Part shown: positions 1-64,000 of the stretch, in pieces
Layout: each line of letters opens with the position of its first letter
Numbering within the stretch: position 1 is the stretch's first letter
NCBI GenBank assembly: GCA_029194535.1
Contig: JARFXR010000002.1
Coordinates: forward strand, 992,001 to 1,056,000
Source: Nitrospira sp.
GTDB taxonomy: Bacteria; Nitrospirota; Nitrospiria; Nitrospirales; Nitrospiraceae
Reading direction: 5' to 3'
DNA: 64,000 nucleotides
The notes under the pieces: model-generated
Seen by the model: the letters and a program-made list of their open reading frames with translations, nothing else
Told to the model about the DNA's origin: nothing
The model's database searches: none
Position numbers and translations under genes: made by a program

Positions 1-6
1 GAATGA

Positions 7-540
7 ATGAGCGCAATCGTGCGAGCAGCGGTGCTGACCTGTCTGTCCTTGGCCGCCGTCTGCATGTCCGTTTCAGCCGGATCCGCGGAACCCTATGAAT
101 TGAGCAAGAACGACGTAATGGATGCCAAGGGCATTAAGAGTTCCGAGGTATCCCTGTTTGGGGTCAAGCTCGGCGACAGCGAGGCGAAGGCTCTCGATGT
201 ATTGGTGAACGAGAAAATCCCGGGCGTAAAGGTCGAGCAGGAAGCCTTGTTCATTTTTCTCCTCGACCAGCGAAAACCGACCGGTCCAATGGCCGGCGTG
301 CGGGTTCAAGACGGGAAGGTTGACCTTATTTTTGTGAACAACAGATTTGCCTACAAAACGCGCGGAGTCTTCCGAAACGTCCTCAATAGTGAGAGCCCTG
401 AAGATGTTCGGAAGTTGCTCGGTCAGGAAGATTATGGTGACGAAAACGTCATGGGGGCCGTCCTGGCGTATGACAAACAAGGTTTCGTCATCAACTACCT
501 GGGAAAAGACGTGAATATCGAATTTTCCCCTCTTCGCTAG
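7..540 (+). CDS. Small exported protein of unknown function
   Basis: The 177-residue product starts with a basic tip and a hydrophobic stretch (about residues 5-25), then Ala-Gly-Ser-Ala before Glu-Pro, which looks like a signal peptide cleaved near residue 27. The mature part of about 150 residues has no Cys and no motif I recognise; it is mixed hydrophobic and charged, like a small periplasmic alpha/beta domain. The window begins 6 bases before the ATG, so neither the RBS nor the operon context can be judged. It converges with the carboxypeptidase gene on the other strand. Reading frame and signal peptide are seen; no function is assigned. Confidence 0.7.
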   Translation: MSAIVRAAVLTCLSLAAVCMSVSAGSAEPYELSKNDVMDAKGIKSSEVSLFGVKLGDSEAKALDVLVNEKIPGVKVEQEALFIFLLDQRKPTGPMAGVRVQDGKVDLIFVNNRFAYKTRGVFRNVLNSESPEDVRKLLGQEDYGDENVMGAVLAYDKQGFVINYLGKDVNIEFSPLR

Positions 541-651
541 GGCGCGTTCCTCTCACACCCTTTTTCATCCTTCGCCGCCCAATAGAGTCCATGCATCGAT
601 GACCTCATGGCCTCGGACGGCAAGACCGAGCAGATGACCCAGTTCTGCGGG

Positions 652-1569
652 CTAATGAATGGAGTCGGACGTGCGAAGGCCATAGTTGATGAGGCTCATC
701 GCAGTGTTCCAGCGGCGATTCGAATTGAGGATGACGAGCAGCAGGTCACTGCCGTTCTGGGAGACCTTCGCAATGAGACACCGTCCGGCTTTGGACGTGA
801 ACCCGGTCTTCACTCCCTCAACACCCGGGATGCGCCCAAGCAGTCGGTTTGTATTATGCAGCACGTGGGCATGCGTGCCATTGATGGGCATGATGATCGC
901 CCGCTCTTCTCGAACCAATTGCCGAAACGTGGGCTGCTCCAGCGCGATGACGCTCAAGCGTGCCAGATCTTCAGCGGACGAATAGTGATCGGGATGATCG
1001 AAGCCGCAGGCATTGCTGAAATGCGTATCCGACAGCCCAAGGGTCGTCGCCTTGGCATTCATAAGCGATACGAATTGCGACTCGTCTCCCCCGACATGTT
1101 CGACGGCCGCCAGACACGCGTCGTTCGCCGACATGATGAGCATACCCTTCAAGAGATCCTCGAGCCGAAATACCTGGCCAGGCTTGAGGCGGAGGTGGAT
1201 CTTATGTGCGCGAGCGGCCGTCGGGCTGACCGTGACCAGATCGTCCAAGCGACCCCGCTCGAGGATCACCAAGGCCGACATGATCTTCGTCAGGCTCGCC
1301 GGCGAGAGCCGTTTGCCCGACTCGTGTTCGTATAGGACCCGCCCGCTGTTGAGCTCCTTCAAGAGAATGCTGTGGGCGGGCACCCGTCGCCAGGGAAGCG
1401 CTGTGCCGTCGGTGCCCGAAACATGGGCCGGCCTGGACGAAACCGAAGCGCGCCTGGCCTCCGTCGGCGACGGCATGGTGCCGCTGAGCCCCGTGATCAG
1501 GATCCCCCAGCAGAATACCGCCGCGGCGAAGCGAGCCCACAGGATCAGTCTGGACCTCCGCACGCGCAT
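652..1569 (-). CDS. D-alanyl-D-alanine carboxypeptidase, peptidase S11
   Basis: A periplasmic penicillin-binding protein that trims the terminal D-Ala of peptidoglycan stem peptides. The three active-site motifs of the family are present: SLTK at residues 92-95 (Ser nucleophile and Lys), SAN at 147-149 and KTG at 254-256. A membrane or signal segment covers residues 8-31. The protein ends about 50 residues after KTG, so it lacks the C-terminal beta domain and amphipathic anchor of PBP5-type enzymes and resembles the shorter DacA/PBP7 kind. ATG at 1569 lies 11 bases from an AGGGGG RBS; ATG at 1578 is only 2 bases away and less likely. It follows the small CxxC gene by about 20 bases and is probably co-transcribed with it. 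Confidence 0.9.
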   Translation of the reverse strand: MRVRRSRLILWARFAAAVFCWGILITGLSGTMPSPTEARRASVSSRPAHVSGTDGTALPWRRVPAHSILLKELNSGRVLYEHESGKRLSPASLTKIMSALVILERGRLDDLVTVSPTAARAHKIHLRLKPGQVFRLEDLLKGMLIMSANDACLAAVEHVGGDESQFVSLMNAKATTLGLSDTHFSNACGFDHPDHYSSAEDLARLSVIALEQPTFRQLVREERAIIMPINGTHAHVLHNTNRLLGRIPGVEGVKTGFTSKAGRCLIAKVSQNGSDLLLVILNSNRRWNTAMSLINYGLRTSDSIH

Positions 1570-1588
1570 GGCGGTCATCGCCCCCTGA

Positions 1589-1777
1589 CTACAATGTGAA
1601 TGACTCCCGCACCTTGTTGCCGCGGAATCCGCTGTCGATGACTCTATGGAAGAAACGAAGAAGGTCGGCAAGATCGATCCAAAATCCGCAGTTCAGACAG
1701 CGAGCGTAGAGACGACGATTCACCATCGTATAGTGCCGCTCGATCATCATGAAGCCTTGACATTTAAGGCAATGCAT
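1589..1777 (-). CDS. Small double-CxxC (zinc-ribbon-like) protein
   Basis: A 62-residue protein with CLKC at residues 3-6 and CLNC at 28-31, a pair of CxxC knuckles spaced as in a minimal zinc ribbon, followed by an amphipathic C-terminal half. It has no signal peptide. An AGGA lies about 6 bases upstream of the ATG. It is the gene directly upstream of the D,D-carboxypeptidase on the same strand. A structural metal site is inferred from the cysteines alone; function unknown. Confidence 0.6.
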   Translation of the reverse strand: MHCLKCQGFMMIERHYTMVNRRLYARCLNCGFWIDLADLLRFFHRVIDSGFRGNKVRESFTL

Positions 1778-1804
1778 TGCGAATCCTGACGTGCCACGAG
1801 GCGG

Positions 1805-2008
1805 TCATCCGATCCGTTTCATGACCAACGCGAGACACCCTGCCAGAAGGCCTCCGCCGAAAATCGTCGTACCGAGCGAGAGGTAGGGATTTGCACCTCC
1901 CGCCGGATGGGTTCCGTCGATCAGGTCTCGCACGCCTCCCTGCACCATAAGTACCGAAAGGGTGAGCAGCGCGCCGATCGCGAACCACCATGTGAACGAT
2001 CTCACCAC
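1805..2008 (-). CDS. Small two-helix membrane protein
   Basis: A 67-residue protein with two hydrophobic segments (about residues 5-25 and 45-63) joined by a short loop rich in Gly, Pro and Asp, typical of a helical hairpin in the inner membrane. The start is GTG at 2008, preceded by TGAGGCG as RBS. It precedes the double-CxxC gene with a gap of about 30 bases and probably shares its transcript. I do not recognise the family. Confidence 0.5.
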   Translation of the reverse strand: MVRSFTWWFAIGALLTLSVLMVQGGVRDLIDGTHPAGGANPYLSLGTTIFGGGLLAGCLALVMKRIG

Positions 2009-2145
2009 CGCGCCTCAGCTACGGCGCAACACCGCAAAACCGCGCCTGTCGGCCACTCTAGCGGACGGTCTTCGGAGAGTCAAGCAGACGCCGGATTCGA
2101 TTCTGCGGTTTCGGTCGTAGGGCGATGTCCTCGCCGATACAGCGA

Positions 2146-3408
2146 TCACGGCGCGGCGGCTTTGGGGAACGCCGTCGCTTTCAGACCGCGATGCAGGAAA
2201 ATCGACACCGTCCCGGCCCCGTTATCCGCCGTCACGAGGCCAGGCTCCTCGGCTTCCTTTGTCGTCGCGCGAAATACTGCGACGGCGAAAGGACCCGGTT
2301 TGGTCTTGTAGTTCCTCGGAGGATATTCAAAGGTCCCGTCTCCTCGGCCGAAGAGAATCGACAGGTCGTTGGACTGAAGATTGACGATGGCCACATCCGC
2401 GCGCTGGTCTCCATTGAAATCACGAGCCAGACCGAAATTCGGACCTGCGTCCGCCCCGGAGTCACGGCCAGGCTGAAACGTGCCGTTGCCGTTTCCCAGA
2501 AATGTCGAAAAGCTGTCGCGCTCGCCGTTGATCACCAGCAGGTCGCGGATCTTGTCGCTGTTGAAATCGGCGAAACTGACCCCAAGTGGTCGCTTCCCCG
2601 ATTTATAATCGATCGGCGGACGGAACGTTCCGTCGCCGTTCCCGATCCAGACAGATACGGCATTGGACATGGGGCCACCGTTTGTGACGACTAAGTCTAC
2701 GATGGAATCGCGATTCAAGTCCGACAATGCGACCGAAGTCGGGGTATCGCCGTACTCATACTGCGGTCCGTGCTTGAACTCTCCATTGCCGGTACCCAGG
2801 AAAATTTTCACCTTGTCGTTCCTCAGGGCGACGACCAAATCAGCAGCGTGGTCGCCGTTCAAGTCATCACTCGCCACGGCGACGGGCGTTCTATGGACCG
2901 GGTACTGTGGGCCCTCATCGAATTTCCCGTCGCCGCGACCGAACAGCACGGCAATCTGATCGCTTCCCGAACAAGCGAGCACGACGTCAGGATAGACGTC
3001 GGCATTGAACCCTCCGGTCGCGAGGGATCGCGGTTCTTGGCACACGTGGAGCTGTAATTGATCTCGAAAGGTACCGTCCCCGTTCCCCATGAGAATCGAG
3101 AGGGTGTCGCTTGCAATGTTCGTGGTGACCAGATCGGTCAAGCCGTCCTGGTTCACGTCCATGGTGGTGACCGTCGTCGGATTCTTCCCCACCTTGTAAC
3201 TGGCGAAGTAGTACAAGAGATCCGGCGGCACATAGGGATCCTGCTTTGAACAGGCAAGCGCGGCAAGGATGATCGAAAGGCTGCCGACCATGAGCGCTGT
3301 GGACCATAGAGGTCGCCGGCTGATCAGGACCGACCTGTGCCAGAGCGCGGCCGCAACGCCGACCCACCTGGGGCGATCTCCCCGAGAATAGTGACGAGAG
3401 AATGACAT
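2146..3408 (-). CDS. FG-GAP/VCBS repeat protein, probable lipoprotein
   Basis: A 420-residue exported protein dominated by six to seven repeats of about 45 residues, each with an Asp-rich loop such as DVNQDGLTDLV, DLNGDHAADLV, DFNSDKIRDLL or DFNGDQRADVA. These are the calcium-binding loops of FG-GAP/VCBS beta-propellers. Before them is a hydrophobic segment ending Leu-Ala-Ala-Leu-Ala-Cys, a lipobox-like site. Start choice: the -10 box at 3428-3433 excludes the upstream ATG at 3510; ATG 3408 is the first one downstream, but ATG 3291 would place the signal peptide at the N terminus and is also plausible. Such propellers act in adhesion or as secreted scaffolds; the partner is unknown. Confidence 0.8.
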   Translation of the reverse strand: MSFSRHYSRGDRPRWVGVAAALWHRSVLISRRPLWSTALMVGSLSIILAALACSKQDPYVPPDLLYYFASYKVGKNPTTVTTMDVNQDGLTDLVTTNIASDTLSILMGNGDGTFRDQLQLHVCQEPRSLATGGFNADVYPDVVLACSGSDQIAVLFGRGDGKFDEGPQYPVHRTPVAVASDDLNGDHAADLVVALRNDKVKIFLGTGNGEFKHGPQYEYGDTPTSVALSDLNRDSIVDLVVTNGGPMSNAVSVWIGNGDGTFRPPIDYKSGKRPLGVSFADFNSDKIRDLLVINGERDSFSTFLGNGNGTFQPGRDSGADAGPNFGLARDFNGDQRADVAIVNLQSNDLSILFGRGDGTFEYPPRNYKTKPGPFAVAVFRATTKEAEEPGLVTADNGAGTVSIFLHRGLKATAFPKAAAP

Positions 3409-3427
3409 GGTTCGAAGCAAGAGGGTG

Positions 3428-3457
3428 AGTATACTGACCGAGGTCTTTGTCTGACAA
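3428..3457 (-). promoter_or_regulatory. Sigma70-type promoter of the FG-GAP gene
   Basis: Minus-strand TTGTCA (3452-3457), an 18-base spacer and TATACT (3428-3433). It sits just upstream of ATG 3408 and inside the longest open frame, which argues that translation starts downstream of it. Confidence 0.5.
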
Positions 3458-3569
3458 TCATGTCGGATGCAGCGGATGACGCCGCCGCCATAACCGGATC
3501 CGCTGCTCAAAGGCTTTGAAAATGGGACGTCACCTGGGGTAGACTACCATCCTTCCAAGGAGGAGCACC

Positions 3570-3890
3570 ATGAGTAAGACCGTGAAAGTCGACATCTCCA
3601 TGTATGGGATCGCCGAGGTCCTACACTGGTGTCACGATCGAAACAAAGGCCGCATTTCAGGAGTAGATACCGCAGGGTTTGAGAAAATGAAGGCCTTTCT
3701 GGCGGAGAAACCTCAGTCCGGAGATTACTTTACCCTCGACCAGTTCTGGAAGAAACGCGTGACGCTCGAGTTAACTGAAGAGGAAGTGGCGCTGATTGAT
3801 CGCTGCCTCTACGACATCCCGAACTTCGACAACGAGCCGTTGCCGCAGATCCGCCACAAGTTTTGGCCCAAACAGGCCGCTACCACCTGA
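3570..3890 (+). CDS. Small soluble protein of unknown function
   Basis: A 106-residue protein with a very strong RBS (AAGGAGG, 7 bases before the ATG). It has no signal peptide or membrane segment, two cysteines (in HWCHD and DRCLY), several Trp and Phe, and a likely alpha/beta fold. A DsrC/TusE assignment was considered because of size, but the C-terminal Cys-x10-Cys tail of that family is missing. It stands alone between divergent and convergent neighbours. The strong RBS and clean frame make it a real gene; the role is unknown. Confidence 0.75.
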   Translation: MSKTVKVDISMYGIAEVLHWCHDRNKGRISGVDTAGFEKMKAFLAEKPQSGDYFTLDQFWKKRVTLELTEEEVALIDRCLYDIPNFDNEPLPQIRHKFWPKQAATT

Positions 3891-3995
3891 ACTCGCCCTA
3901 ACAAGGCACTGGCGCTGAATTCCGCTCTCAGACCGTGGCGCCGTTCGGCAGCCTCGCGCCGTCCAGCGCCGCTCGGCAAGGGAGGGCGCGCGCCC

Positions 3996-4997
3996 TCAGA
4001 GCGTGCCCTCCCCTTTGAGATACCGTCGAAAGCGGTCCATCAACTCGGCTCCAAGCGTTCCGCCCTCGGGCTTCTTGGTCTCCGGATCGGCGAAATGCCC
4101 TCGGATCTCCTTCAACCGTAGTTCCGCTTGTTCATTTCCTTGAAGGCGTTTGGTTTTCTCCAGCGCCGTGTCGAACGCGTCGAAGGTCAATTCGTTATAG
4201 CCGAAGGAGCGGATGCGCTTGACCGCCTTCATCATCGCCTGATTGCGAAACGTCGTGAGATGGTCCGAGTCAATTTCCTTGAGCCCCAATTTTCTGGCTC
4301 GCCGTTCCGCGGCTTTGCGAATTCCGCTCCGGACGAAATCCGGTGACGTCTGCAGCCGCTTCCAGGCCTCGTCAGTCCAGGCGACCCGTTCCTGTGGCCC
4401 ATCCCACAAATCTTTGAGGACATCGCCCGTAATCTGCGTGAGGCCCTTCTCTCGCGCAAGATCTTCGGTATCATGTTTCAGCATGTCGGTCACGAACTCG
4501 ACGGCGATCGGGGGTGACTGCCGCACCTTCTCGCCGAGTGCGGCCAGAGCCTCCTCCGTCCAGGGCAAGGCAGGCGCGGTGTTCTCACGCATGTCTCCCA
4601 TCGCTTCGACCTTTTCGAACAAGTCGATGTTGACCTCAAGGTGTCCCCCTTCTCTGGCGACCTCCTCCGCAATCTGCTTGATCATACCTCGCATGAACTC
4701 CGGGACGGTATTCAGCCGCTCCTTGGCCGCAGCAGTCCAAGGCAGCTGCCCCTGTTCCATCTGGGCAGCAGCATCGGCCATTCCCGACTCGCCGCCCATG
4801 CGCCCCATCATCTGATTCTTGAACTGATCCAGCGTGGTTTCCGTAATTTCCGCCAGACCCAGCTCCCTGGCCTTCTTTTCGGCCAGACGGCGGACCATGC
4901 CCCGAAGGAATACCGGGGCGCGATCCATGCGCTTCAATGCGCCGTCGGTCCAGCGTACATCGGTCACAGCGGTATCGTCGGCATCCGGTGCGCTCAT
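3996..4997 (-). CDS. Protein of four tandem PCP_red domains
   Basis: A 333-residue soluble protein built from four copies of a roughly 45-residue helical unit of the form W-T/x-A-L-R-x-P-x-F-R-G-I-A-E-x-A-R-G-x-I-T. They begin near DVRWTDGALKRM, LPWTAAAKERLN, LPWTEEALAAL and VAWTDEAWKRL. The pattern matches PCP_red, the small C-terminal domain of the light-independent protochlorophyllide reductase subunit BchB/ChlB. No nitrogenase-like catalytic part accompanies it and no chlorophyll gene is nearby. It follows the IHF gene by 12 bases and ends the long aromatic-amino-acid/rpsA block. The stop codon lies inside a GC-rich palindrome (3982-3997) that may help termination. The domain call is confident; the function is unknown. 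Confidence 0.8.
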   Translation of the reverse strand: MSAPDADDTAVTDVRWTDGALKRMDRAPVFLRGMVRRLAEKKARELGLAEITETTLDQFKNQMMGRMGGESGMADAAAQMEQGQLPWTAAAKERLNTVPEFMRGMIKQIAEEVAREGGHLEVNIDLFEKVEAMGDMRENTAPALPWTEEALAALGEKVRQSPPIAVEFVTDMLKHDTEDLAREKGLTQITGDVLKDLWDGPQERVAWTDEAWKRLQTSPDFVRSGIRKAAERRARKLGLKEIDSDHLTTFRNQAMMKAVKRIRSFGYNELTFDAFDTALEKTKRLQGNEQAELRLKEIRGHFADPETKKPEGGTLGAELMDRFRRYLKGEGTL

Positions 4998-5009
4998 GGA
5001 TGGTACTCC

Positions 5010-5288
5010 CTACTGATTCAGCAGTTCTTTAAGTTCCTTGCCGGCCTTGAAGAACGGGACTTTCTTGGCGGGCACGGCCACCGTCGCTCCGGTCTTCGGG
5101 TTACGGCCTTCCTTCATGCGGCGAGCCCTGAGGCGAAAGCTCCCGAACCCGCGAATTTCCGTTTTGTCGCCGTTTTTTAAGGAGTCCCGCACGCAGTCGA
5201 AGATCGTGTTAACGACAATTTCGGCCTGCCGCTTCGTCAAAGTCGTCACCTGCTCGGAGACCCGCTCAATGATTTGGGCTTTCGTCAT
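5010..5288 (-). CDS. IHF/HU-family DNA-bending protein, IHF-beta-like
   Basis: A 92-residue histone-like protein. It has the family's helical dimer core, then the beta arm with EIRGFGSF and GRNPKTGATV, whose Pro intercalates into bent DNA. IRGFGSF and the GKELKELL ending are closer to IHF-beta than to HU. It bends DNA as a dimer in nucleoid organisation, recombination and promoter architecture. It is preceded by sppA (47 bases) and followed by the PCP_red gene (12 bases). A second HU-type gene is at 33663-33935. Confidence 0.93.
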   Translation of the reverse strand: MTKAQIIERVSEQVTTLTKRQAEIVVNTIFDCVRDSLKNGDKTEIRGFGSFRLRARRMKEGRNPKTGATVAVPAKKVPFFKAGKELKELLNQ

Positions 5289-5335
5289 ATCCGATTCCCC
5301 TTTCGCTTCGATACGGCGTCGGTGTATCGGCCGCG

Positions 5336-6256
5336 TTAAAACGCCATCAGATACTTGAGACTGACTCCCGCATAGAAGTCCAGCCTGGGCAACACCGCCG
5401 CAAGCCGCGATTCGATCAATTCTCTGATCGAAAACCGCCGGCGCGGCTCAACCACCTTCGGTTCACCTTCAATGCCGGCCAAATCCGCAGCCAGTTGAAT
5501 GGCGTCCTCGAGATTGCCCAATTCATCGACCAGCTTGGCCTCCTTGGCCTGACGCCCCGTGAAAATCCGGCCATCCGCAAGCGCTTGAACCGCCGCAGGC
5601 TCCATCGCACGTCCCGCAGCCACCGCGTCGATAAATTGCATGTGCACGTCGTCCATCACGGACTGCAGCAACGCACGTTCTTCATCGCTCATTCGGCGCA
5701 GCGGAGACCCTACGTCCTTGAATTTTCCGCTCTTAACGACGATCCCCTCAACCCCGATCTTTTTCAATAGGCCTTCGACGTTCGCCGTTTCCATGATCAC
5801 CCCGATGCTACCCGTCAACGTCCCGGGGTTGGCGATGATCCGGTCCGTCGCCGACGCGATGTAATAGCCGCCTGACGCGGCAACCGTTCCCATGGAAGCG
5901 ATGACGGCCTTGCTGTTCTTGTTGCGAACACGCTGGACGGCGTCGTAGATCTCCTGTGACGGCACGACGCCTCCGCCGGGACTGTCGATCCGCAACACGA
6001 TGGCCTTGACGGAAGGATTTTCTCCGAAGCGCTTGAGTTCGGTGATCGTCGATTGTGAATCCAAGATGACGCCTTCCACGCGCACGAGCGCAATCCGGTC
6101 TTCCGTCGAAAGGTCGAGATCCGGAAAGAAGATATTGATGAAGAGCATCACCCCCATCACCGCAAGGACTCCCCAGAAGATTTTCCGCTTCAGGGGCCAC
6201 TTGCCTGCATTCGCCGTCGAGCCCTGGTCCATCGTGTCACTCATTGTCTCACTCAC
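5336..6256 (-). CDS. sppA: Signal peptide peptidase SppA, short type
   Basis: A membrane-anchored serine protease that degrades cleaved signal peptides. The N terminus has one transmembrane segment (about residues 26-44), followed by a single peptidase S49 domain. The Ser nucleophile is in AASGGYYIA (Ser128), and the general-base Lys is most likely Lys180 in KSGKFKD, matching the Ser/Lys dyad of Bacillus-type SppA. At 306 residues it is the single-domain form, not the tandem 67-kDa E. coli form. It sits between rpsA and the IHF gene, all minus strand with short gaps. Confidence 0.93.
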   Translation of the reverse strand: MSETMSDTMDQGSTANAGKWPLKRKIFWGVLAVMGVMLFINIFFPDLDLSTEDRIALVRVEGVILDSQSTITELKRFGENPSVKAIVLRIDSPGGGVVPSQEIYDAVQRVRNKNSKAVIASMGTVAASGGYYIASATDRIIANPGTLTGSIGVIMETANVEGLLKKIGVEGIVVKSGKFKDVGSPLRRMSDEERALLQSVMDDVHMQFIDAVAAGRAMEPAAVQALADGRIFTGRQAKEAKLVDELGNLEDAIQLAADLAGIEGEPKVVEPRRRFSIRELIESRLAAVLPRLDFYAGVSLKYLMAF

Positions 6257-6300
6257 GGACTGCGGTGCCGCGATCCTCGCGGCACCGCACCAATCTCGAG

Positions 6301-8016
6301 CTACTTCTCCTCGTCCTGCGCTGCCCGCTTCCGGCTCTGTTTGGCCGCGCGTCCCAGACTCTGATCCGGCGCTCCCTGGGCCGCATGATATTCGTCCACG
6401 TGCCGGCGCTCCGAGTCCAGCTGATGGTCGCGAAGACTCAGGGCGATTTTTCGCTCATCACGATCCACCTTGATGATCTTGGCTGCGACTTCATCCTGGA
6501 CCTTGAACTTCTCCTCGAGTTTGGCACTCGGATCAAGTCCGGCCTCGCTGACATGGATCAACCCTTCGACTCCGCCTTCCAGCTCGATGAAGATCCCGAA
6601 GTCTGCGACCTTGCTGACCTTCCCGCTTGCGGAATCTCCCACGCGGTAGCGGCTGGGAATTTCGTCATCCCAGGGGTCGCGGCTCAGCTGTTTATAGCCG
6701 AGTGAAAGTCGCTCCTTCTCCTTGTCGATCCGGAGCACGACAGCTTCCACCTTCTGGCCCTTCTTGAACAACTCGGACGGATGCTTGATGTGCTTGGTCC
6801 AGGACATGTCGGAAATGTGGATCAAGCCGTCGATACCTTCGTCCAGGCCGACGAAAGCCCCAAAATCGGTGAGGCTCTTGACCTTTCCCTCGATCCTGGT
6901 TCCGGTCGGATATTTACTTTCGACCATGTCCCATGGATTGGGAGCGGTCTGTTTCATGCCGAGAGAAATCTTTCGGCTGGCAGGATCCACGTTCAACACC
7001 GCAGCTTCGACCTGGTCTCCGATCGCCACGACGCGCGACGGGTGCCGCACCTCGTGGGTCCATGACATTTCCGACACGTGCACCAACCCCTCCACGCCCG
7101 GCTCGAGTTCCACAAAGGCCCCGTAGTCCGTCAGGCTCACAACCTTGCCGCGCACGCGCGTGCCGATCGGATACTTGGCGGCGACGCTCGTCCAAGGGTC
7201 GGCAGACTTCTGCTTCAGACCGAGCGAGATGCGGCCGGTCTCCCGATCATACTTCAGGACGCTCACCTCGACCCGATCTCCCACGTTGAACATTTCGGAG
7301 GGATGGCCCACCCGTCCCCAAGACATATCGGTGATGTGCAGCAACCCGTCGATTCCGCCCAGGTCAATAAAAGCGCCATAGTCGGTGATGTTCTTCACCA
7401 TCCCCTGAATCAGCTGGCCCTCCTTGAGCGTCGCGAGGGTGGATTGTCGCTTCTTGTCTCTCGTTTCCTCCAACAGCACGCGCCGGGACACCACGACATT
7501 GCCGCGACGATGGTTGATCTTGATGATCTTCATGGGAAACGTGCGGCCGACCAATCCATCGAGGTCGCGCACCGGATGGAGGTCGATCTGGGAACCGGGC
7601 AGAAAGGCCTTCACCCCGATGTCCACCATCATGCCCCCTTTGATCCGGGAGACCACCTTGCCGTCGATGCTCTTTTCCTCCTTGTATAACTTTTCCAATT
7701 CCTCCCAAATCTTCATCTTGTCGGCTTTTTCTTTGGACAAGACGAGATTGCCGTCCGCATCCTCGCACTCCTCGATGTAGACTTGAAGGCAGTCACCGAT
7801 CTTAAGCTGCTGCAGCTCTTCCGCCGCAAACTGATCGCTCGGAATCATCCCCTCGGACTTGTAGCCGATATCGACGACCACCTTGTCCTTCGTAAGGGCA
7901 ACGACACGGCCCTCCGTAATGGTCCCCTCTTCGAGATTCTTGAACGTTTCTTCGTACAGCGCCGCCAAGGCGTTGCGGTCCAACAGCTGATCACTCGATT
8001 TCGAAACCGTGCTCAT
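6301..8016 (-). CDS. rpsA: 30S ribosomal protein S1
   Basis: A 571-residue RNA-binding ribosomal protein that brings mRNA to the 30S subunit. Six S1 (OB-fold) repeats are visible in order; repeats 3-6 share the strong pattern V-x-G-V/I-x-D-Y/F-G-A-F-V-x-L-E-G-x-G-L-x-H-x-S (for example TDYGAFIDLGGIDGLLHITD), while the first two are more divergent, as usual for the ribosome-binding half. The tail is basic and charged. Like many bacteria it lies just downstream of cmk, here with plsC between. Confidence 0.97.
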   Translation of the reverse strand: MSTVSKSSDQLLDRNALAALYEETFKNLEEGTITEGRVVALTKDKVVVDIGYKSEGMIPSDQFAAEELQQLKIGDCLQVYIEECEDADGNLVLSKEKADKMKIWEELEKLYKEEKSIDGKVVSRIKGGMMVDIGVKAFLPGSQIDLHPVRDLDGLVGRTFPMKIIKINHRRGNVVVSRRVLLEETRDKKRQSTLATLKEGQLIQGMVKNITDYGAFIDLGGIDGLLHITDMSWGRVGHPSEMFNVGDRVEVSVLKYDRETGRISLGLKQKSADPWTSVAAKYPIGTRVRGKVVSLTDYGAFVELEPGVEGLVHVSEMSWTHEVRHPSRVVAIGDQVEAAVLNVDPASRKISLGMKQTAPNPWDMVESKYPTGTRIEGKVKSLTDFGAFVGLDEGIDGLIHISDMSWTKHIKHPSELFKKGQKVEAVVLRIDKEKERLSLGYKQLSRDPWDDEIPSRYRVGDSASGKVSKVADFGIFIELEGGVEGLIHVSEAGLDPSAKLEEKFKVQDEVAAKIIKVDRDERKIALSLRDHQLDSERRHVDEYHAAQGAPDQSLGRAAKQSRKRAAQDEEK

Positions 8017-8072
8017 GGGTCTATCCTAATCTCCCGACGACCGTCGGTGCTGATATGCATAATCACCGGAGT

Positions 8073-8726
8073 TCACTCAGCGTGGTGCGCTCCGGCTGCC
8101 GGACCATGGCCCGGAGGGTCCACCCCTCCGAGCGCCGCGATCCGTTCCATCACTGTTCGACTCACATGCCGATAAAACTGTTTCGCGTCCGCTCCGTCGA
8201 TAGGACGGCCGAACGTCATCGGTTCCCCGAACCGCACGGTCACAAGGTGGCGCCGGGGTCGAGTCGTCCCGGGAGGCAACACCTCATAGGTGCCCTTCAA
8301 GTACGCTGGGACGACCGGACACCCTGTCTGCGCCACGATCATGCCCAATCCCGGCTTCGCCTCCCGAAGCTGTCCGGTGAGGGTTCGCCCCCCCTCCGGG
8401 AATATCACCACGACTTTGCCCTTCTGGATCAAGGCCACCGCTGTGTCAAAGGCTCGGCGATCCAAGCGGCCAAGCTTCAGCGGAATCCATCCGAGCCATT
8501 GCAGAAGCTCCTTCAAGCCTGGAACGAACAGATCGCTACGTCCCAAGTACCATGCGCGTCGAGGCATCCCGCACCCGAGCAGCGGGATGTCCGCATAACT
8601 CGCGTGGTTCGCCGCAATCAGCATCCCGCCCCGGCGGGGAACCGCCCCCTCGACCCGGTACCCGAGAAGGCTCCACCCGACAACCCTCGTCAGGCCCCAG
8701 AGCACCCAATACACCACCGAACTCAC
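8073..8726 (-). CDS. plsC: 1-acyl-sn-glycerol-3-phosphate acyltransferase
   Basis: Transfers the second acyl chain onto lysophosphatidic acid to make phosphatidic acid at the inner membrane. The 217-residue protein has the catalytic NHASYAD motif (H-x4-D) near residue 36 and FPEGGRT (the EGxR substrate motif) near residue 111. It has an N-terminal hydrophobic segment. Translation starts at GTG 8726, overlapping the stop of cmk by 4 bases (GTGA), so the two are translationally coupled. Confidence 0.93.
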   Translation of the reverse strand: MSSVVYWVLWGLTRVVGWSLLGYRVEGAVPRRGGMLIAANHASYADIPLLGCGMPRRAWYLGRSDLFVPGLKELLQWLGWIPLKLGRLDRRAFDTAVALIQKGKVVVIFPEGGRTLTGQLREAKPGLGMIVAQTGCPVVPAYLKGTYEVLPPGTTRPRRHLVTVRFGEPMTFGRPIDGADAKQFYRHVSRTVMERIAALGGVDPPGHGPAAGAHHAE

Positions 8727-9382
8727 AACTTCGCCGCAATGATACCCATCATCCGATCGACCACCTCTGCTGCCGACAATCGAGAGGTATCGATGTGGTA
8801 TGCATCCTCCGCTGGGACCAGGGGATCCACCGTACGCGTCCGATCTCTGCTGTCGCGTCCCGCCATCTCGGCGCTGGTCTGTTCGATCTCCCGGGAATGC
8901 CCAGCCGCCACCAATTCCCGATGCCGGCGCTCGGCCCGCACCGTTGCATCCGCCTCCAGAAAAAATTTTACGCCGGCGGAAGGAAACACCTTGGTTCCGA
9001 TGTCGCGACCTTCGGCCACGACGGAACCCTTCTCCCCGATGCGCCGCTGAACCGGCAACAGCCAGGCGCGAACGGCCGGAACAGCGGACACGATTGAGGC
9101 AGCGGCCGACACGGCGGGATTTCGGAGGTGTCCGGTCACATCCGTTCCATTAACGCGTACGACAACCATGTCGTTCTCGAACTCCATCTTCAAGGATGTC
9201 ACGGGCAACAACGCCGCGACCGCCTCCTGATCCGCCATATCGACGCCGTGCTGCAGCACCGTCCAGGCCACCGCCCGATACAACGCACCGGTATCCAAGT
9301 ACAGATACTTCAGCCGCCCCGCCAACAACTTGGCCACCGTACTCTTGCCCACTCCAGCCGGTCCGTCGATCGCCACGATCAT
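8723..9382 (-). CDS. cmk: Cytidylate kinase
   Basis: Phosphorylates CMP and dCMP to the diphosphates. The protein opens with the P-loop IDGPAGVGKST, carries the CMP-binding insert region and a RDIGTKVFP motif, and has about 219 residues, normal for the family. A longer frame extends upstream, but ATG 9382 has an ideal RBS (AGGAGG, 6 bases before) and puts the P-loop at the N terminus, so I use it. It lies 22 bases after aroA and overlaps plsC; the aroA-cmk-rpsA order is a common bacterial cluster. Confidence 0.95.
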   Translation of the reverse strand: MIVAIDGPAGVGKSTVAKLLAGRLKYLYLDTGALYRAVAWTVLQHGVDMADQEAVAALLPVTSLKMEFENDMVVVRVNGTDVTGHLRNPAVSAAASIVSAVPAVRAWLLPVQRRIGEKGSVVAEGRDIGTKVFPSAGVKFFLEADATVRAERRHRELVAAGHSREIEQTSAEMAGRDSRDRTRTVDPLVPAEDAYHIDTSRLSAAEVVDRMMGIIAAKL

Positions 9383-9404
9383 GCGGCGCTCCTCCTTCTG
9401 CACC

Positions 9405-10727
9405 CTATCGGCTCCCGGCGCGCAGGACCGACAACCGTCCGCTGAAATCGGGAAAGGACGTCTCGATACAGTCCGTGTCATCGATCGTCGTCTCGGCCTC
9501 AGCCGTGAGGCCGGCAATGGCCAGCGACATCGCCACACGGTGGTCGCCGTAACTCCGCCCTCGGGCCGCCGCAAGCCGACCGTTTTCACCCGTCCGCCCG
9601 ATCCCCTGGATCATCACGCCGTCGGGCCGCTCCGTAATTCTGGCCCCCATGCGGCGTAACTCCTCCGCCATCGCGGCGATTCGATCGCTCTCCTTCACGC
9701 GCAGCTCTTCGGCTCCGGTAATGATCGTTTCCCCATCTGCCACGGCGGCCGCCACGAACAGAATCGGAAACTCATCGATCGTTTGAGGGATCGATTCCGG
9801 TCCGATCGTCACCCCGCGCAACGGTGCCGCCTTCACTCGGATGTCCGCAACCGGTTCACCGGCTTCCTCTCTCGGCCGCAGCAACTGGATGTCGGCACCC
9901 ATGCGGGTGAGAATCTCCAAGATCCCGGACCTGGTTGGATTCACTCCGATCCCGGTGAACAGCACATCCGACCCCGGAACGATGCTCGCACCGACGATGA
10001 AAAACGCCGCCGCGGACAGATCGCCCGGCACGGTGAGGACCGGGACCGCGGCCCATCCCACCGACGGACGTCCCTCCATGATCAGCGTCGTGCCCTCTTG
10101 CGTGAGCGGAACACCGAAAAACCGGCACATGCGCTCCGTATGGTCTCGGGAGAGTCTCGGCTCCGTAATCCGCGTCGTCCCTCGCGCAAACAGGGCGGCA
10201 AGCAGCAGCGAAGACTTGACCTGGGCGCTCGCGACCGGCGAGGCATACGTGATGCCTCTCAGCTTGCCTCCCGTGACCGCCAAAGGCGCCAGCTCTCCGC
10301 CCTTTCGACCTGCGATCGTGGCGCCCATATCGCGCAGCGGCTTGACGATGCGTCCCATCGGACGTCGTCGGACCGATGCATCGCCCGTCAGCACCGTAAA
10401 GAAATCCTGCCCGGCCAGCAGACCGGCCAGCAGACGAATCCCGGTCCCCGAATTCCCGCAATTGATGACGCCGCCCGGTTCGGTCAAACCCCAGAACCCC
10501 TTGCCATGTACCTGAAGCGTCTCCGCCGTCTCCTCGATCTTGACCCCGAGCGACTGCAGGGCTCGCATGGTATTGAGACAATCCTCACCGCGGCAATAGT
10601 CTCGAATCGTACCCGTGCCCTCGGCCAACGCGGTCAGAATGATCGCACGATGTGTGATCGACTTGTCCCCCGGTACAGTGATCGTGCCTCGGAGCGGAGG
10701 ACCTGCTTTGACCGTGAGCGTCGTCAT
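9405..10727 (-). CDS. aroA: 3-phosphoshikimate 1-carboxyvinyltransferase (EPSP synthase)
   Basis: Adds enolpyruvate from PEP to shikimate 3-phosphate, the sixth shikimate-pathway step. The N-terminal substrate motif GDKSITHRAIIL and the NCGNSGTGIRLLAG loop are intact, as are the C-terminal LRVKESDRI and YGDHRVAMS motifs. The 440-residue length is normal. Its start overlaps the end of tyrA by 4 bases (ATGA), indicating coupled translation in the aromatic operon. Confidence 0.97.
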   Translation of the reverse strand: MTTLTVKAGPPLRGTITVPGDKSITHRAIILTALAEGTGTIRDYCRGEDCLNTMRALQSLGVKIEETAETLQVHGKGFWGLTEPGGVINCGNSGTGIRLLAGLLAGQDFFTVLTGDASVRRRPMGRIVKPLRDMGATIAGRKGGELAPLAVTGGKLRGITYASPVASAQVKSSLLLAALFARGTTRITEPRLSRDHTERMCRFFGVPLTQEGTTLIMEGRPSVGWAAVPVLTVPGDLSAAAFFIVGASIVPGSDVLFTGIGVNPTRSGILEILTRMGADIQLLRPREEAGEPVADIRVKAAPLRGVTIGPESIPQTIDEFPILFVAAAVADGETIITGAEELRVKESDRIAAMAEELRRMGARITERPDGVMIQGIGRTGENGRLAAARGRSYGDHRVAMSLAIAGLTAEAETTIDDTDCIETSFPDFSGRLSVLRAGSR

Positions 10728-11620
10728 TGGGACGGAGTCACGGCGCTGGGAGCCGGGAAACGCTCCCGCTCCTGCTTGGCCCGTTCCAGTGTCTTCTCGA
10801 TGCCGGCGGCATCGCCCGCGCGAATCAGCGCTTTCAACCGTCCCAAGGCATCCTCATAGCGTTCAATGAATGTGACGATGTTCTCGCGATTCCAGAGAAA
10901 AATGTCCCGCCACATCTCCGGGGAACTCGCGGCGATTCGCGTCGTATCCCTCAACCCGCCCCCGGAATGACCGGCAAGATCGAGCCCCGGCACTCGGCTC
11001 CGAATCTCGACCAAGGCATCCATCAAGGCAAACGCCGCGACGTGCGGCAGATGGCTGACCGCGCCGAGGATTTGATCGTGCAGATGTGGGTCCATAGTCA
11101 AAACAGTGGCGCCGGTCTCCTGCCACATGGCCTTGATCTGCTCCAGCGCCTGCTGGTCCGTCCTGGACGTCGGGGTCAGAATGCACCGGGCTCCTGTGAA
11201 CAGACGATCGGACCCGGCCGCGACCCCGGTCTTCTCTTTGCCTGCGATCGGATGCGCGCCCACGAAACGGACGCCCTGCGGCAAAACTCGCTCCGCCTGT
11301 TCCACCAGAGATCCCTTGACGCTGCCCACATCGGTCACAATGGCGTTCGGCTTGAGGCAGAGGGCCCACTCAGACAGATGCCGCTCATACGTATCGACAG
11401 GCGTGGCCAAGACGACCACGTCGGCCTCTGCAACCCCGTCCTTCGGATCGACGACGTAGCGATCGATGGCCCCCATCTGAACGGCGGTCTTGAGATTCTC
11501 GACGCGCCGGCCGACGCCGACGACGCTCCCGGCCAATCCTTTCCTCCGAAGGATCATGCCCAAAGATCCGCCGATCAATCCCACTCCGATGATCGCAACC
11601 TGTGAAAAATGAAGCGCCAT
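10724..11620 (-). CDS. tyrA: Prephenate/arogenate dehydrogenase
   Basis: Oxidatively decarboxylates prephenate (or arogenate) on the way to tyrosine. The N terminus is an NAD(P)-binding Rossmann fold ([14 protein letters not shown], residues 7-20), followed by the helical dimerisation domain. [13 protein letters not shown] is the conserved substrate-binding stretch. At 298 residues there is no chorismate mutase and no C-terminal ACT domain; mutase activity is supplied by PheA upstream. It overlaps aroA by 4 bases. Whether the substrate is prephenate or arogenate cannot be told. Confidence 0.93.
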
Positions 11621-11667
11621 GGACCAACGGGCGAGGCCTGGACAGGCTCTCGGCTCCGATCCCTCCC

Positions 11668-12681
11668 TTACAACTCGCGGCCGACCGCAACGGCGATTTT
11701 ACGCATGTCCTGCATCAACTCCTTGAACTTGGTCGGCTTGATCGACTCCTCCCCGTCGCACAGCGCGCACTCCGGATTGGAGTGTACCTCGATGAGGATT
11801 CCGTCGGCACCAGCCGCTACGGCAGCCTTGGACATCGGGGCCACGAGATTCCATTTGCCCGTCGCGTGGCTCGGATCGACGATGACCGGCAGATGCGACA
11901 ATTCCTTCAGGGTCGGAATCGCGGCCAGGTCAAGCGTGTTGCGGTATTGGGTCTCGAATGTTCTGATGCCGCGTTCGCACAGCATGACATTGCGGTTGCC
12001 GCGCGACATGATGTATTCGGCCGACAAGAGAAACTCCTTAATCGTCGCCGACAGGCCGCGTTTCAGCAGCACCGGCTTATCGTAGGCTCCGACTTCCTTC
12101 AGCAACTCGAAATTCTGCATGTTCCTGGCGCCGATCTGAATGATATCGGCCTTTTCCAGAAAGAGTTCGATGTCCCTGGTATCCAAGATCTCGCTCACGA
12201 CCGGCAGCCCCGTCTGTTTCCGCGCTTCGATCAAGTAGTCCAGTCCCTCGCGACCCAAGCCCTGGAACGAATACGGCGACGTCCGCGGCTTGTAGGCACC
12301 GCCGCGCAAGATGCCGGCGCCGGCGGCCTTCACCTCGTGCGCGATCCCGACCGTCAACTCAAGGCGTTCCACCGCGCAAGGCCCCGCCATAATCGCCAGC
12401 TTGTTGCCGCCGATTTTGACGCCGCCCACGTCGATCACGGTACCGTCCTTCTTGAACTCCCGGCTCACGAGCTTCCAGGGCGCCAGAATGGGCAGCACGC
12501 TTTCAACACCGGGCAGCGCCGTCAGCGGTTGATTCTGCAGAATCCGGTCGTCGCCGATCACACCGATGATGGTCCGCTCTTGTCCGGTCGACAATTGCGA
12601 TTTCAGCCCCAGTTCCCGAAGCCGATCGACAATGTGATCGACCTCGCGTTCCGATGCGTCAGGCCTCAAGACGATGATCAT
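11668..12681 (-). CDS. aroF: 3-deoxy-7-phosphoheptulonate synthase, type I-beta
   Basis: Condenses PEP with erythrose 4-phosphate, the entry step of the shikimate pathway. The 337-residue protein has an N-terminal ferredoxin-like regulatory domain (about residues 1-70, starting [10 protein letters not shown]), then a TIM barrel with IMAGPCAVE and [14 protein letters not shown], the PEP/metal-binding signatures of the I-beta class. The N-terminal domain confers tyrosine feedback in relatives such as Thermotoga. It lies between hisC and tyrA. Confidence 0.94.
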
Positions 12682-12699
12682 AGTTCCCCCACATGTTAA

Positions 12700-13782
12700 T
12701 CAATCCGTCTTCAAGACACGTGCGAGCGCGCTCAGGAATATCTGGTTTTCTTCCGCTTGTCCGACGGTCACACGCAGCATGCGCCCCTCAATGTGACGCA
12801 CGATCACGCCTTTCCGCAGCAGGGCCTCAAAGATCCGGCGGCCGTCGCATCCCGCATCAAAATACAGAAAATTGGTTTCGCTCGGAACCGGCGTACACCC
12901 CAGGGCGATCAAGCCGTTCTTGATCTGTTCCATGCCGCTTTCGTTGACCGCGCGACTCTTCGCCACGTGTTCATCGTCGTCCAAGGCGGCCAACCCGGCC
13001 AACTGCGCCAAACTATTGGCGTTGAACGGCGGCCGGACCCGGTTGAGCAAATTGGTGATCTCCGGCGTCGTGATACCATAGCCGATCCGCAGGCCAGCCA
13101 AGCCATAGATTTTTGAAAAGGTACGGAGAACGATGGCGTTGCGCCCCTGCCGGACATAGGCCATCGAATCCGGGAAGTCGGCGCTCCGAACGTATTCGAA
13201 ATAGGCCTCGTCGAAGACGACGATCACGCGTTCCGGCACCCGCGAGAGCAAGCGAGCCACTTCGTCCCGTGTGATCATCGTTCCGGTCGGATTATTCGGA
13301 TTGCAGAGGAACAACAGTCTGGTGCGTGGGGTGACAGCCTCCGCCATCGCCTCCACATCATGTCGCCAGTGAACCAACGGCACCGTGACCACTGTTCCGT
13401 GTGCCGCGGTCACTTCCATCCTATAGATCACGAAGGTCTGAGCCGCCATCACGGCCTCATCACCGGGCGCCAAGAAGGTCCTCGCCAGCAACCCCAGCAA
13501 CTCATCCGAACCGTTCCCGAGAATCACATGGTCAGGCGTCACCTTCCACCGATCCGCCAAGCCCTGACGCAAGCGGAACGCGCCTCCGTCGGGATAGCGG
13601 TGCAATGTCGCCATGCCCTCTTGGAGCACGGCCAAGGCCTTCGGCGAGGGACCGAGCGGATTCTCATTCGAGGCCAGTTTGATCACCCGCTCAAGCCCGA
13701 GCTCGCGCTGTAATTCCTCAATGGGCTTCCCCGGCACATAAGGGCTCAACGACAGGATATCGGGATGGACGTGGATGGCCAT
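12700..13782 (-). CDS. hisC: Histidinol-phosphate/aromatic aminotransferase
   Basis: A fold-type I PLP aminotransferase of 360 residues. NPNNPTGT, FDEAYFEYV and RTFSKIYGLAGLRIGYG (PLP Lys) are all visible. The sequence reads as HisC, but its place between pheA and aroF-tyrA-aroA makes phenylpyruvate or prephenate transamination a likely role as well or instead; HisC-type enzymes are known to accept aromatic substrates. The stop is 18 bases before aroF, and pheA ends 4 bases upstream. Confidence 0.9.
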   Translation of the reverse strand: MAIHVHPDILSLSPYVPGKPIEELQRELGLERVIKLASNENPLGPSPKALAVLQEGMATLHRYPDGGAFRLRQGLADRWKVTPDHVILGNGSDELLGLLARTFLAPGDEAVMAAQTFVIYRMEVTAAHGTVVTVPLVHWRHDVEAMAEAVTPRTRLLFLCNPNNPTGTMITRDEVARLLSRVPERVIVVFDEAYFEYVRSADFPDSMAYVRQGRNAIVLRTFSKIYGLAGLRIGYGITTPEITNLLNRVRPPFNANSLAQLAGLAALDDDEHVAKSRAVNESGMEQIKNGLIALGCTPVPSETNFLYFDAGCDGRRIFEALLRKGVIVRHIEGRMLRVTVGQAEENQIFLSALARVLKTD

Positions 13783-13786
13783 GGGG

Positions 13787-14863
13787 TCAACTATGTGCGG
13801 GATAGGATCCCAACACCTTCATAAAGAGGCAGCGGCCGGTGATGTCCTCGACCGCCTTCTTCACCCGATCTTCCTCGATGTGACCTTCGATATCGACGAA
13901 GAAGATATATTCCCAGGCCTTTCGCCGGGACGGACGGGATTCGATCTTGGTCATGCTGATCCCGTGCGAGGCAAACGGGCGGAGCAGATCGTAGAGCGCG
14001 CCCACTTTGTCCTTTATCGAGAGCATCAGCGAGGTCTTGTCCTTGCCGGTCCGCTCCGGCGCCTTCTGGGACAACACGAGAAAGCGCGTGAAGTTGTTCA
14101 GGTTGTCCTCAATACGCGACTTGATGATCTTCAGCCCGTAGAGTTGAGCCGCTAACTCGGAGGCAATCGCCGCGATTGAGGCATCTTCGAGACAGAGCTC
14201 CGCAGCTCGGGCCGTACTGGCGACCTCGGAAACCGGTACATGCGGCATGTGGGTTTCCAGCCAATTGCGACATTGCGCGATGGCATGCGGATGCGAGCTG
14301 ATCTTCTTGATTTCCTCCGGTGCCCCCGATTTGGACAGCAGATGATGCGACACTTCCTGGAGCACCTCCCCATAGATCAAGAGATTCGAATCGATGAACA
14401 TGTCGAGCGTATGATTCACGACGCCTTCCGTCGTATTCTCGATCGGCACCACTCCGAAATTCGCCCGCCCACGTTCCACCTCGCTGAACACCTCTTTGAT
14501 GCTGTGGACGGGAACGTACTGGGCGGAGGACCCGAATTTCTGCATGCAGGCCATATGGGTAAAGGTCGCCCGCGGGCCCAGGTAGGCCACCTTCTGAGGG
14601 CCTTCCAGGGATAAAGACGCAGACATGATTTCCCGGTACACGGGCCGAATCCCGTCAGATGGAAATGGACCGGTGTTTTGGGCCACCAGCCGCTCGATGA
14701 TCGCGGCCTCGCGAGCGGGCGTGTGGAGATTGGCATCGGCATTCTGTTGCTTCTTCAGCCTGCCGATCTCAATGACGCTCTTGGACCGAACGTTGAGGAG
14801 ACGAAGGATCTCGTCGTCGATTCGGTCAATCTCGTTCCGGTGTTCGGTGAGATCTCCGGACAT
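13787..14863 (-). CDS. pheA: Bifunctional chorismate mutase/prephenate dehydratase (P-protein)
   Basis: Converts chorismate to prephenate and then to phenylpyruvate. Domains in order are an AroQ chorismate mutase (about residues 1-90, with IDRIDDEILRLLNVRSKSV), prephenate dehydratase (about 92-270, starting VAYLGPRATFTH) and a C-terminal ACT domain with the ESRPSR motif that binds Phe for feedback inhibition. ATG 14863 has a GGAGGGGG RBS. It is the first gene of the minus-strand aromatic block, with a promoter about 75 bases upstream. Confidence 0.96.
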   Translation of the reverse strand: MSGDLTEHRNEIDRIDDEILRLLNVRSKSVIEIGRLKKQQNADANLHTPAREAAIIERLVAQNTGPFPSDGIRPVYREIMSASLSLEGPQKVAYLGPRATFTHMACMQKFGSSAQYVPVHSIKEVFSEVERGRANFGVVPIENTTEGVVNHTLDMFIDSNLLIYGEVLQEVSHHLLSKSGAPEEIKKISSHPHAIAQCRNWLETHMPHVPVSEVASTARAAELCLEDASIAAIASELAAQLYGLKIIKSRIEDNLNNFTRFLVLSQKAPERTGKDKTSLMLSIKDKVGALYDLLRPFASHGISMTKIESRPSRRKAWEYIFFVDIEGHIEEDRVKKAVEDITGRCLFMKVLGSYPAHS

Positions 14864-14938
14864 GCATAGTCCCCCTCCACCCGTGCCTCATGAGTTGGAC
14901 GAGCGTCCAGAAGCAGATCAGGTGAGAGCAAACACGAA

Positions 14939-14968
14939 ATCATACAGGATTCTCTTCGAAGAATGCAA
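14939..14968 (-). promoter_or_regulatory. Promoter of the pheA-hisC-aroF-tyrA-aroA block
   Basis: Minus-strand TTGCAT (14963-14968), an 18-base spacer and TATGAT (14939-14944), giving a leader of about 70 bases before pheA. I see no Phe-rich leader peptide and no terminator-like hairpin in the leader, so attenuation is not supported. Confidence 0.45.
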
Positions 14969-15248
14969 GGAGAGCCCTGGACTTTCAGGAACTTGCATCA
15001 CTCACCCCCAGGCGTTGCCGTCGGTGCCCTCTCGACCGCACCGGCTCAATGCCACTCTTTCGCCGATCCCTTTTTAGACCTCCCATCGCGCAGACGTCGA
15101 ATCGGTTTTCAATGGGAAGCGATGTGCAAACCCGTCGCGAAAGCAAGATTGAGTGGTCGCACAGAAGCCGAATCCGTCTTCCTATGGGGATTCGCTATGG
15201 CATCAAGGATACAGAGTAAAGGAGCCGTCAACGGGGTCGTACTGGATG
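14969..15248. other. Intergenic stretch between pheA and the RAYT element
   Basis: I see no gene here. Its right part (15203-15248), read on the minus strand, encodes LIQYDPVDGSFTLYP and then TGA. This could be the detached C terminus of the RHS/IPT gene that lies on the far side of the RAYT element. Confidence 0.4.
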
Positions 15249-16150
15249 AGGGTCAGGTCTTGCAATCAGATATTGGCCTGCTCGGCCTGCTTGAGTCGCC
15301 GACTCACCGTGGCATAGTGCACCCCAAGATGCGTGGCAATCTCATGCAACCGATAGCCATACTTCCGATAGGCGACCGCGATCAGCTGCGCCTCTCGGCC
15401 TCGGCGCTGAAACACGTCCGGGAGCGGCGGCCGCTTCGCCTGCGTCTGCCGTCGGGGAATCTCTCGAATCACCCGATCGGGTTGATGTCGTTCAATGAAT
15501 GCTTCGGATCCCAGATAGATCTGCCCTCGCAGCTGATCCCAGGGGTGCGATCCCCCGCGCCCCTCGGCGACAAACTCACGATAGCGCATCTGCGCTTCTC
15601 GCTGCCGCCTGCCTAACTGCCCGAGGATCCAGTCGGTCGAGAGCCATGCCGGCCCCGTCAGTTCCCCCGCCGTCCCGCGATAACTACTCCACGCCCACAA
15701 GCGAGGATGCATGACCATCTTCGCCCGGACCGGATTGAGCACCACGTACCGACACAGTTCCAGGAGATGCGTCTCCTTCTCCACCAGAATCGCCGTGAAC
15801 CGCCCTTGAAAGAGATGCCCCACCCGGCGATGCCGACGATTGTAAGCTTGGGTATACCGTCCATTCAGCTGCCGCATCCCCAGTGAGAGATTCGGCTGAA
15901 GTGTTTCGAGTACGAGATGGTAATGGTTGTCCATGAGACAGTAGGCATGACAGCGCCAGCTATAGCGGTCAATGACATGCGCCACGAGCGTCAAGAACGT
16001 CGCGCGGTCGCGGTCATCGGCGACGATGTCCTGTCGCGCATTGCCGCGACTGGTGACATGATAGACGGCACCGGGAAACTCAATCCGCAGGGGGCGGGCC
16101 ATGACAGGGGACTGTAGCAGAGCCGTTGCATGATTGCAAGACCTGACCCT
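15249..16150 (-). mobile_element. RAYT element bounded by a perfect 20-bp inverted repeat
   Basis: The transposase gene is enclosed by AGGGTCAGGTCTTGCAATCA (15249-15268) and its exact reverse complement (16131-16150). The left copy contains the transposase stop codon; the right copy is about 30 bases upstream of its start. The unit is 902 bp and has no obvious target-site duplication. It lies at the point where a decayed RHS/IPT reading frame breaks off. The repeats are seen directly; that they are the mobile ends is inferred. Confidence 0.7.
15266..16102 (-). CDS. REP-associated tyrosine transposase (RAYT, Y1 family)
   Basis: A 278-residue Y1/IS200-like single-strand nuclease. The opening ARPLRIEFPGAVYHVTSRGN is the family signature, the HUH metal motif is HYH in LMDNHYHLVLET, and the candidate nucleophile is a Tyr in the GRYTQAYNRRH helix. 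The C-terminal half adds a helix-turn-helix (about residues 240-275, HEIATHLGVHYATVSRRLKQ), as in the longer RAYT group. RAYTs act on REP hairpins; two REP-like hairpins are elsewhere in this window (32687 and 58950). The gene looks intact. Confidence 0.9.
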   Translation of the reverse strand: MARPLRIEFPGAVYHVTSRGNARQDIVADDRDRATFLTLVAHVIDRYSWRCHAYCLMDNHYHLVLETLQPNLSLGMRQLNGRYTQAYNRRHRRVGHLFQGRFTAILVEKETHLLELCRYVVLNPVRAKMVMHPRLWAWSSYRGTAGELTGPAWLSTDWILGQLGRRQREAQMRYREFVAEGRGGSHPWDQLRGQIYLGSEAFIERHQPDRVIREIPRRQTQAKRPPLPDVFQRRGREAQLIAVAYRKYGYRLHEIATHLGVHYATVSRRLKQAEQANI

Positions 16151-18050
16151 TTTTGAGTGGGGACCAGGCCGGTGGTCTTTTGGACATGCAGGTGCGGCAC
16201 GAATCTCAGTGCGTTGGCCTGTCCCGCAACGATGGCCACTTTATAGGGAATGACCGGCAGACTGTGCTGCGGCGTGGAAGCCGGGCCGCCGTCGATGAGC
16301 AACGATTGCTCGGCGCCCACCGGCAGGTTCTGCATCACAAAGTTGCCGCCGTCGTCGGTGCTGACTTGCGTCGCGCCTAGGGTGACGAGTGCACCTTTGA
16401 CCGGCTGATCGTCTTCATCCAGCACGAGCCCCGCGAACGTCGTCACGCCTGCGGCGAGGACTTGAACCGTGACCTTCACCGAACGCAGGGTCGAGACACC
16501 ATGACCAGACCGGTGGCCGTGACCGTCAGGGGGACATTTCCGGCGGGCGCGCTTCCGTCGGTCGTGAGCGCCAGCAGGCGGGATTGGCCCGCCATCAATG
16601 TGGGCGAGGTGACGGAGGCCGTCATCCCGGCCGGCATGCCCGTCACCGCGAGGGTGGCCAGGTTCGTGACGCTGCTGCCCGCCAGCGTCACCTTGAACGA
16701 CGCTTGGCCCAGCGACGGAATGGTCATGGCGGTGGGGAGCACGCTGGGCTGCATGTCTTGCGTCGGGAGCACGACGAAATGTCCGGTCGAGATCGCGGCC
16801 TCGCCGGCTATGGTGACCACCAGCGGGCCTGTCGTGGCGGCGGGCGGAACGACCGCCGTGAGCGTCGTCATATTCTGGACGATCACGCTCGTCGCGGGGA
16901 TGCCGTTGAACGGGGTGGAGGGCACGGAGCCGAAGGCGACGGTAGCTTCCTTGGCTTGGTTGGCATTGCGCACAATCCCGGTGATGCAGCGGGTCACGCC
17001 CGTCGCGATCACGGCGCAGTTCTTCAAGACCTCGGCGCGGAGATCGAATTGCGTGCCTTGATCGTCGCTGTTCTTCAATCCCAGCCAGACATGGAGATCG
17101 CTGAGCGCGGTGAGCGTGCCGGTCGTCCGGGGAGCGGCAGCCGGCCAGGTGCCGATTTCTTTTCATTGGTTGCCGCCGTTGGAGTTCACCCCGGCTGAAT
17201 CGCGGAACTTGGCAGTCGTCGCCGTGGGGGCCGCCGTTGCCGGCACGGACGTGATGAGCGGCATCTTGATCGACAGCGGCGTGCTCGCATTGAATCCGGC
17301 CAGTGCCGGCCGCACTTCAATATTCACCGCGCCGCTCTGTGCAGTCCCATTCGGTGTCCTCACTGAAAATCCATAGAGTCCAGGAGGCACGGCGGCGCCG
17401 ACGGCCACATCGATCGGCAAGGTGTCGTCGGTGGCGCCGGCTTGAATCGTGGCCGTGAGACCGGCCTGCGCGAATTGCACCGAGGCGGCGTGTTTCACGT
17501 TGAACCCTTCGATGAACAACCGCGTGGTCGTCGCTTGCGGCACGGTTGGCGGATCGACCCCGATCACGATCGGCGGCACCAGCACGGTAAACGCGCTCGG
17601 GCTGGCCGCCGTGCCATTGGCGTTGGTCACCGTCACCGGGCCGGTCGTGGCGCCCGCCGGGACCGTGACAACGAGCGACCCACCGTTGCCGGACACCACG
17701 GCGGCTGTGACTCCATTGAACTGCACCTGATTGCTCGACGGCGGGGTCGTGAAGCCGAAGCCGCGGATCTCGACGGGCGTATTCACGATCGAGCTGCCCG
17801 GCGCGATGAGAAAGAGGCCCACACCCCCGCCGCCCGATGTGAACCGCTGAATGGCTAGTAGATTACCGACGGCGTCGTAGTTGTAGACCGCCGCGTCTCC
17901 CTGTCCGTCCACGACGCCGACCAAGCGCCCAAGCTCGTCGTAGTAATACTGCGCTTGGTCGGCCAGCAGCGCAGGAGGAAGGCTCAGCGCGGCCACGATC
18001 AAGATGACGCGACATACGAGGCGACAGAATATGGAATCAGTTTGGCTCAT
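16150..18050 (-). pseudogene. Decayed RHS-repeat/IPT (TIG) domain secreted protein
   Basis: The 5' part (18050-17163) encodes a signal peptide, an RHS/YD repeat (YYYDELGRLVGVVD, YNYDAVGNLLAIQ) and IPT/TIG beta-sandwich domains. An in-frame TGA at 17163-17165 interrupts it; the same frame resumes with KEIGTWPAAAP and continues to a stop at 16476. The context (NQ-stop-KEIGTW) suggests TGG changed to TGA. Near 16495 a one-base shift moves the frame to a carboxypeptidase-regulatory-like segment (TFAGLVLDEDDQPVKGAL), which runs to the RAYT inverted repeat at 16150. A possible C-terminal tail is at 15203-15248. At least two disabling changes plus an insertion point make it a pseudogene. Confidence 0.75.
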
Positions 18051-18318
18051 CGATCATGCAGCCCTTCGGAAGTCACCTTTTCCATCCATGTGCAATCGAA
18101 TCGCGTCCTCCGGAGAATCGCACGCGATCGTAAGGAAGCCTTCGTATACACCGGGACAGAATGGATGGCAAGAAATATCTGTACGGAAATACGTGTATTT
18201 TAGTTCGGCCCTGTCCCAGCTTTGAACGAGCCGATGGTTCGTCGTGGAAGAATCCTAGAGATGGGAAGCGCGAGGTCTGGAAGTTTGTCTGGTTCGCCTC
18301 TCCGCAGCATCAAGAAGG

Positions 18319-19086
18319 CTAGTGATTGATATGTGTAAGCGCGTAGCGCAAGGGGTCCGCAGACGCCTTGATCAATCCATCGAACGGCCCATCCATCTCC
18401 AAGACGAGAAAAAGGGCGCTGCTCACCGAGAGCGCACACACGATGAGGACCGCGAGCACCGTGGCATTCCGCGGGGCAAACACCCCGAAGCTCGCAAACG
18501 TGAGCGTCAGCCAGAACACCAGGACCGAGAGGAACGGCACCGGAACCGAGGTGTCACCGCCGCCGGCTATGAGCCATCTGGCCTGCAACAGCGCTTCAAT
18601 GAGCTCCAGCGCACGGACCTGTGCCGACCGCTGCGAGTCGTCGTGCGGGGTGAGGCCGCGAATGACCTCGGCCAGTCTTTCTGCGCTCAGCCCCGGACGA
18701 ATGTTCGTCGCATCGAGGTCGACGCGGGTCGAGAGGCCCCGGCCCCAGATCTGCTCGATCCGTACCTCAAGCGCCTGCTGGAGGTCCTTGCGAATCCCGC
18801 TCGCCTCAGGCCCGAAACGAGCGAGCGCGCGATCGAGGGCCAGGATGGTTATGGCCGCTTGTTTCACGGTCGCATTCGTGGAATCGAAGGAACTCTTGGC
18901 AGAGGCGGTCACCAGGCCCAGCACGAGCGCGGTCATCGTCGCGATCAATCCGATCCCCACCTTCACGGTGTCTTTCGATTCGGCGTCAAGGTGATGTTGG
19001 GGCAAAATACTGCGCAACCACATCCCGCCGAGCGTGCCGCCGAACACGCACGCGAAGACGACGAGACTGACGGTCGTCGGATTCAT
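18319..19086 (-). CDS. DUF4239 membrane protein (bestrophin-like)
   Basis: A 255-residue inner-membrane protein. Two transmembrane helices at the N terminus (about residues 5-25 and 43-62) and two at the C terminus (about 185-205 and 212-232) flank a cytoplasmic helical domain containing SSFDSTNATVKQAAITILALDRAL. This layout and sequence match the DUF4239 family, sometimes compared with bestrophin channels. It is a single gene, separated by 100 bases from ruvB. The transported species, if any, is unknown. Confidence 0.8.
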   Translation of the reverse strand: MNPTTVSLVVFACVFGGTLGGMWLRSILPQHHLDAESKDTVKVGIGLIATMTALVLGLVTASAKSSFDSTNATVKQAAITILALDRALARFGPEASGIRKDLQQALEVRIEQIWGRGLSTRVDLDATNIRPGLSAERLAEVIRGLTPHDDSQRSAQVRALELIEALLQARWLIAGGGDTSVPVPFLSVLVFWLTLTFASFGVFAPRNATVLAVLIVCALSVSSALFLVLEMDGPFDGLIKASADPLRYALTHINH

Positions 19087-19186
19087 CGGGTGGCCATCGC
19101 ATCGCCTGTTGTAGTCATCTCAAATCATCTCGCGCGCAAGCCGACCGGATCGGTCTGCTTGTTGCGGTTACGCGGGTGTCATCACA

Positions 19187-20194
19187 CTACAGGAGCAGGT
19201 TTGACGGCTTATTGAAATGGTCATAGGCGAGCTTGCTGACCTGTCGACCGCGACCTGTTCGCTCCAGGTAGCCTGCCTGGATGAGGTAGGGTTCGTGGAC
19301 GTCCTCGAGGGTACTCCGGTCTTCCTGCACGGCCGCCGCCAGGGACTCGACTCCCACAGGCCCGCCGCCGAATTTGTCGATGATCGTCAGGAGGATCTTC
19401 CGGTCCATCTCATCGAAGCCCGCCGCGTCCACGCCAAGCCAGGCCAGCGCCTCCTGAGCCACCGCCCGCGTAATCCGCCCGTCGGCTTTGACCTGCGCAT
19501 AATCGCGGACACGTTTGACCAGACGATTGACGATCCGGGGGGTTCCGCGCGCGCGCGCGGCGATCTCGTCCGCTCCGGCCGGTTCGATGGGAATATTCAG
19601 CAGGCCGGCCGACCGCGTCACGATCAATTGCAACTCGGCCGGGGTATAAAAATCAAGGCGGTAAACCAACCCGAACCGATCCCGCAGAGGAGAGGTCAAT
19701 GCGCCGGCCTTGGTCGTAGCTCCGACCAGCGTGAATCTGGGGAGGTCGAGCTTGACCGTACGGGCTGCAGGGCCCTGGCCGACGACCAAATCCAGTTGAA
19801 AATCTTCCATAGCCGGATAGAGGGCTTCCTCCACTGCGGCGGGCAGCCGATGAATTTCGTCGATGAACAGGACATCATGCTCCTGAAGATTCGTGAGCAC
19901 GGCCGCCAGATCACCGGCATGGGCGAGCACCAGGCCGGACGTCGCCTGAAGCGTCCCGCCCATTTCACGGGCGATGATGTGGGCAATCGTGGTCTTCCCG
20001 AGGCCGGGAGGGCCGTAGAAAATCGTGTGGTCCAGCGGCTCGCGGCGCTGTCTAGCCGCCTCGATGCAAATCCGGAGAGATTCCTTCATGCGAGGCTGGC
20101 CGATGTAGTCCTCGAGAGACTGCGGGCGAAGCACGGTCTCCATGCTTCGCTCCTCGTCGGTCAATTGCGGACTCACCACCCGTTGCGGCATCAT
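19187..20194 (-). CDS. ruvB: Holliday junction branch-migration helicase RuvB
   Basis: The AAA+ hexameric motor of Ruv[13 protein letters not shown] (Walker A), FIDEIHRLP (Walker B), VGATTKAG (sensor 1), and the C-terminal winged helix with [13 protein letters not shown] are all present. Length from ATG 20194 is 335 residues, typical; the frame is open further upstream but that region overlaps the preceding gene and does not resemble RuvB. ATG 20191 is an equivalent alternative. It is separated from ruvA by the Cys-rich secreted gene. Confidence 0.96.
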
Positions 20195-20219
20195 CGTGCT
20201 CGTTGTGGCCTGTGTTGAC

Positions 20220-20726
20220 TCATTGTCCCGATGGCTTTTCCGGCGTGGGCAGATATTTGGCCGGAGGCGGCATCGCCCCCTGACCCGGCGTCGCGGTGCT
20301 TCCGCAATCCGGAGGGCAGGTCCGTCCGCCTTGGGTCGGATCAGGCAAATTCGATTCGAATTTCTGCAGCTGACATTGACTGAGTTTTCCACCCTCTTGA
20401 TTGCCGCAGCGGGACGGCACGGACGAGCGGCCGATCTCGTGATAACCGTCGGGGCAGACTCCGCAGACCGCCAGCAGATTGGCCCCTAGTGGAACGCATT
20501 CCACCAGCGTGGGATCCCCGTCTTTGCAAATGGACGGCGCCTCCGTTATGCCGGTCACGGCGTAGCCGTCCGGGCAATGTCCGCACGTTTTCCTGATGCT
20601 CTTCGGCTCCGCACCGGCATTGTCGGCCTGCACAGGGCTCGATAGGGCGAGGAACAGACTCATCACCATCATCCATGCACAGAAGCCTCGCACCGTCTGG
20701 CGATCACCGATCGTCACCATCGTCAC
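20220..20726 (-). CDS. Secreted Cys-rich protein encoded between ruvA and ruvB
   Basis: A 168-residue protein with a signal peptide (hydrophobic about residues 15-34, cleavage near VQA-DNA). The mature part has two repeats of the form CxxCPDGY ([10 protein letters not shown] and [10 protein letters not shown]), each followed by spaced cysteines, then a Pro-rich C terminus with CPPDC. About ten cysteines suggest disulfide-rich repeats in the periplasm or outside. Its ATG overlaps the ruvA stop by 4 bases (ATGA), so it is translated from the ruvA message even though nothing suggests a DNA-repair role. I do not recognise the family. Confidence 0.75.
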
Positions 20727-21331
20727 CCCCTGGCCAACTCCTTCAACGAATTGCGAATGAGTTCCTGCAAGCTGAGCATCGCCGGCCGGTCTTGTCGAAC
20801 CCGTTTCAGCGCCTCTTTCGCGTCCTGCACTCGATAGCCGAGGTTTGTCAGGGCAGACAATGCATCCTCGAGGACGCGCTCGTGTGTCCCTCCAGGGCCA
20901 TGAGCGGAAGACTCCAGGCCCGAATCCAGCTTGCCCAGCTTATCCTTCAGCTCCAGGACGAGTCGTCCCGCGGATTTCTTCCCGATGCCCGGGACGGTTT
21001 CGAGTTTTTCCACGTCGCCCGCGTGGATCGCCGACACCAGGTCTGCCACCGGCAACGCGGAGAGCATGCCCAGCGCGGTCTTCGGGCCGACTCCCGACAC
21101 CGTCGTCAGCAGCAGGAACGTCTCCTTCTCCTGCCGGCTGCTGAAGCCGAAGAGTTGGATCGCGTCCTCGCGTACATGGGTATGGATGTTCAGAGAGAGC
21201 GACGCATTCAGGTCAGGCAGACCGTAGTACGTGCTGAGCGGGATCAGAACGTCGTACCCGACCCCCTGAACATCAAGGGTCAGATGCGTCGGCGCCTTGA
21301 AGGCCAATCGGCCCGTCAGTGAGGCGATCAT
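20723..21331 (-). CDS. ruvA: Holliday junction DNA-binding protein RuvA
   Basis: Tetrameric junction-binding subunit of the RuvAB branch-migration machine. The 202-residue protein shows the N-terminal OB fold (MIASLTGRLAFKAPTHLTLDVQGVGYDV), two helix-hairpin-helix motifs (TVSGVGPKTALGML and TVPGIGKKSAGRLV) and the C-terminal RuvB-contact domain. It starts 46 bases after yebC; ruvC, which often sits here, is absent. Confidence 0.96.
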   Translation of the reverse strand: MIASLTGRLAFKAPTHLTLDVQGVGYDVLIPLSTYYGLPDLNASLSLNIHTHVREDAIQLFGFSSRQEKETFLLLTTVSGVGPKTALGMLSALPVADLVSAIHAGDVEKLETVPGIGKKSAGRLVLELKDKLGKLDSGLESSAHGPGGTHERVLEDALSALTNLGYRVQDAKEALKRVRQDRPAMLSLQELIRNSLKELARG

Positions 21332-21377
21332 GAATCCGTCGTGGGACGCGCCGGAGCGGAAGCGGTCCGGCCGGCGG

Positions 21378-22136
21378 CTAGCCGGCCGTAGCGGCGGCGA
21401 CTTTTTCCATTACATCGTCCGGGATGTCGAAGTTGGCGTGCACCTTCTGAACGTCGTCATGTTCGTCCATGACTTCCATGAGCTTGAGCATCTGTTCCGC
21501 GTCTTTTTCTTCAAGACGGACCGTATTCTGAGGGACGAACGTGAGCTCCGCCAGCGATGTATCGACTTTCGCATCCGCCAAGGCCTTCTTGACGGCTTCG
21601 AAGTCATGGGGGTTGGTGACGACCTCGAAGCTCTTCTCGCCGGACTTCACATCTTCCGCGCCAGCATCCAACGCGAGCGACAGCAACGCGTCTTCCTCGA
21701 CCTTGCCTTTGTCGATGGTCAGCAGCCCCTTCTTCTGGAACTGCCAAGCGACTGCGCCGGCCTCCGCCATGTTGCCGTGATTCTTGGTGAAGAGGCTGCG
21801 GATCTCGGCCACCGTACGATTTCGGTTGTCGCTGGTGATTTCGAGCAGCAGGGCCGTTCCTCCTGGACCGTACCCTTCAAGGCTGAATTCTTCGTAGGAG
21901 ACTCCGGGCAGCTCTCCTGTGCCGCGCTGAATGGCCTTCTTCATCGTGTCGCCCGGCATATTCGCTTCCTTGGCCTTCGCAATCGCCAGCCGCAACCGGG
22001 GATTGCCGTCCGGATCGCCTCCGCCTCGAGCCGCAATGGTCAACTCCCGGATGATGCGGGTAAAGACCTTGCCGCGCTTCGCATCCTGAGCCGACTTGTG
22101 GCGTTTGATCGTGGCCCAATGGCTATGGCCGCCCAT
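21378..22136 (-). CDS. YebC/PmpR-family protein
   Basis: A 252-residue three-domain protein starting MGGHSHWATIKRHKSAQDAKRGK, the highly conserved opening of the family. RGGGDPDGNPRLR and GYGPGG are also intact. Members have been described as transcription regulators and more recently as helpers of ribosomes stalled on proline stretches; which applies here is not visible. ATG 22136 has a GAGAGG RBS, so I reject the longer open frame upstream. It leads the yebC-ruvA block. Confidence 0.93.
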   Translation of the reverse strand: MGGHSHWATIKRHKSAQDAKRGKVFTRIIRELTIAARGGGDPDGNPRLRLAIAKAKEANMPGDTMKKAIQRGTGELPGVSYEEFSLEGYGPGGTALLLEITSDNRNRTVAEIRSLFTKNHGNMAEAGAVAWQFQKKGLLTIDKGKVEEDALLSLALDAGAEDVKSGEKSFEVVTNPHDFEAVKKALADAKVDTSLAELTFVPQNTVRLEEKDAEQMLKLMEVMDEHDDVQKVHANFDIPDDVMEKVAAATAG

Positions 22137-22278
22137 AAATACCTCTCCCCAGTCGATCCCGAATTCGACTGTCCAGTATAGAGATTCTCCTTTGCGGTAG
22201 TTCGGTACAGGTAACACAGGGTTCAGAAGGGTGTCAATTACGAGGGCGCGGGCGCGAACCACCCGTTCGATCCGACGG

Positions 22279-23040
22279 CTATTCAGAATAGATGAGCAAC
22301 TGCGCGCCGATGACCACAATCAGACAGGCCCAGATGATCTCCGATCGTAGCGGTGTCTGTTGTTCCCTCACCCAACCCGACAGCAGTTTGCTGGAACCGG
22401 CCGTCACGGCCATCGTCCCCATGATGGCATGATGCAGGGCAATCTTTTCCCCGGAGGGGTGGTCGCCATGGGAATGGGCGAACAGCATCAGCCCCCCCAC
22501 GATCGCCATGAGCGGAAGCGGGGCCATCCACCAGACCAGGCGCAGTCCGCCACGCCGTCGAATCAGCTCAATCGACCCGACGGCTACAGCGGCGAGCCCG
22601 AACACCTTGTGCTGGACGATCTCGGGCTCTTGTCCAAAGAACGATTGGGTAAAGGTCAGGGAGCCGATAGGCCAGGCATCGTGATCGCTCCAAATCATCA
22701 GAAACAGGCCGGTGGTGAGCATGGCGGCCGGGGTTACAAATCTAGCCCAGCTCAGCGCCGTCCATCGGAAGGCATGGCTCAACTCCGCCAGTCCGATCAG
22801 CACCACAAAGAGTCCTGCCACATGGTGGTTCCGCTCGGAATAGGCGATCCCACGGAGCGAGCCTTCCCAACCGTCCGAAGAACCCGCATGTCCGTCATGA
22901 TGAGACTCGGCCGTAACCGCCGCGTGACGCGGTTCACCATGCTGGGCGGAGGACAGGGACGGCGCCAGGGCCATCCACAGAAAGACACAGAGAAGGAGTG
23001 GCCCGACCTGCCGCCTCGTCATCCAGACACGATCAGCCAT
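22279..23040 (-). CDS. Histidine-rich polytopic membrane protein
   Basis: A roughly 253-residue inner-membrane protein. After a signal-like first helix there is a His-rich stretch (HGEPRH, ESHHDGHAGSS), then about six to seven transmembrane helices with more His at loop edges (ERNHHVAG, WSDHDAW, HSHGDHPSGEK, ALHHAIMG). The pattern suggests copper or other metal handling, or haem contacts, but no named family is certain. ATG 23040 is used because the frame further upstream runs into the terminator hairpin of the previous gene; ATG 23022 is possible. Neither has a strong RBS. Confidence 0.6.
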   Translation of the reverse strand: MADRVWMTRRQVGPLLLCVFLWMALAPSLSSAQHGEPRHAAVTAESHHDGHAGSSDGWEGSLRGIAYSERNHHVAGLFVVLIGLAELSHAFRWTALSWARFVTPAAMLTTGLFLMIWSDHDAWPIGSLTFTQSFFGQEPEIVQHKVFGLAAVAVGSIELIRRRGGLRLVWWMAPLPLMAIVGGLMLFAHSHGDHPSGEKIALHHAIMGTMAVTAGSSKLLSGWVREQQTPLRSEIIWACLIVVIGAQLLIYSE

Positions 23041-23051
23041 GAAGGCAGAGA

Positions 23052-23083
23052 AAAGGCCTATCCGGAGCGCCGGACAGGCCTTT
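23052..23083 (-). terminator. Intrinsic terminator after the zinc-ribbon/PCP_red gene
   Basis: AAAGGCCTATCCGG pairs with CCGGACAGGCCTTT around an AGCG loop (13 of 14 pairs). On the minus strand the stem is followed by a short T run. It lies 30 bases beyond the stop codon at 23113. Confidence 0.75.
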
Positions 23084-23112
23084 ATAGACGTCGTTCCCGA
23101 CCGAGTGCGCAT

Positions 23113-23868
23113 CTACATGAATTTCATGAACTTGTCTTTGGCATCGTCCATCACTTGCGCCGTAATCGTCGCAACGCCGCGCTCTTTGGCCAGCCGTTCG
23201 ATCTCCTTGCGGGCCATCGGACGGATGAAGTCGGGGATGTTGTCGAGCCGCTGCTCCGCTTCGCGCGTCCAGGCAATGCCGTTGGGTGAGTCGTTCTTGG
23301 AATCGTCCATCACTTGCAACGTGATGGTTGTATAGCCTTGCTTTCTGGCATAGGCTTCCACACTGCTCTGAACCATCGGCTTGACGAAAGCCGGGAGCCG
23401 GTCGAGTTTTTCTTTGGCGTCGGCCGTCCATGTGAACTCTGAATTCGCCGGCGCGCCGCTGGCCGGCTTACCGGAAGACGTGAGACCCATTTCAGCCACC
23501 ATCGCAGAGAACGGGCAACCGCTGCTTCCCCCCTTGTCGCCGCTCTTGTGGGCAGAGGCGGGCGACGCGCCAACCGGTTGGCCGCCCTGAATCTTCTCGT
23601 TCAAGTAGGCAGCCATCTGACCAGAGCCCGCCAATGCTTCGTCTTTCAGGGTTCCTCTCGTCATTTCGAACGGCTCCGGGGCAACGGTCCTCCCACCCAA
23701 TTTCACGCCCAGCGAACTGACCATTTGCGTTTCGCCTGGATTGGTCACCATCGAAAATTTCGCTCCGCAGGACGGGCAGCCGAAAAACACTCCGAGGGAC
23801 CCTTCCCCGGGCTTCTCGACCTTTTCGAAGTTCATATAGGTTTCGCAATTAAGACACACGAATTTCAT
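23113..23868 (-). CDS. Zinc-ribbon protein with two PCP_red domains
   Basis: A 251-residue protein. The N terminus is a zinc ribbon (CLNC at residues 5-8 and CPSC about 26 residues later). A linker with GCPFSAMV follows, then two PCP_red repeats at the C terminus (FTWTADAKEKLDRLPAFVK and IAWTREAEQRLDNIPDFIR, each ending with a conserved I-T-x-Q-V-M-D-D-x-K). ATG 23868 has an AGGAG RBS. It starts 22 bases after the Mrp-type Fe-S carrier and is surely co-transcribed with it, and is followed by a terminator. The pairing with an Fe-S assembly factor suggests a metal or Fe-S link, but this is inference. A four-repeat relative is at 3996-4997. Confidence 0.8.
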   Translation of the reverse strand: MKFVCLNCETYMNFEKVEKPGEGSLGVFFGCPSCGAKFSMVTNPGETQMVSSLGVKLGGRTVAPEPFEMTRGTLKDEALAGSGQMAAYLNEKIQGGQPVGASPASAHKSGDKGGSSGCPFSAMVAEMGLTSSGKPASGAPANSEFTWTADAKEKLDRLPAFVKPMVQSSVEAYARKQGYTTITLQVMDDSKNDSPNGIAWTREAEQRLDNIPDFIRPMARKEIERLAKERGVATITAQVMDDAKDKFMKFM

Positions 23869-23890
23869 GGCATCTCCTCTTGGATGAGCG

Positions 23891-24811
23891 TCACAGTTTT
23901 TCGGCCAAGACCTTCTTGTAATCCAGCAGCGTTCGAATACGCCCGGCGACTTCCTGGTAACGCTGGATGGTCGGATACGTCTCATCCAGCAACGGTTCGC
24001 CCTTATCGAAGGTACGGGCAAGTTTCCGGTCAAAGGGGATACGGCCAAGAAGAGGGAGATCCAACACTTCGCACATGGCTTCGGTATTGCCTTCGAACAA
24101 TTCGTTTTGCTCCCCGCACGACGGGCAGCGGTACTCGCTCATGTTTTCGACGATGCCCAATACTTTAATCCCCATGTCCCGAGCATACGTAACGGACTTC
24201 TGGACGACATCGGATGCGACCTCGGAGGGGGTCGTGACGACGATCGCGCCGGCCAAATCGGGAATGAAGCCGGCGATGACAGGCGGTTTGTCCGCGGCGG
24301 CACCAGGCGGGAGATCCGCAAGCAAATAGTCCAACTCTCCCCAGACGACGTCGGCCAAAAACTCTCGAATGACGTTCATTTCCATCAGTCCCAGCCAGAC
24401 CGGGCTGACATCCATGGGGCCTTTCCACCTCACAGGGGACGCGGCCCCGAGAAAGAAGTCCATGGAGGCGACTTTGATGCCCAATGGTCCGATGGGCGGA
24501 ACCGCCCCTTCGGGGGTCATGGTCAACGACCGGCCATGCAGGCCGAGCATGCGAGGAACACAGGGGCCGTTCAGATCCACATCGAGCAGGCCGACACGAC
24601 TGTGCTGCCGCGCCAACGCCAGCGCCAGATTGACCGTGGTCATGCTCTTGCCCACACCGCCCTTGCCGCTCATGACCACCAGCTTATGCTTGATGCCCGC
24701 CATTCTGGCCTGCACCTGCTGCATCTGCTCGGTGATTTGCTGTACGACCTTGGCGTCGTCGGAGTACCGAAGCTTACCGAGAATCGTCTTCAGATCCTTT
24801 TCGGGAGCCAT
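23891..24811 (-). CDS. Mrp/NBP35-family Fe-S cluster carrier ATPase
   Basis: A P-loop ATPase that carries and delivers 4Fe-4S clusters. The deviant Walker A GKGGVGKS is at residues 49-56, preceded by a helical N terminus instead of the usual DUF59 domain. CPSCGEQ toward the C terminus is the bridging CxxC that binds the cluster between two subunits, and MDFFLGAASPVRWKGPM matches the switch region. The 306-residue gene is followed 22 bases later by the zinc-ribbon/PCP_red gene. Confidence 0.92.
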   Translation of the reverse strand: MAPEKDLKTILGKLRYSDDAKVVQQITEQMQQVQARMAGIKHKLVVMSGKGGVGKSMTTVNLALALARQHSRVGLLDVDLNGPCVPRMLGLHGRSLTMTPEGAVPPIGPLGIKVASMDFFLGAASPVRWKGPMDVSPVWLGLMEMNVIREFLADVVWGELDYLLADLPPGAAADKPPVIAGFIPDLAGAIVVTTPSEVASDVVQKSVTYARDMGIKVLGIVENMSEYRCPSCGEQNELFEGNTEAMCEVLDLPLLGRIPFDRKLARTFDKGEPLLDETYPTIQRYQEVAGRIRTLLDYKKVLAEKL

Positions 24812-24982
24812 ATCGACCGCCTCGTCAAACCTGTGGATATTGCGAGAATGTACGCTAACATAAGGGTTTCCGGAGAGTCAAACCAACCGCCTGCCGGACC
24901 AATGGGACTGTCGCCTTTCCGATCCACGACTGTCCCCGTCCTGAACAAAATGGGACCCGTACGGCTCCGCCGAGCCAGTCCC

Positions 24983-26827
24983 TCAGATCGAATACTGAAA
25001 CGTCGGCTTGGCTCCGATGGCGTGCGCCAGGACACCGCGGCGTTTCAACTCCTCGATGATCCGGCGGGTCGCCGCATCGAAATCCGCTGGTCCCGTCAAG
25101 ATGATGTCCGTTCCGGCGGGCGCCTCCTCTGGCACCTTGCTCATGTGCACGGCAATGACCGGCGCCGGGTGCACCAGCGTTCGGATCGCCTGGGCGGCTT
25201 CGGCATACCCCATCCCGAACGGATTGGTCGTGGAGACCACGATCAAACCCGTGTCGATAAGCAGCCGCGCTACTTCTCCGTAACGGCGAGCCATCTCGGT
25301 CGTCTGCCCTCGCTCGTGTTCCGAGAGATCGGCGTCGAGACCCCGCCGGAGATTTTCTCCGTCGAGCAGATAGGCATGTCGCCCATCGGCTACGAGCCGG
25401 CCCTCCAGTTTCTTGGCCAGAAAGGACTTGCCCGTATGCCGCCCGCCGGTCACCAGGACGATCGCCGCCCGGTGGCCGTATTGTTGAGCCCGCTCCTCGA
25501 TGCCGACTTCCCCTTTGACCCAGGCGAAATCCCGTCGCCGCGCTTCCTCGCGGAGGAATTCCTGATCGTCGTGAACCACTTCCGTAATGATCCCGCCGCC
25601 CGCGATGTCGTACTCGTCCACTAAGACGAACCGACCGGTGGCTTCAAAGGAGGACGACAAGTCGAACGCGACCGGAGCCTTCGTCCGCACCGTCAGTTCT
25701 GCCACCTGATTTCTCGCAACCGATGCGCTGTCCTGCTGCTGGGCTAGATCCATGGTGTCGATGATCTTGTGAATCACGGCGATCTCGCAATCCACTTCCT
25801 TCGTCGCGACGCGCAGGAGATATTTGCGGCCCTTCTCCAATGGACGCCGCCCGAGCCAGAACAGATTGGCACGAAACGCGGTCGACACCAACGGCAACTG
25901 CGTGTGATGGGTGGCCACCTCGCCTCGCTCGATGAAAATCTGCTCGTCGAGCGTGACGCCGACCGACTGACCGGCTTCTCCACCGGTCGGCGGCGGGTCG
26001 ATATTGAACGCTTCGACGGACCGGATGTTGGCGCGCTTGTTCGAAGGGGAAAAGACCAGGTGGTCTCCGATCTTCAGCCGGCCCGCCGTGATGCGGCCGG
26101 TGATGATCCGCCGCGCATCGAACTTGTAGACATCCTGGATCGGAAACCGGAGCGGCTGCTCAGACCTGGCCGTTTCCTTCTTGAACAGATGCAGCGTGTC
26201 CAGGACCGTTGGGCCTCCGTACCAGGTCATGGCCCCGCTGCGCTTGGCGATGTTATCGCCCAATTTCGCGCTGACCGGTATGACTCGTTCGGGCACGGCC
26301 CCGAACTGGCTCAGGAATTCCCGATATTCCTTCTCAATCCCGTCGAACACATCCTGCCGGTAACCGACAAGATCCATCTTGTTGACGACGACCGCGAACT
26401 GGCGCACGCCCAGGAGCGAGAGCAGGTAGCCGTGTTTCTTCGACTGCTCTTTCACGCCTTCGAGTGCGTCGATCAGGAGGAGGGCGGCTTCCGCCCGAGC
26501 GGCCCCTGAAATCATGTTCTTCAGAAACTCCTTGTGCCCCGGTGCGTCGATGATGATGTACTGGCGGCCTTGCCAGATGAAAAACGTGCGCGCTGTATCG
26601 ATCGTAATGCCCTGTTCCTGTTCCTCGAGAAACGCATCGAACAGAAACGCGTACTCGAATTCCTTGCCTTGCTGCCGGCAAATCGCCTGCACTTTTTCCA
26701 GCTTGCCGTCCGGGAGCGATCCCGTGTCCGCATAGAGTCGGCCAAGCAGCGTCGACTTTCCGTGATCCACGTGGCCGACGATGACGATGTTGAGCGTCTC
26801 GGATGGCTTGTTGGTCGTTGTATCCAT
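24983..26827 (-). CDS. cysN/cysC: Bifunctional sulfate adenylyltransferase subunit 1/APS kinase
   Basis: A 614-residue fusion. The N-terminal two thirds is a translation-factor-like GTPase ([14 protein letters not shown] at residues 18-31, [14 protein letters not shown]) that drives CysD sulfate adenylylation. The C-terminal part is an APS kinase, with P-loop TGGRHTGKS and [17 protein letters not shown]. Since the operon encodes an APS-type reductase, the APS kinase would be needed for PAPS-dependent sulfation or as an alternative route. It lies 138 bases downstream of cysD on the same strand. Confidence 0.95.
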
Positions 26828-26965
26828 GTCACACTCTTGACGGAATCCTCAAACGGACAGCCAGCATCGCCGCAGGCGAGAAACAACCCGAGGCGTACGT
26901 TTTGTTGTACGTTGAGGATTGTTTAGAGCCGAGAAGGAAGCTGGATGCCTGTGTCAGCATTCTGG

Positions 26966-27763
26966 CTACATGTACCCGTCTTTGCGTAGGAGTTCCATCC
27001 CGCGTCCCTCGTCTTGCGCGCGGCCGGATCGCTCCGCCACCGTTGTGTGGCGCAGTTCCTCGATAATGTCGTCCACGCTCTTGGCCGTCGATTTGATCGG
27101 CATCGTGCAGGGGGCGCATCCGAGGCTCCGATACCGGGAGCCGTCGCCCTTGTCGAGGTACAAGTCGATGAAGGGGATATTCTCCAACTTGATGTATTCC
27201 CAGATGTTGATCTCCGTCCAATCCAACAACGGGTGAATGCGGATATGGGTCCCGGGCGGAAAGGTCGTCTTGAACTGGTCCCAAAGCTCCGGCGGCTGAT
27301 CCCGAAAATCCCAGTCGCCGTGCTTGTCCCTCGGTGAGAAGTAGCGCTCCTTCGCCCTGGTCCCCTCTTCGTCCGCCCGAACGCCGAGGATCACGCCCGT
27401 GTAGCCCTTTTGTTCAAGCAGCTGCTTCAGACCGTTCGTCTTGAGCGCCGTGCAACAGGTCACCCGGCCCAACGTGTGATTCATGCCGGCGGCGAGCGCT
27501 TCCTTGTTTTGCCCGACGACGAGATTGAGATGCCACTCGCGCGCCAATCGGTCCCGATACTCGATCATGGCGGGAATCTTGTAGCTGGTATCCACATGCA
27601 GCAGGGGAAAGGGGACGTGGCCGAAGAAGGCCTTGCGCGCCAGCCATAACAGGACGGTCGAATCCTTCCCCATCGACCAGAGCATGGCCAGGTTGTCGAA
27701 ATGCTTGTACGCTTCACGAAGAATGTACACGCTTTGATCTTCAAGCTGACGCAAATGCTTCAC
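26966..27763 (-). CDS. cysD: Sulfate adenylyltransferase subunit 2
   Basis: The catalytic subunit that makes APS from ATP and sulfate with CysN. The PP-loop [10 protein letters not shown] is at residues 30-39; [16 protein letters not shown] and the C-terminal CAPCTMPI with [19 protein letters not shown] are typical of CysD. The 265-residue length is slightly shorter than the roughly 300 of E. coli, which is common. It lies 26 bases after the TrpD-like gene in the sulfate operon. Confidence 0.95.
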
Positions 27764-27789
27764 GGGTCGATCCTCTCCTCACGTACGCA

Positions 27790-28842
27790 TCAACCGCCCG
27801 AAACCGCGACGATGGACTGCCGGCTGAGCGCTTCGAGCTTTCGCGCCGCGGCGCCGTTTTCGATGGCCCGCCGCGCCCGCGGCACGCAGGCGGCCAGCGA
27901 GGACTCCTTCCCCGCGGCATAGAGCAACATCGCGGCGTTGAACAGCACCCAGTCGCGCGGGCCGCCCGGCACCTGATTGTGCAGGATGCGGCGGAGGAGC
28001 AGCGCCTCTTTGTCCCGCTGCTCGGGCGGAAACCCGCCCATCTCGCGCGATGTCCCGAGACTCAGCCCCACGTCTTTCGGCGCGAGGGTCAGGGGAGTGA
28101 TCCGGTCGTCGCGCAGCTCCAAAACTTTGGTCACCATCGCGATCGACAGTTCCGGATCTCCTTCGACGCCACGGATCACGAGCGCTCTCGGCGCCCCCAA
28201 CATCCGTAGCGCCTCCGCGGTCTTTTCAAAATAGGGCGGGTGGGTCAACCCTATCACTTGAGAACGGCTGCGGGCCGGATTGAGCAATCGCGCAACCGGA
28301 TGAAACACGTTTCGCACGCCGAGTTCCCGCCGCAATTCAAGAAATCGGTAGAGCGGAGGGTGATAGAGTGCGATGTCCAGATAGGCGAATCCCTCTTTCG
28401 TCACGACCTCCCCTGCGGCCTTCGCATCCAGATCGGTCGGGATGCCCAATGCATCCAGGACTCCGGCTTGGCCCGGCCGACCGGGGATTCCGTCGTATCC
28501 ATGCATGAGCACGGCCGCACCGGCCGCTGCCGCCACGATGGCCGCGCCGGCCAGCGCATGAAAGGTGTCCTGTTTGCCGGCGTAACTCGGCAGATCCACC
28601 ACGCCGAGTTCTTGTGACACCCGAACCGGCGGCACATAGGAGCGAGCGGTTGCGGTAAAGGCCGCAAGTTCGGTGACCGACTCCATTTTCACCCGCATCG
28701 CGACCAGGAAGGCGCCGACCTGCGCCGGAGTGGCCTCGCCCTCGATGAGCGCTTTCATGGCGCGCTTGGCCTCGTCCCAGGTGAGGTCCTTGGACGCTTT
28801 CTGCCCCTTGGCGATTTTCGCGATGAGCTCGTGCATCGCCAT
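27790..28842 (-). CDS. TrpD-like (anthranilate phosphoribosyltransferase fold) protein
   Basis: A 350-residue protein with the glycosyl-transferase family 3 fold: a helical N-terminal domain (MHELIAKIAKGQKASKDLTWDEAKRAMKALIEGEATPAQVGAFLVAMR) and the large alpha/beta body. The PRPP-binding GTGGD motif of true TrpD is replaced by SYAGKQDTFHALAG, so anthranilate phosphoribosylation is unlikely; the protein resembles the TrpD2/YbiB side of the family. It starts at ATG 28842, overlapping the cysH stop (TGATG). Its fixed place between cysH and cysD argues for a role tied to sulfur assimilation, not to tryptophan. Confidence 0.8.
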   Translation of the reverse strand: MAMHELIAKIAKGQKASKDLTWDEAKRAMKALIEGEATPAQVGAFLVAMRVKMESVTELAAFTATARSYVPPVRVSQELGVVDLPSYAGKQDTFHALAGAAIVAAAAGAAVLMHGYDGIPGRPGQAGVLDALGIPTDLDAKAAGEVVTKEGFAYLDIALYHPPLYRFLELRRELGVRNVFHPVARLLNPARSRSQVIGLTHPPYFEKTAEALRMLGAPRALVIRGVEGDPELSIAMVTKVLELRDDRITPLTLAPKDVGLSLGTSREMGGFPPEQRDKEALLLRRILHNQVPGGPRDWVLFNAAMLLYAAGKESSLAACVPRARRAIENGAAARKLEALSRQSIVAVSGG

Positions 28843-29549
28843 CAGGAGGCCTTGTGGAGCCCGCACTCCGTTTTCTCACGCCCTTGCCACCGGCCGGACC
28901 GAGGATCGTCCCCGGGCAGCACCGGTTTCGTACAGTGCGTGCAGCCGATGCTGGGATAGTTGCGATCGTGCAATTCATTGTAGGGCACTTCGTAGACTTT
29001 GATGTACGTCCAGACCTCGGCCCAGGTCCACGTCGCCAGCGGGTTGATTTTGACCAGCCCGAAGGCATGGTCCCATTCGATCAACTTGGCGTTGGCTCGC
29101 GTCGAAGACTGTTCTCGCCTGATGCCGGTGATCCAGGCATCGTAGTCTTTCAATACTCTGGCCAACGGTTCCACCTTCCGGATCTTGCAACACTGATCGG
29201 GATCCCTGGCCCATAAGGCTTCTCCATGCCGAGCCGCCTGATCCACGGGCGTCAACAGCGATCTTACTTGTCGTATTTGCGCCGGCTTCAGGTTGTATCG
29301 TTCGGTGATCCGATCTCTGGTCGCGTACGTTTCGGGAAACAAGAAGTCCGTGTCGAGATAAAACAACGGCACCGACGGATTGATCCGATGCACCATGTCG
29401 ACCAACACAACATCTTCCGCGCCGAAGCTGCACGCCAGGACGATCTTCGGCGCATAGCGTTGGATCGCGGCAGTCAACACGTCCTGCGGCTGCTTCGACG
29501 CGAATGAGTCGCCCCAGACCCCTATGTCTTCAGCCGATCCCTGCGTCAT
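28842..29549 (-). CDS. cysH: Assimilatory APS reductase
   Basis: Reduces adenylyl sulfate to sulfite using thioredoxin. The protein (235 residues) has both halves of the 4Fe-4S signature of APS-type enzymes, CCKIRKVEPL and SIGCTHCTKP, and the C-terminal ECGLH catalytic cysteine. PAPS-specific enzymes lack the CC and CxxC pairs. It is followed with a 1-base overlap by the TrpD-like gene and preceded by the sulfite reductase gene with a 10-base gap. Confidence 0.94.
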   Translation of the reverse strand: MTQGSAEDIGVWGDSFASKQPQDVLTAAIQRYAPKIVLACSFGAEDVVLVDMVHRINPSVPLFYLDTDFLFPETYATRDRITERYNLKPAQIRQVRSLLTPVDQAARHGEALWARDPDQCCKIRKVEPLARVLKDYDAWITGIRREQSSTRANAKLIEWDHAFGLVKINPLATWTWAEVWTYIKVYEVPYNELHDRNYPSIGCTHCTKPVLPGDDPRSGRWQGREKTECGLHKAS

Positions 29550-29559
29550 ACGATACCTG

Positions 29560-32037
29560 CTATTCGACTTTCTCGACCAAGATCCGGAAATGCGCCGCCT
29601 CCGGCTCTAACGCCTCCTGGAGATGGATGAGGTGCCCGTCGTTCTTCAAACTCATCGGCACATTCTTAATCGGCTCTCCGGCGTCCAGCCACACTTCCAG
29701 TTTCTCGCCGGCATCCATCATTTCCAGCTTCAACTTCGTCTTCACGTAATTCATCGGACAGGCGACGCCCCGCAGATCGTACAGCGGCGCACCGGTCGGC
29801 ATAGGCGCAGCTGGCTTAGTCGGCGCAGGGGGCGCTGGCACCTTCGCTTCCGTCGCTTCCGTGGTCGGTGACAACTTCAGATCTTTCCCCATCTGATCCG
29901 TCGCCGCACGGCAGGCATCGACAAACCCTTTCGCAAACGCCATCTTGGCCTTGGCCGATTCCAACGTCGTGTCCTTCGGACCCAGATCCCCGACCTTCTG
30001 GCCCAGGTCTCGATACTGCGGCGGCACGACTCCCTCGCCCGCGATGCGACGTTCGAATTCACCGAACGTTTCCGCATCGGTCGACGGCTCGAGGCCTTCG
30101 GTCACCAGGAGCGCCTTGGCGGCGGCCAGGACCGCACGGTACGATTTGTTCACCGACACGGAATACTGATGGTTGTCGATCAGGAGCCGGGCCTGATACA
30201 GCTCCTGATCCGCTTCGAGGATGCCGTTCTCGATCATCTCGAGCGCACCGCCGGCGCATTCGCCCGGCCCGAGATCCTCCAACACGAATTCTTCCTCTCC
30301 CTCCCAATCGTAATAGAAGGTGGGATCGTCGTCGAAGGCCGGCACGATGGTATAGGGAATCAATTCGTCCTTGAGGGCGTTCTTGCCGACCCGGTCGATG
30401 AATGCCGGCAGGCCCTCACCCGGCTTGCGGTCGCGACGATACACATCGATCAAGTGCGTGATGGCGGCCGACACGGCCTTGGCGGGAAGTTTCACCGTCA
30501 TCTGGCCGATCTTGGCCGTTCCGTTCACCTTGCCGCCGAGATGCAATTCGTAGAACGGCGCCGTATGCTCGCCGAGGCGCTTGCCGACCCCGTGCAGGCC
30601 GATCGTGGCGATGTGGTGTTGCGCGCACGAATTGTGGCATCCGCTGATCTTGACGCTGACGTCTTTCAAGTCCTCCGGCACGCGCCCAGCCGGGAACACC
30701 TCCGCCAATGCCCGCGCAAGCCCCTTGGACGACGTGATGCCTAAGCCGCAAGTGTCGGTGCCTGGGCAGGCGATGATATCCTCCACCAATTCCGCTCCGG
30801 GATCGGCCAGCCCCGTGGATGCCAGTTCGTCATACAGGGTTCTGATCGCGGGCTCCGGGATCCATCGAATGATCAGATTTTGATTGATCGTGGTGCGGAT
30901 GTTCCCATTCGAGTACCGTTCCGCAAGATCGGCCACGAGCATCATCTGGTCGGCCGTCACATCGCCCATAAACAGCTTGACGACTGCCGCGAGGTAACCG
31001 GCCTGCTTCTGACGCACCACGTTGGTGCGTTTCCACATGTCGAAGGGCGTTTCCTGCACCGCGCCGTTGACGCGACCGTTTCCCGATAGGCTGTTTGGTG
31101 TCACCGGTTCCGGCATAATCAAGGGCGTGGGCCTGTCCTCATATTCGAGCAGCTTTAGCGGCTCGTCGGCAGGACGAGCATGCCCCATGCTTACGTAGGC
31201 GTCTTCCCACCGACGCTTGAATTCGGCGAATCCAAGCTTGTCGATCACGAATTTCATGCGGGCTTTGTTCCGATTTTTTCGGTTGCCCAGGGTGTCGAAG
31301 ACCTTGATGACGGCCTCGATGCTCGGAATCAACTCGTGCATCGGCGTAAACTCACGGAGGACTTGCGCGATGCGAGGGGCGGATCCGAGTCCGCCGCCTA
31401 CGACCATGCGAAATCCGATGGCGCCGTCTTCCCGCTTGGCGGCCAACAGCCCGATATCGTGGATCGGCGTCAGGGCGCAGTCGTGCTTGCAGCCGGAGAA
31501 GGCGATCTTGAACTTGCGCGGCAGGCTTTGATTCAGCGGGTTCCGCAACAGGTGATAGGCGACCGTCTTGGCGTAGGGGGTGATGTCGAACACCTCGCCC
31601 TGGCAGATGCCGGCCAGGTGGCAGCCCGTCACGTTGCGCACGGTATTGGCGCAAGCTTCCCGAGTGGTCAACCCGACTTCCGCCAACCCGCGCATGATGT
31701 CCGTCACGTCTTTGAGTTCGACGAAGTGGAGTTGGATGTCCTGCCTGGTGGTGACGTGTCCCACTCCGGTGGCATACCGTTCGGCCAGTTCGGCCAGGCG
31801 TCGCAGTTGATTGGCGGTCAGCCCGCCGAAGGGGATTTTGATGCGGACCATCTGTACGCCGGGCTGCCTCTGCCCGTAGATGCCGTATTGCAAACGAAAG
31901 GGCTTAAACAGATCCGGGACGATCTCTCCCGACAGTAGGCGCTTGGCTTCCTGTTCAAAGGTCTCGATCTCGTCGGCGATCGCCGGCGGAATCGGCTGTG
32001 TATGGACGGTGGCGGAGGTCAGGGTTTTGGCGGTCAT
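29560..32037 (-). CDS. Siroheme sulfite reductase fused to a C-terminal TusA-like domain
   Basis: An 825-residue protein. Residues 1 to about 530 are a nitrite/sulfite reductase of two ferredoxin-like/catalytic halves. The second half has the siroheme-4Fe-4S motif ACPGTDTC (C-x5-C) and GCHNSC (C-x3-C). The first half also carries GCHLAGIC (C-x5-C) and GCKHDC (C-x3-C), which is unusual. A helical segment (about 560-730, with a HEPN-like look) follows, then a Pro-rich linker and a TusA/SirA-like domain (DLRGVACPMNYVKTKLKLE) holding the sulfur-relay Cys. Context (Rrf2 regulator, APS reductase, cysD, cysNC) makes it the assimilatory sulfite reductase; reduction of sulfite to sulfide and hand-over to the TusA domain is inferred. 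Confidence 0.9.
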   Translation of the reverse strand: MTAKTLTSATVHTQPIPPAIADEIETFEQEAKRLLSGEIVPDLFKPFRLQYGIYGQRQPGVQMVRIKIPFGGLTANQLRRLAELAERYATGVGHVTTRQDIQLHFVELKDVTDIMRGLAEVGLTTREACANTVRNVTGCHLAGICQGEVFDITPYAKTVAYHLLRNPLNQSLPRKFKIAFSGCKHDCALTPIHDIGLLAAKREDGAIGFRMVVGGGLGSAPRIAQVLREFTPMHELIPSIEAVIKVFDTLGNRKNRNKARMKFVIDKLGFAEFKRRWEDAYVSMGHARPADEPLKLLEYEDRPTPLIMPEPVTPNSLSGNGRVNGAVQETPFDMWKRTNVVRQKQAGYLAAVVKLFMGDVTADQMMLVADLAERYSNGNIRTTINQNLIIRWIPEPAIRTLYDELASTGLADPGAELVEDIIACPGTDTCGLGITSSKGLARALAEVFPAGRVPEDLKDVSVKISGCHNSCAQHHIATIGLHGVGKRLGEHTAPFYELHLGGKVNGTAKIGQMTVKLPAKAVSAAITHLIDVYRRDRKPGEGLPAFIDRVGKNALKDELIPYTIVPAFDDDPTFYYDWEGEEEFVLEDLGPGECAGGALEMIENGILEADQELYQARLLIDNHQYSVSVNKSYRAVLAAAKALLVTEGLEPSTDAETFGEFERRIAGEGVVPPQYRDLGQKVGDLGPKDTTLESAKAKMAFAKGFVDACRAATDQMGKDLKLSPTTEATEAKVPAPPAPTKPAAPMPTGAPLYDLRGVACPMNYVKTKLKLEMMDAGEKLEVWLDAGEPIKNVPMSLKNDGHLIHLQEALEPEAAHFRILVEKVE

Positions 32038-32046
32038 GATGGAACC

Positions 32047-32496
32047 TCAGATGTGATACATAAGGGTACGTTGTTGATCGAGGACGCGTTGCTTCCCGGC
32101 CAGCTCATCGATGGTGACGCCTTCCAAAACGTGGCGCTCTGCCTCGTGAACTCGTTCCCATACTTTTTTGAGCAAGAGATCCGACTTCGTCATTCGTTGA
32201 GAATGCGGACGGCCGTTCAATCCGCCCGAGCTGAGGAAGGGGCCATCCAATGCCTCCAGCACTTCAGCAACGGACAGATCTGCCGGTTTCTTCGATAGCA
32301 CATATCCGCCTTGGGCGCCGCGTTGACTGGACACCAACCCAGCTTTCTTCATCGCGTGCAGTACCTGTTCGAGAAAACGCGCAGGAATGCCTTGCCGCTT
32401 GGCGATCGACTTCGCCTGAACCGGAAGGACTCCGCTATGCATGGCCAGATCAACGGCAGCCATAATTCCATAGGTAGATCGAAGAGATACCTTCAT
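32047..32496 (-). CDS. Rrf2-family transcription regulator of the sulfate operon
   Basis: A 149-residue winged-helix regulator; MKVSLRSTYGIMAAVDLA and the AKSIAKRQGIPARFLEQVLHAMKKAGLVSSQRGAQGGY recognition region (quoted by its key parts: helix near residues 29-45, wing RGAQGGY) are typical of Rrf2. There is no cysteine in the region where IscR and NsrR bind Fe-S clusters, so it is more like CymR, which senses cysteine supply in Bacillus. It is the first gene of the sulfate operon and has a palindrome directly upstream, which suggests autoregulation. Confidence 0.9.
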   Translation of the reverse strand: MKVSLRSTYGIMAAVDLAMHSGVLPVQAKSIAKRQGIPARFLEQVLHAMKKAGLVSSQRGAQGGYVLSKKPADLSVAEVLEALDGPFLSSGGLNGRPHSQRMTKSDLLLKKVWERVHEAERHVLEGVTIDELAGKQRVLDQQRTLMYHI

Positions 32497-32504
32497 ACAT
32501 GACT

Positions 32505-32554
32505 ATTCCGGTCGGAATTTGGCAATGTTAGCGTTCTGTTTTGTAGGTTGTCAA
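32505..32554 (-). promoter_or_regulatory. Promoter and palindromic operator of the sulfate operon
   Basis: On the minus strand TTGACA (32549-32554), an 18-base spacer and TAACAT (32525-32530) are followed by the palindrome ATTCCG-AC-CGGAAT (32505-32518), which ends 9 bases before the Rrf2 start codon. The palindrome is over the expected transcription start and early leader, a position suited to repression by the Rrf2 protein itself. Confidence 0.6.
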
Positions 32555-32686
32555 GATCCCCTAAAGCGTTCGGAGTGGGTCAGCCGGCCATCAGGCGCGC
32601 TGACCTGTGTCCTTCCTTCGGAGAAGGACAACCTGGTCATGGTCTTCTGCTCAGCTTCTGGTCACCATTGAGTCGTGATCGAAGAG

Positions 32687-32712
32687 TGGATGCCCGCCGT
32701 CGCGGGTATGAC
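32687..32712. repeat. REP-like hairpin (half copy)
   Basis: TGGATGCCCGCCGTCGCGGG followed by TATGAC; GCCCGC/GCGGG-type arms around a short loop. It resembles the right half of the longer repeat at 58950-59018. The rest of the 32555-32934 gap holds no gene; a further short dyad (TGTCCTTC/GAAGGACA) lies in it near 32620. Confidence 0.5.
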
Positions 32713-32934
32713 ACAGGAGGATTGCGCGACTTCACGGTGAGAGTCGCCGACCAAGACAGCTGAGCGAACGTTCAGGAGACTCCTGTCCGGCGAACATGAC
32801 GCATGCACGGGTAACCACGATGACTCCGTCTCGCATCAGCGATCGCAGAACTGCACGATCAACGGAAGCGAGCGCTCCGTTGTCATACATCAGCCTAGCC
32901 ATCGACGACGCCTTGCGCGCATCATATTTCGCCG

Positions 32935-32963
32935 TTGACATCAAATGGGCTCTGGGCAATAAT
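32935..32963 (+). promoter_or_regulatory. Promoter of the Fis-type regulator gene
   Basis: TTGACA (32935-32940), a 17-base spacer and AATAAT (32958-32963), about 28 bases before ATG 32991. Confidence 0.5.
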
Positions 32964-32990
32964 CCGACGCTCTTCTTCGGGTGGTAGTTC

Positions 32991-33596
32991 ATGACACTCT
33001 CTCCATCGGTTTTCAGCGTTCTGCTGCTGAGCGGTGACTCGGATATTCAGACTCAGTTCAAGCAGGCGTTCAAAGACGCATCCCTAACCACCGCAAAGGA
33101 CGCTGCAGCCTTACCAAAGGACTCGACCGAGCGGATCTTTGACGCGGTCATTCTTGAGGCAAAGCCTGGGACCCATGATGCCGTGTCGGCTTTACCCCGT
33201 CATCTCGATCTCACGCAGGCGCTCATCATCACCGGCACTCGTACGGCGCTGCGTCGCGCCTCGAAATTCATGCAGGCCCTCAATCGATCCAGGCACGGCG
33301 CCGCCAACGGACAGGCGGCGCCCTCCCTCGAAGACTTTATCGAGCGAAAGATGGGCGACTTCGTCAAGGGCATGCGGAATGGATCGGGGAGGAATCTCCA
33401 TCCCATGCTGATTTCGGCCATCGAACGACCGCTGATCACCAGGGCGCTCCAAGAAACCAAGGGCAACCAGATCCAAGCGGCTGAGTTGCTGGGTCTGAAC
33501 CGTAATACGTTGCGGAAAAAGATTCACGATCTGCATATTCCCGTGAAGCGGGGACGGCCCGCCCGCGTGCGCGACGTAGAGCCCACAGCCTGCTAA
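32991..33596 (+). CDS. Degenerate receiver plus Fis-type helix-turn-helix regulator
   Basis: A 201-residue protein. Residues 8-95 look like a CheY-type receiver (FSVLLLSGDSD, then FDAVILEAKPG), but the acidic pocket is incomplete and the phosphoacceptor Asp position is Glu, so it is probably not phosphorylated in the normal way. The C terminus (about 150-190) is a Fis-type HTH (ALQETKGNQIQAAELLGLNR, NTLRKKI). NtrC-family proteins have this HTH, but the AAA+ domain is missing, so sigma54 activation is not expected. It is followed 66 bases later by an HU gene on the same strand. Targets unknown. Confidence 0.8.
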   Translation: MTLSPSVFSVLLLSGDSDIQTQFKQAFKDASLTTAKDAAALPKDSTERIFDAVILEAKPGTHDAVSALPRHLDLTQALIITGTRTALRRASKFMQALNRSRHGAANGQAAPSLEDFIERKMGDFVKGMRNGSGRNLHPMLISAIERPLITRALQETKGNQIQAAELLGLNRNTLRKKIHDLHIPVKRGRPARVRDVEPTAC

Positions 33597-33662
33597 GAGA
33601 GCAATCCTGGAATCGAGGCGAGTTCCCGAGCACATTCCAACCACCATGACAGGAGGGGCATA

Positions 33663-33935
33663 ATGACTAAAGAAGAAGTGATTGCAAAAATGGCCGCGTC
33701 CGCCGGAATCACCAAAGTGGCGGCGGGAAATGCTCTCCAAGCCTTTACCGGAGCCGTCACCTCCTCCCTGAAAAAGGGTCAGCGCGTTTCCCTGGTGAAT
33801 TTCGGCACCTTCACCATCTCTCGGCGAAAGGCACGCCTGGGCCGCAATCCAAGAACCGGCGAGACGCTCCGGATCCCGGCTGCAAAGGTGCCGAAGTTTT
33901 CTGCTGGAAAGGTGTTGAAGTCGGCGGTCCGCTGA
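33663..33935 (+). CDS. HU-family DNA-binding protein
   Basis: A 90-residue nucleoid protein with the HU/IHF helical core and beta arm (VNFGTFTISRRKARLGRNPR, then KVPKFSAGKVLK). It is more HU-like than the IHF-beta-like copy at 5010-5288. The RBS AGGAGGGG is 5 bases before the ATG. A strong hairpin terminator follows. It probably shares the promoter of the Fis-type regulator upstream. Confidence 0.93.
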   Translation: MTKEEVIAKMAASAGITKVAAGNALQAFTGAVTSSLKKGQRVSLVNFGTFTISRRKARLGRNPRTGETLRIPAAKVPKFSAGKVLKSAVR

Positions 33936-33974
33936 CCCCGGACGCCTATCCGACAAGAGGCCGTCCCCGGGCAC

Positions 33975-34026
33975 AAGGAGAAGAGGTTACGCAGCGGTCC
34001 CGCGTGGCCTCTTCTCCTTTGCGTTT
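33975..34026 (+). terminator. Intrinsic terminator after the HU gene
   Basis: AAGGAGAAGAGG (33975-33986) pairs exactly with CCTCTTCTCCTT (34008-34019); an inner ACGC/GCGT pair extends the stem. A T-rich tail (TTTGCGTTT) follows. Confidence 0.75.
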
Positions 34027-34027
34027 C

Positions 34028-34054
34028 TTGACACGAAAGTCGGGGCTATATTAG
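34028..34054 (+). promoter_or_regulatory. Probable promoter of tRNA-Val
   Basis: TTGACA (34028-34033) is followed by a TATATTAG region (34047-34054). The best -35/-10 spacing is 15 bases (TATTAG), shorter than ideal. It is placed 19 bases before the tRNA. Confidence 0.4.
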
Positions 34055-34072
34055 CATGCGCATCCGGACGAT

Positions 34073-34147
34073 AGGCGCGTAGCTCAGGGGGAGAGCGCTA
34101 CCTTGACACGGTAGAGGTCGACGGTTCAAGACCGTCCGCGCCTACCA
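34073..34147 (+). tRNA. tRNA-Val (GAC)
   Basis: A complete cloverleaf: acceptor AGGCGCG/CGCGCCT, D stem GCTC/GAGC, anticodon stem CTACC/GGTAG with loop TTGACAC (anticodon GAC), T stem GACGG/CCGTC with loop TTCAAGA, and encoded ACCA end. Confidence 0.95.
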
Positions 34148-34157
34148 TTCGGCTGAG

Positions 34158-34201
34158 GGCATCCGTATGCCTCTCCGAGGCGGGGTGCCTTTGTTGTTTT
34201 T
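34158..34201 (+). terminator. Terminator between tRNA-Val and thrS
   Basis: GGCATCC (34158-34164) pairs with GGGTGCC (34183-34189), and GCCTC/GAGGC forms an inner hairpin. A T-rich tract (34190-34201) follows. It ends three bases before the first possible thrS start, so it may also act as a leader element for thrS. Confidence 0.75.
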
Positions 34202-34203
34202 GC

Positions 34204-36153
34204 ATGGGCACATTGCATAAGCCGATGAAAGTCGTATTGAAAAACGGTCAGGGGCTGACGATCGAACGTGGTGAATCCGTTCAAACCGCGCTCTCATCCC
34301 TGGGCGCGTTGGACTCGCAAGTTCTCGCCGCCAAAGTCAACGGTCAGGTGGTGGATCTCTCGAAACCGCTGTCCAGTGATGCCACAATCGAACCGCTGCG
34401 TTTTGACAGTGCGGAAGGGCGCGAGGTGTATCGGCACAGCAGCACGCACATCATGGCTCAGGCCGTCAAGGAGCTGTTTCCGTCCGCGCAACTGACGATT
34501 GGCCCCGCGCTCGAGGACGGCTTTTATTATGATTTTGCCTTCGATCGTCCCTTCACTCCCGAAGACCTGGCCAAGATCGAAGAGCGGGTCGGGGAAATCA
34601 TTCGACGCAATCTGACCATTAGCAGACGGGAGTTCAGCAAACCCGAGGCGATCGAATTCTTCCGCTCGCGGGGAGAGCAGTACAAGGTGGAACTCATCCA
34701 AGGATTCCCGGACGGTGAGTCGATCACGGCCTACACGCAGGGAGATTTCGTCGATCTTTGCCGTGGCCCCCATCTTCCCAGCACCGGACATGTCGGCTCG
34801 CTCAAGCTGTTGACCACGGCGGGAGCCTACTGGCGTGGCGACGAGCGCAATCCGATGCTGCAACGGATCTACGGTACGTCCTTTCCGACGCAGACTGAAT
34901 TGGATGCTCACCTTGCGCGCCTGGAGGAAATCAAGCGTCGCGACCACCGGAAAGTCGGTAAGGAGCTGGATCTGATCTCGGTTCAGGACGAGATCGGCCC
35001 GGGCCTTGTCCTATGGCACCCGAAGGGGGCGGCGATCCGGTTGCTGATCGAGAACTTCTGGCGCGAACAGCACATCAAGGATGGTTACGAACTGGTGTAC
35101 TCCCCGCACGTCGCCCGGCTCGATCTGTGGAAAACCAGCGGACATGTGGACTATTACCGCGAGAACATGTTCACGTCCATGAAGCTGGAGGGAAGCGAAT
35201 ACCAGCTGAAGCCGATGAACTGTCCGTACCACATCATGATCTACAAATCTCGGCTTCGGAGCTACCGCGATTTGCCCGTCCGATACGGAGAACTCGGAAC
35301 CGTCTACCGCTACGAACGGACGGGAGTGCTTCACGGCCTGTTGCGAGTGAGGGGGTTCACCCAGGACGATGCCCATCTCTTTTGCCGGCCCGACCAAATT
35401 GAAGCCGAGGTCAGTCGTGTCCTCGACTTCACCTTCTTCATGCTACGGACGTTCGGATTCGCCGAGTTTGAAGTCTTCCTGTCCACCAGGCCGAAGGAAT
35501 CGGTCGGTGGCGACGAGCATTGGAGCTTGGCTACAAGCGCGCTCGAGGCGGCCTTGAAGAGCCGGAACATCGCCTATCAACTGGATGCGGGCGGCGGCGC
35601 CTTTTACGGCCCCAAGATCGACATCAAGATCAAGGATGCCTTGGGACGATCGTGGCAATGCTCAACCGTGCAGGTGGATTTCAACAATCCGGAGCGGTTT
35701 GAATTGAGTTACATCGGAGAGGACGGCAAGGCTCATCAGCCCATCATGATTCACCGCGCGCTTCTCGGCTCGATCGAACGGTTCTTCGGCATCTTGATCG
35801 AACATTACGGCGGCGCATTTCCAGCCTGGCTGGCGCCGGTACAAGCCGTGGTGATGGCCATCACCGACAACCAACGCGAGTATGCCGCCAAGGTCGCGGC
35901 TGAGTTGAAGGCAGCCGGTTTCCGCGCAGACGCCGATCTCCGCAACGAGAAGATCGGCCTCAAGATCAGAGAGGCGGAACGAGCCAAGATCCCCTTCATG
36001 TTCGTGGTCGGCGACCGCGAAGTACAGAGCGGCATGGTTTCCGTGCGCGGACGCAGCGGCGCCAATCTTGGGAGTATGACGATCGCCGGGGTGTTGGACC
36101 TTCTCCGCCGCGAGGCCGACCGGACCGGACAGCAACTTTCACTCACATCATGA
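34204..36153 (+). CDS. thrS: Threonyl-tRNA synthetase
   Basis: Charges tRNA-Thr. The protein has about 649 residues, the full bacterial length. Domains in order are TGS (MKVVLKNGQGLTIERG, ending near residue 65), the editing domain with HSSTHIMAQAV (the H-x3-H site), class II catalytic core with MNCPYHIMIY (zinc Cys) and the motif 3 arginine region MIHRALLGSIERFFG, and an anticodon-binding domain. The first ATG (34204) has no RBS and abuts the terminator T tract; ATG 34225 would start exactly at the TGS domain and is equally likely. It leads thrS-infC-rpmI-rplT. Confidence 0.95.
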   Translation: MGTLHKPMKVVLKNGQGLTIERGESVQTALSSLGALDSQVLAAKVNGQVVDLSKPLSSDATIEPLRFDSAEGREVYRHSSTHIMAQAVKELFPSAQLTIGPALEDGFYYDFAFDRPFTPEDLAKIEERVGEIIRRNLTISRREFSKPEAIEFFRSRGEQYKVELIQGFPDGESITAYTQGDFVDLCRGPHLPSTGHVGSLKLLTTAGAYWRGDERNPMLQRIYGTSFPTQTELDAHLARLEEIKRRDHRKVGKELDLISVQDEIGPGLVLWHPKGAAIRLLIENFWREQHIKDGYELVYSPHVARLDLWKTSGHVDYYRENMFTSMKLEGSEYQLKPMNCPYHIMIYKSRLRSYRDLPVRYGELGTVYRYERTGVLHGLLRVRGFTQDDAHLFCRPDQIEAEVSRVLDFTFFMLRTFGFAEFEVFLSTRPKESVGGDEHWSLATSALEAALKSRNIAYQLDAGGGAFYGPKIDIKIKDALGRSWQCSTVQVDFNNPERFELSYIGEDGKAHQPIMIHRALLGSIERFFGILIEHYGGAFPAWLAPVQAVVMAITDNQREYAAKVAAELKAAGFRADADLRNEKIGLKIREAERAKIPFMFVVGDREVQSGMVSVRGRSGANLGSMTIAGVLDLLRREADRTGQQLSLTS

Positions 36154-36163
36154 GAGGTGGCCT

Positions 36164-36673
36164 ATCGTTCCCAAACTGCGCGTGAACCGCGAAATCAGAG
36201 TGCGTGAGGTCAGAGTGATCGGCCCGGAGGGCGAGCAGCTCGGGATTCTGCCAACCCCGGAAGCGTTTCGGCAGGCGCAGGAAGGCGGCTACGATCTGGT
36301 GGAAGTCGCACCCACCTCGGCTCCGCCCGTCTGTCGCATCATGGACTACGGGAAGTACAAGTATGAGTTGAGCAAGAAGGATCACCAGAACCGGCGCCAT
36401 CAAAAATCGACCCAGGTGAAGGAAATCAAGCTTCGTCCCAGAACGGACAAGCATGACCTGGAGATCAAGGTTCGACAAATCAAGTCGTTTCTGGAAGAGG
36501 GAAACAAGACCAAGATCACACTGACCTTCCGGGGACGTGAGATGGCCAACCAGGAGATGGGCCGCTCGCTCATGAGCTCGGTCATCGAGCAACTGTCCGA
36601 GACCGGCACGATCGAATATGCACCCAGGATGGAAGGCCGGAGCCTCATCATGATCGTCGCCCCCAAGAGCTGA
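36164..36673 (+). CDS. infC: Translation initiation factor IF-3, apparent AUC start
   Basis: IF-3 keeps 30S subunits free and checks the start codon. The 169-residue protein has the N-terminal domain ([18 protein letters not shown]), the basic linker helix and the C-terminal domain ([19 protein letters not shown]). Start choice: GTG 36182 is the first conventional codon but would remove the residues before VNREIR that IF-3 proteins normally have. ATC at 36164 is in frame, 6 bases after GAGG, and gives [11 protein letters not shown]. infC genes typically use AUU, AUC or AUA starts, through which IF-3 represses its own synthesis, so I use 36164. It begins 10 bases after thrS. Confidence 0.9.
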
Positions 36674-36710
36674 CGGCGAGCAACAACGTCTAACCAAAGG
36701 ACAACAGAGT

Positions 36711-36911
36711 ATGAAGGTGAAGGTGAAATCCCATAGCGGAGCCAGCAAGCGGTTTCACAAGACCGGCACCGGGAAATTCGTCCGAAAGAAGGCAGGAAAG
36801 CGACATATTCTGACCAGCAAGAATCGCGAGCGGAAGCGCCGCTTGAGCGGGTCGGTCGTCGTGGACCCGACGAAGGCCGCCGCGCTGGCGCGCCTGCTCC
36901 CGTATCAGTAG
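36711..36911 (+). CDS. rpmI: 50S ribosomal protein L35
   Basis: A 66-residue, very basic ribosomal protein. [20 protein letters not shown] and [16 protein letters not shown] are diagnostic of L35. It sits in the standard infC-rpmI-rplT order, 37 bases after infC and 37 before rplT. Confidence 0.97.
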
Positions 36912-36948
36912 CGATCGCTGCGACTCAACCGAAAAGGAGTACTCTCTC

Positions 36949-37317
36949 ATGCCTCGCGTAAAAGGTGGGCCGAAAACACGGGCCAGAAGGAAGAAGCGGC
37001 TGAAGCTTGCCAAAGGCCAATACGGAGCCAAGAGCCGGCTGTTCCGGTCGGCGACCGAATCCGTCGATAAGGGCCAGCAATATGCGTATACGGGCAGGAA
37101 GAACCGGAAACGGGACTTCCGGCAACTGTGGATCGCGCGGATCAGCGCCGCGACCAGAGCGCACGGCTTGTCCTATGGTCGCTTTATCAGTGCCTTGAGA
37201 AAGGCCAATGTGTTGCTTGATCGCAAGGTCCTCTCGGACATGGCCATCAAGGACACGACCGGATTCGAGCAGTTGATCGGGTTGGCCAAGAAGCAGCTGG
37301 CACCAGCCGGCGCATGA
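36949..37317 (+). CDS. rplT: 50S ribosomal protein L20
   Basis: A 122-residue basic ribosomal assembly protein. It begins MPRVKGGPKTRARRKKRLKL and contains FRQLWIARISAATRAHGLSY, both typical of L20. The RBS AAAAGGAG is 8 bases before the ATG. L20 often represses its own operon by binding the leader; no such site was sought here. It is the last gene before a perfect palindrome, and the next genes are on the other strand. Confidence 0.97.
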   Translation: MPRVKGGPKTRARRKKRLKLAKGQYGAKSRLFRSATESVDKGQQYAYTGRKNRKRDFRQLWIARISAATRAHGLSYGRFISALRKANVLLDRKVLSDMAIKDTTGFEQLIGLAKKQLAPAGA

Positions 37318-37339
37318 CCGCGCTCCCCGGATCTTGACA

Positions 37340-37368
37340 CCTCTGCGCGCAGAATCTGCGCGCAGAGG
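37340..37368. terminator. Perfect palindrome between rplT and pheT
   Basis: CCTCTGCGCGCAGA (37340-37353) and its exact complement (37355-37368) are separated by one base. It lies between two converging operons, so it could terminate both. No long T tract follows on either strand, so the terminator role is inferred from position. Confidence 0.55.
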
Positions 37369-37378
37369 CTTACCCTAA

Positions 37379-39100
37379 TCACGGCTGTTTGTCGAAGGCC
37401 GAGAGGTCGATCTCGAAGGAGACGGCTGGAACGGTGATTTGCCAGTGTTCGAGCACCTCTGGATGTAGCTCCCCGACGAGCCCCAGCACCACGCCGTCCT
37501 CGCCCACGATACGACCGGCCCGCCCATCGAGAAACGAGGGATGCTGGACCGATTCCAGCTTGTAAGCCCGGTCGAGATAGTACAGCAGCGCGTCCAGACA
37601 GGAGTGGATCTCGGAAAAATTCGCGTCCGCATGCGCGATCAGAGCGCCGAGCACCATCACCGTGTCGGCCCCCAACTCGTGAGCCGGATCAGGCCGCGCG
37701 ATCTCACCCGCTTCGAAGAGTCGGTGGGGGAAAAACGCCCGGCTGGACGCGGCTTCTACCCGCAGCAACGACGGCAACATCCACTGGCGCAACGCCGAGA
37801 AGTTCTGCGACATGACATTGTCGACCTCCACCAATCGTCCCCATTCCGTTCCGTTCAATCGCATGGCATCGGACAGCAACTGGGGAGAGCCGAGAATGTT
37901 TGAGATGATTTCCTGGAAGCCCATGCCGACCATCAAGCCCCTCGCGCAATCGGACAGCGTCTCCAGGCGCGACAGGCCGCCGACCGTGAATTGGGACGGC
38001 ATGACGGGAAGAAACTCGGAGAATCCCCGGCTGATCGCCACATCCTCCACCAGATCCATGGGGTGCATGAGGTCATGGCGGTAGAGCGGAAGCCGCACGG
38101 TGACGTCTTCCTGTCCCACCTTCACCTCGTAGCCGTAACTCTCCAACGCGTGACTCACGTCCCGTGCGTCCATCGCTTGCCCGAGCGCCCGTTCGATGGT
38201 GGCGAGGGAGAGCGTCCGCTCTCGACCCAAGTCCCGCGGCGTCACCACTCGCTGCCCCAATTCCGTCTTGAACGGATAGACCACTTCCACAGGCTCGATC
38301 GCGGCTCCCCGGTCGGCGAGGTTGGCTGCAAGAATATTGAGGGTCAGGATGACCATTGGAAGGTCGGTCCCCGTCACTTCGACGAACAGGGCGTCGTCGC
38401 CCACACGGACCTCGCCGATTTCCCTGCTGTTGATGATCGGAGGGAATGACAGAATCTGTCCCTCGGCGTCCAGGAGCAACGGAACCTGGTCTTTTCCCGC
38501 AACAATGCCGCCGAACTCCAGCCCCTTGGGATGAACCAGCAGCATCTCGCCGAGCGTCATCACGGTCGTCATCCCCAGTGGGATAAATCTGGCGCTCTCA
38601 GGCGCCACGGCTTCATAGGAAACCGGAAACTTGATCGCGGGTAAACGGTACAAGCCGATGGAGACCGTGCGGCGCTTGCGTCCGAAGATCTCCGCCAATT
38701 TTTCCTGCGTCTGGATCAGCTGCGCCAGCCCCTCCCTGGTGACCTGATACCCGGTCGCCGTGCAAGCGGCCACATAGGGTCTCAACTCTTCCAAACCCGC
38801 TCCGACCACGATCTGTTTCGCCGGCGGCTTCCGAAGGGACAGAAACCCATAGGGAGCGCTGGTTCCGGCTTGCTTGATGCGGATTTGTCGCGCGATGCCT
38901 TCACAACACCACAGATCGGGTCGATTACTGTCCTGCAGTTCGATCCGCAGTTCGCCGGTGTCGGGGCTCTGCCCCTTGAGTTCCCCCTTGACCAACATCA
39001 GCCACTCGTCCAGCTGCTCGAGGGTCACCGGTGACGGAGGCTTGGCCGGGCCGGCCAGCAGCTGTTCGAAATCCTGTCTGAAGATCGTAATCGTCGGCAT
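37379..39100 (-). CDS. pheT: Phenylalanyl-tRNA synthetase beta subunit, archaeal/eukaryotic type
   Basis: A 573-residue subunit, against about 800 for normal bacterial PheT. It starts directly with MPTITIFRQDFEQLL, without the N-terminal EMAP-like tRNA-binding domain, and ends DLSAFDKQP without the C-terminal anticodon (FDX-ACB) domain. B3/B4 editing and B5 domains, and a catalytic-like core (SRGFSEFLPVMPSQFTVGG, VDNVMSQNFSALRQWMLPSLL), are recognisable. This is the architecture of archaeal and eukaryotic cytosolic PheRS beta. It begins 4 bases after pheS. Confidence 0.9.
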   Translation of the reverse strand: MPTITIFRQDFEQLLAGPAKPPSPVTLEQLDEWLMLVKGELKGQSPDTGELRIELQDSNRPDLWCCEGIARQIRIKQAGTSAPYGFLSLRKPPAKQIVVGAGLEELRPYVAACTATGYQVTREGLAQLIQTQEKLAEIFGRKRRTVSIGLYRLPAIKFPVSYEAVAPESARFIPLGMTTVMTLGEMLLVHPKGLEFGGIVAGKDQVPLLLDAEGQILSFPPIINSREIGEVRVGDDALFVEVTGTDLPMVILTLNILAANLADRGAAIEPVEVVYPFKTELGQRVVTPRDLGRERTLSLATIERALGQAMDARDVSHALESYGYEVKVGQEDVTVRLPLYRHDLMHPMDLVEDVAISRGFSEFLPVMPSQFTVGGLSRLETLSDCARGLMVGMGFQEIISNILGSPQLLSDAMRLNGTEWGRLVEVDNVMSQNFSALRQWMLPSLLRVEAASSRAFFPHRLFEAGEIARPDPAHELGADTVMVLGALIAHADANFSEIHSCLDALLYYLDRAYKLESVQHPSFLDGRAGRIVGEDGVVLGLVGELHPEVLEHWQITVPAVSFEIDLSAFDKQP

Positions 39101-39104
39101 GAAG

Positions 39105-40667
39105 TTAGACTGCGCCGCGCGTGGAGCGGATCAGATCGAGATTGTCGGTGAACAGTTCGCGGATGTCATGAATGCCCAGCGCCACCATTGCCATGCGGTC
39201 GAGCCCTAACCCCCATGCAATCACCGGCACGTGGATACCGAGCGGCGTGGCCACCTCCGGACGGAACAACCCGGCACCGCCGAGTTCGATCCAGCCGAGT
39301 CGCGGGTGGCGTACGTGCAGCTCCACCGAAGGCTCCGTAAAAGGAAAATAGGCCGGGAGGAACTTGACTTCCTTTGCCTGCGCGACTTCCCGCGCGAAGA
39401 GGTTCAGGAGGCCGAGCAAGGTGCGAAAATTGATGTCGTCGCCCAGCACGATCCCTTCGACCTGGAAAAAGTCCGTCGCATGGGTCGCATCGACCTGGTC
39501 ATAGCGGAAGCAGCGCGCAATTGAAAAATACTTCCCCGGAACCAGGGGATTAGACGCCAACCGGTGGGCGGAGACCGCCGTACCTTGGCTCCGCAAGACC
39601 AACCGACTTGCCCGCTTGAGATCGAACGCATAACCCCAGCCGGTTGAACCGGTATTCCCGCCGCGCTCATGGACCTCCTTCACACGAGTGAGATAGGGTT
39701 CCGCAAGACCTTTGGCATGCGTGGGATGTTTCACGAAATAGACGTCGTGAATATCCCGGGCCGGGTGGAACTGCGGCATGAACAGCGCGTCCATGTCCCA
39801 GAACTCGGTTTCCACGAGCGACCCCCGCATTTCCTGAAAGCCCATACTGACGAGCTTGATCTTGACCGTATCGAGAAATTCGCGATAGGGGTGACGCCTC
39901 CCTGGAGCGATCCTGGGTGCCCTCAAGCTGATGGTGTACTTGCGGAACCGCTTCGTCCTCCAGCCGCCTTCTTTCAGGAGTTCAGGCGTCAGTTGCGAGA
40001 CTTCCTCGGCCGTGTTCTGGCGGGACAGGTGCTTCAGCGCATCAAAGCCCTCGGTGGTCGGCTTCAGCCACCGAGTCACGCGATCGTCTACCCGAAACGG
40101 CTCCTTGATCTTCCCCCGCTTGACGGCATGCGCATCAATCACCCGCTGCTGGAGGTCGGAGAACGTCGTTAAGGCTCGGGGACCGCTGCGGAGTTGCTGG
40201 AGCAGCCCTCGCAACGTTTCGGCGGTCTGGCTCGGTCGTCCCGTCGACTCAAGGCATCCGCCTTGAACGATCAAGAGGGCACCTTCTTTTTTCAAGGCCC
40301 CGATGGCTCCGCTCACGTCCGACGGCTCCAAACCTTCTCGGGTCTGCAGATCTTGGATCGTGAGGCGTTTGCCGGTCCCGGCCGCCTCGCGCGCGACGGA
40401 CAAGACCAGCTCGATCGGCGACTGTTTCTCGAAATATTGCTCACCGGTCTTGGTCAACGACACGATGGGAGTCACGGTTTCGTTCTCAACGGCGAGGAGT
40501 GACTTGGCCAACAGCCACTCAACCGCCATGCTGATTTGTGAAGCCTCCAGTCCGGCAACCGTGGCCAGCTGCTCTGTTTCCACCGCGCGGTCGCGGCGTT
40601 CCGAAAAGGCCGCGAGGACCCTGATTTCCAGGGGATGCAGACTATCGATGACAGCAGTGATATCCAC
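39105..40667 (-). CDS. pheS: Phenylalanyl-tRNA synthetase alpha subunit, archaeal/eukaryotic type
   Basis: A 520-residue alpha subunit, against about 330-350 for bacterial PheS. The N-terminal 200 residues contain winged-helix DNA-binding-like repeats (HPLEIRVLAAFSERR, QISMAVEWLL, SVAREAAGTGKRLTI) in place of the coiled coil of bacterial PheS; this is the archaeal/eukaryotic form. The class II core shows DVYFVKHPTH, TDFFQVEGIVLGD (motif 2) and WGLGLDRMAMVAL (motif 3). It uses a GTG start at 40667, 8 bases after rpe. With pheT it forms the alpha2-beta2 enzyme that charges tRNA-Phe. Confidence 0.9.
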   Translation of the reverse strand: MDITAVIDSLHPLEIRVLAAFSERRDRAVETEQLATVAGLEASQISMAVEWLLAKSLLAVENETVTPIVSLTKTGEQYFEKQSPIELVLSVAREAAGTGKRLTIQDLQTREGLEPSDVSGAIGALKKEGALLIVQGGCLESTGRPSQTAETLRGLLQQLRSGPRALTTFSDLQQRVIDAHAVKRGKIKEPFRVDDRVTRWLKPTTEGFDALKHLSRQNTAEEVSQLTPELLKEGGWRTKRFRKYTISLRAPRIAPGRRHPYREFLDTVKIKLVSMGFQEMRGSLVETEFWDMDALFMPQFHPARDIHDVYFVKHPTHAKGLAEPYLTRVKEVHERGGNTGSTGWGYAFDLKRASRLVLRSQGTAVSAHRLASNPLVPGKYFSIARCFRYDQVDATHATDFFQVEGIVLGDDINFRTLLGLLNLFAREVAQAKEVKFLPAYFPFTEPSVELHVRHPRLGWIELGGAGLFRPEVATPLGIHVPVIAWGLGLDRMAMVALGIHDIRELFTDNLDLIRSTRGAV

Positions 40668-40675
40668 CCGATGGC

Positions 40676-41356
40676 CTATCGATGGGATGAGGCCGGCTGC
40701 TCGGCGGCTCGCAATGCCGCGATGGTGGCGCCGTAGTCCAGGCTGGAGAAGACTGCCGAGCCTGCCACCAGCACCTCCGCGCCGGCAGCCAGAATGCGGC
40801 CGGCGTTGTCCACTTTGATGCCGCCGTCGACTTCCAGGAGGGCCTGGCTTCCGGCATGATCCAGCATTTGCCTGGCGTTCGCGACCTTCTGGAGACAGGA
40901 GTCGATGAATTTCTGCCCGCCGAAACCCGGATTGACCGACATGATGAGAACTAAATCCACATCCGGAAGAATTTCATCCAGCGTGCGCAGCGAGGTCGCA
41001 GGGTTCAAGGTCACCCCGGCCTTGACTCCGTGCTCTTTGATCAGCTGGACAGTCCGGTGGAGATGAGGACAGGCCTCCACATGCACGGTCAGGTAGTCGG
41101 CCCCCGCGGCGGCAAACTCCGGGATGAAGGCATCCGGGTTCGTAATCATCAGATGAACATCCAGCGGCAGCTTGGTCACTTTTTTCAGGGATGCCACGAT
41201 CGGGGGGCCGACGGTCAAATTGGGAACGAAGTGGCCGTCCATGACGTCCACATGCAGAAAATCCGCACCTCCGCGCTCTACGGCGGCGACTTCCTCCGCT
41301 AGTCGCGCAAAGTCAGCCGACAGAATCGAGGGAGCGATACGGACAGGTCTGGTCAT
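40676..41356 (-). CDS. rpe: Ribulose-phosphate 3-epimerase
   Basis: Interconverts ribulose 5-phosphate and xylulose 5-phosphate in the pentose phosphate pathway. The TIM barrel carries IAPSILSADFARL, HVDVMDGHFVPNLT (metal His and catalytic Asp), MSVNPGFGGQKF and EVDGGIKVDN, all family motifs. At 226 residues it has normal length. Its start overlaps the rsmB stop by 4 bases, giving coupled translation. Confidence 0.97.
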   Translation of the reverse strand: MTRPVRIAPSILSADFARLAEEVAAVERGGADFLHVDVMDGHFVPNLTVGPPIVASLKKVTKLPLDVHLMITNPDAFIPEFAAAGADYLTVHVEACPHLHRTVQLIKEHGVKAGVTLNPATSLRTLDEILPDVDLVLIMSVNPGFGGQKFIDSCLQKVANARQMLDHAGSQALLEVDGGIKVDNAGRILAAGAEVLVAGSAVFSSLDYGATIAALRAAEQPASSHR

Positions 41357-42783
41357 GAATCTCGTTTCCTGAGGCGCGAGGCATAGAAGACATCCATCGC
41401 GTACCGGTTATTCTCCGTGGTCAGGTCTCCCTGACTGGTCAGGAAATCCTGCGCCTCGCCTGACAGCCACGGAGCAAGGGACTCGCGATGGAAGTCCGCA
41501 TGAGAATTGAGGAATCTCGCGATAACGTCTTCCGTCTCTTCCGGCTCAGTCGAGCAGGTACTATAGACCAGCGCACCGCCGGGTCGCAAGGTGGCACTGA
41601 GGGCATCGAGGATCTCCAGCTGTAGCTTTTGATAGCGGACGAGCGCAGCGCTGTGCTTCCGCCACTTCGCCTCAGGGTGCCGGCGCAAGACTCCGAATCC
41701 GCTGCAGGGAGCATCGACAAGGATACGATCGAACAGGTCATGTCGGACTTCGGCGCGAGCAAGCGGAGTTGAGGCCGCACGTTGCCATCCATCCCTGTAT
41801 CGAGCGTCGCCGGTAATCGGCCTGACACTCCGCAATCCGAGTCTCGCGCAATTGGCAGCGACGACGTCGAGCCTCGTTCCGTGCTTATCGAGGGCCAAGA
41901 TGGTCCCTCGATCTCCAATCAATTCGGCCAAATGAGTCGTCTTTCCTCCCGGCGCCGCACAGGCATCAAGGATCGACTCACCTGAACTCGCGCCGAGAAG
42001 GGGAGGGATGAGCTGGGCTGCTTCGTCTTCGACATAGAAGCAGCCTTCCGAAAATCCCGGGAGAGACGTGATGGGCCCGCGCGACTCGACCGTGATACCC
42101 AGCGGGCTCACGCTGGTCGGGGAGGCCGATACCCCGCTTCGTCGAAGCCGCTCAAGAAGGTCATCACGCGTCGACTTGAGCCGATTAACCCTGATCGTCA
42201 CGGGTGGAATAGTGACGGAGTGGGCGCAGGCAGCCTCGGCCGCGTCAGACCCGAGCCGATGGATCCATCGACGGCTCAGCCATTCTGGAACGGAATAACG
42301 CACGGAGAGCGAGTGGACGGGATCGTCCGCCATGGAAGGCCAGGGCGCAACGGGATTTCGAAGCAGGGCGCGGAGAACGGCGTTGACGAAGCCGCTCCAA
42401 TCCCTTCCCAGGACCGGAACATTGACTTTGGCCAGCCGGACCGACTCGTTGACCGCCGCCGAGTGAGGGATGCGATCGAGAGAGAGGAGCTGATAGGCAG
42501 CCATTCGGAGAAGCATCTGAATCAGCCGCGGTAGCTTCTGCATCGACTTGTCGAGAACCGGCTCCAATCTCCAGTCGATCGTTCCTTGATGTCTGAGCAC
42601 GCCGTAGACGAGTTCCACCGTTAGGGCCCGTTCTCGCGCATCATGGCCTATCGGCGCGCAGGCCCGCTCCAGAATCCCATCGACGGGATCGTCCGACTGT
42701 GTCGATTCCACCAATACGGCTAATGCGGTCGATCGTGCGGAGGGCCTGTGCGCGAGGGGAGCAGGTCTGGAATCGGCGGGCAT
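41353..42783 (-). CDS. rsmB: 16S rRNA cytosine-5 methyltransferase RsmB
   Basis: Methylates C967 (E. coli numbering) of 16S rRNA. The protein has an N-terminal NusB-like RNA-binding domain (about residues 10-150) and a SAM-dependent Rossmann domain with ILDACAAPGGKTTHLAE, VDAPCSGFGVLRRHPEAKW and the catalytic STCSTEPEE. The 476-residue length is slightly longer than E. coli. It follows fmt by 2 bases, the common fmt-rsmB pair. Confidence 0.95.
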   Translation of the reverse strand: MPADSRPAPLAHRPSARSTALAVLVESTQSDDPVDGILERACAPIGHDARERALTVELVYGVLRHQGTIDWRLEPVLDKSMQKLPRLIQMLLRMAAYQLLSLDRIPHSAAVNESVRLAKVNVPVLGRDWSGFVNAVLRALLRNPVAPWPSMADDPVHSLSVRYSVPEWLSRRWIHRLGSDAAEAACAHSVTIPPVTIRVNRLKSTRDDLLERLRRSGVSASPTSVSPLGITVESRGPITSLPGFSEGCFYVEDEAAQLIPPLLGASSGESILDACAAPGGKTTHLAELIGDRGTILALDKHGTRLDVVAANCARLGLRSVRPITGDARYRDGWQRAASTPLARAEVRHDLFDRILVDAPCSGFGVLRRHPEAKWRKHSAALVRYQKLQLEILDALSATLRPGGALVYSTCSTEPEETEDVIARFLNSHADFHRESLAPWLSGEAQDFLTSQGDLTTENNRYAMDVFYASRLRKRDS

Positions 42784-42785
42784 GT

Positions 42786-43742
42786 CTAGGAACCGGGGCT
42801 AACCGGTGACGGAGGCCCCAAACGCAAACCTGGTTGGATCGCATGACCCGCGAGATACTGCGGCACCGCCATCCGCCGGCTGTTGGCGACCTGAAGCTCG
42901 GTGACCGCCAGCAGCCCCTCGCCGGTCGCAATGCGAAGCGCTTGCTTCGACACGTTGACGATCGTGCCCGGCGCTGCAGACGTCGGTTCGCCGGATGCCA
43001 CCGCGTTCCAAAGAACCCAGCGATCGTCGCGCACGAACGTGTACGCGCCGGGCCAGGGGGTTAACCCGCGAATCCTGTTGACCAGCGCGCGGGCGGAGAG
43101 GTTCCAATCGACAAGTCCATCTTCTTTCTTCAGCATCGGAGCGAGCGTCGCCTGGCTATCGTTTTGCCGCCTCGCAGTGAGCGTTCCGGCTTTCACGCGT
43201 TTCAACGTCTCGATGAGCAGCCGTCCGCCTAGTGCGGCCATGCGGACAGACAGGCTCCCGGCCGTGTCCTGCGGCTCGATGACCATACGTTCCTGCAGCA
43301 GGATCGCTCCGGTGTCCATGCCCTCATCCATCAACATCGTCGTGATACCGGTTTCGGTTTCACCGTTGATGACCGCCCATTGAATCGGAGCTGCCCCGCG
43401 ATACCGCGGCAGCAGCGAGCCGTGTACGTTCACACAGCCGCTCCGGGGAAGGGAAAGAATCGATGGAGGAAGGATTCGGCCGAACGCCGCCACGACGATG
43501 ATGTCGGAACTCCATCCGCGCAAGGCGGCCAACAAGTCAGGATCCTTCATCTTGACCGGCTGCAACATGGGGATCCGTCGGCGCAAGGCAAGATCCTTCA
43601 CGGGAGAGAACGCCAATGTCTGTCCACGGCCCTTTGGTCGATCTGGTTGCGTGACCACTCCGACGACTTCATCGTCGGAATTCAGGAGCGCTTCCAGAGA
43701 AGGAACGGCAAAATCCGGTGTACCCATGAAAATGACGCGCAT
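42786..43742 (-). CDS. fmt: Methionyl-tRNA formyltransferase
   Basis: Formylates initiator Met-tRNA. MRVIFMGTPDFAVPSLEAL starts the Rossmann-like core; the catalytic NVHGSLLPRYRGAAPIQW and DTGAIL motifs are intact, and a C-terminal OB-like tRNA-binding domain follows (318 residues in all). It is the first gene of fmt-rsmB-rpe-pheS-pheT. def, often next to fmt, is not seen, but the initiator tRNA gene lies 88 bases away on the other strand. Confidence 0.96.
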   Translation of the reverse strand: MRVIFMGTPDFAVPSLEALLNSDDEVVGVVTQPDRPKGRGQTLAFSPVKDLALRRRIPMLQPVKMKDPDLLAALRGWSSDIIVVAAFGRILPPSILSLPRSGCVNVHGSLLPRYRGAAPIQWAVINGETETGITTMLMDEGMDTGAILLQERMVIEPQDTAGSLSVRMAALGGRLLIETLKRVKAGTLTARRQNDSQATLAPMLKKEDGLVDWNLSARALVNRIRGLTPWPGAYTFVRDDRWVLWNAVASGEPTSAAPGTIVNVSKQALRIATGEGLLAVTELQVANSRRMAVPQYLAGHAIQPGLRLGPPSPVSPGS

Positions 43743-43795
43743 GCTCCCGCTTTAGCACCTGCTTCCTGAGAATGCAACCGGCACTCGGCCATTGC

Positions 43796-43824
43796 TTGAC
43801 TTGCCGTTCGACGCTTTGTTAGAT
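43796..43824 (+). promoter_or_regulatory. Promoter of initiator tRNA-Met
   Basis: TTGACT (43796-43801), a 17-base spacer and TTAGAT (43819-43824), followed 6 bases later by the tRNA gene. Confidence 0.6.
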
Positions 43825-43830
43825 TCCGCG

Positions 43831-43907
<77 letters not shown>

Positions 43908-44050
43908 CCCATCAGATAGCTCCCCTCAATTATCTCCTCAAGACTTCTGCACCATTCCAAACCGACGGTGCCTGCTAGATCCGGCCCCACATGCCTTTTC
44001 GCTCTGAATGGGTTGATTCTGTGACTGGTATCAGCCAGAGTTAGACTCCC

Positions 44051-45109
44051 GTGCCCAAAGAGGATCCAGCTTCGGCCATGCTTATCTTCGATGTCTGGCT
44101 CGTCTCCCGAGCGTCCAGGCACTGGGTGGTCATCACTGTAATCCTGTTCACATTCGTGCACTGGGCAATTGCCCGAGGATCGATCCAGGCTTCTGGACAC
44201 TGGGAAACCCTTGCGCCGGCTACAATCAAACGAACAGAGGTGGCTGCCGCCGCCGTCGGAGACAAAATTTACCTCGTCGGTGGATTTCGCGATCTGGATT
44301 GGATGGAGACCATTCTGAGTCGTTTCTTCAACCGACCCGGTATTCTCAGCACTGATGCCGTTGAGGAGTACGACACCACGCTTGACCGTTGGAGATTGAG
44401 AGCGCCGCTTCCCATACCCGTTCACCATGCAAGCGCGGCAAGTGTGGCCAATCAACTGTATGTCGTTGGCGGCCTCATACAATGGCCTCCTGGTCGGAGC
44501 GCAAGAGTGTTCGCATACGACCCTACAACCAATTCATGGTCCGAACGAGCGCCGATGCCGACTCCTCGTGGAGCCTTGGGCCTCGCTGAGCTTAACGGTA
44601 AGCTGTATGCCATCGGCGGGATCGGCGCGAACGGCAATTCAGCGGCAGTGGAGATGTATGATCCCGTGGCCGATACATGGATGGCGAGGGCAGCACTTCC
44701 CACTCCTCGTGACCATTTGGCGGTAACCGTTTCTCATCAAAAACTCTATGCCATCGGGGGACGATTGGGCGGTGACTTCAATCGAAACGTCACAAGCGTC
44801 GAGGCCTACGATCCGATAACCGATCGTTGGGAGACAGTGGCCCATCTACCCACTCCGCGAAGTGGGATTGGAGCAGGGACGATTGACGGCATCATCTATA
44901 CCGTCGGTGGTGAAAGCAGTGAAACGACTTTTAATCTCAACCATGCTTATCTCCCTGCAACCAATAAATGGGAAAGAAGGGCTCCGCTTCCCACAAGCCG
45001 CCACGGACTTGGTGTGGTCTCCCTTCATGGTCGACTGTACGTTCTGAGCGGTGGTCCATCCCCCGGCGCAACTTATACCAATGTCAATGAAGTATTCATT
45101 CCGGCTTAG
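44051..45109 (+). CDS. Membrane-anchored Kelch-repeat protein
   Basis: A 352-residue protein. An N-terminal hydrophobic segment (about residues 23-42, VVITVILFTFVHWAIA) is followed by six Kelch repeats of about 50 residues with the pattern LYxxGG...VExYDPxTDxWxxxAPLPxPR, for example KLYAIGGIGA and VEAYDPITDRWETV. They would close as a six-bladed beta-propeller outside the cytoplasm. The first codon is GTG 44051 without RBS; ATG 44078 is an alternative that keeps the anchor. Substrate or partner unknown. Confidence 0.8.
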   Translation: MPKEDPASAMLIFDVWLVSRASRHWVVITVILFTFVHWAIARGSIQASGHWETLAPATIKRTEVAAAAVGDKIYLVGGFRDLDWMETILSRFFNRPGILSTDAVEEYDTTLDRWRLRAPLPIPVHHASAASVANQLYVVGGLIQWPPGRSARVFAYDPTTNSWSERAPMPTPRGALGLAELNGKLYAIGGIGANGNSAAVEMYDPVADTWMARAALPTPRDHLAVTVSHQKLYAIGGRLGGDFNRNVTSVEAYDPITDRWETVAHLPTPRSGIGAGTIDGIIYTVGGESSETTFNLNHAYLPATNKWERRAPLPTSRHGLGVVSLHGRLYVLSGGPSPGATYTNVNEVFIPA

Positions 45110-45247
45110 GAGTCTGTCCGACAGTGAGAAACCAACCTAAATCCCCCGTATCAGGACGGGATTTGTCGGAAATGAGCGATCTCGTAGGACGCTACATTCA
45201 TCGATGCTATAGTCTGGTCGTATTTCGCGCAGTTGGAAGGAAGTCCG

Positions 45248-45445
45248 ATGCACTATGTTCGAATAGGGAAACGGGCTCTCAATCTCGACAGCATCGCCTA
45301 TTGCGAAGTGCAAGCATGGCAGGATGAGATGAGCGTGAAGATCTATTTCAGCGGATCCGCCAACAATACACCGTTGGTGTTCGGAGAGGGCGAGGCCAAA
45401 GAATTATGGAAATATTTGGAGTATATAGCGGAAAAGCCTGTTTAA
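45248..45445 (+). CDS. Small soluble protein of unknown function
   Basis: A 65-residue protein beginning MHYVRIGKRALNLDSIAYCEV. ATG 45248 has AAGGAAG as RBS, better than the upstream ATG 45233. The sequence alternates beta-like stretches (VKIYFSG, PLVFGEGEAKELW) and ends in an amphipathic helix; it resembles short regulators of unknown function and has a single Cys. It is monocistronic between the Kelch and PilZ genes. The 190 bases that follow hold nothing I recognise. Confidence 0.65.
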   Translation: MHYVRIGKRALNLDSIAYCEVQAWQDEMSVKIYFSGSANNTPLVFGEGEAKELWKYLEYIAEKPV

Positions 45446-45636
45446 CCTCCCTAGTTCTACTCATCCACTGAGATCGACGCGTACTCCGCGCGCCCAGCAA
45501 GCCTGCGAGACACTCCCGAAGTTCCGCTCCTCCCTCCTTTTGTAGGGCAGACAGACAGCCGGATCTCTGATTATTGTTCTCTGTAACCGCACCTTAGCGG
45601 CGATATGGCGGGACGACGGTAAGCGCTGAGGGAAAT

Positions 45637-45990
45637 GTGGATGATTCCATCATGAAGCTCCGCTACTGTACCAGGGTAGATACCCGTCTTCCTGTTGTGT
45701 TTGCCGGTGAGTCGTTTGTCGGGGAAGGGACCGTGTTGAACCTCTCCGTTCCTGGATGCGCGATTACCAGCAAGAAGGTTGTCCGTTCTGGCTCATACCT
45801 CGAACTCAAGGTCCTGCTTCCCGACCAGACACCTCCCCTGTCGGTGGGCCTGGCGAGAGTCCGCTGGTGCCAGGGGCGGTACTTCGGCGTGGAGTTTATT
45901 TGTATGCCGGGTCAGGATCAGGTACGGCTTGGGCGTTTGATTCGGAACCCCGTTTTCGGAAAGTCCGGCTCATCGGTCGTTGCTCAGTAG
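45637..45990 (+). CDS. Single-domain PilZ protein
   Basis: A 117-residue PilZ domain, the classical cyclic di-GMP receptor. The ligand motifs RxxxR (in CTRVDTRLPVVF) and N-x-S-x-x-G (NLSVPGC) are present, and the barrel ends with RVRWCQGRYFGVEF. Start is GTG 45637 (GAGGG 4 bases before); ATG 45652 is a later alternative. A diguanylate cyclase gene is about 550 bases downstream on the same strand, so both ends of a c-di-GMP circuit are nearby. Confidence 0.85.
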   Translation: MDDSIMKLRYCTRVDTRLPVVFAGESFVGEGTVLNLSVPGCAITSKKVVRSGSYLELKVLLPDQTPPLSVGLARVRWCQGRYFGVEFICMPGQDQVRLGRLIRNPVFGKSGSSVVAQ

Positions 45991-46025
45991 TCCAATTTCC
46001 CACCGATATCTGCTACAATCGGCGT

Positions 46026-46361
46026 ATGCGGTCGATACGTTTTCTTTCCTACACGTTCTGTCTCTTGACTCTGAGTCTCGCCGGTTGTGCGGAGCCATTT
46101 ACCGTCTTCCATAGTCAGACAGGCGAGCCGATTTTGCTCGGTAGAAGATCCTTTTCGTACGAAGGGTGCCTCTCTACGATGCAGCAAGAGGCTGACCGGC
46201 TTGGAGTCACCTTCCGCTACGTCTACGTCCGGGGGTCGACATTCGGGCGGTCGCTCCTGTGGCCCTTCGAGCCTGGGTACGCTTGTGAGGCGGCGGTGGG
46301 TCCTGAGCAGGCCCCGACCGGTTCCTATCAGAACGTCCCTCCACTCTCCCCTCAGGGCTAA
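46026..46361 (+). CDS. Small lipoprotein
   Basis: A 111-residue protein with a signal peptide ending in the lipobox LAGC (Cys20), so it is probably lipid-anchored. The mature part has three further Cys and an aromatic-rich middle (FRYVYVRGSTFGRSLLWPF) but no motif I know. ATG 46026 follows a TACAAT box by only a few bases, and no clear RBS is seen, so translation may start on a short leader. The frame is open upstream, but it overlaps the PilZ gene there. Confidence 0.65.
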   Translation: MRSIRFLSYTFCLLTLSLAGCAEPFTVFHSQTGEPILLGRRSFSYEGCLSTMQQEADRLGVTFRYVYVRGSTFGRSLLWPFEPGYACEAAVGPEQAPTGSYQNVPPLSPQG

Positions 46362-46537
46362 TCGCGTCCATCGGCCTGCGTCCTCGTGCGGGACTTGTCT
46401 CCTATACATCTCTGATTCGCCCACAGAGTTATTGGCAACATTCCTGCTTTTTGTTCCTCAGCGTTCCCCGCTTGGCTATAATCAGACCGGGGAATCATGT
46501 GCATCTCTGCGATGTTACCGACATGAGCTAACCAACG

Positions 46538-47467
46538 ATGATCGCCGTTCTTCTGATAGAGGACAACGATGTCGACGCCCAGTTTACCCAGGATCTGCTG
46601 GCTGAGTGGAGTATAGAGGAGTTCCGCATCACCCACGTCAAAACCCTGGCGGACGGGTTGGCGCTCATCGGTCACACCCGCTTTGACGCCATTCTTCTTG
46701 ACCTTTCCCTTCCCGACGCTTTTGGATTGCCGACCGTTCGGCAGGTGCACACAACCAACCCTGCAATCCCGCTGGTCGTACTCAGCGGCGTCAGCGACCA
46801 GGCGCTGGCGCTGCAAGCAGTGCAACAAGGAGCCCAGGATTATCTGGTCAAGGGACAGGGCCATCCGGAACTTCTCGCCAGAGCGGTCCGCTACGCGATC
46901 GAACGCAAGCGCACGGAAGAGCGCTTGACCTATCTAGCCCAGTACGATCACCTCACCGGTCTCGTCAACCGGAGCCTGTTTCGCGATCGCATGATTCAAG
47001 CGATGGCCCGCAGCAAACGCCTTCAGCAACCCGTCGGGCTCATGCTGCTCGATCTCGACCGCTTCAAGGCCGTAAACGACACATTAGGCCACGACATCGG
47101 AGATGAGTTGTTGAAGGCGGTATCGGAACGATTGAAAAGCTGCGTCCGTGAGGTCGATACGGTGGCCCGCATGGGAGGAGATGAATTTACGGTCATTCTG
47201 GAAGGTGTGCCGTCGGAAGCCAGCATCGTCGTCGTGGCCAAGCGGATCGCCGAATCGATCTCCACGGCCTTTGAATTGAAGGGGCATAGCGTGTCGATCG
47301 GCGTCAGTATCGGAATCACGGTCTATCCCCACGACGATCAAGGGATAGACGAACTGCTCAAGCATGCGGATGAGGCGATGTATCGGGCGAAGCAGCAAGG
47401 AGGCAGCGGCTTCCATTTTCACGAGGCTTCGGGCTACCGCACGCAATCCGCTCATGCCGGTTCCTGA
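46538..47467 (+). CDS. Response regulator with GGDEF domain (diguanylate cyclase)
   Basis: A 309-residue two-domain protein making cyclic di-GMP. Residues 1-120 are a receiver with phosphoacceptor Asp55 (LLDLSLPD) and the acidic pair EDND near residue 8. A short linker leads to the GGDEF domain; GGDEF at 213-217 is intact and the inhibitory RxxD (REVD, 204-207) is in the right place, so product feedback is likely. A TATAAT box at 46477-46482 may be its -10, with a poor -35. No partner histidine kinase is adjacent. Confidence 0.93.
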   Translation: MIAVLLIEDNDVDAQFTQDLLAEWSIEEFRITHVKTLADGLALIGHTRFDAILLDLSLPDAFGLPTVRQVHTTNPAIPLVVLSGVSDQALALQAVQQGAQDYLVKGQGHPELLARAVRYAIERKRTEERLTYLAQYDHLTGLVNRSLFRDRMIQAMARSKRLQQPVGLMLLDLDRFKAVNDTLGHDIGDELLKAVSERLKSCVREVDTVARMGGDEFTVILEGVPSEASIVVVAKRIAESISTAFELKGHSVSIGVSIGITVYPHDDQGIDELLKHADEAMYRAKQQGGSGFHFHEASGYRTQSAHAGS

Positions 47468-47485
47468 TCATCTCTTCGCGCCGTC

Positions 47486-48298
47486 TCATCGCCCGATCTC
47501 GGAGAGCGGCGTGTCCGTGACGAATATCGCACCTCGTGGATTGGGTATCAGCGTGTTGGACCGTTCGAGTGCGTCCCGATCCGGAGACGTCCTGCAGTCA
47601 GGCGTCATCACCAAGCCCCAGTGGAGATTGTCCGTACAGCAGTTGTCCACCAGGAGCGCTTTGGCGTGATGGAAAAGCAGGAGGCCGCTCAGCATATTTT
47701 CTCGACACTGATTTCTGACCAGCTCCGGATAACTGCCTTCGTCCCGAACCGCAATGCCGAAATGATGATTGCCACGGCAGACATTCTCGGCCAATCGAGG
47801 CTGTGCCCCGGCAAATACGAACAAGCCGGACTCACGATTGCCGCAGAACTCGTTGCCCACGAACGTCGGCCGGGCTTCAGGCCCGTAGATGACGACGCCT
47901 GAAAGAATGCCCTCCAGGGCACGACACTGTGTCACCGTACAGGTGGAATCGAGAAGGTTCATCGCGGAATGTTGATCGCTCCCGATATAGCGAAAGCTGA
48001 TCCCGCTGATTCTTCCGCTCGGTACCTGCTGCAGATACAAGGGGGCGCCACGGCGGGAGAAGATATGAACGAGGTCTCGACCGGCGCCGATGAGGGTAAT
48101 CGGTCGCGACGCCACGAAGATCTTGTCCTCATAAGTTCCCGAACGGACGAAGACCTGGTCGTTCGCCTCCGCCTCGGCAAGCGCCGCACTCGGTCTCGGA
48201 TAGGCCTTGGCATCCTGTCCGTCCACCACCAGCGTTCTTCCCCCGAGCGGATTCGGGGGAATCTCCTGCTTGCCCTGATCCTCCTGCTCGGTCTTCAT
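47486..48298 (-). CDS. Right-handed beta-helix (pectate-lyase-like) repeat protein
   Basis: A roughly 270-residue protein. Repeated units of 21-23 residues such as GNEFCGNRESGLFVFAGA, ENVCRGNHHFGIAVRDEG and NQCRENMLSGLLLFHHA form PbH1-type coils of a right-handed beta-helix. The N-terminal part LVVDGQDAKAYPRPSAALAEA with DQVFVRSGTYEDKIFV matches the start of the DUF1565/NosD-like family. There is no signal peptide, so it is either cytoplasmic or exported by another route. No catalytic residues of pectate lyases are evident. Start ATG 48298 has a GGTAGGA upstream. Confidence 0.75.
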   Translation of the reverse strand: MKTEQEDQGKQEIPPNPLGGRTLVVDGQDAKAYPRPSAALAEAEANDQVFVRSGTYEDKIFVASRPITLIGAGRDLVHIFSRRGAPLYLQQVPSGRISGISFRYIGSDQHSAMNLLDSTCTVTQCRALEGILSGVVIYGPEARPTFVGNEFCGNRESGLFVFAGAQPRLAENVCRGNHHFGIAVRDEGSYPELVRNQCRENMLSGLLLFHHAKALLVDNCCTDNLHWGLVMTPDCRTSPDRDALERSNTLIPNPRGAIFVTDTPLSEIGR

Positions 48299-48631
48299 TC
48301 GCGTCCTACCGCTCGATCGTTCAGGCACAATCAACGGTCCCGGGAGGTCTCTCTCTCCAATCGTCGGTCACGCCAATATTGGTGACAGGCACACGACAGC
48401 GCCGGTGATGAGGAACTGCGGGCTCATGTTTGTCAAGCCGCGGGTTCGCCCAGCCAGACTCGTACAATTCTGTTGGCTCCCCCGGAGGTGGGGGAAACCT
48501 CTACGCTCCGAATCCCCGCATTGACGAGGTCTTACGCCGCTCTCTTGTAACTACTGCCGCCGACAACTGGCATGACGATTGCGATGTCTCGTGATCCCTA
48601 GAGCCATTGTGACTCACTTCGGAGGATGGCA
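48299..48631. other. Divergent intergenic region
   Basis: I see no gene here. It separates the beta-helix gene (minus) from the TPR gene (plus) and should contain both promoters, but I could not identify convincing boxes. A short hairpin, CCCCC-GGAGGT-GGGGG, lies at about 48480-48495. Confidence 0.4.
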
Positions 48632-49138
48632 ATGACCCCCCACAGACTCAGAATTGTTGCAGTATTCGGCGTGCTCCTGTCGTTGTGTTTCAGCCCAGTC
48701 TTGACCTCCGCCGCTCCGGGGCAAGTCCAGGATACATCGCGTCATCTGTATGATCGGGTGATGGAGGAATTCAAGCATCGTGATTACGAGGCGGCCTTGG
48801 CCGGCTTTCGCTTATTCCTCGAACTTCATGGCCAAACGGCGCTCGCTGCCAATGCACAATACTGGGTCGGGGAGTGTCAGTATAGAATGGGCCGCTACAA
48901 GGACGCCTTGGCATCGTTCTACAACGTTGTGTCCTATTATCCCCTCAGCCCAAAACTGTCCGCATCGACCCTGAAAATCGGCCAGACCTACAGCAGGCTC
49001 AAGGACTATGAGAAAGCGCGGATCATGTACGAGCGCGTGCTCGATGAATATCCGGACAGCCCGGAAGCCGAGGCGGCGAGAAAGGCGCTCGAGGTGGACC
49101 AGTCACGAATCGAAGCGACGACGATGGCGCCTGAATAG
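48632..49138 (+). CDS. Exported TPR protein, YbgF/CpoB-like
   Basis: A 168-residue protein with a signal peptide (about residues 1-26, cleaved near TSA-APG). Tetratricopeptide repeats follow: LYDRVMEEFKHRDYEAALAGF, NAQYWVGECQYRMGRYKDALASF (key residues W, G, Y, A), and LKDYEKARIMYERVLDEYPDSPEA. The arrangement is that of the TPR region of YbgF/CpoB or BamD-like proteins of the cell envelope, without the N-terminal coiled coil. ATG 48632 is 6 bases after GGAGG. tol-pal genes are not adjacent, so the role is only inferred. Confidence 0.8.
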   Translation: MTPHRLRIVAVFGVLLSLCFSPVLTSAAPGQVQDTSRHLYDRVMEEFKHRDYEAALAGFRLFLELHGQTALAANAQYWVGECQYRMGRYKDALASFYNVVSYYPLSPKLSASTLKIGQTYSRLKDYEKARIMYERVLDEYPDSPEAEAARKALEVDQSRIEATTMAPE

Positions 49139-49180
49139 AGGCCGCATTCGTTATGACGACCTCAGACACATCGCGTACGC

Positions 49181-49684
49181 TCACTCGCCGCCGATGCCCA
49201 ACATATCTCCCAGCTGCTGGACGGAGTAGAATCGATCCATCTCGAGAACAACCAGATTGATTCCCGCCGCTTGAACGATTCTCCGGATGTCCTGCCGTTT
49301 TTCCGCTTCGCGTGGGTCCGATTGCTGATCACTTTCGACCTGGACGACATGTTCGACCAGCCGCGATCCTGGATGAATCAGCACGAAATCCAAATTCTTG
49401 AGCGCCAGGCGGCGCAGCATCTGAACTCGCCCCGTTGCTCCGGCTTGCACCCGTACAACGCACATCAGCGGAACGCGAGCCAGCACGATGTACCGATCCT
49501 GCGCGGCCATCCGGAGCAGATTATAGAGCTGCAGGTCTTTGTCGCTGAGCGGAGGCTGCGGCTCCAAGATCACGCCGGTCGGGAGCGCGAGCGCTTCCGT
49601 GTGGGTCGGTTTCCTGCGGACCGTGAACCGCCACATGGCGTAGATACCTATGGCCAGACCACTCCAGAAGAATACATGATCCAT
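49181..49684 (-). CDS. Membrane-anchored DUF2726 protein
   Basis: A 167-residue protein with an N-terminal transmembrane helix (about residues 3-20), a linker with PQPPLSDKDLQLYNLL, and a domain with LARVPLMCVVRV and LDFVLIHPGSRLVEHVVQVE. This is the DUF2726 pattern, related to restriction-endonuclease-like folds. In active nucleases an Asp and an E-x-K triad are expected; here only part of this can be seen, so activity is doubtful. It ends near the TPR gene stop and follows anmK by 13 bases. Confidence 0.7.
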   Translation of the reverse strand: MDHVFFWSGLAIGIYAMWRFTVRRKPTHTEALALPTGVILEPQPPLSDKDLQLYNLLRMAAQDRYIVLARVPLMCVVRVQAGATGRVQMLRRLALKNLDFVLIHPGSRLVEHVVQVESDQQSDPREAEKRQDIRRIVQAAGINLVVLEMDRFYSVQQLGDMLGIGGE

Positions 49685-49697
49685 CCTACCGGCTCAC

Positions 49698-50864
49698 TTA
49701 TTTGAACAGTCGAGCCCACCGTGGGCCGGCCGGAACGATCGCCCCCAGAATAACCGGATGCGCGGCTCCCGTCACCGCCGGAAGATTTCCCCACTGTCCC
49801 TTGGCCGTTCGATAGGCCAAGACGGCGAATGCGACCGCCTCAAAGGCTTTGCTGTCCCATCCCAATGCATCGAACGTGGTCACCGGTACGGGAGCGAATA
49901 CGGCGGACAATTGAGCCATGATCGCCCGATTGCGAACCCCGCCTCCTCCGACCACGACTTCGTCGATCCGTCCCCTGATCCAGCGACGCGACGTTCCGAC
50001 GGCTTTGGCCGTCCACGCACTGCATGTCGCGAGGAGATCGTCCAAGGACAGCTTCTGCGGCCCCGCGAGCAGTTCTTCGGCCAACGTCACCCCGAATTCC
50101 TCTCTCCCGGTCGACTTCGGAGGCGGTTGAGACAGAAAGGGATGAGCCAACAGCTTGCTCAACAGCCTGCCGTCTGCTTTCCCGCGCAGCGCCATCTTCC
50201 CATCCCGATCCATAGCAAGACGGCCGTTCGTCGTACGAGCCACGAGGTTGTCGAGCACCATGTTTGCGGGACCGGTGTCGAACGCCACAACCCCTTCCTC
50301 CGTATAATCCGGAGGAATATACGTCACATTGCTGATGCCACCGAGGTTCACCACAAGCCTCGCGCGACGGGGGTGTCGGAGAAGGAGGGCATGAACCACA
50401 GGGGTGAGGGGAGCGCCTTGACCGCCGGCCGCGACATCTCGAGCCCGAAAATTCGCAATCGTGGTAATCCCCGTTCGCTCGGCGATGACCGCCGGCTCGG
50501 CGATCTGCAGCGTTGACCGGATGGCGCCTACACCAGGCGCCTGAATGCCGTGTGGAAGGTGATGGACGGTTTGGCCGTGTGATCCGATCAGCGCAACGTC
50601 GGAGGGACGAAGCTTGGCCACCCGAATAATCTGCAAGGCTGCATCGGCAAACCATTCGCCCAACAGGGCATTCAGGTGACAAATTTCTCCGACTGTTCCC
50701 GATACCGACGCGGTGAGGATCCGTTGCTGAAGCGTTCGCGGATAGGCGAGTGTTTCTGTGCCAAGCGTCTTCACTTGAAGCGATCGCTTTCGCCCTGTGA
50801 TTTCAACCAATGCCGCATCGACTCCGTCGCCCGAGGTCCCGGACATCAGTCCAATCACCTTCAT
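49698..50864 (-). CDS. anmK: Anhydro-N-acetylmuramic acid kinase
   Basis: Phosphorylates and opens 1,6-anhydro-MurNAc released by peptidoglycan recycling, giving MurNAc 6-phosphate. KVIGLMSGTSGDGVDAALVEI opens the protein; IGSHGQTVHHLPHG, VNLGGISNVTYIP, AFDTGPANMVLDNL and VVGGGGVRNRAIM are typical motifs of this ASKHA-fold kinase. ATG 50864 is 9 bases after GGAGG and is preferred over ATG 50873. At about 388 residues the length is normal. It is divergent from the metal transporter operon. Confidence 0.95.
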   Translation of the reverse strand: MKVIGLMSGTSGDGVDAALVEITGRKRSLQVKTLGTETLAYPRTLQQRILTASVSGTVGEICHLNALLGEWFADAALQIIRVAKLRPSDVALIGSHGQTVHHLPHGIQAPGVGAIRSTLQIAEPAVIAERTGITTIANFRARDVAAGGQGAPLTPVVHALLLRHPRRARLVVNLGGISNVTYIPPDYTEEGVVAFDTGPANMVLDNLVARTTNGRLAMDRDGKMALRGKADGRLLSKLLAHPFLSQPPPKSTGREEFGVTLAEELLAGPQKLSLDDLLATCSAWTAKAVGTSRRWIRGRIDEVVVGGGGVRNRAIMAQLSAVFAPVPVTTFDALGWDSKAFEAVAFAVLAYRTAKGQWGNLPAVTGAAHPVILGAIVPAGPRWARLFK

Positions 50865-51011
50865 GACTCTCATCCTCCGCTGGTCAAGGTGTCGTTGAGC
50901 GCCGCTACGCTAATGGAACTCTCGTCCGCGGTCAAGCCGCCGGTGCGTCAATCGGGCGAGTGGGCTGGTCGCGTTGACATCGTCTGGTCCCGATGTTACG
51001 GTCGCCCCCCC

Positions 51012-51953
51012 ATGCCCCAGCGTCTCTTGCGATCGAGCCGGTGCGTCCTGCTGCTCGTGCTACAGCTTCTGTGCTGCGTGATCATTCCCGCCAACGCGCT
51101 GGCCGCCGGTCCGCGTGAGGCTCTGAACATCGTCGTCACCATCCCCGTGCTCAAGGACTTCGTCGAGCAGGTCGGAGGGCCGCATGTCTCGGTGACCTCA
51201 CTGTTGAAGGGGTATGAGAACGAACATACCTATTCGCCGAAACCAAGCGACCTCATCGCCGTACGCAAAGCCCGCCTCTTCTTTCAAGTTGGGATCGGAC
51301 TGGAGATATGGGTATCCCCTCTTGTGAAGAATGCCGGAGGCCCTTCCCTGCGTGTCGTCACCACCTCCACCGGGATAGGGCTGATCGGCGATGCCCACAT
51401 CCCGGAGGACGACCATGCACGCGAGGAGCCGACGGTCGGAGGGAATCCGCACGTGTGGCTGGATCCGACCAATGCGGCCACGATGATCCGACACGTCACC
51501 GAAGCGCTGATACAGTCCGACCCGGACCATGCGGACGACTATCGCCGAAATCAGGCAGCCTATCTCACCCGCCTCGACCGACTGCAGACGGAACTGAGTG
51601 GAAGGGTCAAGGATTTGTCCGACCGGAAGTTCGTGGCGCACCACCCGGCCTGGCCCTATCTGGCCAGGCGATTCCGGTTCGATATCGTCGGGACGATTCA
51701 ATTGCAGTCGGGAGGCGAGCCGAGTGCGCGTCATATCCAAGAGCTGATTCAGACGATGAAACAGCACAAGGTCAAAGTCGTGGTCTCCGAAATTCAACTG
51801 AGTCAGAAATTTCCCGAACTCCTGGCAAAGGAGACCGGCGCCCGCGTTGTGGTGCTGACGACCCTTCCGGGCGGATTGCCTCGAACGGAAACCTATCTCG
51901 ACATGTTGCGCTACAATGTGCTCCAATTGGTCAATGCTCTCGAAGCCGCTTGA
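51012..51953 (+). CDS. znuA: Zinc/manganese ABC transporter substrate-binding protein
   Basis: A 313-residue periplasmic cluster A-I binding protein. It has a signal peptide (about residues 1-33), then IVVTIPVLKDFVEQVGG. Metal-ligand His are expected in NEHTYSPKPSD, NPHVWLDP and VAHHPAWPYLARRF, which match ZnuA/TroA proteins. The His-rich loop typical of zinc-specific ZnuA is reduced to a short acidic HIPEDDHAREE, so manganese or iron cannot be excluded. ATG 51012 is chosen because it starts the signal peptide; the frame is open upstream but covers the divergent promoter region. Confidence 0.9.
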   Translation: MPQRLLRSSRCVLLLVLQLLCCVIIPANALAAGPREALNIVVTIPVLKDFVEQVGGPHVSVTSLLKGYENEHTYSPKPSDLIAVRKARLFFQVGIGLEIWVSPLVKNAGGPSLRVVTTSTGIGLIGDAHIPEDDHAREEPTVGGNPHVWLDPTNAATMIRHVTEALIQSDPDHADDYRRNQAAYLTRLDRLQTELSGRVKDLSDRKFVAHHPAWPYLARRFRFDIVGTIQLQSGGEPSARHIQELIQTMKQHKVKVVVSEIQLSQKFPELLAKETGARVVVLTTLPGGLPRTETYLDMLRYNVLQLVNALEAA

Positions 51954-51989
51954 CCAGACGTTCTTGCTGTCGCAACCCGCCCCGGAGAC

Positions 51990-52802
51990 GTGAGCGTGTC
52001 ACTCCGTTCACAGGCCGTCATTCCACAGGCCATCATTCGCTTCGACCATGCCACATTCCAGTTTCCGGGCGTCGTGGCGCTCGAGGACATTTCGCTGGAT
52101 ATCCACGAAGGGGATTTCATCGGGGTCATCGGCCCGAACGGATCCGGCAAGACGACCCTGTGCCGGGCGGTGTTAGGTCTGCTGCCGCCGATCTCCGGAC
52201 ATCTCCGAATTTTCGACTGCGCCTGCGACAAGTTGCGTTGTCACCATCGGGCCAGAATCGGCTACCTGCCTCAGAAGGGAGTGGTGGATCGAAACTTTCC
52301 GGTGACGGTTCTCGAAACCGTCATGATGGGACGATACGGGGCCCTCGGTTTGTTTGCGCGTCCGACAAGTCGAGACCGGGACATCGCGGTCGATGCCCTG
52401 GCGCATGTCGGAATGGATGCGCATCGCGACACGGCGTTGGGACAGCTGTCAGGCGGACAGCAGCAGCGGGTCTTCATTGCACGAGCGCTCGCGCAGCAGC
52501 CGAAGGTCTTGTTGCTGGACGAACCGACGACGGGGCTCGATATTCCCACTCAGCACAGCGTCATCGATCTCGTGCAGAAGCTTCATGAGGAGCTCGGACT
52601 CACCGTGCTCCTGATTACACACGACATCAATATGATCCGTTCTCGAGTGGATCGATTGGTGTTGTTGAAAACCCGCTTGTTCGCCTCCGGCCCTCCCGCC
52701 GAGGTATTGAAGCCCGACATCCTGCGTCAGGTCTATGGGAAGGACGTGGTCATCACCGCACACGATACCATCCTCGTCGAGGACTACCACCACCACCACT
52801 GA
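51990..52802 (+). CDS. znuC: Zinc/manganese ABC transporter ATP-binding protein
   Basis: The 270-residue ATPase of the transporter. GPNGSGKTT (Walker A), LSGGQQQRVFIARAL (signature) and VLLLDEPTTGLD (Walker B) are intact. Translation starts at GTG 51990 or GTG 51996, near a CCCGGAG RBS; the second has better spacing. The protein ends in YHHHH, a short His tail that could bind metal. It lies 36 bases after the binding-protein gene and 9 before the permease. Confidence 0.93.
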   Translation: MSVSLRSQAVIPQAIIRFDHATFQFPGVVALEDISLDIHEGDFIGVIGPNGSGKTTLCRAVLGLLPPISGHLRIFDCACDKLRCHHRARIGYLPQKGVVDRNFPVTVLETVMMGRYGALGLFARPTSRDRDIAVDALAHVGMDAHRDTALGQLSGGQQQRVFIARALAQQPKVLLLDEPTTGLDIPTQHSVIDLVQKLHEELGLTVLLITHDINMIRSRVDRLVLLKTRLFASGPPAEVLKPDILRQVYGKDVVITAHDTILVEDYHHHH

Positions 52803-52811
52803 GACCGGGCC

Positions 52812-53666
52812 ATGCTAGAACTCTTTGCCTACGATTTCATGCAGCGTTCGGTGCTGGCGGCGGCCTTGGTCGGGGGCCTGTGCTCCGTCGTGGGCGTGTT
52901 CGTCGTCCTGCGTGGGCTGGCGTTCGTCGGAGCCGGGACCGCTCACGCCGCATTTGCCGGCGTCGCGCTCGGCTATTTGACCGGATGGTCGCCGTTGGCG
53001 CTGGCCGTGCTGTTCGGCTTGACGACCGTGTGGATCACCGGCTGGGTCGAGGAACACGGCCGCATGAAACTGGACGTGTCGATCGGCATTCTCTATACCG
53101 CCACGATGGCGCTGGCGATTCTGTTCATCGGACTGATGAAGACATACAATGCGGAGGTGTACGGCTATCTCTTCGGAAACGTCCTGTCCGTCACCAACGA
53201 TGAACTGCGCACGATCATGTGGCTCGGCATCTTCATCATCGGCCTGATGCTGCTGTTTTCCAAAGAGCTGTACTTCATCGCGTTCGATCAAGAAATGGCC
53301 GAGGCATCCGGCGTGCCGGCCCGTCGCATTTTTTTCCTGTTGCTGAGTCTGATCGCCCTCACCGTCGTCGTCTCACTCAAGACGGTCGGCGCGATTTTGG
53401 TGTTTGCCATGATCTTGATTCCCGCGTCGACGGCGTATCAGCTGACGCACAGCCTGTCCACCTTGACTTGGTACTCGCTATTCATAGGCATGACCACGGC
53501 CGTGTGCGGGGTGTTGATCTCGGCCTTGTGGGATGTCCCCTCCGGTCCCGCCATCGTTCTCTTGTCCACAAGCCTCTTTTTCCTGTCCATTCTGTTCTCC
53601 CCCAAAAGGCGTCGCTCGACCGGAGCGCCGTCGATGAGCTTCTCCCAGCCAATTGACCGTCACTGA
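52812..53666 (+). CDS. znuB: Zinc/manganese ABC transporter permease
   Basis: A 284-residue ABC-3 family permease with about eight transmembrane helices. FVVLRGLAFVGAGTAHAAFAGVALG is the conserved second-helix region, and FVAMILIPASTAYQ-type residues (here FAMILIPASTAYQL) form the later core. It completes the znuACB-like operon; no Zur- or MntR-type regulator is beside it. Confidence 0.93.
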   Translation: MLELFAYDFMQRSVLAAALVGGLCSVVGVFVVLRGLAFVGAGTAHAAFAGVALGYLTGWSPLALAVLFGLTTVWITGWVEEHGRMKLDVSIGILYTATMALAILFIGLMKTYNAEVYGYLFGNVLSVTNDELRTIMWLGIFIIGLMLLFSKELYFIAFDQEMAEASGVPARRIFFLLLSLIALTVVVSLKTVGAILVFAMILIPASTAYQLTHSLSTLTWYSLFIGMTTAVCGVLISALWDVPSGPAIVLLSTSLFFLSILFSPKRRRSTGAPSMSFSQPIDRH

Positions 53667-53770
53667 GGGACGAGAGGGACCTGTACCTGCTGAATTCTCG
53701 GTTTGCCATGAGCGGGGAAAGGCATTAAATTAGGCCCTTCGTGTACCTGGCGCGCATCCAAGGAGGACCT

Positions 53771-54421
53771 ATGAACGAGATAAGTAGGCGTCGGCACCTT
53801 GCAGGAGCACTGTGCGCAGGTCTGCTGATCTTCTGCATTGCAGCCGGTGCCGCATCGGCGGAAGAGTGGAAGACGGAAGAGGGAGGGATCGCCCCAGGAA
53901 CCTTCATGTTGGGGATGCGGGCGGGTTTTGCTCCGGTCACCCAACAGGTGAGCGCCAACACCTCGACCGATGTCGGATCGCTCCTCAACTTCCAGGCGAT
54001 GTATAGCCTCAACAGATGGTTTTTAGTCGGCCTGATGTTGGAATGGGAGCGGCACGGGATGGATCTCGAACGACCTGGTGTCGACTTGGGACACCAAGAC
54101 ACCGTCTCGGTCATGCCGACGGTCGAACTTCGTCCGGTGCGCTGGGGTCCGATCACTCCCTATATCAACATGGGTCTGGGCGTGAACGTCAACAGCTTCG
54201 GAGAGAGTAGTTCGATCCGAGGGACGACCATTTCTCCCAGCAACACCTTGGCCTGGCGGCTCGGTTGGGGCGCGGACTGGCTCCTGACGAAACAGTTCGC
54301 GCTCAATGCCGAAATGGCCTACAAGCGGAACGACGGACACGTAACCATCAATAACGTGAGAGACAACGATTGGAACTACTCGTCCTTCGGATTTCTGTTC
54401 GGGGTGAAGCTGTTCTTCTGA
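53771..54421 (+). CDS. Outer-membrane beta-barrel protein
   Basis: A 216-residue protein with a signal peptide (about residues 1-31, ASA-EEW) and a mature part made of alternating amphipathic strands (GTFMLGMRAGFAPV, FLVGLMLEWERHGM, PYINMGLGVNVN, LAWRLGWGADWLL), ending in FGVKLFF. The terminal Phe is the outer-membrane insertion signal, and about eight strands suggest an OmpW/OmpA-like barrel. The RBS AAGGAGG before ATG 53771 decides the start. Function unknown. Confidence 0.85.
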   Translation: MNEISRRRHLAGALCAGLLIFCIAAGAASAEEWKTEEGGIAPGTFMLGMRAGFAPVTQQVSANTSTDVGSLLNFQAMYSLNRWFLVGLMLEWERHGMDLERPGVDLGHQDTVSVMPTVELRPVRWGPITPYINMGLGVNVNSFGESSSIRGTTISPSNTLAWRLGWGADWLLTKQFALNAEMAYKRNDGHVTINNVRDNDWNYSSFGFLFGVKLFF

Positions 54422-54478
54422 ACCGGAGAGCGGGGAGCAGGGGCCGGAAAGGGCGCCTTCGAGCGAGGGTCTATCGCG

Positions 54479-54910
54479 TCATTCCTGTTTAGCCTGCTTC
54501 GATCGACTCCAGACCATCCCGGTCTGTTCCTTGGCGCTGAATCCCAGCTTTTGATAGAAGGCCGGGCGCCTCGTGCACAGCCAGAAGAGTTCGACTCGAC
54601 GCAGCCGAGGATGCTGAAGGATGCGCTGAACGATCTCCGTCCCGATCCCTTGCTTCTGGTAGGTCTTGTCGACGATCACATCCCATATCGTCGCTCGGTA
54701 GACGAAGTCGGACAAGACTCGCCCAAAGCCCACCAGATGCTCACCATCCCACGCACTGACGATGAGGTCCGTGTGCCGCAACATGTCCCTGGCATCCTCG
54801 AGGGTCCGATCTTTGGCCCAGGGTGCTTGGTGGAAGAGCCCGAGGAGCTGTGCCGCCTGAAGATCCTTCTTGTCGGAAAAAACCAGGGCGGTCTTGAGGG
54901 CAGAAGGCAT
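54479..54910 (-). CDS. GNAT-family N-acetyltransferase
   Basis: A 143-residue acetyltransferase. VGFGRVLSDFVYRATIWDVIVDKTYQ followed by QGIGTEIVQRIL is the acetyl-CoA-binding motif A (Q/R-x-x-G-x-G/A), quoted here in parts. The end, FYQKLGFSAKEQTGMVW, is the usual GNAT motif B. It is a single gene next to a small zinc-ribbon gene on the other strand. The substrate is unknown. Confidence 0.85.
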   Translation of the reverse strand: MPSALKTALVFSDKKDLQAAQLLGLFHQAPWAKDRTLEDARDMLRHTDLIVSAWDGEHLVGFGRVLSDFVYRATIWDVIVDKTYQKQGIGTEIVQRILQHPRLRRVELFWLCTRRPAFYQKLGFSAKEQTGMVWSRSKQAKQE

Positions 54911-54970
54911 CTTGTACTAAAGTATCTCCCCGCGGGTGAGTCGAAACGGGGCTAGTGTACGAGGAAACTC

Positions 54971-55150
54971 ATGGCAACGCAAGTCCGCAGCTGTCCGAAA
55001 TGTTTCCAGTTGATGTGGTTGAAGCAGGACGAGTACGAGCTGCTCGACGAACAGACGATCCGCGCGAAGTGTCCGCACTGCGGTTCCCTGGTTCGATTCA
55101 AACTGATCTCAGAGGGGGCCAATGCGACGGGGCCGAAGATGGGGCATTAA
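54971..55150 (+). CDS. Small zinc-ribbon protein (59 aa)
   Basis: A 59-residue protein with CPKC at residues 8-11 and CPHC at 34-37, a classic two-knuckle zinc ribbon. It ends with TAA at 55148-55150 and has GAGGAAA 4-5 bases before the ATG. The frame, RBS and motif together support a real gene that is easily missed because of its size. It could be a DNA-, RNA- or protein-binding adaptor; nothing in the context decides. Confidence 0.7.
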   Translation: MATQVRSCPKCFQLMWLKQDEYELLDEQTIRAKCPHCGSLVRFKLISEGANATGPKMGH

Positions 55151-55228
55151 TCCAAGCGCGACCCGTTCTTGAACCCCAACCACCCTTCCGATAGATCTCA
55201 GCGCTCATTTCTCAGGACTCAGCACTTC

Positions 55229-55651
55229 TCATAGCCCTCGTCCAGCTCCATCCAATTCCGGCTTGTTCCCCGGCAGGATCTTGTGGAGCGCGGCACGGTA
55301 ATCGAGGAGCCGTTTTTCGTCGGTACGACCGATCGCGGCCTCGTTGTCTCGCTGCATCCGTTCCAGGTGATCGAGCACGGCCAACAGGGGTTGGACCGAA
55401 CCGAGCAGCTTGCCGACTTCAAACGCCTCCAGCGATTCGATCAGCGGCTCGTTCAACCCTTTGTACGGAGTGCCGGCGCTCTGATGGCGAAATCGAGAGA
55501 CGAGCTGCTCATATTCCTCGATGGCTTCCGGTTTGGGCTTGATGCCGGTCGGCACCACGGTCAGGTACACAATCGATGGCAGTTTGGCCGCATAGGCCTT
55601 CAGTTGCGAGGTCAGCCCCCCGACGGTTTCAAGCACATCTGCAACAGTCAT
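55229..55651 (-). CDS. Conserved-looking small helical protein
   Basis: A 140-residue protein, mostly helical, charged and without Cys or signal peptide (VADVLETVGGLTSQLKAYAAKL at the start, LERMQRDNEAAIGRTDEKRLLDYRAAL later). Its ATG overlaps the stop of the pseudouridine synthase gene by 4 bases (ATGA), indicating an operon. I do not recognise the family. Confidence 0.65.
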   Translation of the reverse strand: MTVADVLETVGGLTSQLKAYAAKLPSIVYLTVVPTGIKPKPEAIEEYEQLVSRFRHQSAGTPYKGLNEPLIESLEAFEVGKLLGSVQPLLAVLDHLERMQRDNEAAIGRTDEKRLLDYRAALHKILPGNKPELDGAGRGL

Positions 55652-56649
55652 GAGATCACCTTCTTCGTATAGGACAATGGAGAAGCTCTCGTCTCTCGGC
55701 TCTGGCCGAGAATCGTCCGATCCAGGTGCCGCCTGACCTCCTCCATATCTACGGGGAGCGATACCGTATACTCTCGGAACTCTCCCGTCGAGGGATGCGT
55801 GAAACCCAAGGTCCTGGCATGCAGCATGACCCGGGGAATGTCCAGCCCCTCGATGCGGCAGACCTTGCGTCCTCCGTAGGTGGGGTCGCCGAGAATCGGA
55901 TGGCCCAGCGAAGATACATGCACCCGTAGCTGGTGAGTGCGACCGGTCCGCGGATAGAGTAGGACCTGTGCCGCGAATTTGGCAAACCGACGATGGACGA
56001 CATACTCCGTCACGGACGTGCGAGGCCGGGCCGTGCGCGCGGAGAATTTTTTCCGTTCCTTGGAATCTCGTCCGATGGCCAGATCAATCACTCCTCGGCC
56101 CGTTTTCGGCACGCCCCACACAAGCGCTTCGTAGACTCGCGCAATCGTATGCTGTTTGAATTGCATAGCGAGGTGTCTATGAGCCTGATCATTCTTGGCC
56201 ACGACCATGACGCCGGAAGTCTCCTTATCCAGGCGATGGACCAGCCCGGGCCGTTCCTTGCCGCCGATTGATGAGATGGTGCCGCCCGATGTCTGAAAGT
56301 GGTGGAGGAGGGCGTTGACGAGGGTCCCGGACCAATTGCCGGGAGCCGGATGCGCGACAATGCCGGGGGGCTTGTTCAAGACCAGCAGATGCTCGTCCTC
56401 GAACAGGACCTCCAGGGGGATGGCCTCGCCTTTGATTTCCAGAGGTTCCGGCTTCGGCACATCCATCGTAATCTTGTCGCCCGGCTTGATCTTCTGACTG
56501 GGCTTGACGAATTGATCGTTGATGCGGATGCGGCCCAGTTCAATCAATCGTTGCAGGGCGGACCGCGAAATGTCTCGCTCCCGGTTCACGAGGAACACAT
56601 CCAGCCGCTTCGGCAGTTCTCCGGACGTGACGACAAACTCCGTGATCAT
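55648..56649 (-). CDS. rluD: RluA/RluD-family 23S rRNA pseudouridine synthase
   Basis: Converts uridine to pseudouridine, most likely in 23S rRNA. An N-terminal S4 RNA-binding domain (KRLDVFLVNRERDISRSALQ, to about residue 75) is followed by the synthase domain with the catalytic HRLDKETSGVMVVAKN (Asp nucleophile) and GRTHQLRVHVSSLGHPILGD. The 333-residue length and S4 domain fit RluD (positions 1911/1915/1917) best, though RluC-type specificity cannot be excluded. Confidence 0.93.
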   Translation of the reverse strand: MITEFVVTSGELPKRLDVFLVNRERDISRSALQRLIELGRIRINDQFVKPSQKIKPGDKITMDVPKPEPLEIKGEAIPLEVLFEDEHLLVLNKPPGIVAHPAPGNWSGTLVNALLHHFQTSGGTISSIGGKERPGLVHRLDKETSGVMVVAKNDQAHRHLAMQFKQHTIARVYEALVWGVPKTGRGVIDLAIGRDSKERKKFSARTARPRTSVTEYVVHRRFAKFAAQVLLYPRTGRTHQLRVHVSSLGHPILGDPTYGGRKVCRIEGLDIPRVMLHARTLGFTHPSTGEFREYTVSLPVDMEEVRRHLDRTILGQSRETRASPLSYTKKVIS

Positions 56650-56780
56650 ATCGGGTCCACGCTACTAAAGAGATTCCCCTGAATGCAATCGGAGAGTACT
56701 GTCGATTGCCTCCTCGTGGGAAGAGGGATTATGCTACAGGCCGGAGGCTGGCCCCACCTTTCACGAGAGGAGATCGCGGC

Positions 56781-57356
56781 ATGAGAGGGATCGTCTTCGT
56801 CGCCGGCGTCATAGTGGGCCTCAGCGTGCTGCTCGCGGATCGCGGGGGAGCCTCGGACCGAGAAGGTATCCCTCCCGAAACCGTCGCGGACTACATTCAT
56901 GCCGTCATCGAGGCGGACCGAACGTTCTATACCGTTCATGTGGTCGAGCGAATGCAGAAGGAAGGCGGGTCGGTCGCCGCTGAAGATTGGCGCGCGAAAA
57001 CGAACCGGTTGCCGCTACCCGCCCAGTTCTTGATGGAGTCGAGCGAACTCGCCGCGAAAACCGGGGTCAAGGTCCGCTACCGTCTCATCAGCCTGTGGCC
57101 CATCAACCCTCAGAATGCCCCCTACGACCAAGCGGAGAAGGCCGGGCTCGAAGCCGTGCGCGACCACCCGGATCGAGCGTCGACAGGCACCGTCAAGATC
57201 GGCGATCAGCGCTATTTTCAAGCGATCTACGCCGATCATGCCGTCACGAAAGCCTGCATTGACTGCCACAACCAGCACCCAAGCAGTCCGAAGAAGGATT
57301 TCAAGCTGAATGACGTGATGGGTGGGTTGGTGATCGAGATTCCAATTGGACGATAG
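56781..57356 (+). CDS. Exported monohaem Tll0287-like (DUF3365) protein
   Basis: A 191-residue protein with an N-terminal signal or anchor helix (MRGIVFVAGVIVGLSVLLA). The mature part is a single Tll0287-like/DUF3365 sensor domain, with one c-type haem motif, CIDCH, in KACIDCHNQHPSSPKKDF. YRLISLWPINPQN and VGGLVIEIP-type ends are typical. In other bacteria this domain precedes a histidine kinase or cyclase; here it is free-standing. ATG 56781 has an AGAGGAG RBS. It may be a periplasmic redox or gas sensor, or an electron carrier. Confidence 0.82.
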   Translation: MRGIVFVAGVIVGLSVLLADRGGASDREGIPPETVADYIHAVIEADRTFYTVHVVERMQKEGGSVAAEDWRAKTNRLPLPAQFLMESSELAAKTGVKVRYRLISLWPINPQNAPYDQAEKAGLEAVRDHPDRASTGTVKIGDQRYFQAIYADHAVTKACIDCHNQHPSSPKKDFKLNDVMGGLVIEIPIGR

Positions 57357-57434
57357 TCTAACGATGCTTCACCCCTACGGCGGAGGTGCGAGCAAGAGGC
57401 GGCACAGGGCCGAGACCGCTGTCGAAAGGTCGGG

Positions 57435-58865
57435 ATGAGCATACGGTTCTCCGGGTACGACCCTGAGGGATTTTACGACGAACTGTACGAGGGCAAGGGG
57501 CAGCCACGTGCCGGGAGCTCCTTACTCCTCAGAAAATTTGCCTCCTTACCGGAGGGGGAACTCAGGAAACGTCAGCAGGCGGCGGAGCGCGTCATTCTCA
57601 ACATGGGCATGACGTTCGGCGTCTACGGAAGCACCGACGGGCATGAGCAGGTCTTTCCCTTCGATATTGTGCCCAGGATTGTCGAGGCAAGGGATTGGGA
57701 GCACATCGAGTCCGGGCTTCGCCAGCGCATGCGCGCCTTGAATCTCTTCATCGACGACATCTACCACGATCAGCGCATACTCAAAGACGGAGTGGTCCCC
57801 GGCGAGCTGATTTTTTCCAGCAAGGGTTTCTTGCAGCCCTGCATGGGTCTGAACCCACCGCGAGGCATCTGGTGCCACATTGCCGGGATCGATCTGATCC
57901 GTATCAGCGACGGTCACTACTATGTCCTCGAGGACAATATGCGCTGCCCGTCCGGTGTCGCCTATGTGCTGGAAGCCCGGCAAGTCATGAAGCGGACGTT
58001 CCCAGAGCTGTTTGACGCCTATCGGGTGCGGCCGGTCGACGGCTATCCAAGCCAGCTCTTGGACACGCTCCGCTATCTCTCGGATGTCCCCGATCCCACC
58101 GTCGTGATCTTGACACCCGGAATCTACAACTCAGCCTATTACGAGCACTCCCTGCTCGCACAAAAGATGGGAGTGGAATTGGTCGAAGCCAACGATCTGG
58201 TGGTGGTGGACGGATCCGTACACATGCGGACCACCAAGGGATTGCAGCGCGTGGACGTCATCTATCGGCGGATCAACGACGACTATTTGGACCCGCTCAC
58301 CTTTCGACGCGATTCAGTCCTCGGGGTGCCGGGTCTCATGGAATCGTACAAGAGAGGGAGAGTGGCGCTCGTCAACGCGCCCGGCACCGGCGTATCGGAC
58401 GACAAAGCGATCTACGCCTACGTCCCCAGGATTATCACGTACTACTTGGCGGAGGAACCCATCCTTCGAAACGTCCCCACCTATGTGTGTTCCGAAGAAC
58501 GGGATCGGACCTATGTACTGGAACACCTGGACGAGCTCGTCGTGAAGGCCACGAATGAAGCAGGGGGATATGGAATGATCATCGGACCCCATGCTTCGAA
58601 GCAGGAGCGTGAAGAGTTCGCCCGGCGTATTCAGGCGGATCCGCGGAACTATATCGCGCAACCCACGCTGGCGCTCTCGCGGGTGCCTACCCTCGTGGAG
58701 GATCATTTGGAAGGGCGTCACGTCGATCTGCGTCCCTACGTCTTGTACGCTCAGGATGTCTACGTGCTGCCTGGAGGCATGACACGCGTGGCGTTACGAA
58801 AGGGCTCCCTCGTGGTGAATTCATCGCAAGGAGGCGGGAACAAGGATACATGGGTCCTCTCATGA
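57435..58865 (+). CDS. Circularly permuted ATP-grasp type 2 protein
   Basis: A 476-residue enzyme-like protein of the circularly permuted ATP-grasp family. FPFDIVPRIV, FIDDIYHDQRILKDGV, YVLEDNMRCPSGVAYVLE and VVKATNEAGGYGMIIGPHA are characteristic. The family is assumed to form an amide or peptide-like ligation, often together with alpha-E, transglutaminase and proteasome-like proteins. Here only the alpha-E gene follows, 207 bases downstream. The product is unknown. Confidence 0.92.
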   Translation: MSIRFSGYDPEGFYDELYEGKGQPRAGSSLLLRKFASLPEGELRKRQQAAERVILNMGMTFGVYGSTDGHEQVFPFDIVPRIVEARDWEHIESGLRQRMRALNLFIDDIYHDQRILKDGVVPGELIFSSKGFLQPCMGLNPPRGIWCHIAGIDLIRISDGHYYVLEDNMRCPSGVAYVLEARQVMKRTFPELFDAYRVRPVDGYPSQLLDTLRYLSDVPDPTVVILTPGIYNSAYYEHSLLAQKMGVELVEANDLVVVDGSVHMRTTKGLQRVDVIYRRINDDYLDPLTFRRDSVLGVPGLMESYKRGRVALVNAPGTGVSDDKAIYAYVPRIITYYLAEEPILRNVPTYVCSEERDRTYVLEHLDELVVKATNEAGGYGMIIGPHASKQEREEFARRIQADPRNYIAQPTLALSRVPTLVEDHLEGRHVDLRPYVLYAQDVYVLPGGMTRVALRKGSLVVNSSQGGGNKDTWVLS

Positions 58866-58949
58866 GCAATACCCTAGATGCGGCTCTGCGAAACCGCGTG
58901 CGGTGTGCGTCTAGCATCTATCTCGAAATGGCTGTTCCAGTAAGAACTG

Positions 58950-59018
58950 GTCATGCCCGCGAAAGCGGGCATCCAGAAAGTCCCGAAAAGACTGGATTTC
59001 CACCTGCGCGGGAATGAC
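58950..59018. repeat. REP-like composite hairpin
   Basis: GTCATGCCCGCGAAAGCGGG starts a hairpin; the right part has CTGGAT...GCGCGGGAATGAC. The outer arms GTCATGCCCGCG and CGCGGGAATGAC pair with one mismatch, and inner ATCCAG/CTGGAT pair perfectly. Such GCGGG-rich intergenic palindromes are typical substrates of RAYT transposases, one of which is at 15266-16102. Confidence 0.7.
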
Positions 59019-59072
59019 GACAACGGACCTCACCCCATCATGAAAGAATTTTGAGATAGGTTCTAATCACAT

Positions 59073-60053
59073 ATGCTGAGTCGCGTGGCCAGTTCCATCT
59101 ATTGGCTGAACCGTTATGTCGAACGTGCCGAGAACTATGCTCGATTCATCGAGGTGAATCTGATCCTCACCCTCGACCTTCCTAGGGGAACCGCCGAGCA
59201 ATGGGAACCGTTGGTCGCCACGACAGGCGACCATGAGGTGTTTGCGGACCGCTACGGCAAAGCGACGAGGGAGACCGTGATCCGATTTCTTTCCGCCGAC
59301 GCGGCAAACCCCAATTCGATCCTGTCCTGTCTCGTGGCCGCCCGTGAGAACGCACGGTCGGTCAGGGAAATCATCTCCACCGATATGTGGGAACAGGTCA
59401 ACCGCTTTCATTTGATGGTCAAGAACGCCGTGTCCATGGGACTCTCCAGCCACAACCTCCACGCGTTTCTGTTGGACGTCAAGGCCGCCAGTCATCTCTT
59501 CCTGGGAATCACCGATGCCACCATGTCGCATGGAGAAGGCTGGCACTTCGCCAGGCTTGGCCGCCTGCTGGAACGAGCGGACAAGACATCCCGCATCCTC
59601 GACGTGAAGTATTTCATGTTGCTCCCGACCGTAAGCGAAGTCGGCACACCGTTCGATATCATCCAGTGGTCCGCACTGTTGAAGTCCGCCAGCGCCCTCG
59701 AGATGTATTGCAAACAGCATGGCCGCATTTCGCCCAATCGGGTGGCCGAATTTCTGATTCTCAACCCGAACTTTCCACGAACCATCCGCTATTGCCTGAT
59801 CAAGGCTGAAGATTCACTGCATGCGATCGCCGGATCGGCAAGCGATCGGCATAGCAATTTGGCGGAAAAGCGGTTGGGGCGGTTACGATCTGAAATGGAC
59901 TACATCGATATGGCGGACATCTTGTCGGGCGGGTTGCACGAGTTTTTCGATGACTTTCAATTCAAGCTCAATCGGATCGACGACGCCATTTACGAAACAT
60001 TCTTCGCCCTGCATCCGGTTGAAGGGGTCACGGCGAAAGAGAAGGTGCAGTGA
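59073..60053 (+). CDS. Alpha-E domain protein (DUF403)
   Basis: A 326-residue, all-helical protein. MLSRVASSIYWLNRYVERAENYARFIEVNL is the recognised alpha-E opening (given in parts: LSRVASSIYWLNRYVERAEN). Long amphipathic helices with conserved Arg/Glu follow. It nearly always accompanies the circularly permuted ATP-grasp protein, as here, and is thought to act with it in a ligation or peptide-modification pathway of unknown product. Confidence 0.92.
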   Translation: MLSRVASSIYWLNRYVERAENYARFIEVNLILTLDLPRGTAEQWEPLVATTGDHEVFADRYGKATRETVIRFLSADAANPNSILSCLVAARENARSVREIISTDMWEQVNRFHLMVKNAVSMGLSSHNLHAFLLDVKAASHLFLGITDATMSHGEGWHFARLGRLLERADKTSRILDVKYFMLLPTVSEVGTPFDIIQWSALLKSASALEMYCKQHGRISPNRVAEFLILNPNFPRTIRYCLIKAEDSLHAIAGSASDRHSNLAEKRLGRLRSEMDYIDMADILSGGLHEFFDDFQFKLNRIDDAIYETFFALHPVEGVTAKEKVQ

Positions 60054-60069
60054 CGCACCGACTCCCGGC

Positions 60070-60110
60070 AAGGTGCCGGCCCCAATCCGGAAAGGTGCCG
60101 GCCCCAATCC
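60070..60110. repeat. Two-copy tandem repeat (22-bp period)
   Basis: AAGGTGCCGGCCCCAATCC occurs twice, at 60070-60088 and 60092-60110. It lies right after the alpha-E gene, in a region of 260 bases without an intact gene. Confidence 0.7.
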
Positions 60111-60156
60111 GAAAATGATCGGCGACGCCTGTGGCAGGCCGGGTGGACCAAGGGGG

Positions 60157-60279
60157 TCAAGTCGCTGTGAGTTTGACTCTGCCGACACTACCGAACTTCA
60201 CACATCGCCTTGCCTGCCGAAGCTCATAGTCATATTGCATCGCAAGCCAGGTTTCGGGTGAGCGCCAAAAACTGAACAT
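60157..60279 (-). pseudogene. Remnant of a HigA/VapI-like antitoxin
   Basis: The minus-strand frame ending at 60157 reads FSFWRSPETWLAMQYDYELR followed by QARR. This resembles the C-terminal region of HigA-type XRE antitoxins, where a Ser/Thr-Pro-E-x-WL-x-x-Q-x-x-YDL motif follows the helix-turn-helix. The N-terminal HTH is missing upstream, and the next gene begins at 60315, so this is probably a truncated relic. The match is by eye only. Confidence 0.45.
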
Positions 60280-60314
60280 GTATGGGCTGGTTCCTTCTGC
60301 GGCCGCCCACGTGA

Positions 60315-60533
60315 TTATTGGGGCGTGGACCCCATCGCGTCCCACTCCTGCTTGGTGATCAGTCGCTTGGGCTTCAACGCGCCGGTGGCATAGGCAAGGC
60401 GCAGCGCTTCCTCCAGCCAGGCTATCCGTTGGGTCGGCGTGGCCGCGAGCGTGGCGCCCAGGAGACTTTGATCCTCAGCGGTCCAATTCGCCTGATGCGC
60501 CGTCTTCAGAGAAATTGGCTGCTCGCCGGCCAT
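60315..60533 (-). CDS. Small partner gene of the nucleotidyltransferase
   Basis: A 72-residue soluble helical protein (LGATLAATPTQRIAWLEEALRLAYATGALKP, quoted by its central helices TPTQRIAWLEEALRLAY). It starts one base after the nucleotidyltransferase stop (TGACATG), so the two form a tight two-gene unit, as in many toxin-antitoxin pairs. No DNA-binding motif is recognised. Role as partner is inferred from the layout. Confidence 0.6.
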   Translation of the reverse strand: MAGEQPISLKTAHQANWTAEDQSLLGATLAATPTQRIAWLEEALRLAYATGALKPKRLITKQEWDAMGSTPQ

Positions 60534-60534
60534 G

Positions 60535-61035
60535 TCAGCGATCTGCCTTCCGTTGCCGAATAGATTCCAGATGGGTGACGTCTTCCAAATCCTGCGGTCT
60601 GCCGGCGTGCCGCTTCAGGACAATCAGGTCATTCAGAGAGGCAACTCGGACTGTCGTTTGACCCACAATGGCTTCTTGCGAACGAGCCCACAGTTCTTCA
60701 AAGGGAACCTCCGGCTTGAGCAGCAAGTCCACCACCCTCATTGGATTGGCCGGATCGACGAGACAAAACGCTCTCATATGCTTCTCGCGCCACCATGATT
60801 CACGTGTTGTCGGATCGACAAACGCGTTCGCCGAGACCGGAATTTGCGGGCGAAATCCTTGACCCTCCAGCGCCCTGATCGTTTTGGCCACTTCCTCTGG
60901 AGCAAGATCGATGGCCAAATCGACATCAGCAGTCAGTCTCGCATGTCCGTGCAGCACTGTCGCCAGCCCGCCTACAACGACATATCGCACTTTTGCTGCA
61001 TTGAGAATCTGGAATATGGGCTCGAAGACCGACAC
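60535..61035 (-). CDS. Nucleotidyltransferase of the AbiEii/MNT type
   Basis: A 166-residue protein with the polymerase-beta-like nucleotidyltransferase core: VVVGGLATVLHGHARLTADVDLAID, with GG at residues 22-23 and the metal Asp pair at 37 and 39 (DVD). A third acidic residue is likely in MRVVDLLL. Such domains occur in AbiEii-type toxins, MNT antitoxins and tRNA-targeting MenT toxins, as well as in housekeeping proteins. The tight downstream gene and the island context favour a toxin-antitoxin or defence role, but which partner is toxic is unknown. Confidence 0.75.
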   Translation of the reverse strand: MSVFEPIFQILNAAKVRYVVVGGLATVLHGHARLTADVDLAIDLAPEEVAKTIRALEGQGFRPQIPVSANAFVDPTTRESWWREKHMRAFCLVDPANPMRVVDLLLKPEVPFEELWARSQEAIVGQTTVRVASLNDLIVLKRHAGRPQDLEDVTHLESIRQRKADR

Positions 61036-61200
61036 GGCGCTATTCTAGCGAATACTCACACAATTAGCAGCCAGTCGAGTGAATGGTGTCAGGATCGGTG
61101 AAGGGCGTGCCGGGGCCGCGTCGCGACGTACACTCGGTACATGTGGGTTTCCGCCGCAGATCGAGGGGCAAGGGAAAATCCCGATTCCGTGCTTCGGGCT

Positions 61201-61261
61201 GGATGGTCATCGGCCCCGGCTGGTAACTCCGCACTTGCTCAGCAAAGACTCCCGGTACATT
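61201..61261. repeat. Left copy of a 61-bp direct repeat
   Basis: It aligns without gaps with 62419-62479 (51 of 61 bases identical by eye). The shared core is GCTCAG(C/G)AAAGACTCCC followed by GGTAC. Between the two copies is a 1.2-kb segment with a palindromic repeat and the DUF3800 gene. Confidence 0.7.
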
Positions 61262-61264
61262 AGC

Positions 61265-61387
61265 AGGCTGTTGACAAAGGCCTCCAGCTGCGTTCTCGCG
61301 TCGCTTAGAGGCTCACCGTACGGCAGAGAGTACGATTCCGCCTCTGCGCTCGCTGCGGCCTTGCTGGACGGCCTTTCTGAACAGCCT
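61265..61387. repeat. Palindromic (MITE-like) intergenic repeat
   Basis: AGGCTGTTGACAAAGGCC (61265-61282) is matched on the other side by GGCCTTTCTGAACAGCCT (61370-61387), complementary at 15 of 18 positions; inner TCCAGC/GCTGGA continue the stem. The element has no coding capacity of its own, though it opens spurious frames. I recall similar GC-rich palindromes between genes in Nitrospira genomes. No gene is seen from 61388 to 61730. Confidence 0.65.
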
Positions 61388-61802
61388 GCAAGGTATTCTG
61401 CTGGCATTTGCGATCTCAGACGCGACTTCGTTTCCAAGGTCCTCGTATAGTTTGTCAACACACTGTTAGTATTCTCCCCTGTCGAACCACAATGGCAAGC
61501 GGGAGGAGCCGCTGCTCTGGTCGCCACAGCATTTCTGTCGGAATAGCGATGGGTTGTGACTTGGCCGCCTGCAGAACCTCAATCAACATCAACGTACATT
61601 TGACAGGTACGGCACCGGTACTGTACGGTTATCGCTACAAAGACCCAGCTTCCGAACTGTCACCGTATGGTGCGCGTCCCCGAGAATCCTCGGGATAGGG
61701 GCTGGGTCGAATTTTTACCTCCCTCGCCACCTACTGAAACTCCCACACATCTTCGATATGCTTCGCGATGAGGTTTCTGTACTGAATGGCGTCCGGTTTT
61801 TC

Positions 61803-62363
61803 TTACTCGGCATGCCTCCGTAGCGTACCGGCCACCATATCCGCCAGTTGAATAAGCACGTTATTCTTTGAATCCACGATCCGCACATCCTCCAGAATTG
61901 GCTCCCCATCACGGTTGATCTGAAGCTGTTTCCGAAGGTACGAGAAAAGTTCCCGCCGAAATTCCCGATCTTCGTGCCCGTCCATTTTCAGGCGGGCTTT
62001 CTGAATGGTCCCAAAGCTATGCTGCAACACCATCTTGATAGCATATCGATAGAAATTGTCCTTGGACTGCCGGAGCTCCGGACTATAAATCACGCTCTTT
62101 CGCATCACGATCGCACGCACACGAAACGTGGATTGCGCCACACGTGTGAGGAAGGCCTTCCGAAAGCGATCGCAACACTTGCTGAACTTGAATTCGAAAT
62201 GATCGGTCAGGCCCAACTCACGCCGCAGTTTCTTGATCTCCACGGCACAGGTCTCAGCTTCCAAATGATCGTCAAAGATCACCAAGGCGATCACGAAGCA
62301 GGGAGAGGAGCCCTTCTTTACCTTAAAGCCGGGGTCTCCGGAATCATCGAGAAAGACCAGCAT
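61803..62363 (-). pseudogene. DUF3800 protein gene with a premature stop
   Basis: A 186-residue frame with the DUF3800 signature: MLVFLDDSGDPGF (acidic pair of an RNase H-like fold) at the N terminus and VLIQLADMVAGTLRRHAE near the C terminus. The TAA at 61803 cuts the protein; the same frame continues with EKPDAIQYRNL and IAKHIEDVWEFQ to a second stop at 61731, which is the usual end of the family. The stop is therefore probably a mutation removing 23 residues. The core is intact, so activity may remain. DUF3800 proteins often travel with mobile or defence genes. Confidence 0.7.
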
Positions 62364-62418
62364 CTGTGTCCGGTTCCTGGTGTCCTGAGCTAAACCGCGG
62401 GAGTCAGCGCTTCAAGCC

Positions 62419-62479
62419 GGTTGGTCATCGGACCAGACCGGTGACCCCGCACTGGCTCAGGAAAGACTCCCGGTACTTT
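62419..62479. repeat. Right copy of the 61-bp direct repeat
   Basis: Second copy of the repeat at 61201-61261. It lies between the DUF3800 gene and the DprA-like gene and overlaps neither. Confidence 0.7.
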
Positions 62480-62502
62480 GTATTCGTCCGAACAGCGGGT
62501 GA

Positions 62503-63138
62503 CTAAAACTTAAGAGCGAACTCATCGACAGATCCCTCCACCGATCGTGCGCCCAGCTTGAGAAGCGCGCCGTTCGCTTCACTCGCCAGCGTGGAGACAG
62601 GCTTCTTCCATGAGGTGAGAACCCGGCACAGTTCGAAGGTTTTGCTGTCAGGAGCGGCGTAGGGAACGACAATGTGCTCGGCCAGGGCGGCCACAAAGCG
62701 ATTGCGACGCAGAGCGGTGTCAACGGTTGCGCGGCGCACTGTGTCAGAAAACGGCGAGAGGTACAAAAGCCGACCTTCTTCAAAAGCGGGCTTATGTTCC
62801 GACGGTATCCGCATCCCCTGAAGTCCCCTAGCTGGGCACACAATGACCGGCTGCATTCCGCGTAGAAGAATCCGCAAACACTCTTGTTCCATCGGCGAAT
62901 GAAAACCGCCAATAACCGGCACACCAGCCTCACGTAACTTCTTCGCAAGGTCGTAGGTTTGGAGGATGATGTTGCCAGGACATTTCACCGAACAGATAAG
63001 AGCGAGGGGTTTGCTGTTGAGGATTTCGGGATTCCCAATGGAGGCAATCCGAGAAGGAGCCTCAGCGCCGAGGTACTGAGCCAGCTGTGAAGGGAACCGC
63101 GCATCTCTAGAAGAACGCCACACAAGAGCTGTCGGCAT
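62503..63138 (-). CDS. DprA/SMF-like Rossmann (SLOG) protein
   Basis: A 211-residue protein with a SLOG-type Rossmann fold: LALICSVKCPGNIILQTYDLAKKL, then AGVPVIGGFHSPMEQECLRIL and QPVIVCPARGL, which matches the central domain of DNA-processing protein DprA. The single-stranded DNA-loading extras of full-length DprA (N-terminal SAM and C-terminal winged helix) are absent. It starts 21 bases after the DarG stop, so both are one transcription unit. SLOG proteins occur in many defence systems as nucleotide sensors or ssDNA binders; a role beside DarG is inferred. Confidence 0.75.
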   Translation of the reverse strand: MPTALVWRSSRDARFPSQLAQYLGAEAPSRIASIGNPEILNSKPLALICSVKCPGNIILQTYDLAKKLREAGVPVIGGFHSPMEQECLRILLRGMQPVIVCPARGLQGMRIPSEHKPAFEEGRLLYLSPFSDTVRRATVDTALRRNRFVAALAEHIVVPYAAPDSKTFELCRVLTSWKKPVSTLASEANGALLKLGARSVEGSVDEFALKF

Positions 63139-63158
63139 GCTGTCTGTGAACCCACGAT

Positions 63159-64000
63159 CTAGGCTGGGATGGCCTCATCCTCCGGCACCGGTAGATTTGG
63201 ATCGGCCGTAATAGCCAGCCATCTCAAGGTGGCGAGATTGCGAATGGTCGAGGCGACCGTACTTCGATCAAGAGGCGGACGACGTTTCTGCTTCCACTGC
63301 ATGACCGCCTCCAGTACCGTCATCTCAGAAGGTACCTCGCGCTGTGCTCCCGCAAGTTCACGGGCAGCAAACAAAACGGTAGCAATGACCTCGGCTTGAT
63401 CAGTGTTGACCCTGGTGAATAGGTCGGCGGTCTTGTCGAGGACCTTATCCCATTGTTCAAAGGCTGGCACATACTTCTGGCGAATGCGGCTGAAGTTCGG
63501 CCCCACAGTGACCATGAACATCTTCCCACGGCGTTCTTCCTGTAGCAGGCCATTATTGACCAACTTCGCTCCGAGAGCTTTCAACTCGCCTGAGAACGGG
63601 CCGAAGCTGCTTCGCTGATAATGTAACCCGGTTGGCAACCCTTCGTTGGTGGCAACGTAGGCGATTTTCTGAAACAGCGTTCTTCCAATCGGCCAATGGT
63701 AGGGTTGTTGCTCGATGCGAGCAAGAATTTCAACCAAGGCCACCCAAGCCGGATTCAGTGCTGACTGGCCATTTTTAGCGGCCGGCTCTGCATGCCGATC
63801 GGTGTCTTGAGCCAAAAACTCTACTGTGAGTTCTTTCGGGTGCGTGCCATAGGGGGCATACATCTCAATGGGAATACCCATGTCCTTCACGAACCGATAA
63901 ATCACGGGGCCAACCACCCGCCATTCCAATTGTCCGTTGCCGCATCCCAGGGGAGGAATGGCCAATGACGTGATACCCCATTCCCGATAACGCTCCACGA
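63159..64000 (-). CDS. darG: DarG-type DNA ADP-ribosyl glycohydrolase antitoxin (5' end outside window)
   Basis: Only the last 279 or so codons are present; the frame is open to the right edge. The start of the visible part, LAIPPLGCGNGQLEWRVVGP, is the second half of a macro domain with the ADP-ribose-binding loop. The rest (about residues 90-279), with LFQKIAYVATNEGLPTGL and SSFGPFSGELKALG, is the C-terminal domain of DarG antitoxins, which neutralises DarT. DarG removes ADP-ribose that the toxin DarT puts on thymidines in single-stranded DNA. darT usually precedes darG and would lie beyond 64000. The DprA-like gene follows. Confidence 0.8.
   Translation of the reverse strand, partial: VERYREWGITSLAIPPLGCGNGQLEWRVVGPVIYRFVKDMGIPIEMYAPYGTHPKELTVEFLAQDTDRHAEPAAKNGQSALNPAWVALVEILARIEQQPYHWPIGRTLFQKIAYVATNEGLPTGLHYQRSSFGPFSGELKALGAKLVNNGLLQEERRGKMFMVTVGPNFSRIRQKYVPAFEQWDKVLDKTADLFTRVNTDQAEVIATVLFAARELAGAQREVPSEMTVLEAVMQWKQKRRPPLDRSTVASTIRNLATLRWLAITADPNLPVPEDEAIPA

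Follow-up and report, generated by a model that had tools for sequence, protein, structure and literature searches.

The window, a 64,000-nucleotide stretch of a Nitrospira sp. contig (JARFXR010000002.1, positions 992,001 to 1,056,000), carries near its start a conserved run of genes on one strand, rpsA-sppA-HU-PCP4, of which PCP4 is the last (Table 1). An earlier note on this DNA had placed PCP4 at the end of an rpsA/IHF operon; this position was confirmed, and sppA, which that description had omitted, belongs to the same operon. Convergent to PCP4 lies a 106-aa ORF at 3570-3890 (+), for which no Pfam or NCBIfam match was found; nearly all of the examined loci of Nitrospiraceae conserve it, with 65-93% identity. 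A promoter and terminator scan gave counts no better than chance.

Table 1 Genes and protein segments of the PCP4 locus and of a second PCP_red locus in the window.
Feature	Position	Strand	Basis or remark
PCP4, four-copy PCP_red protein, 333 aa, without cysteine	3996..4997	-	ORF with ATG start, PF08369, composition
PCP_red copy 1 (aa 15-59), basic, pI ~10.4 for aa 14-62	4821..4955	-	Profile, composition
PCP_red copy 2 (aa 86-130), acidic, 'GGHxEVN' motif	4608..4742	-	Profile, composition
PCP_red copy 3 (aa 145-197), degenerate, acidic, 31.1 bits	4407..4565	-	Profile
PCP_red copy 4 (aa 206-250), basic, pI ~10.8, most conserved	4248..4382	-	Composition, alignment
Extension behind copy 4 (aa 251-282), conserved half-repeat-like segment 'AMMKAVKRIRSFGYNELTFDAFD'	4152..4247	-	
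C-terminal helical tail of PCP4 (aa 283-333)	3999..4151	-	
HU/IHF-type DNA-binding protein gene	5010..5288	-	PF00216; stop 12 nt upstream of PCP4
sppA, signal-peptide peptidase (S49)	5336..6256	-	Same operon as PCP4
rpsA, ribosomal protein S1	6301..8016	-	First in conserved run
Zinc-ribbon PCP_red protein, 251 aa, N-terminal CxxC...CxxC zinc-ribbon-like segment and two PCP_red	23113..23868	-	In window
Mrp/ApbC-type P-loop ATPase	23891..24811	-	Directly upstream of zinc-ribbon PCP_red gene

When PCP4 was searched with hmmscan, PF08369 (PCP_red) was its sole Pfam match (E 3.1e-48), covering four stretches and scoring 162 bits, above the curated cut-off of 32.5. Copies 1, 2 and 4 lie above this cut-off individually (53.2, 50.6 and 50.5 bits), and copy 3, which is degenerate and has an insertion of ~8 aa, lies just under it. 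Only PCP_red was detected in the protein, which has no Oxidored_nitro module, and the BchB equivalogs scored 63-99 bits on it, under their cut-offs of 490-912. The similarity to PCP_red on which the earlier note had relied is thereby confirmed. The pI of the whole protein is 5.7, with repeats 2 and 3 acidic and repeats 1 and 4 basic. Metal or Fe-S binding, which had been suggested for the domain here, found no support for PCP4: 39 of 41 orthologues are without cysteine, the remaining two have one each, and there are only 2-8 scattered histidines. Without conserved cysteine ligands across these 41 orthologues, PCP4 was rejected as an Fe-S or metal protein; protein binding, suggested at the same time, is plausible.

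Two AlphaFold2 models of PCP4 (mean pLDDT 71 and 77, pTM 0.56 and 0.45) predict four helical repeats, the mutual placement of which is uncertain. The top two structure matches of the better model were 2kru (Z 8.7) and 2l09 (Z 8.0); the prediction thus agrees with solved PCP_red domains and reveals no unrelated fold. PCP4 has the same domain as BchB/ChlB (2kru, 2xdq) by sequence (E 3e-48) and by model (2kru, 59 residues, 34% identity), with the W, P-x-F-V-R and I-T positions in common, but it consists of four tandem copies alone, with no nitrogenase-like module, in a host that has neither DPOR nor COR. Asr4154 of Nostoc (2l09) is likewise a PCP_red outside DPOR, but has one 62-residue copy, as against the four copies, extension and tail of PCP4. 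Lids of RuvB/RuvBL AAA+ proteins also matched the model, though more weakly (Z 6-7, 50-60 residues), as small helical domains often do. Their helical arrangement is similar (50-56 residues at Z ~7 and 1.2-2.1 Å), but identity is 3-24%, PCP4 has no ATPase module, and the small helical arrangement alone is in common. Histone folds matched at low Foldseek probability only, and the viral fold library yielded no match to PCP4. Across 60 diverse homologues, the invariant residues fall within repeat 4 and the extension: W207, A211, R214, P219, R223, G225, K228, R251, R261, G266 and A278. Five of these eleven are basic, which would fit contact with either an acidic surface of a partner or a ligand rich in carboxylates, a porphyrin for instance.

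Near full-length PCP4 orthologues were present in 57 of 61 Nitrospirales genomes (67-95% identity), and two further genomes had fragments at contig ends. PCP4 is a single-copy gene across Nitrospirales, every intact orthologue examined has four PCP_red copies, and of 41 loci 38 have HU and SppA next to the gene; the three that do not are from f4 genomes. Since orthologues, copy number and neighbours are all conserved, PCP4 is not a chance ORF. The mean column identity of an alignment of 41 sequences is 79%, and copy 4 (34/49 columns invariant) and the extension are nearly invariant. Judged by these sequences, the conservation profile is that of an important housekeeping protein.

Homologues of PCP4 occur further in the class (families f5, f6, f7, f29, f31 and f32) and in families f13 and f15 of the phylum. 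With the repeat-3/4 region as query against 84,980 species genomes, 355 relatives were confirmed. The best 80 of these 355 came from Nitrospirota, anammox planctomycetes (Scalindua, Brocadia, Kuenenia and Jettenia), other planctomycete MAGs and Nitrospinota, together with two single MAGs, one assigned to Neomarinimicrobiota and the other unclassified. A Scalindua-like radical-SAM-PCP gene (L107:2403-4172 (+)) sits on a contig that is assigned to Neomarinimicrobiota but has probably been mis-binned. No PCP4 match was found on plasmids, and there is accordingly no sign of plasmid spread. Family f16 has another kind of protein, 341 aa long and headed by one PCP_red copy (L174:3036-4061 (+)); the tailed radical-SAM gene described below was not found in that genome (G085).

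PF08369 takes its name from chlorophyll synthesis and serves as a marker of it. PCP_red matches were present in all 41 Nitrospirales genomes searched (from 4 to at least 12 each, mostly at least 8-12), and no nitrogenase-like (DPOR/COR) gene, searched for as Oxidored_nitro (PF00148) above cut-off, was found in these 41 genomes, the host included. The ORF, its profile match and this absence bear out the original description of a four-copy PCP_red protein, as far as the absence of a chlorophyll reductase is concerned. That the domain has a role outside DPOR finds good support, and the free-standing role proposed in the earlier note is right in spirit. PF08369 has been listed among the Pfams most prevalent in phototrophs (PMC12815261); used as a marker of phototrophy, it would give false positives in Nitrospirales, which have many matches and no chlorophyll reductase.

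PCP4 is one of five PCP_red proteins in the host genome. The second is the zinc-ribbon protein of the window, whose neighbouring ATPase scores 256 bits with MrpORP and 174 bits with ApbC, both under cut-off. The third is a USP-PCP_red-rubredoxin protein of 697 aa (two USP domains, a rubredoxin-like segment and three PCP_red), and its gene adjoins that of the fourth, a radical-SAM/SPASM protein with one C-terminal PCP_red. The fifth is a 187-aa protein with two PCP_red, and a gene for a cytochrome bd-like oxidase lies just downstream of its gene. The USP-PCP and radical-SAM-PCP genes have two further genes upstream of them, at L028:6605-9075 (+) on C2 of the host genome. One encodes a methyl-plastoquinone methyltransferase of the MpqE type (412 bits, cut-off 335); the other is a radical-SAM gene of the B12 type, close to slr0320 (443 bits, cut-off 775).

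A link between PCP4 and the radical-SAM protein is suggested above all by gene fusions. Three f15 loci (L073, L074 and L075) encode a single protein of 706-730 aa that combines radical SAM, SPASM and four PCP_red. By pairwise comparison, its first PCP is 50% identical to the tail of the host radical-SAM protein, and its PCPs 2-4 correspond to repeats 2-4 of PCP4 (54, 27 and 65% identity), copy 2 of PCP4 being the best match of the second. The fusion gene is preceded by a USP-PCP gene and directly followed by one for a HemY-type protoporphyrinogen oxidase (304 bits, cut-off 98). The module of repeat 4 plus extension is also fused to radical-SAM proteins in Scalindua, Brocadia, Kuenenia, Jettenia and Nitrospinota, and recurs in the USP-PCP proteins beside those genes; in anammox bacteria and some Nitrospinota, the radical-SAM enzyme has two or three PCP_red, one of them of the repeat-4 type.

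Synteny outside Nitrospirales families f1-f3 points the same way. The order USP-PCP, radical SAM, PCP4, CopD-like is found at L086, L087, L123 and L159; it covers families f7 and f31 and Ca. Manganitrophus besides L159. In f6 (L088) all parts of the system lie within 13 kb; in f5 (L083) Mrp and zinc-ribbon PCP genes are followed by PCP4; and in f4 PCP4 comes two to three genes after HemD. In the window the zinc-ribbon PCP and Mrp genes lie next to each other; in L083 and L088 they lie next to PCP4, which has a further, TenA/PqqC-like neighbour there. This neighbour is nearest to the CADD family, and its best match in the host genome is only 31% identical and located elsewhere. Outside Nitrospirales, PCP4 and the tailed enzyme occur together in 10 of 14 genomes, for which the Fisher test (p 9e-7) ignores relatedness and is descriptive only. 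In f7 the enzyme adjoins PCP4, though it is below the co-occurrence threshold; G206 has the tailed enzyme and no PCP4, and the neighbours of PCP4 in f13 (L081, L082) and f32 (L085) are unrelated. Because PCP4 in other families stands elsewhere, often with radical-SAM or Mrp genes, it seems to have been moved into the rpsA operon locally, within families f1-f3.

The host radical-SAM-PCP protein (L028:11814-13211, or C2:911814-913211) contains PF04055 (E 1e-22) and the SPASM domain PF13186 (E 9e-10), and scores 321 bits with NirJ2, 312 with AhbD and only 108 with PqqE. NirJ2 and AhbD were likewise the top families of five relatives, and tail-free homologues in the phylum reached 444-452 bits with AhbD. 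The protein thus resembles AhbD (heme b synthase) and NirJ/NirJ2 (heme d1) in having radical-SAM and SPASM domains and in scoring best with both families, but differs in its PCP_red tail, in its own clade and in scoring under both NCBIfam equivalog cut-offs (500 bits each). In a tree of 54 enzymes, a 100/99 branch separates 39 PCP-tailed from 15 tail-free AhbD-like sequences, and the f15 fusions cluster with the host protein (100/97). Since the tailed enzymes form their own clade and both kinds occur together in three genomes (G162, G201 and G219), the tailed enzyme is, on its sequence, a distinct paralogue within a tetrapyrrole-type branch. For the same reason the partner was not accepted as AhbD, since each of those three genomes has an AhbD-like enzyme in addition to it.

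The host has HemE, HemH and HemY together (C2:298.6-302.2 kb), so that no extra enzyme is needed for ordinary heme b. A missing step of ordinary heme synthesis is therefore unlikely; an additional step on heme, or its delivery, has more in its favour than a part in basic synthesis. The substrate need not be a tetrapyrrole, given that the enzyme scores under the NirJ2 and AhbD cut-offs. The earlier note had implied that the free-standing domain was separate from tetrapyrrole chemistry; with relatives fused to a NirJ2/AhbD-like enzyme and lying beside HemY or HemD, that separation is probably wrong.

Respiratory genes are recurrent neighbours. A gene for a cytochrome bd-like oxidase accompanies tailed enzymes in f24 and f28 (with USP and a Crp-type regulator) and at five Scalindua loci, and at L095 it stands further off from the tailed enzyme; in f14 and in the host genome it adjoins small PCP_red genes. 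Taken as raw occurrences, these PCP_red neighbourhoods would point to heme-rich respiration. In f25, at L184:2531-6001 (+), a tailed radical-SAM gene stands between an NrfD-like gene and genes for cytochrome c and a NosZ-like protein, and f23 has a MoaA-like neighbour. A BchU-like O-methyltransferase near bd-like genes was set aside (64 bits vs 276).

Taken together, the gene fusions and neighbours suggest that PCP4 aids a radical-SAM enzyme of the heme family. The reading we favour, with about as much doubt as confidence, is that PCP4 is a cysteine-free accessory or carrier module which would work in trans with the PCP_red-tailed radical-SAM/SPASM enzyme of the NirJ2/AhbD branch in tetrapyrrole metabolism. 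Action in trans is what the f15 fusion would predict. The basic repeats 1 and 4, with their conserved FVR/K cluster, may dock on the PCP tail of the enzyme or hold a propionate-bearing tetrapyrrole, a docking that can be likened to the way in which PCP_red sits on the porphyrin enzyme BchB. PCP4, which would itself be metal-free, may then scaffold the enzyme, its substrate and its Fe-S supply, or hand the product to heme-rich respiratory proteins, for example the neighbouring cytochrome bd-like oxidases; the zinc-ribbon PCP and Mrp may provide Fe-S or control it. The least secure part of this mechanism is the step on the substrate. The location of PCP4 in a ribosomal-protein operon in Nitrospirales, away from the radical-SAM gene, counts against the reading, and so do the unrelated neighbours in f13 and f32, the tailed enzyme without PCP4 in G206, the scores under the NirJ2 and AhbD cut-offs, the host's own HemE, HemH and HemY, and the neighbours in f25 and f23.

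The same associations might arise if PCP4 were a general protein-docking scaffold in the maturation of a non-tetrapyrrole radical-SAM product (peptide or quinone), with PCP_red as an assembly tag common to USP, zinc-ribbon and radical-SAM parts. The variety of partner domains among the five host proteins (USP, rubredoxin-like, zinc ribbon and radical SAM) would fit this, as would the MpqE quinone methyltransferase and B12-type radical-SAM gene just upstream of the USP-PCP operon. However, the NirJ2 and AhbD profiles give about three times the bits of PqqE, the neighbours include HemY, HemD and cytochrome, and the only characterised PCP_red hosts (BchB, and BchZ by weak similarity) act on porphyrins; we regard this alternative as possible but doubtful. 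Quite improbable, in our estimate, is a chaperone role in which PCP4, together with the Mrp/ApbC-type ATPase and the zinc-ribbon PCP, loads Fe-S into the radical-SAM enzyme with no contact to a tetrapyrrole: these two genes do lie beside PCP4 in L083 and L088 and beside each other in the window, but a protein without cysteine would carry no cluster by thiolates, and Mrp, a general Fe-S carrier, may merely have been drawn into the cluster. Very improbable is a protein that associates with the nucleoid or the ribosome, is expressed together with S1 and HU, and binds nucleic acid through its two basic repeats (pI ~10.4-10.8): the operon with rpsA and HU in 38/41 loci and the resemblance to the RuvB/RuvBL lid and, faintly, to histone folds are in its favour, but we lowered it to this level because the gene position differs in other families, being confined to f1-f3 while f4 and others have PCP4 elsewhere, often with radical-SAM or Mrp genes, and moreover repeats 2-3 and the protein as a whole are acidic and a radical-SAM fusion would make no sense for a nucleoid protein.

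In PCP4 a known domain is arranged in a new way, within a gene system that is conserved and apparently undescribed; in the papers found on PCP_red, on the PCP reductase family and on Nitrospira with NirJ or protochlorophyllide reductase, the PCP4 system was not described. The PCP_red domain probably serves tetrapyrrole chemistry well beyond photosynthesis. As a more speculative extension, which we think unlikely, PCP_red might mark an undescribed pathway of tetrapyrrole modification or delivery, composed of the tailed NirJ2/AhbD-like enzyme, PCP4, USP-PCP, zinc-ribbon PCP and the Mrp-type ATPase, that would make a special heme, or insert one, for respiratory complexes, cytochrome bd-like ones among them, in nitrite-oxidising and Mn-oxidising Nitrospirota, Nitrospinota and anammox planctomycetes; this use of the domain would then be the older one, with the chlorophyll reductases as one of its branches. 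If the favoured reading is right, PCP_red would assist tetrapyrrole enzymes in general, and a gene system conserved in nitrite oxidisers and anammox bacteria, organisms of global importance, would open to direct testing.
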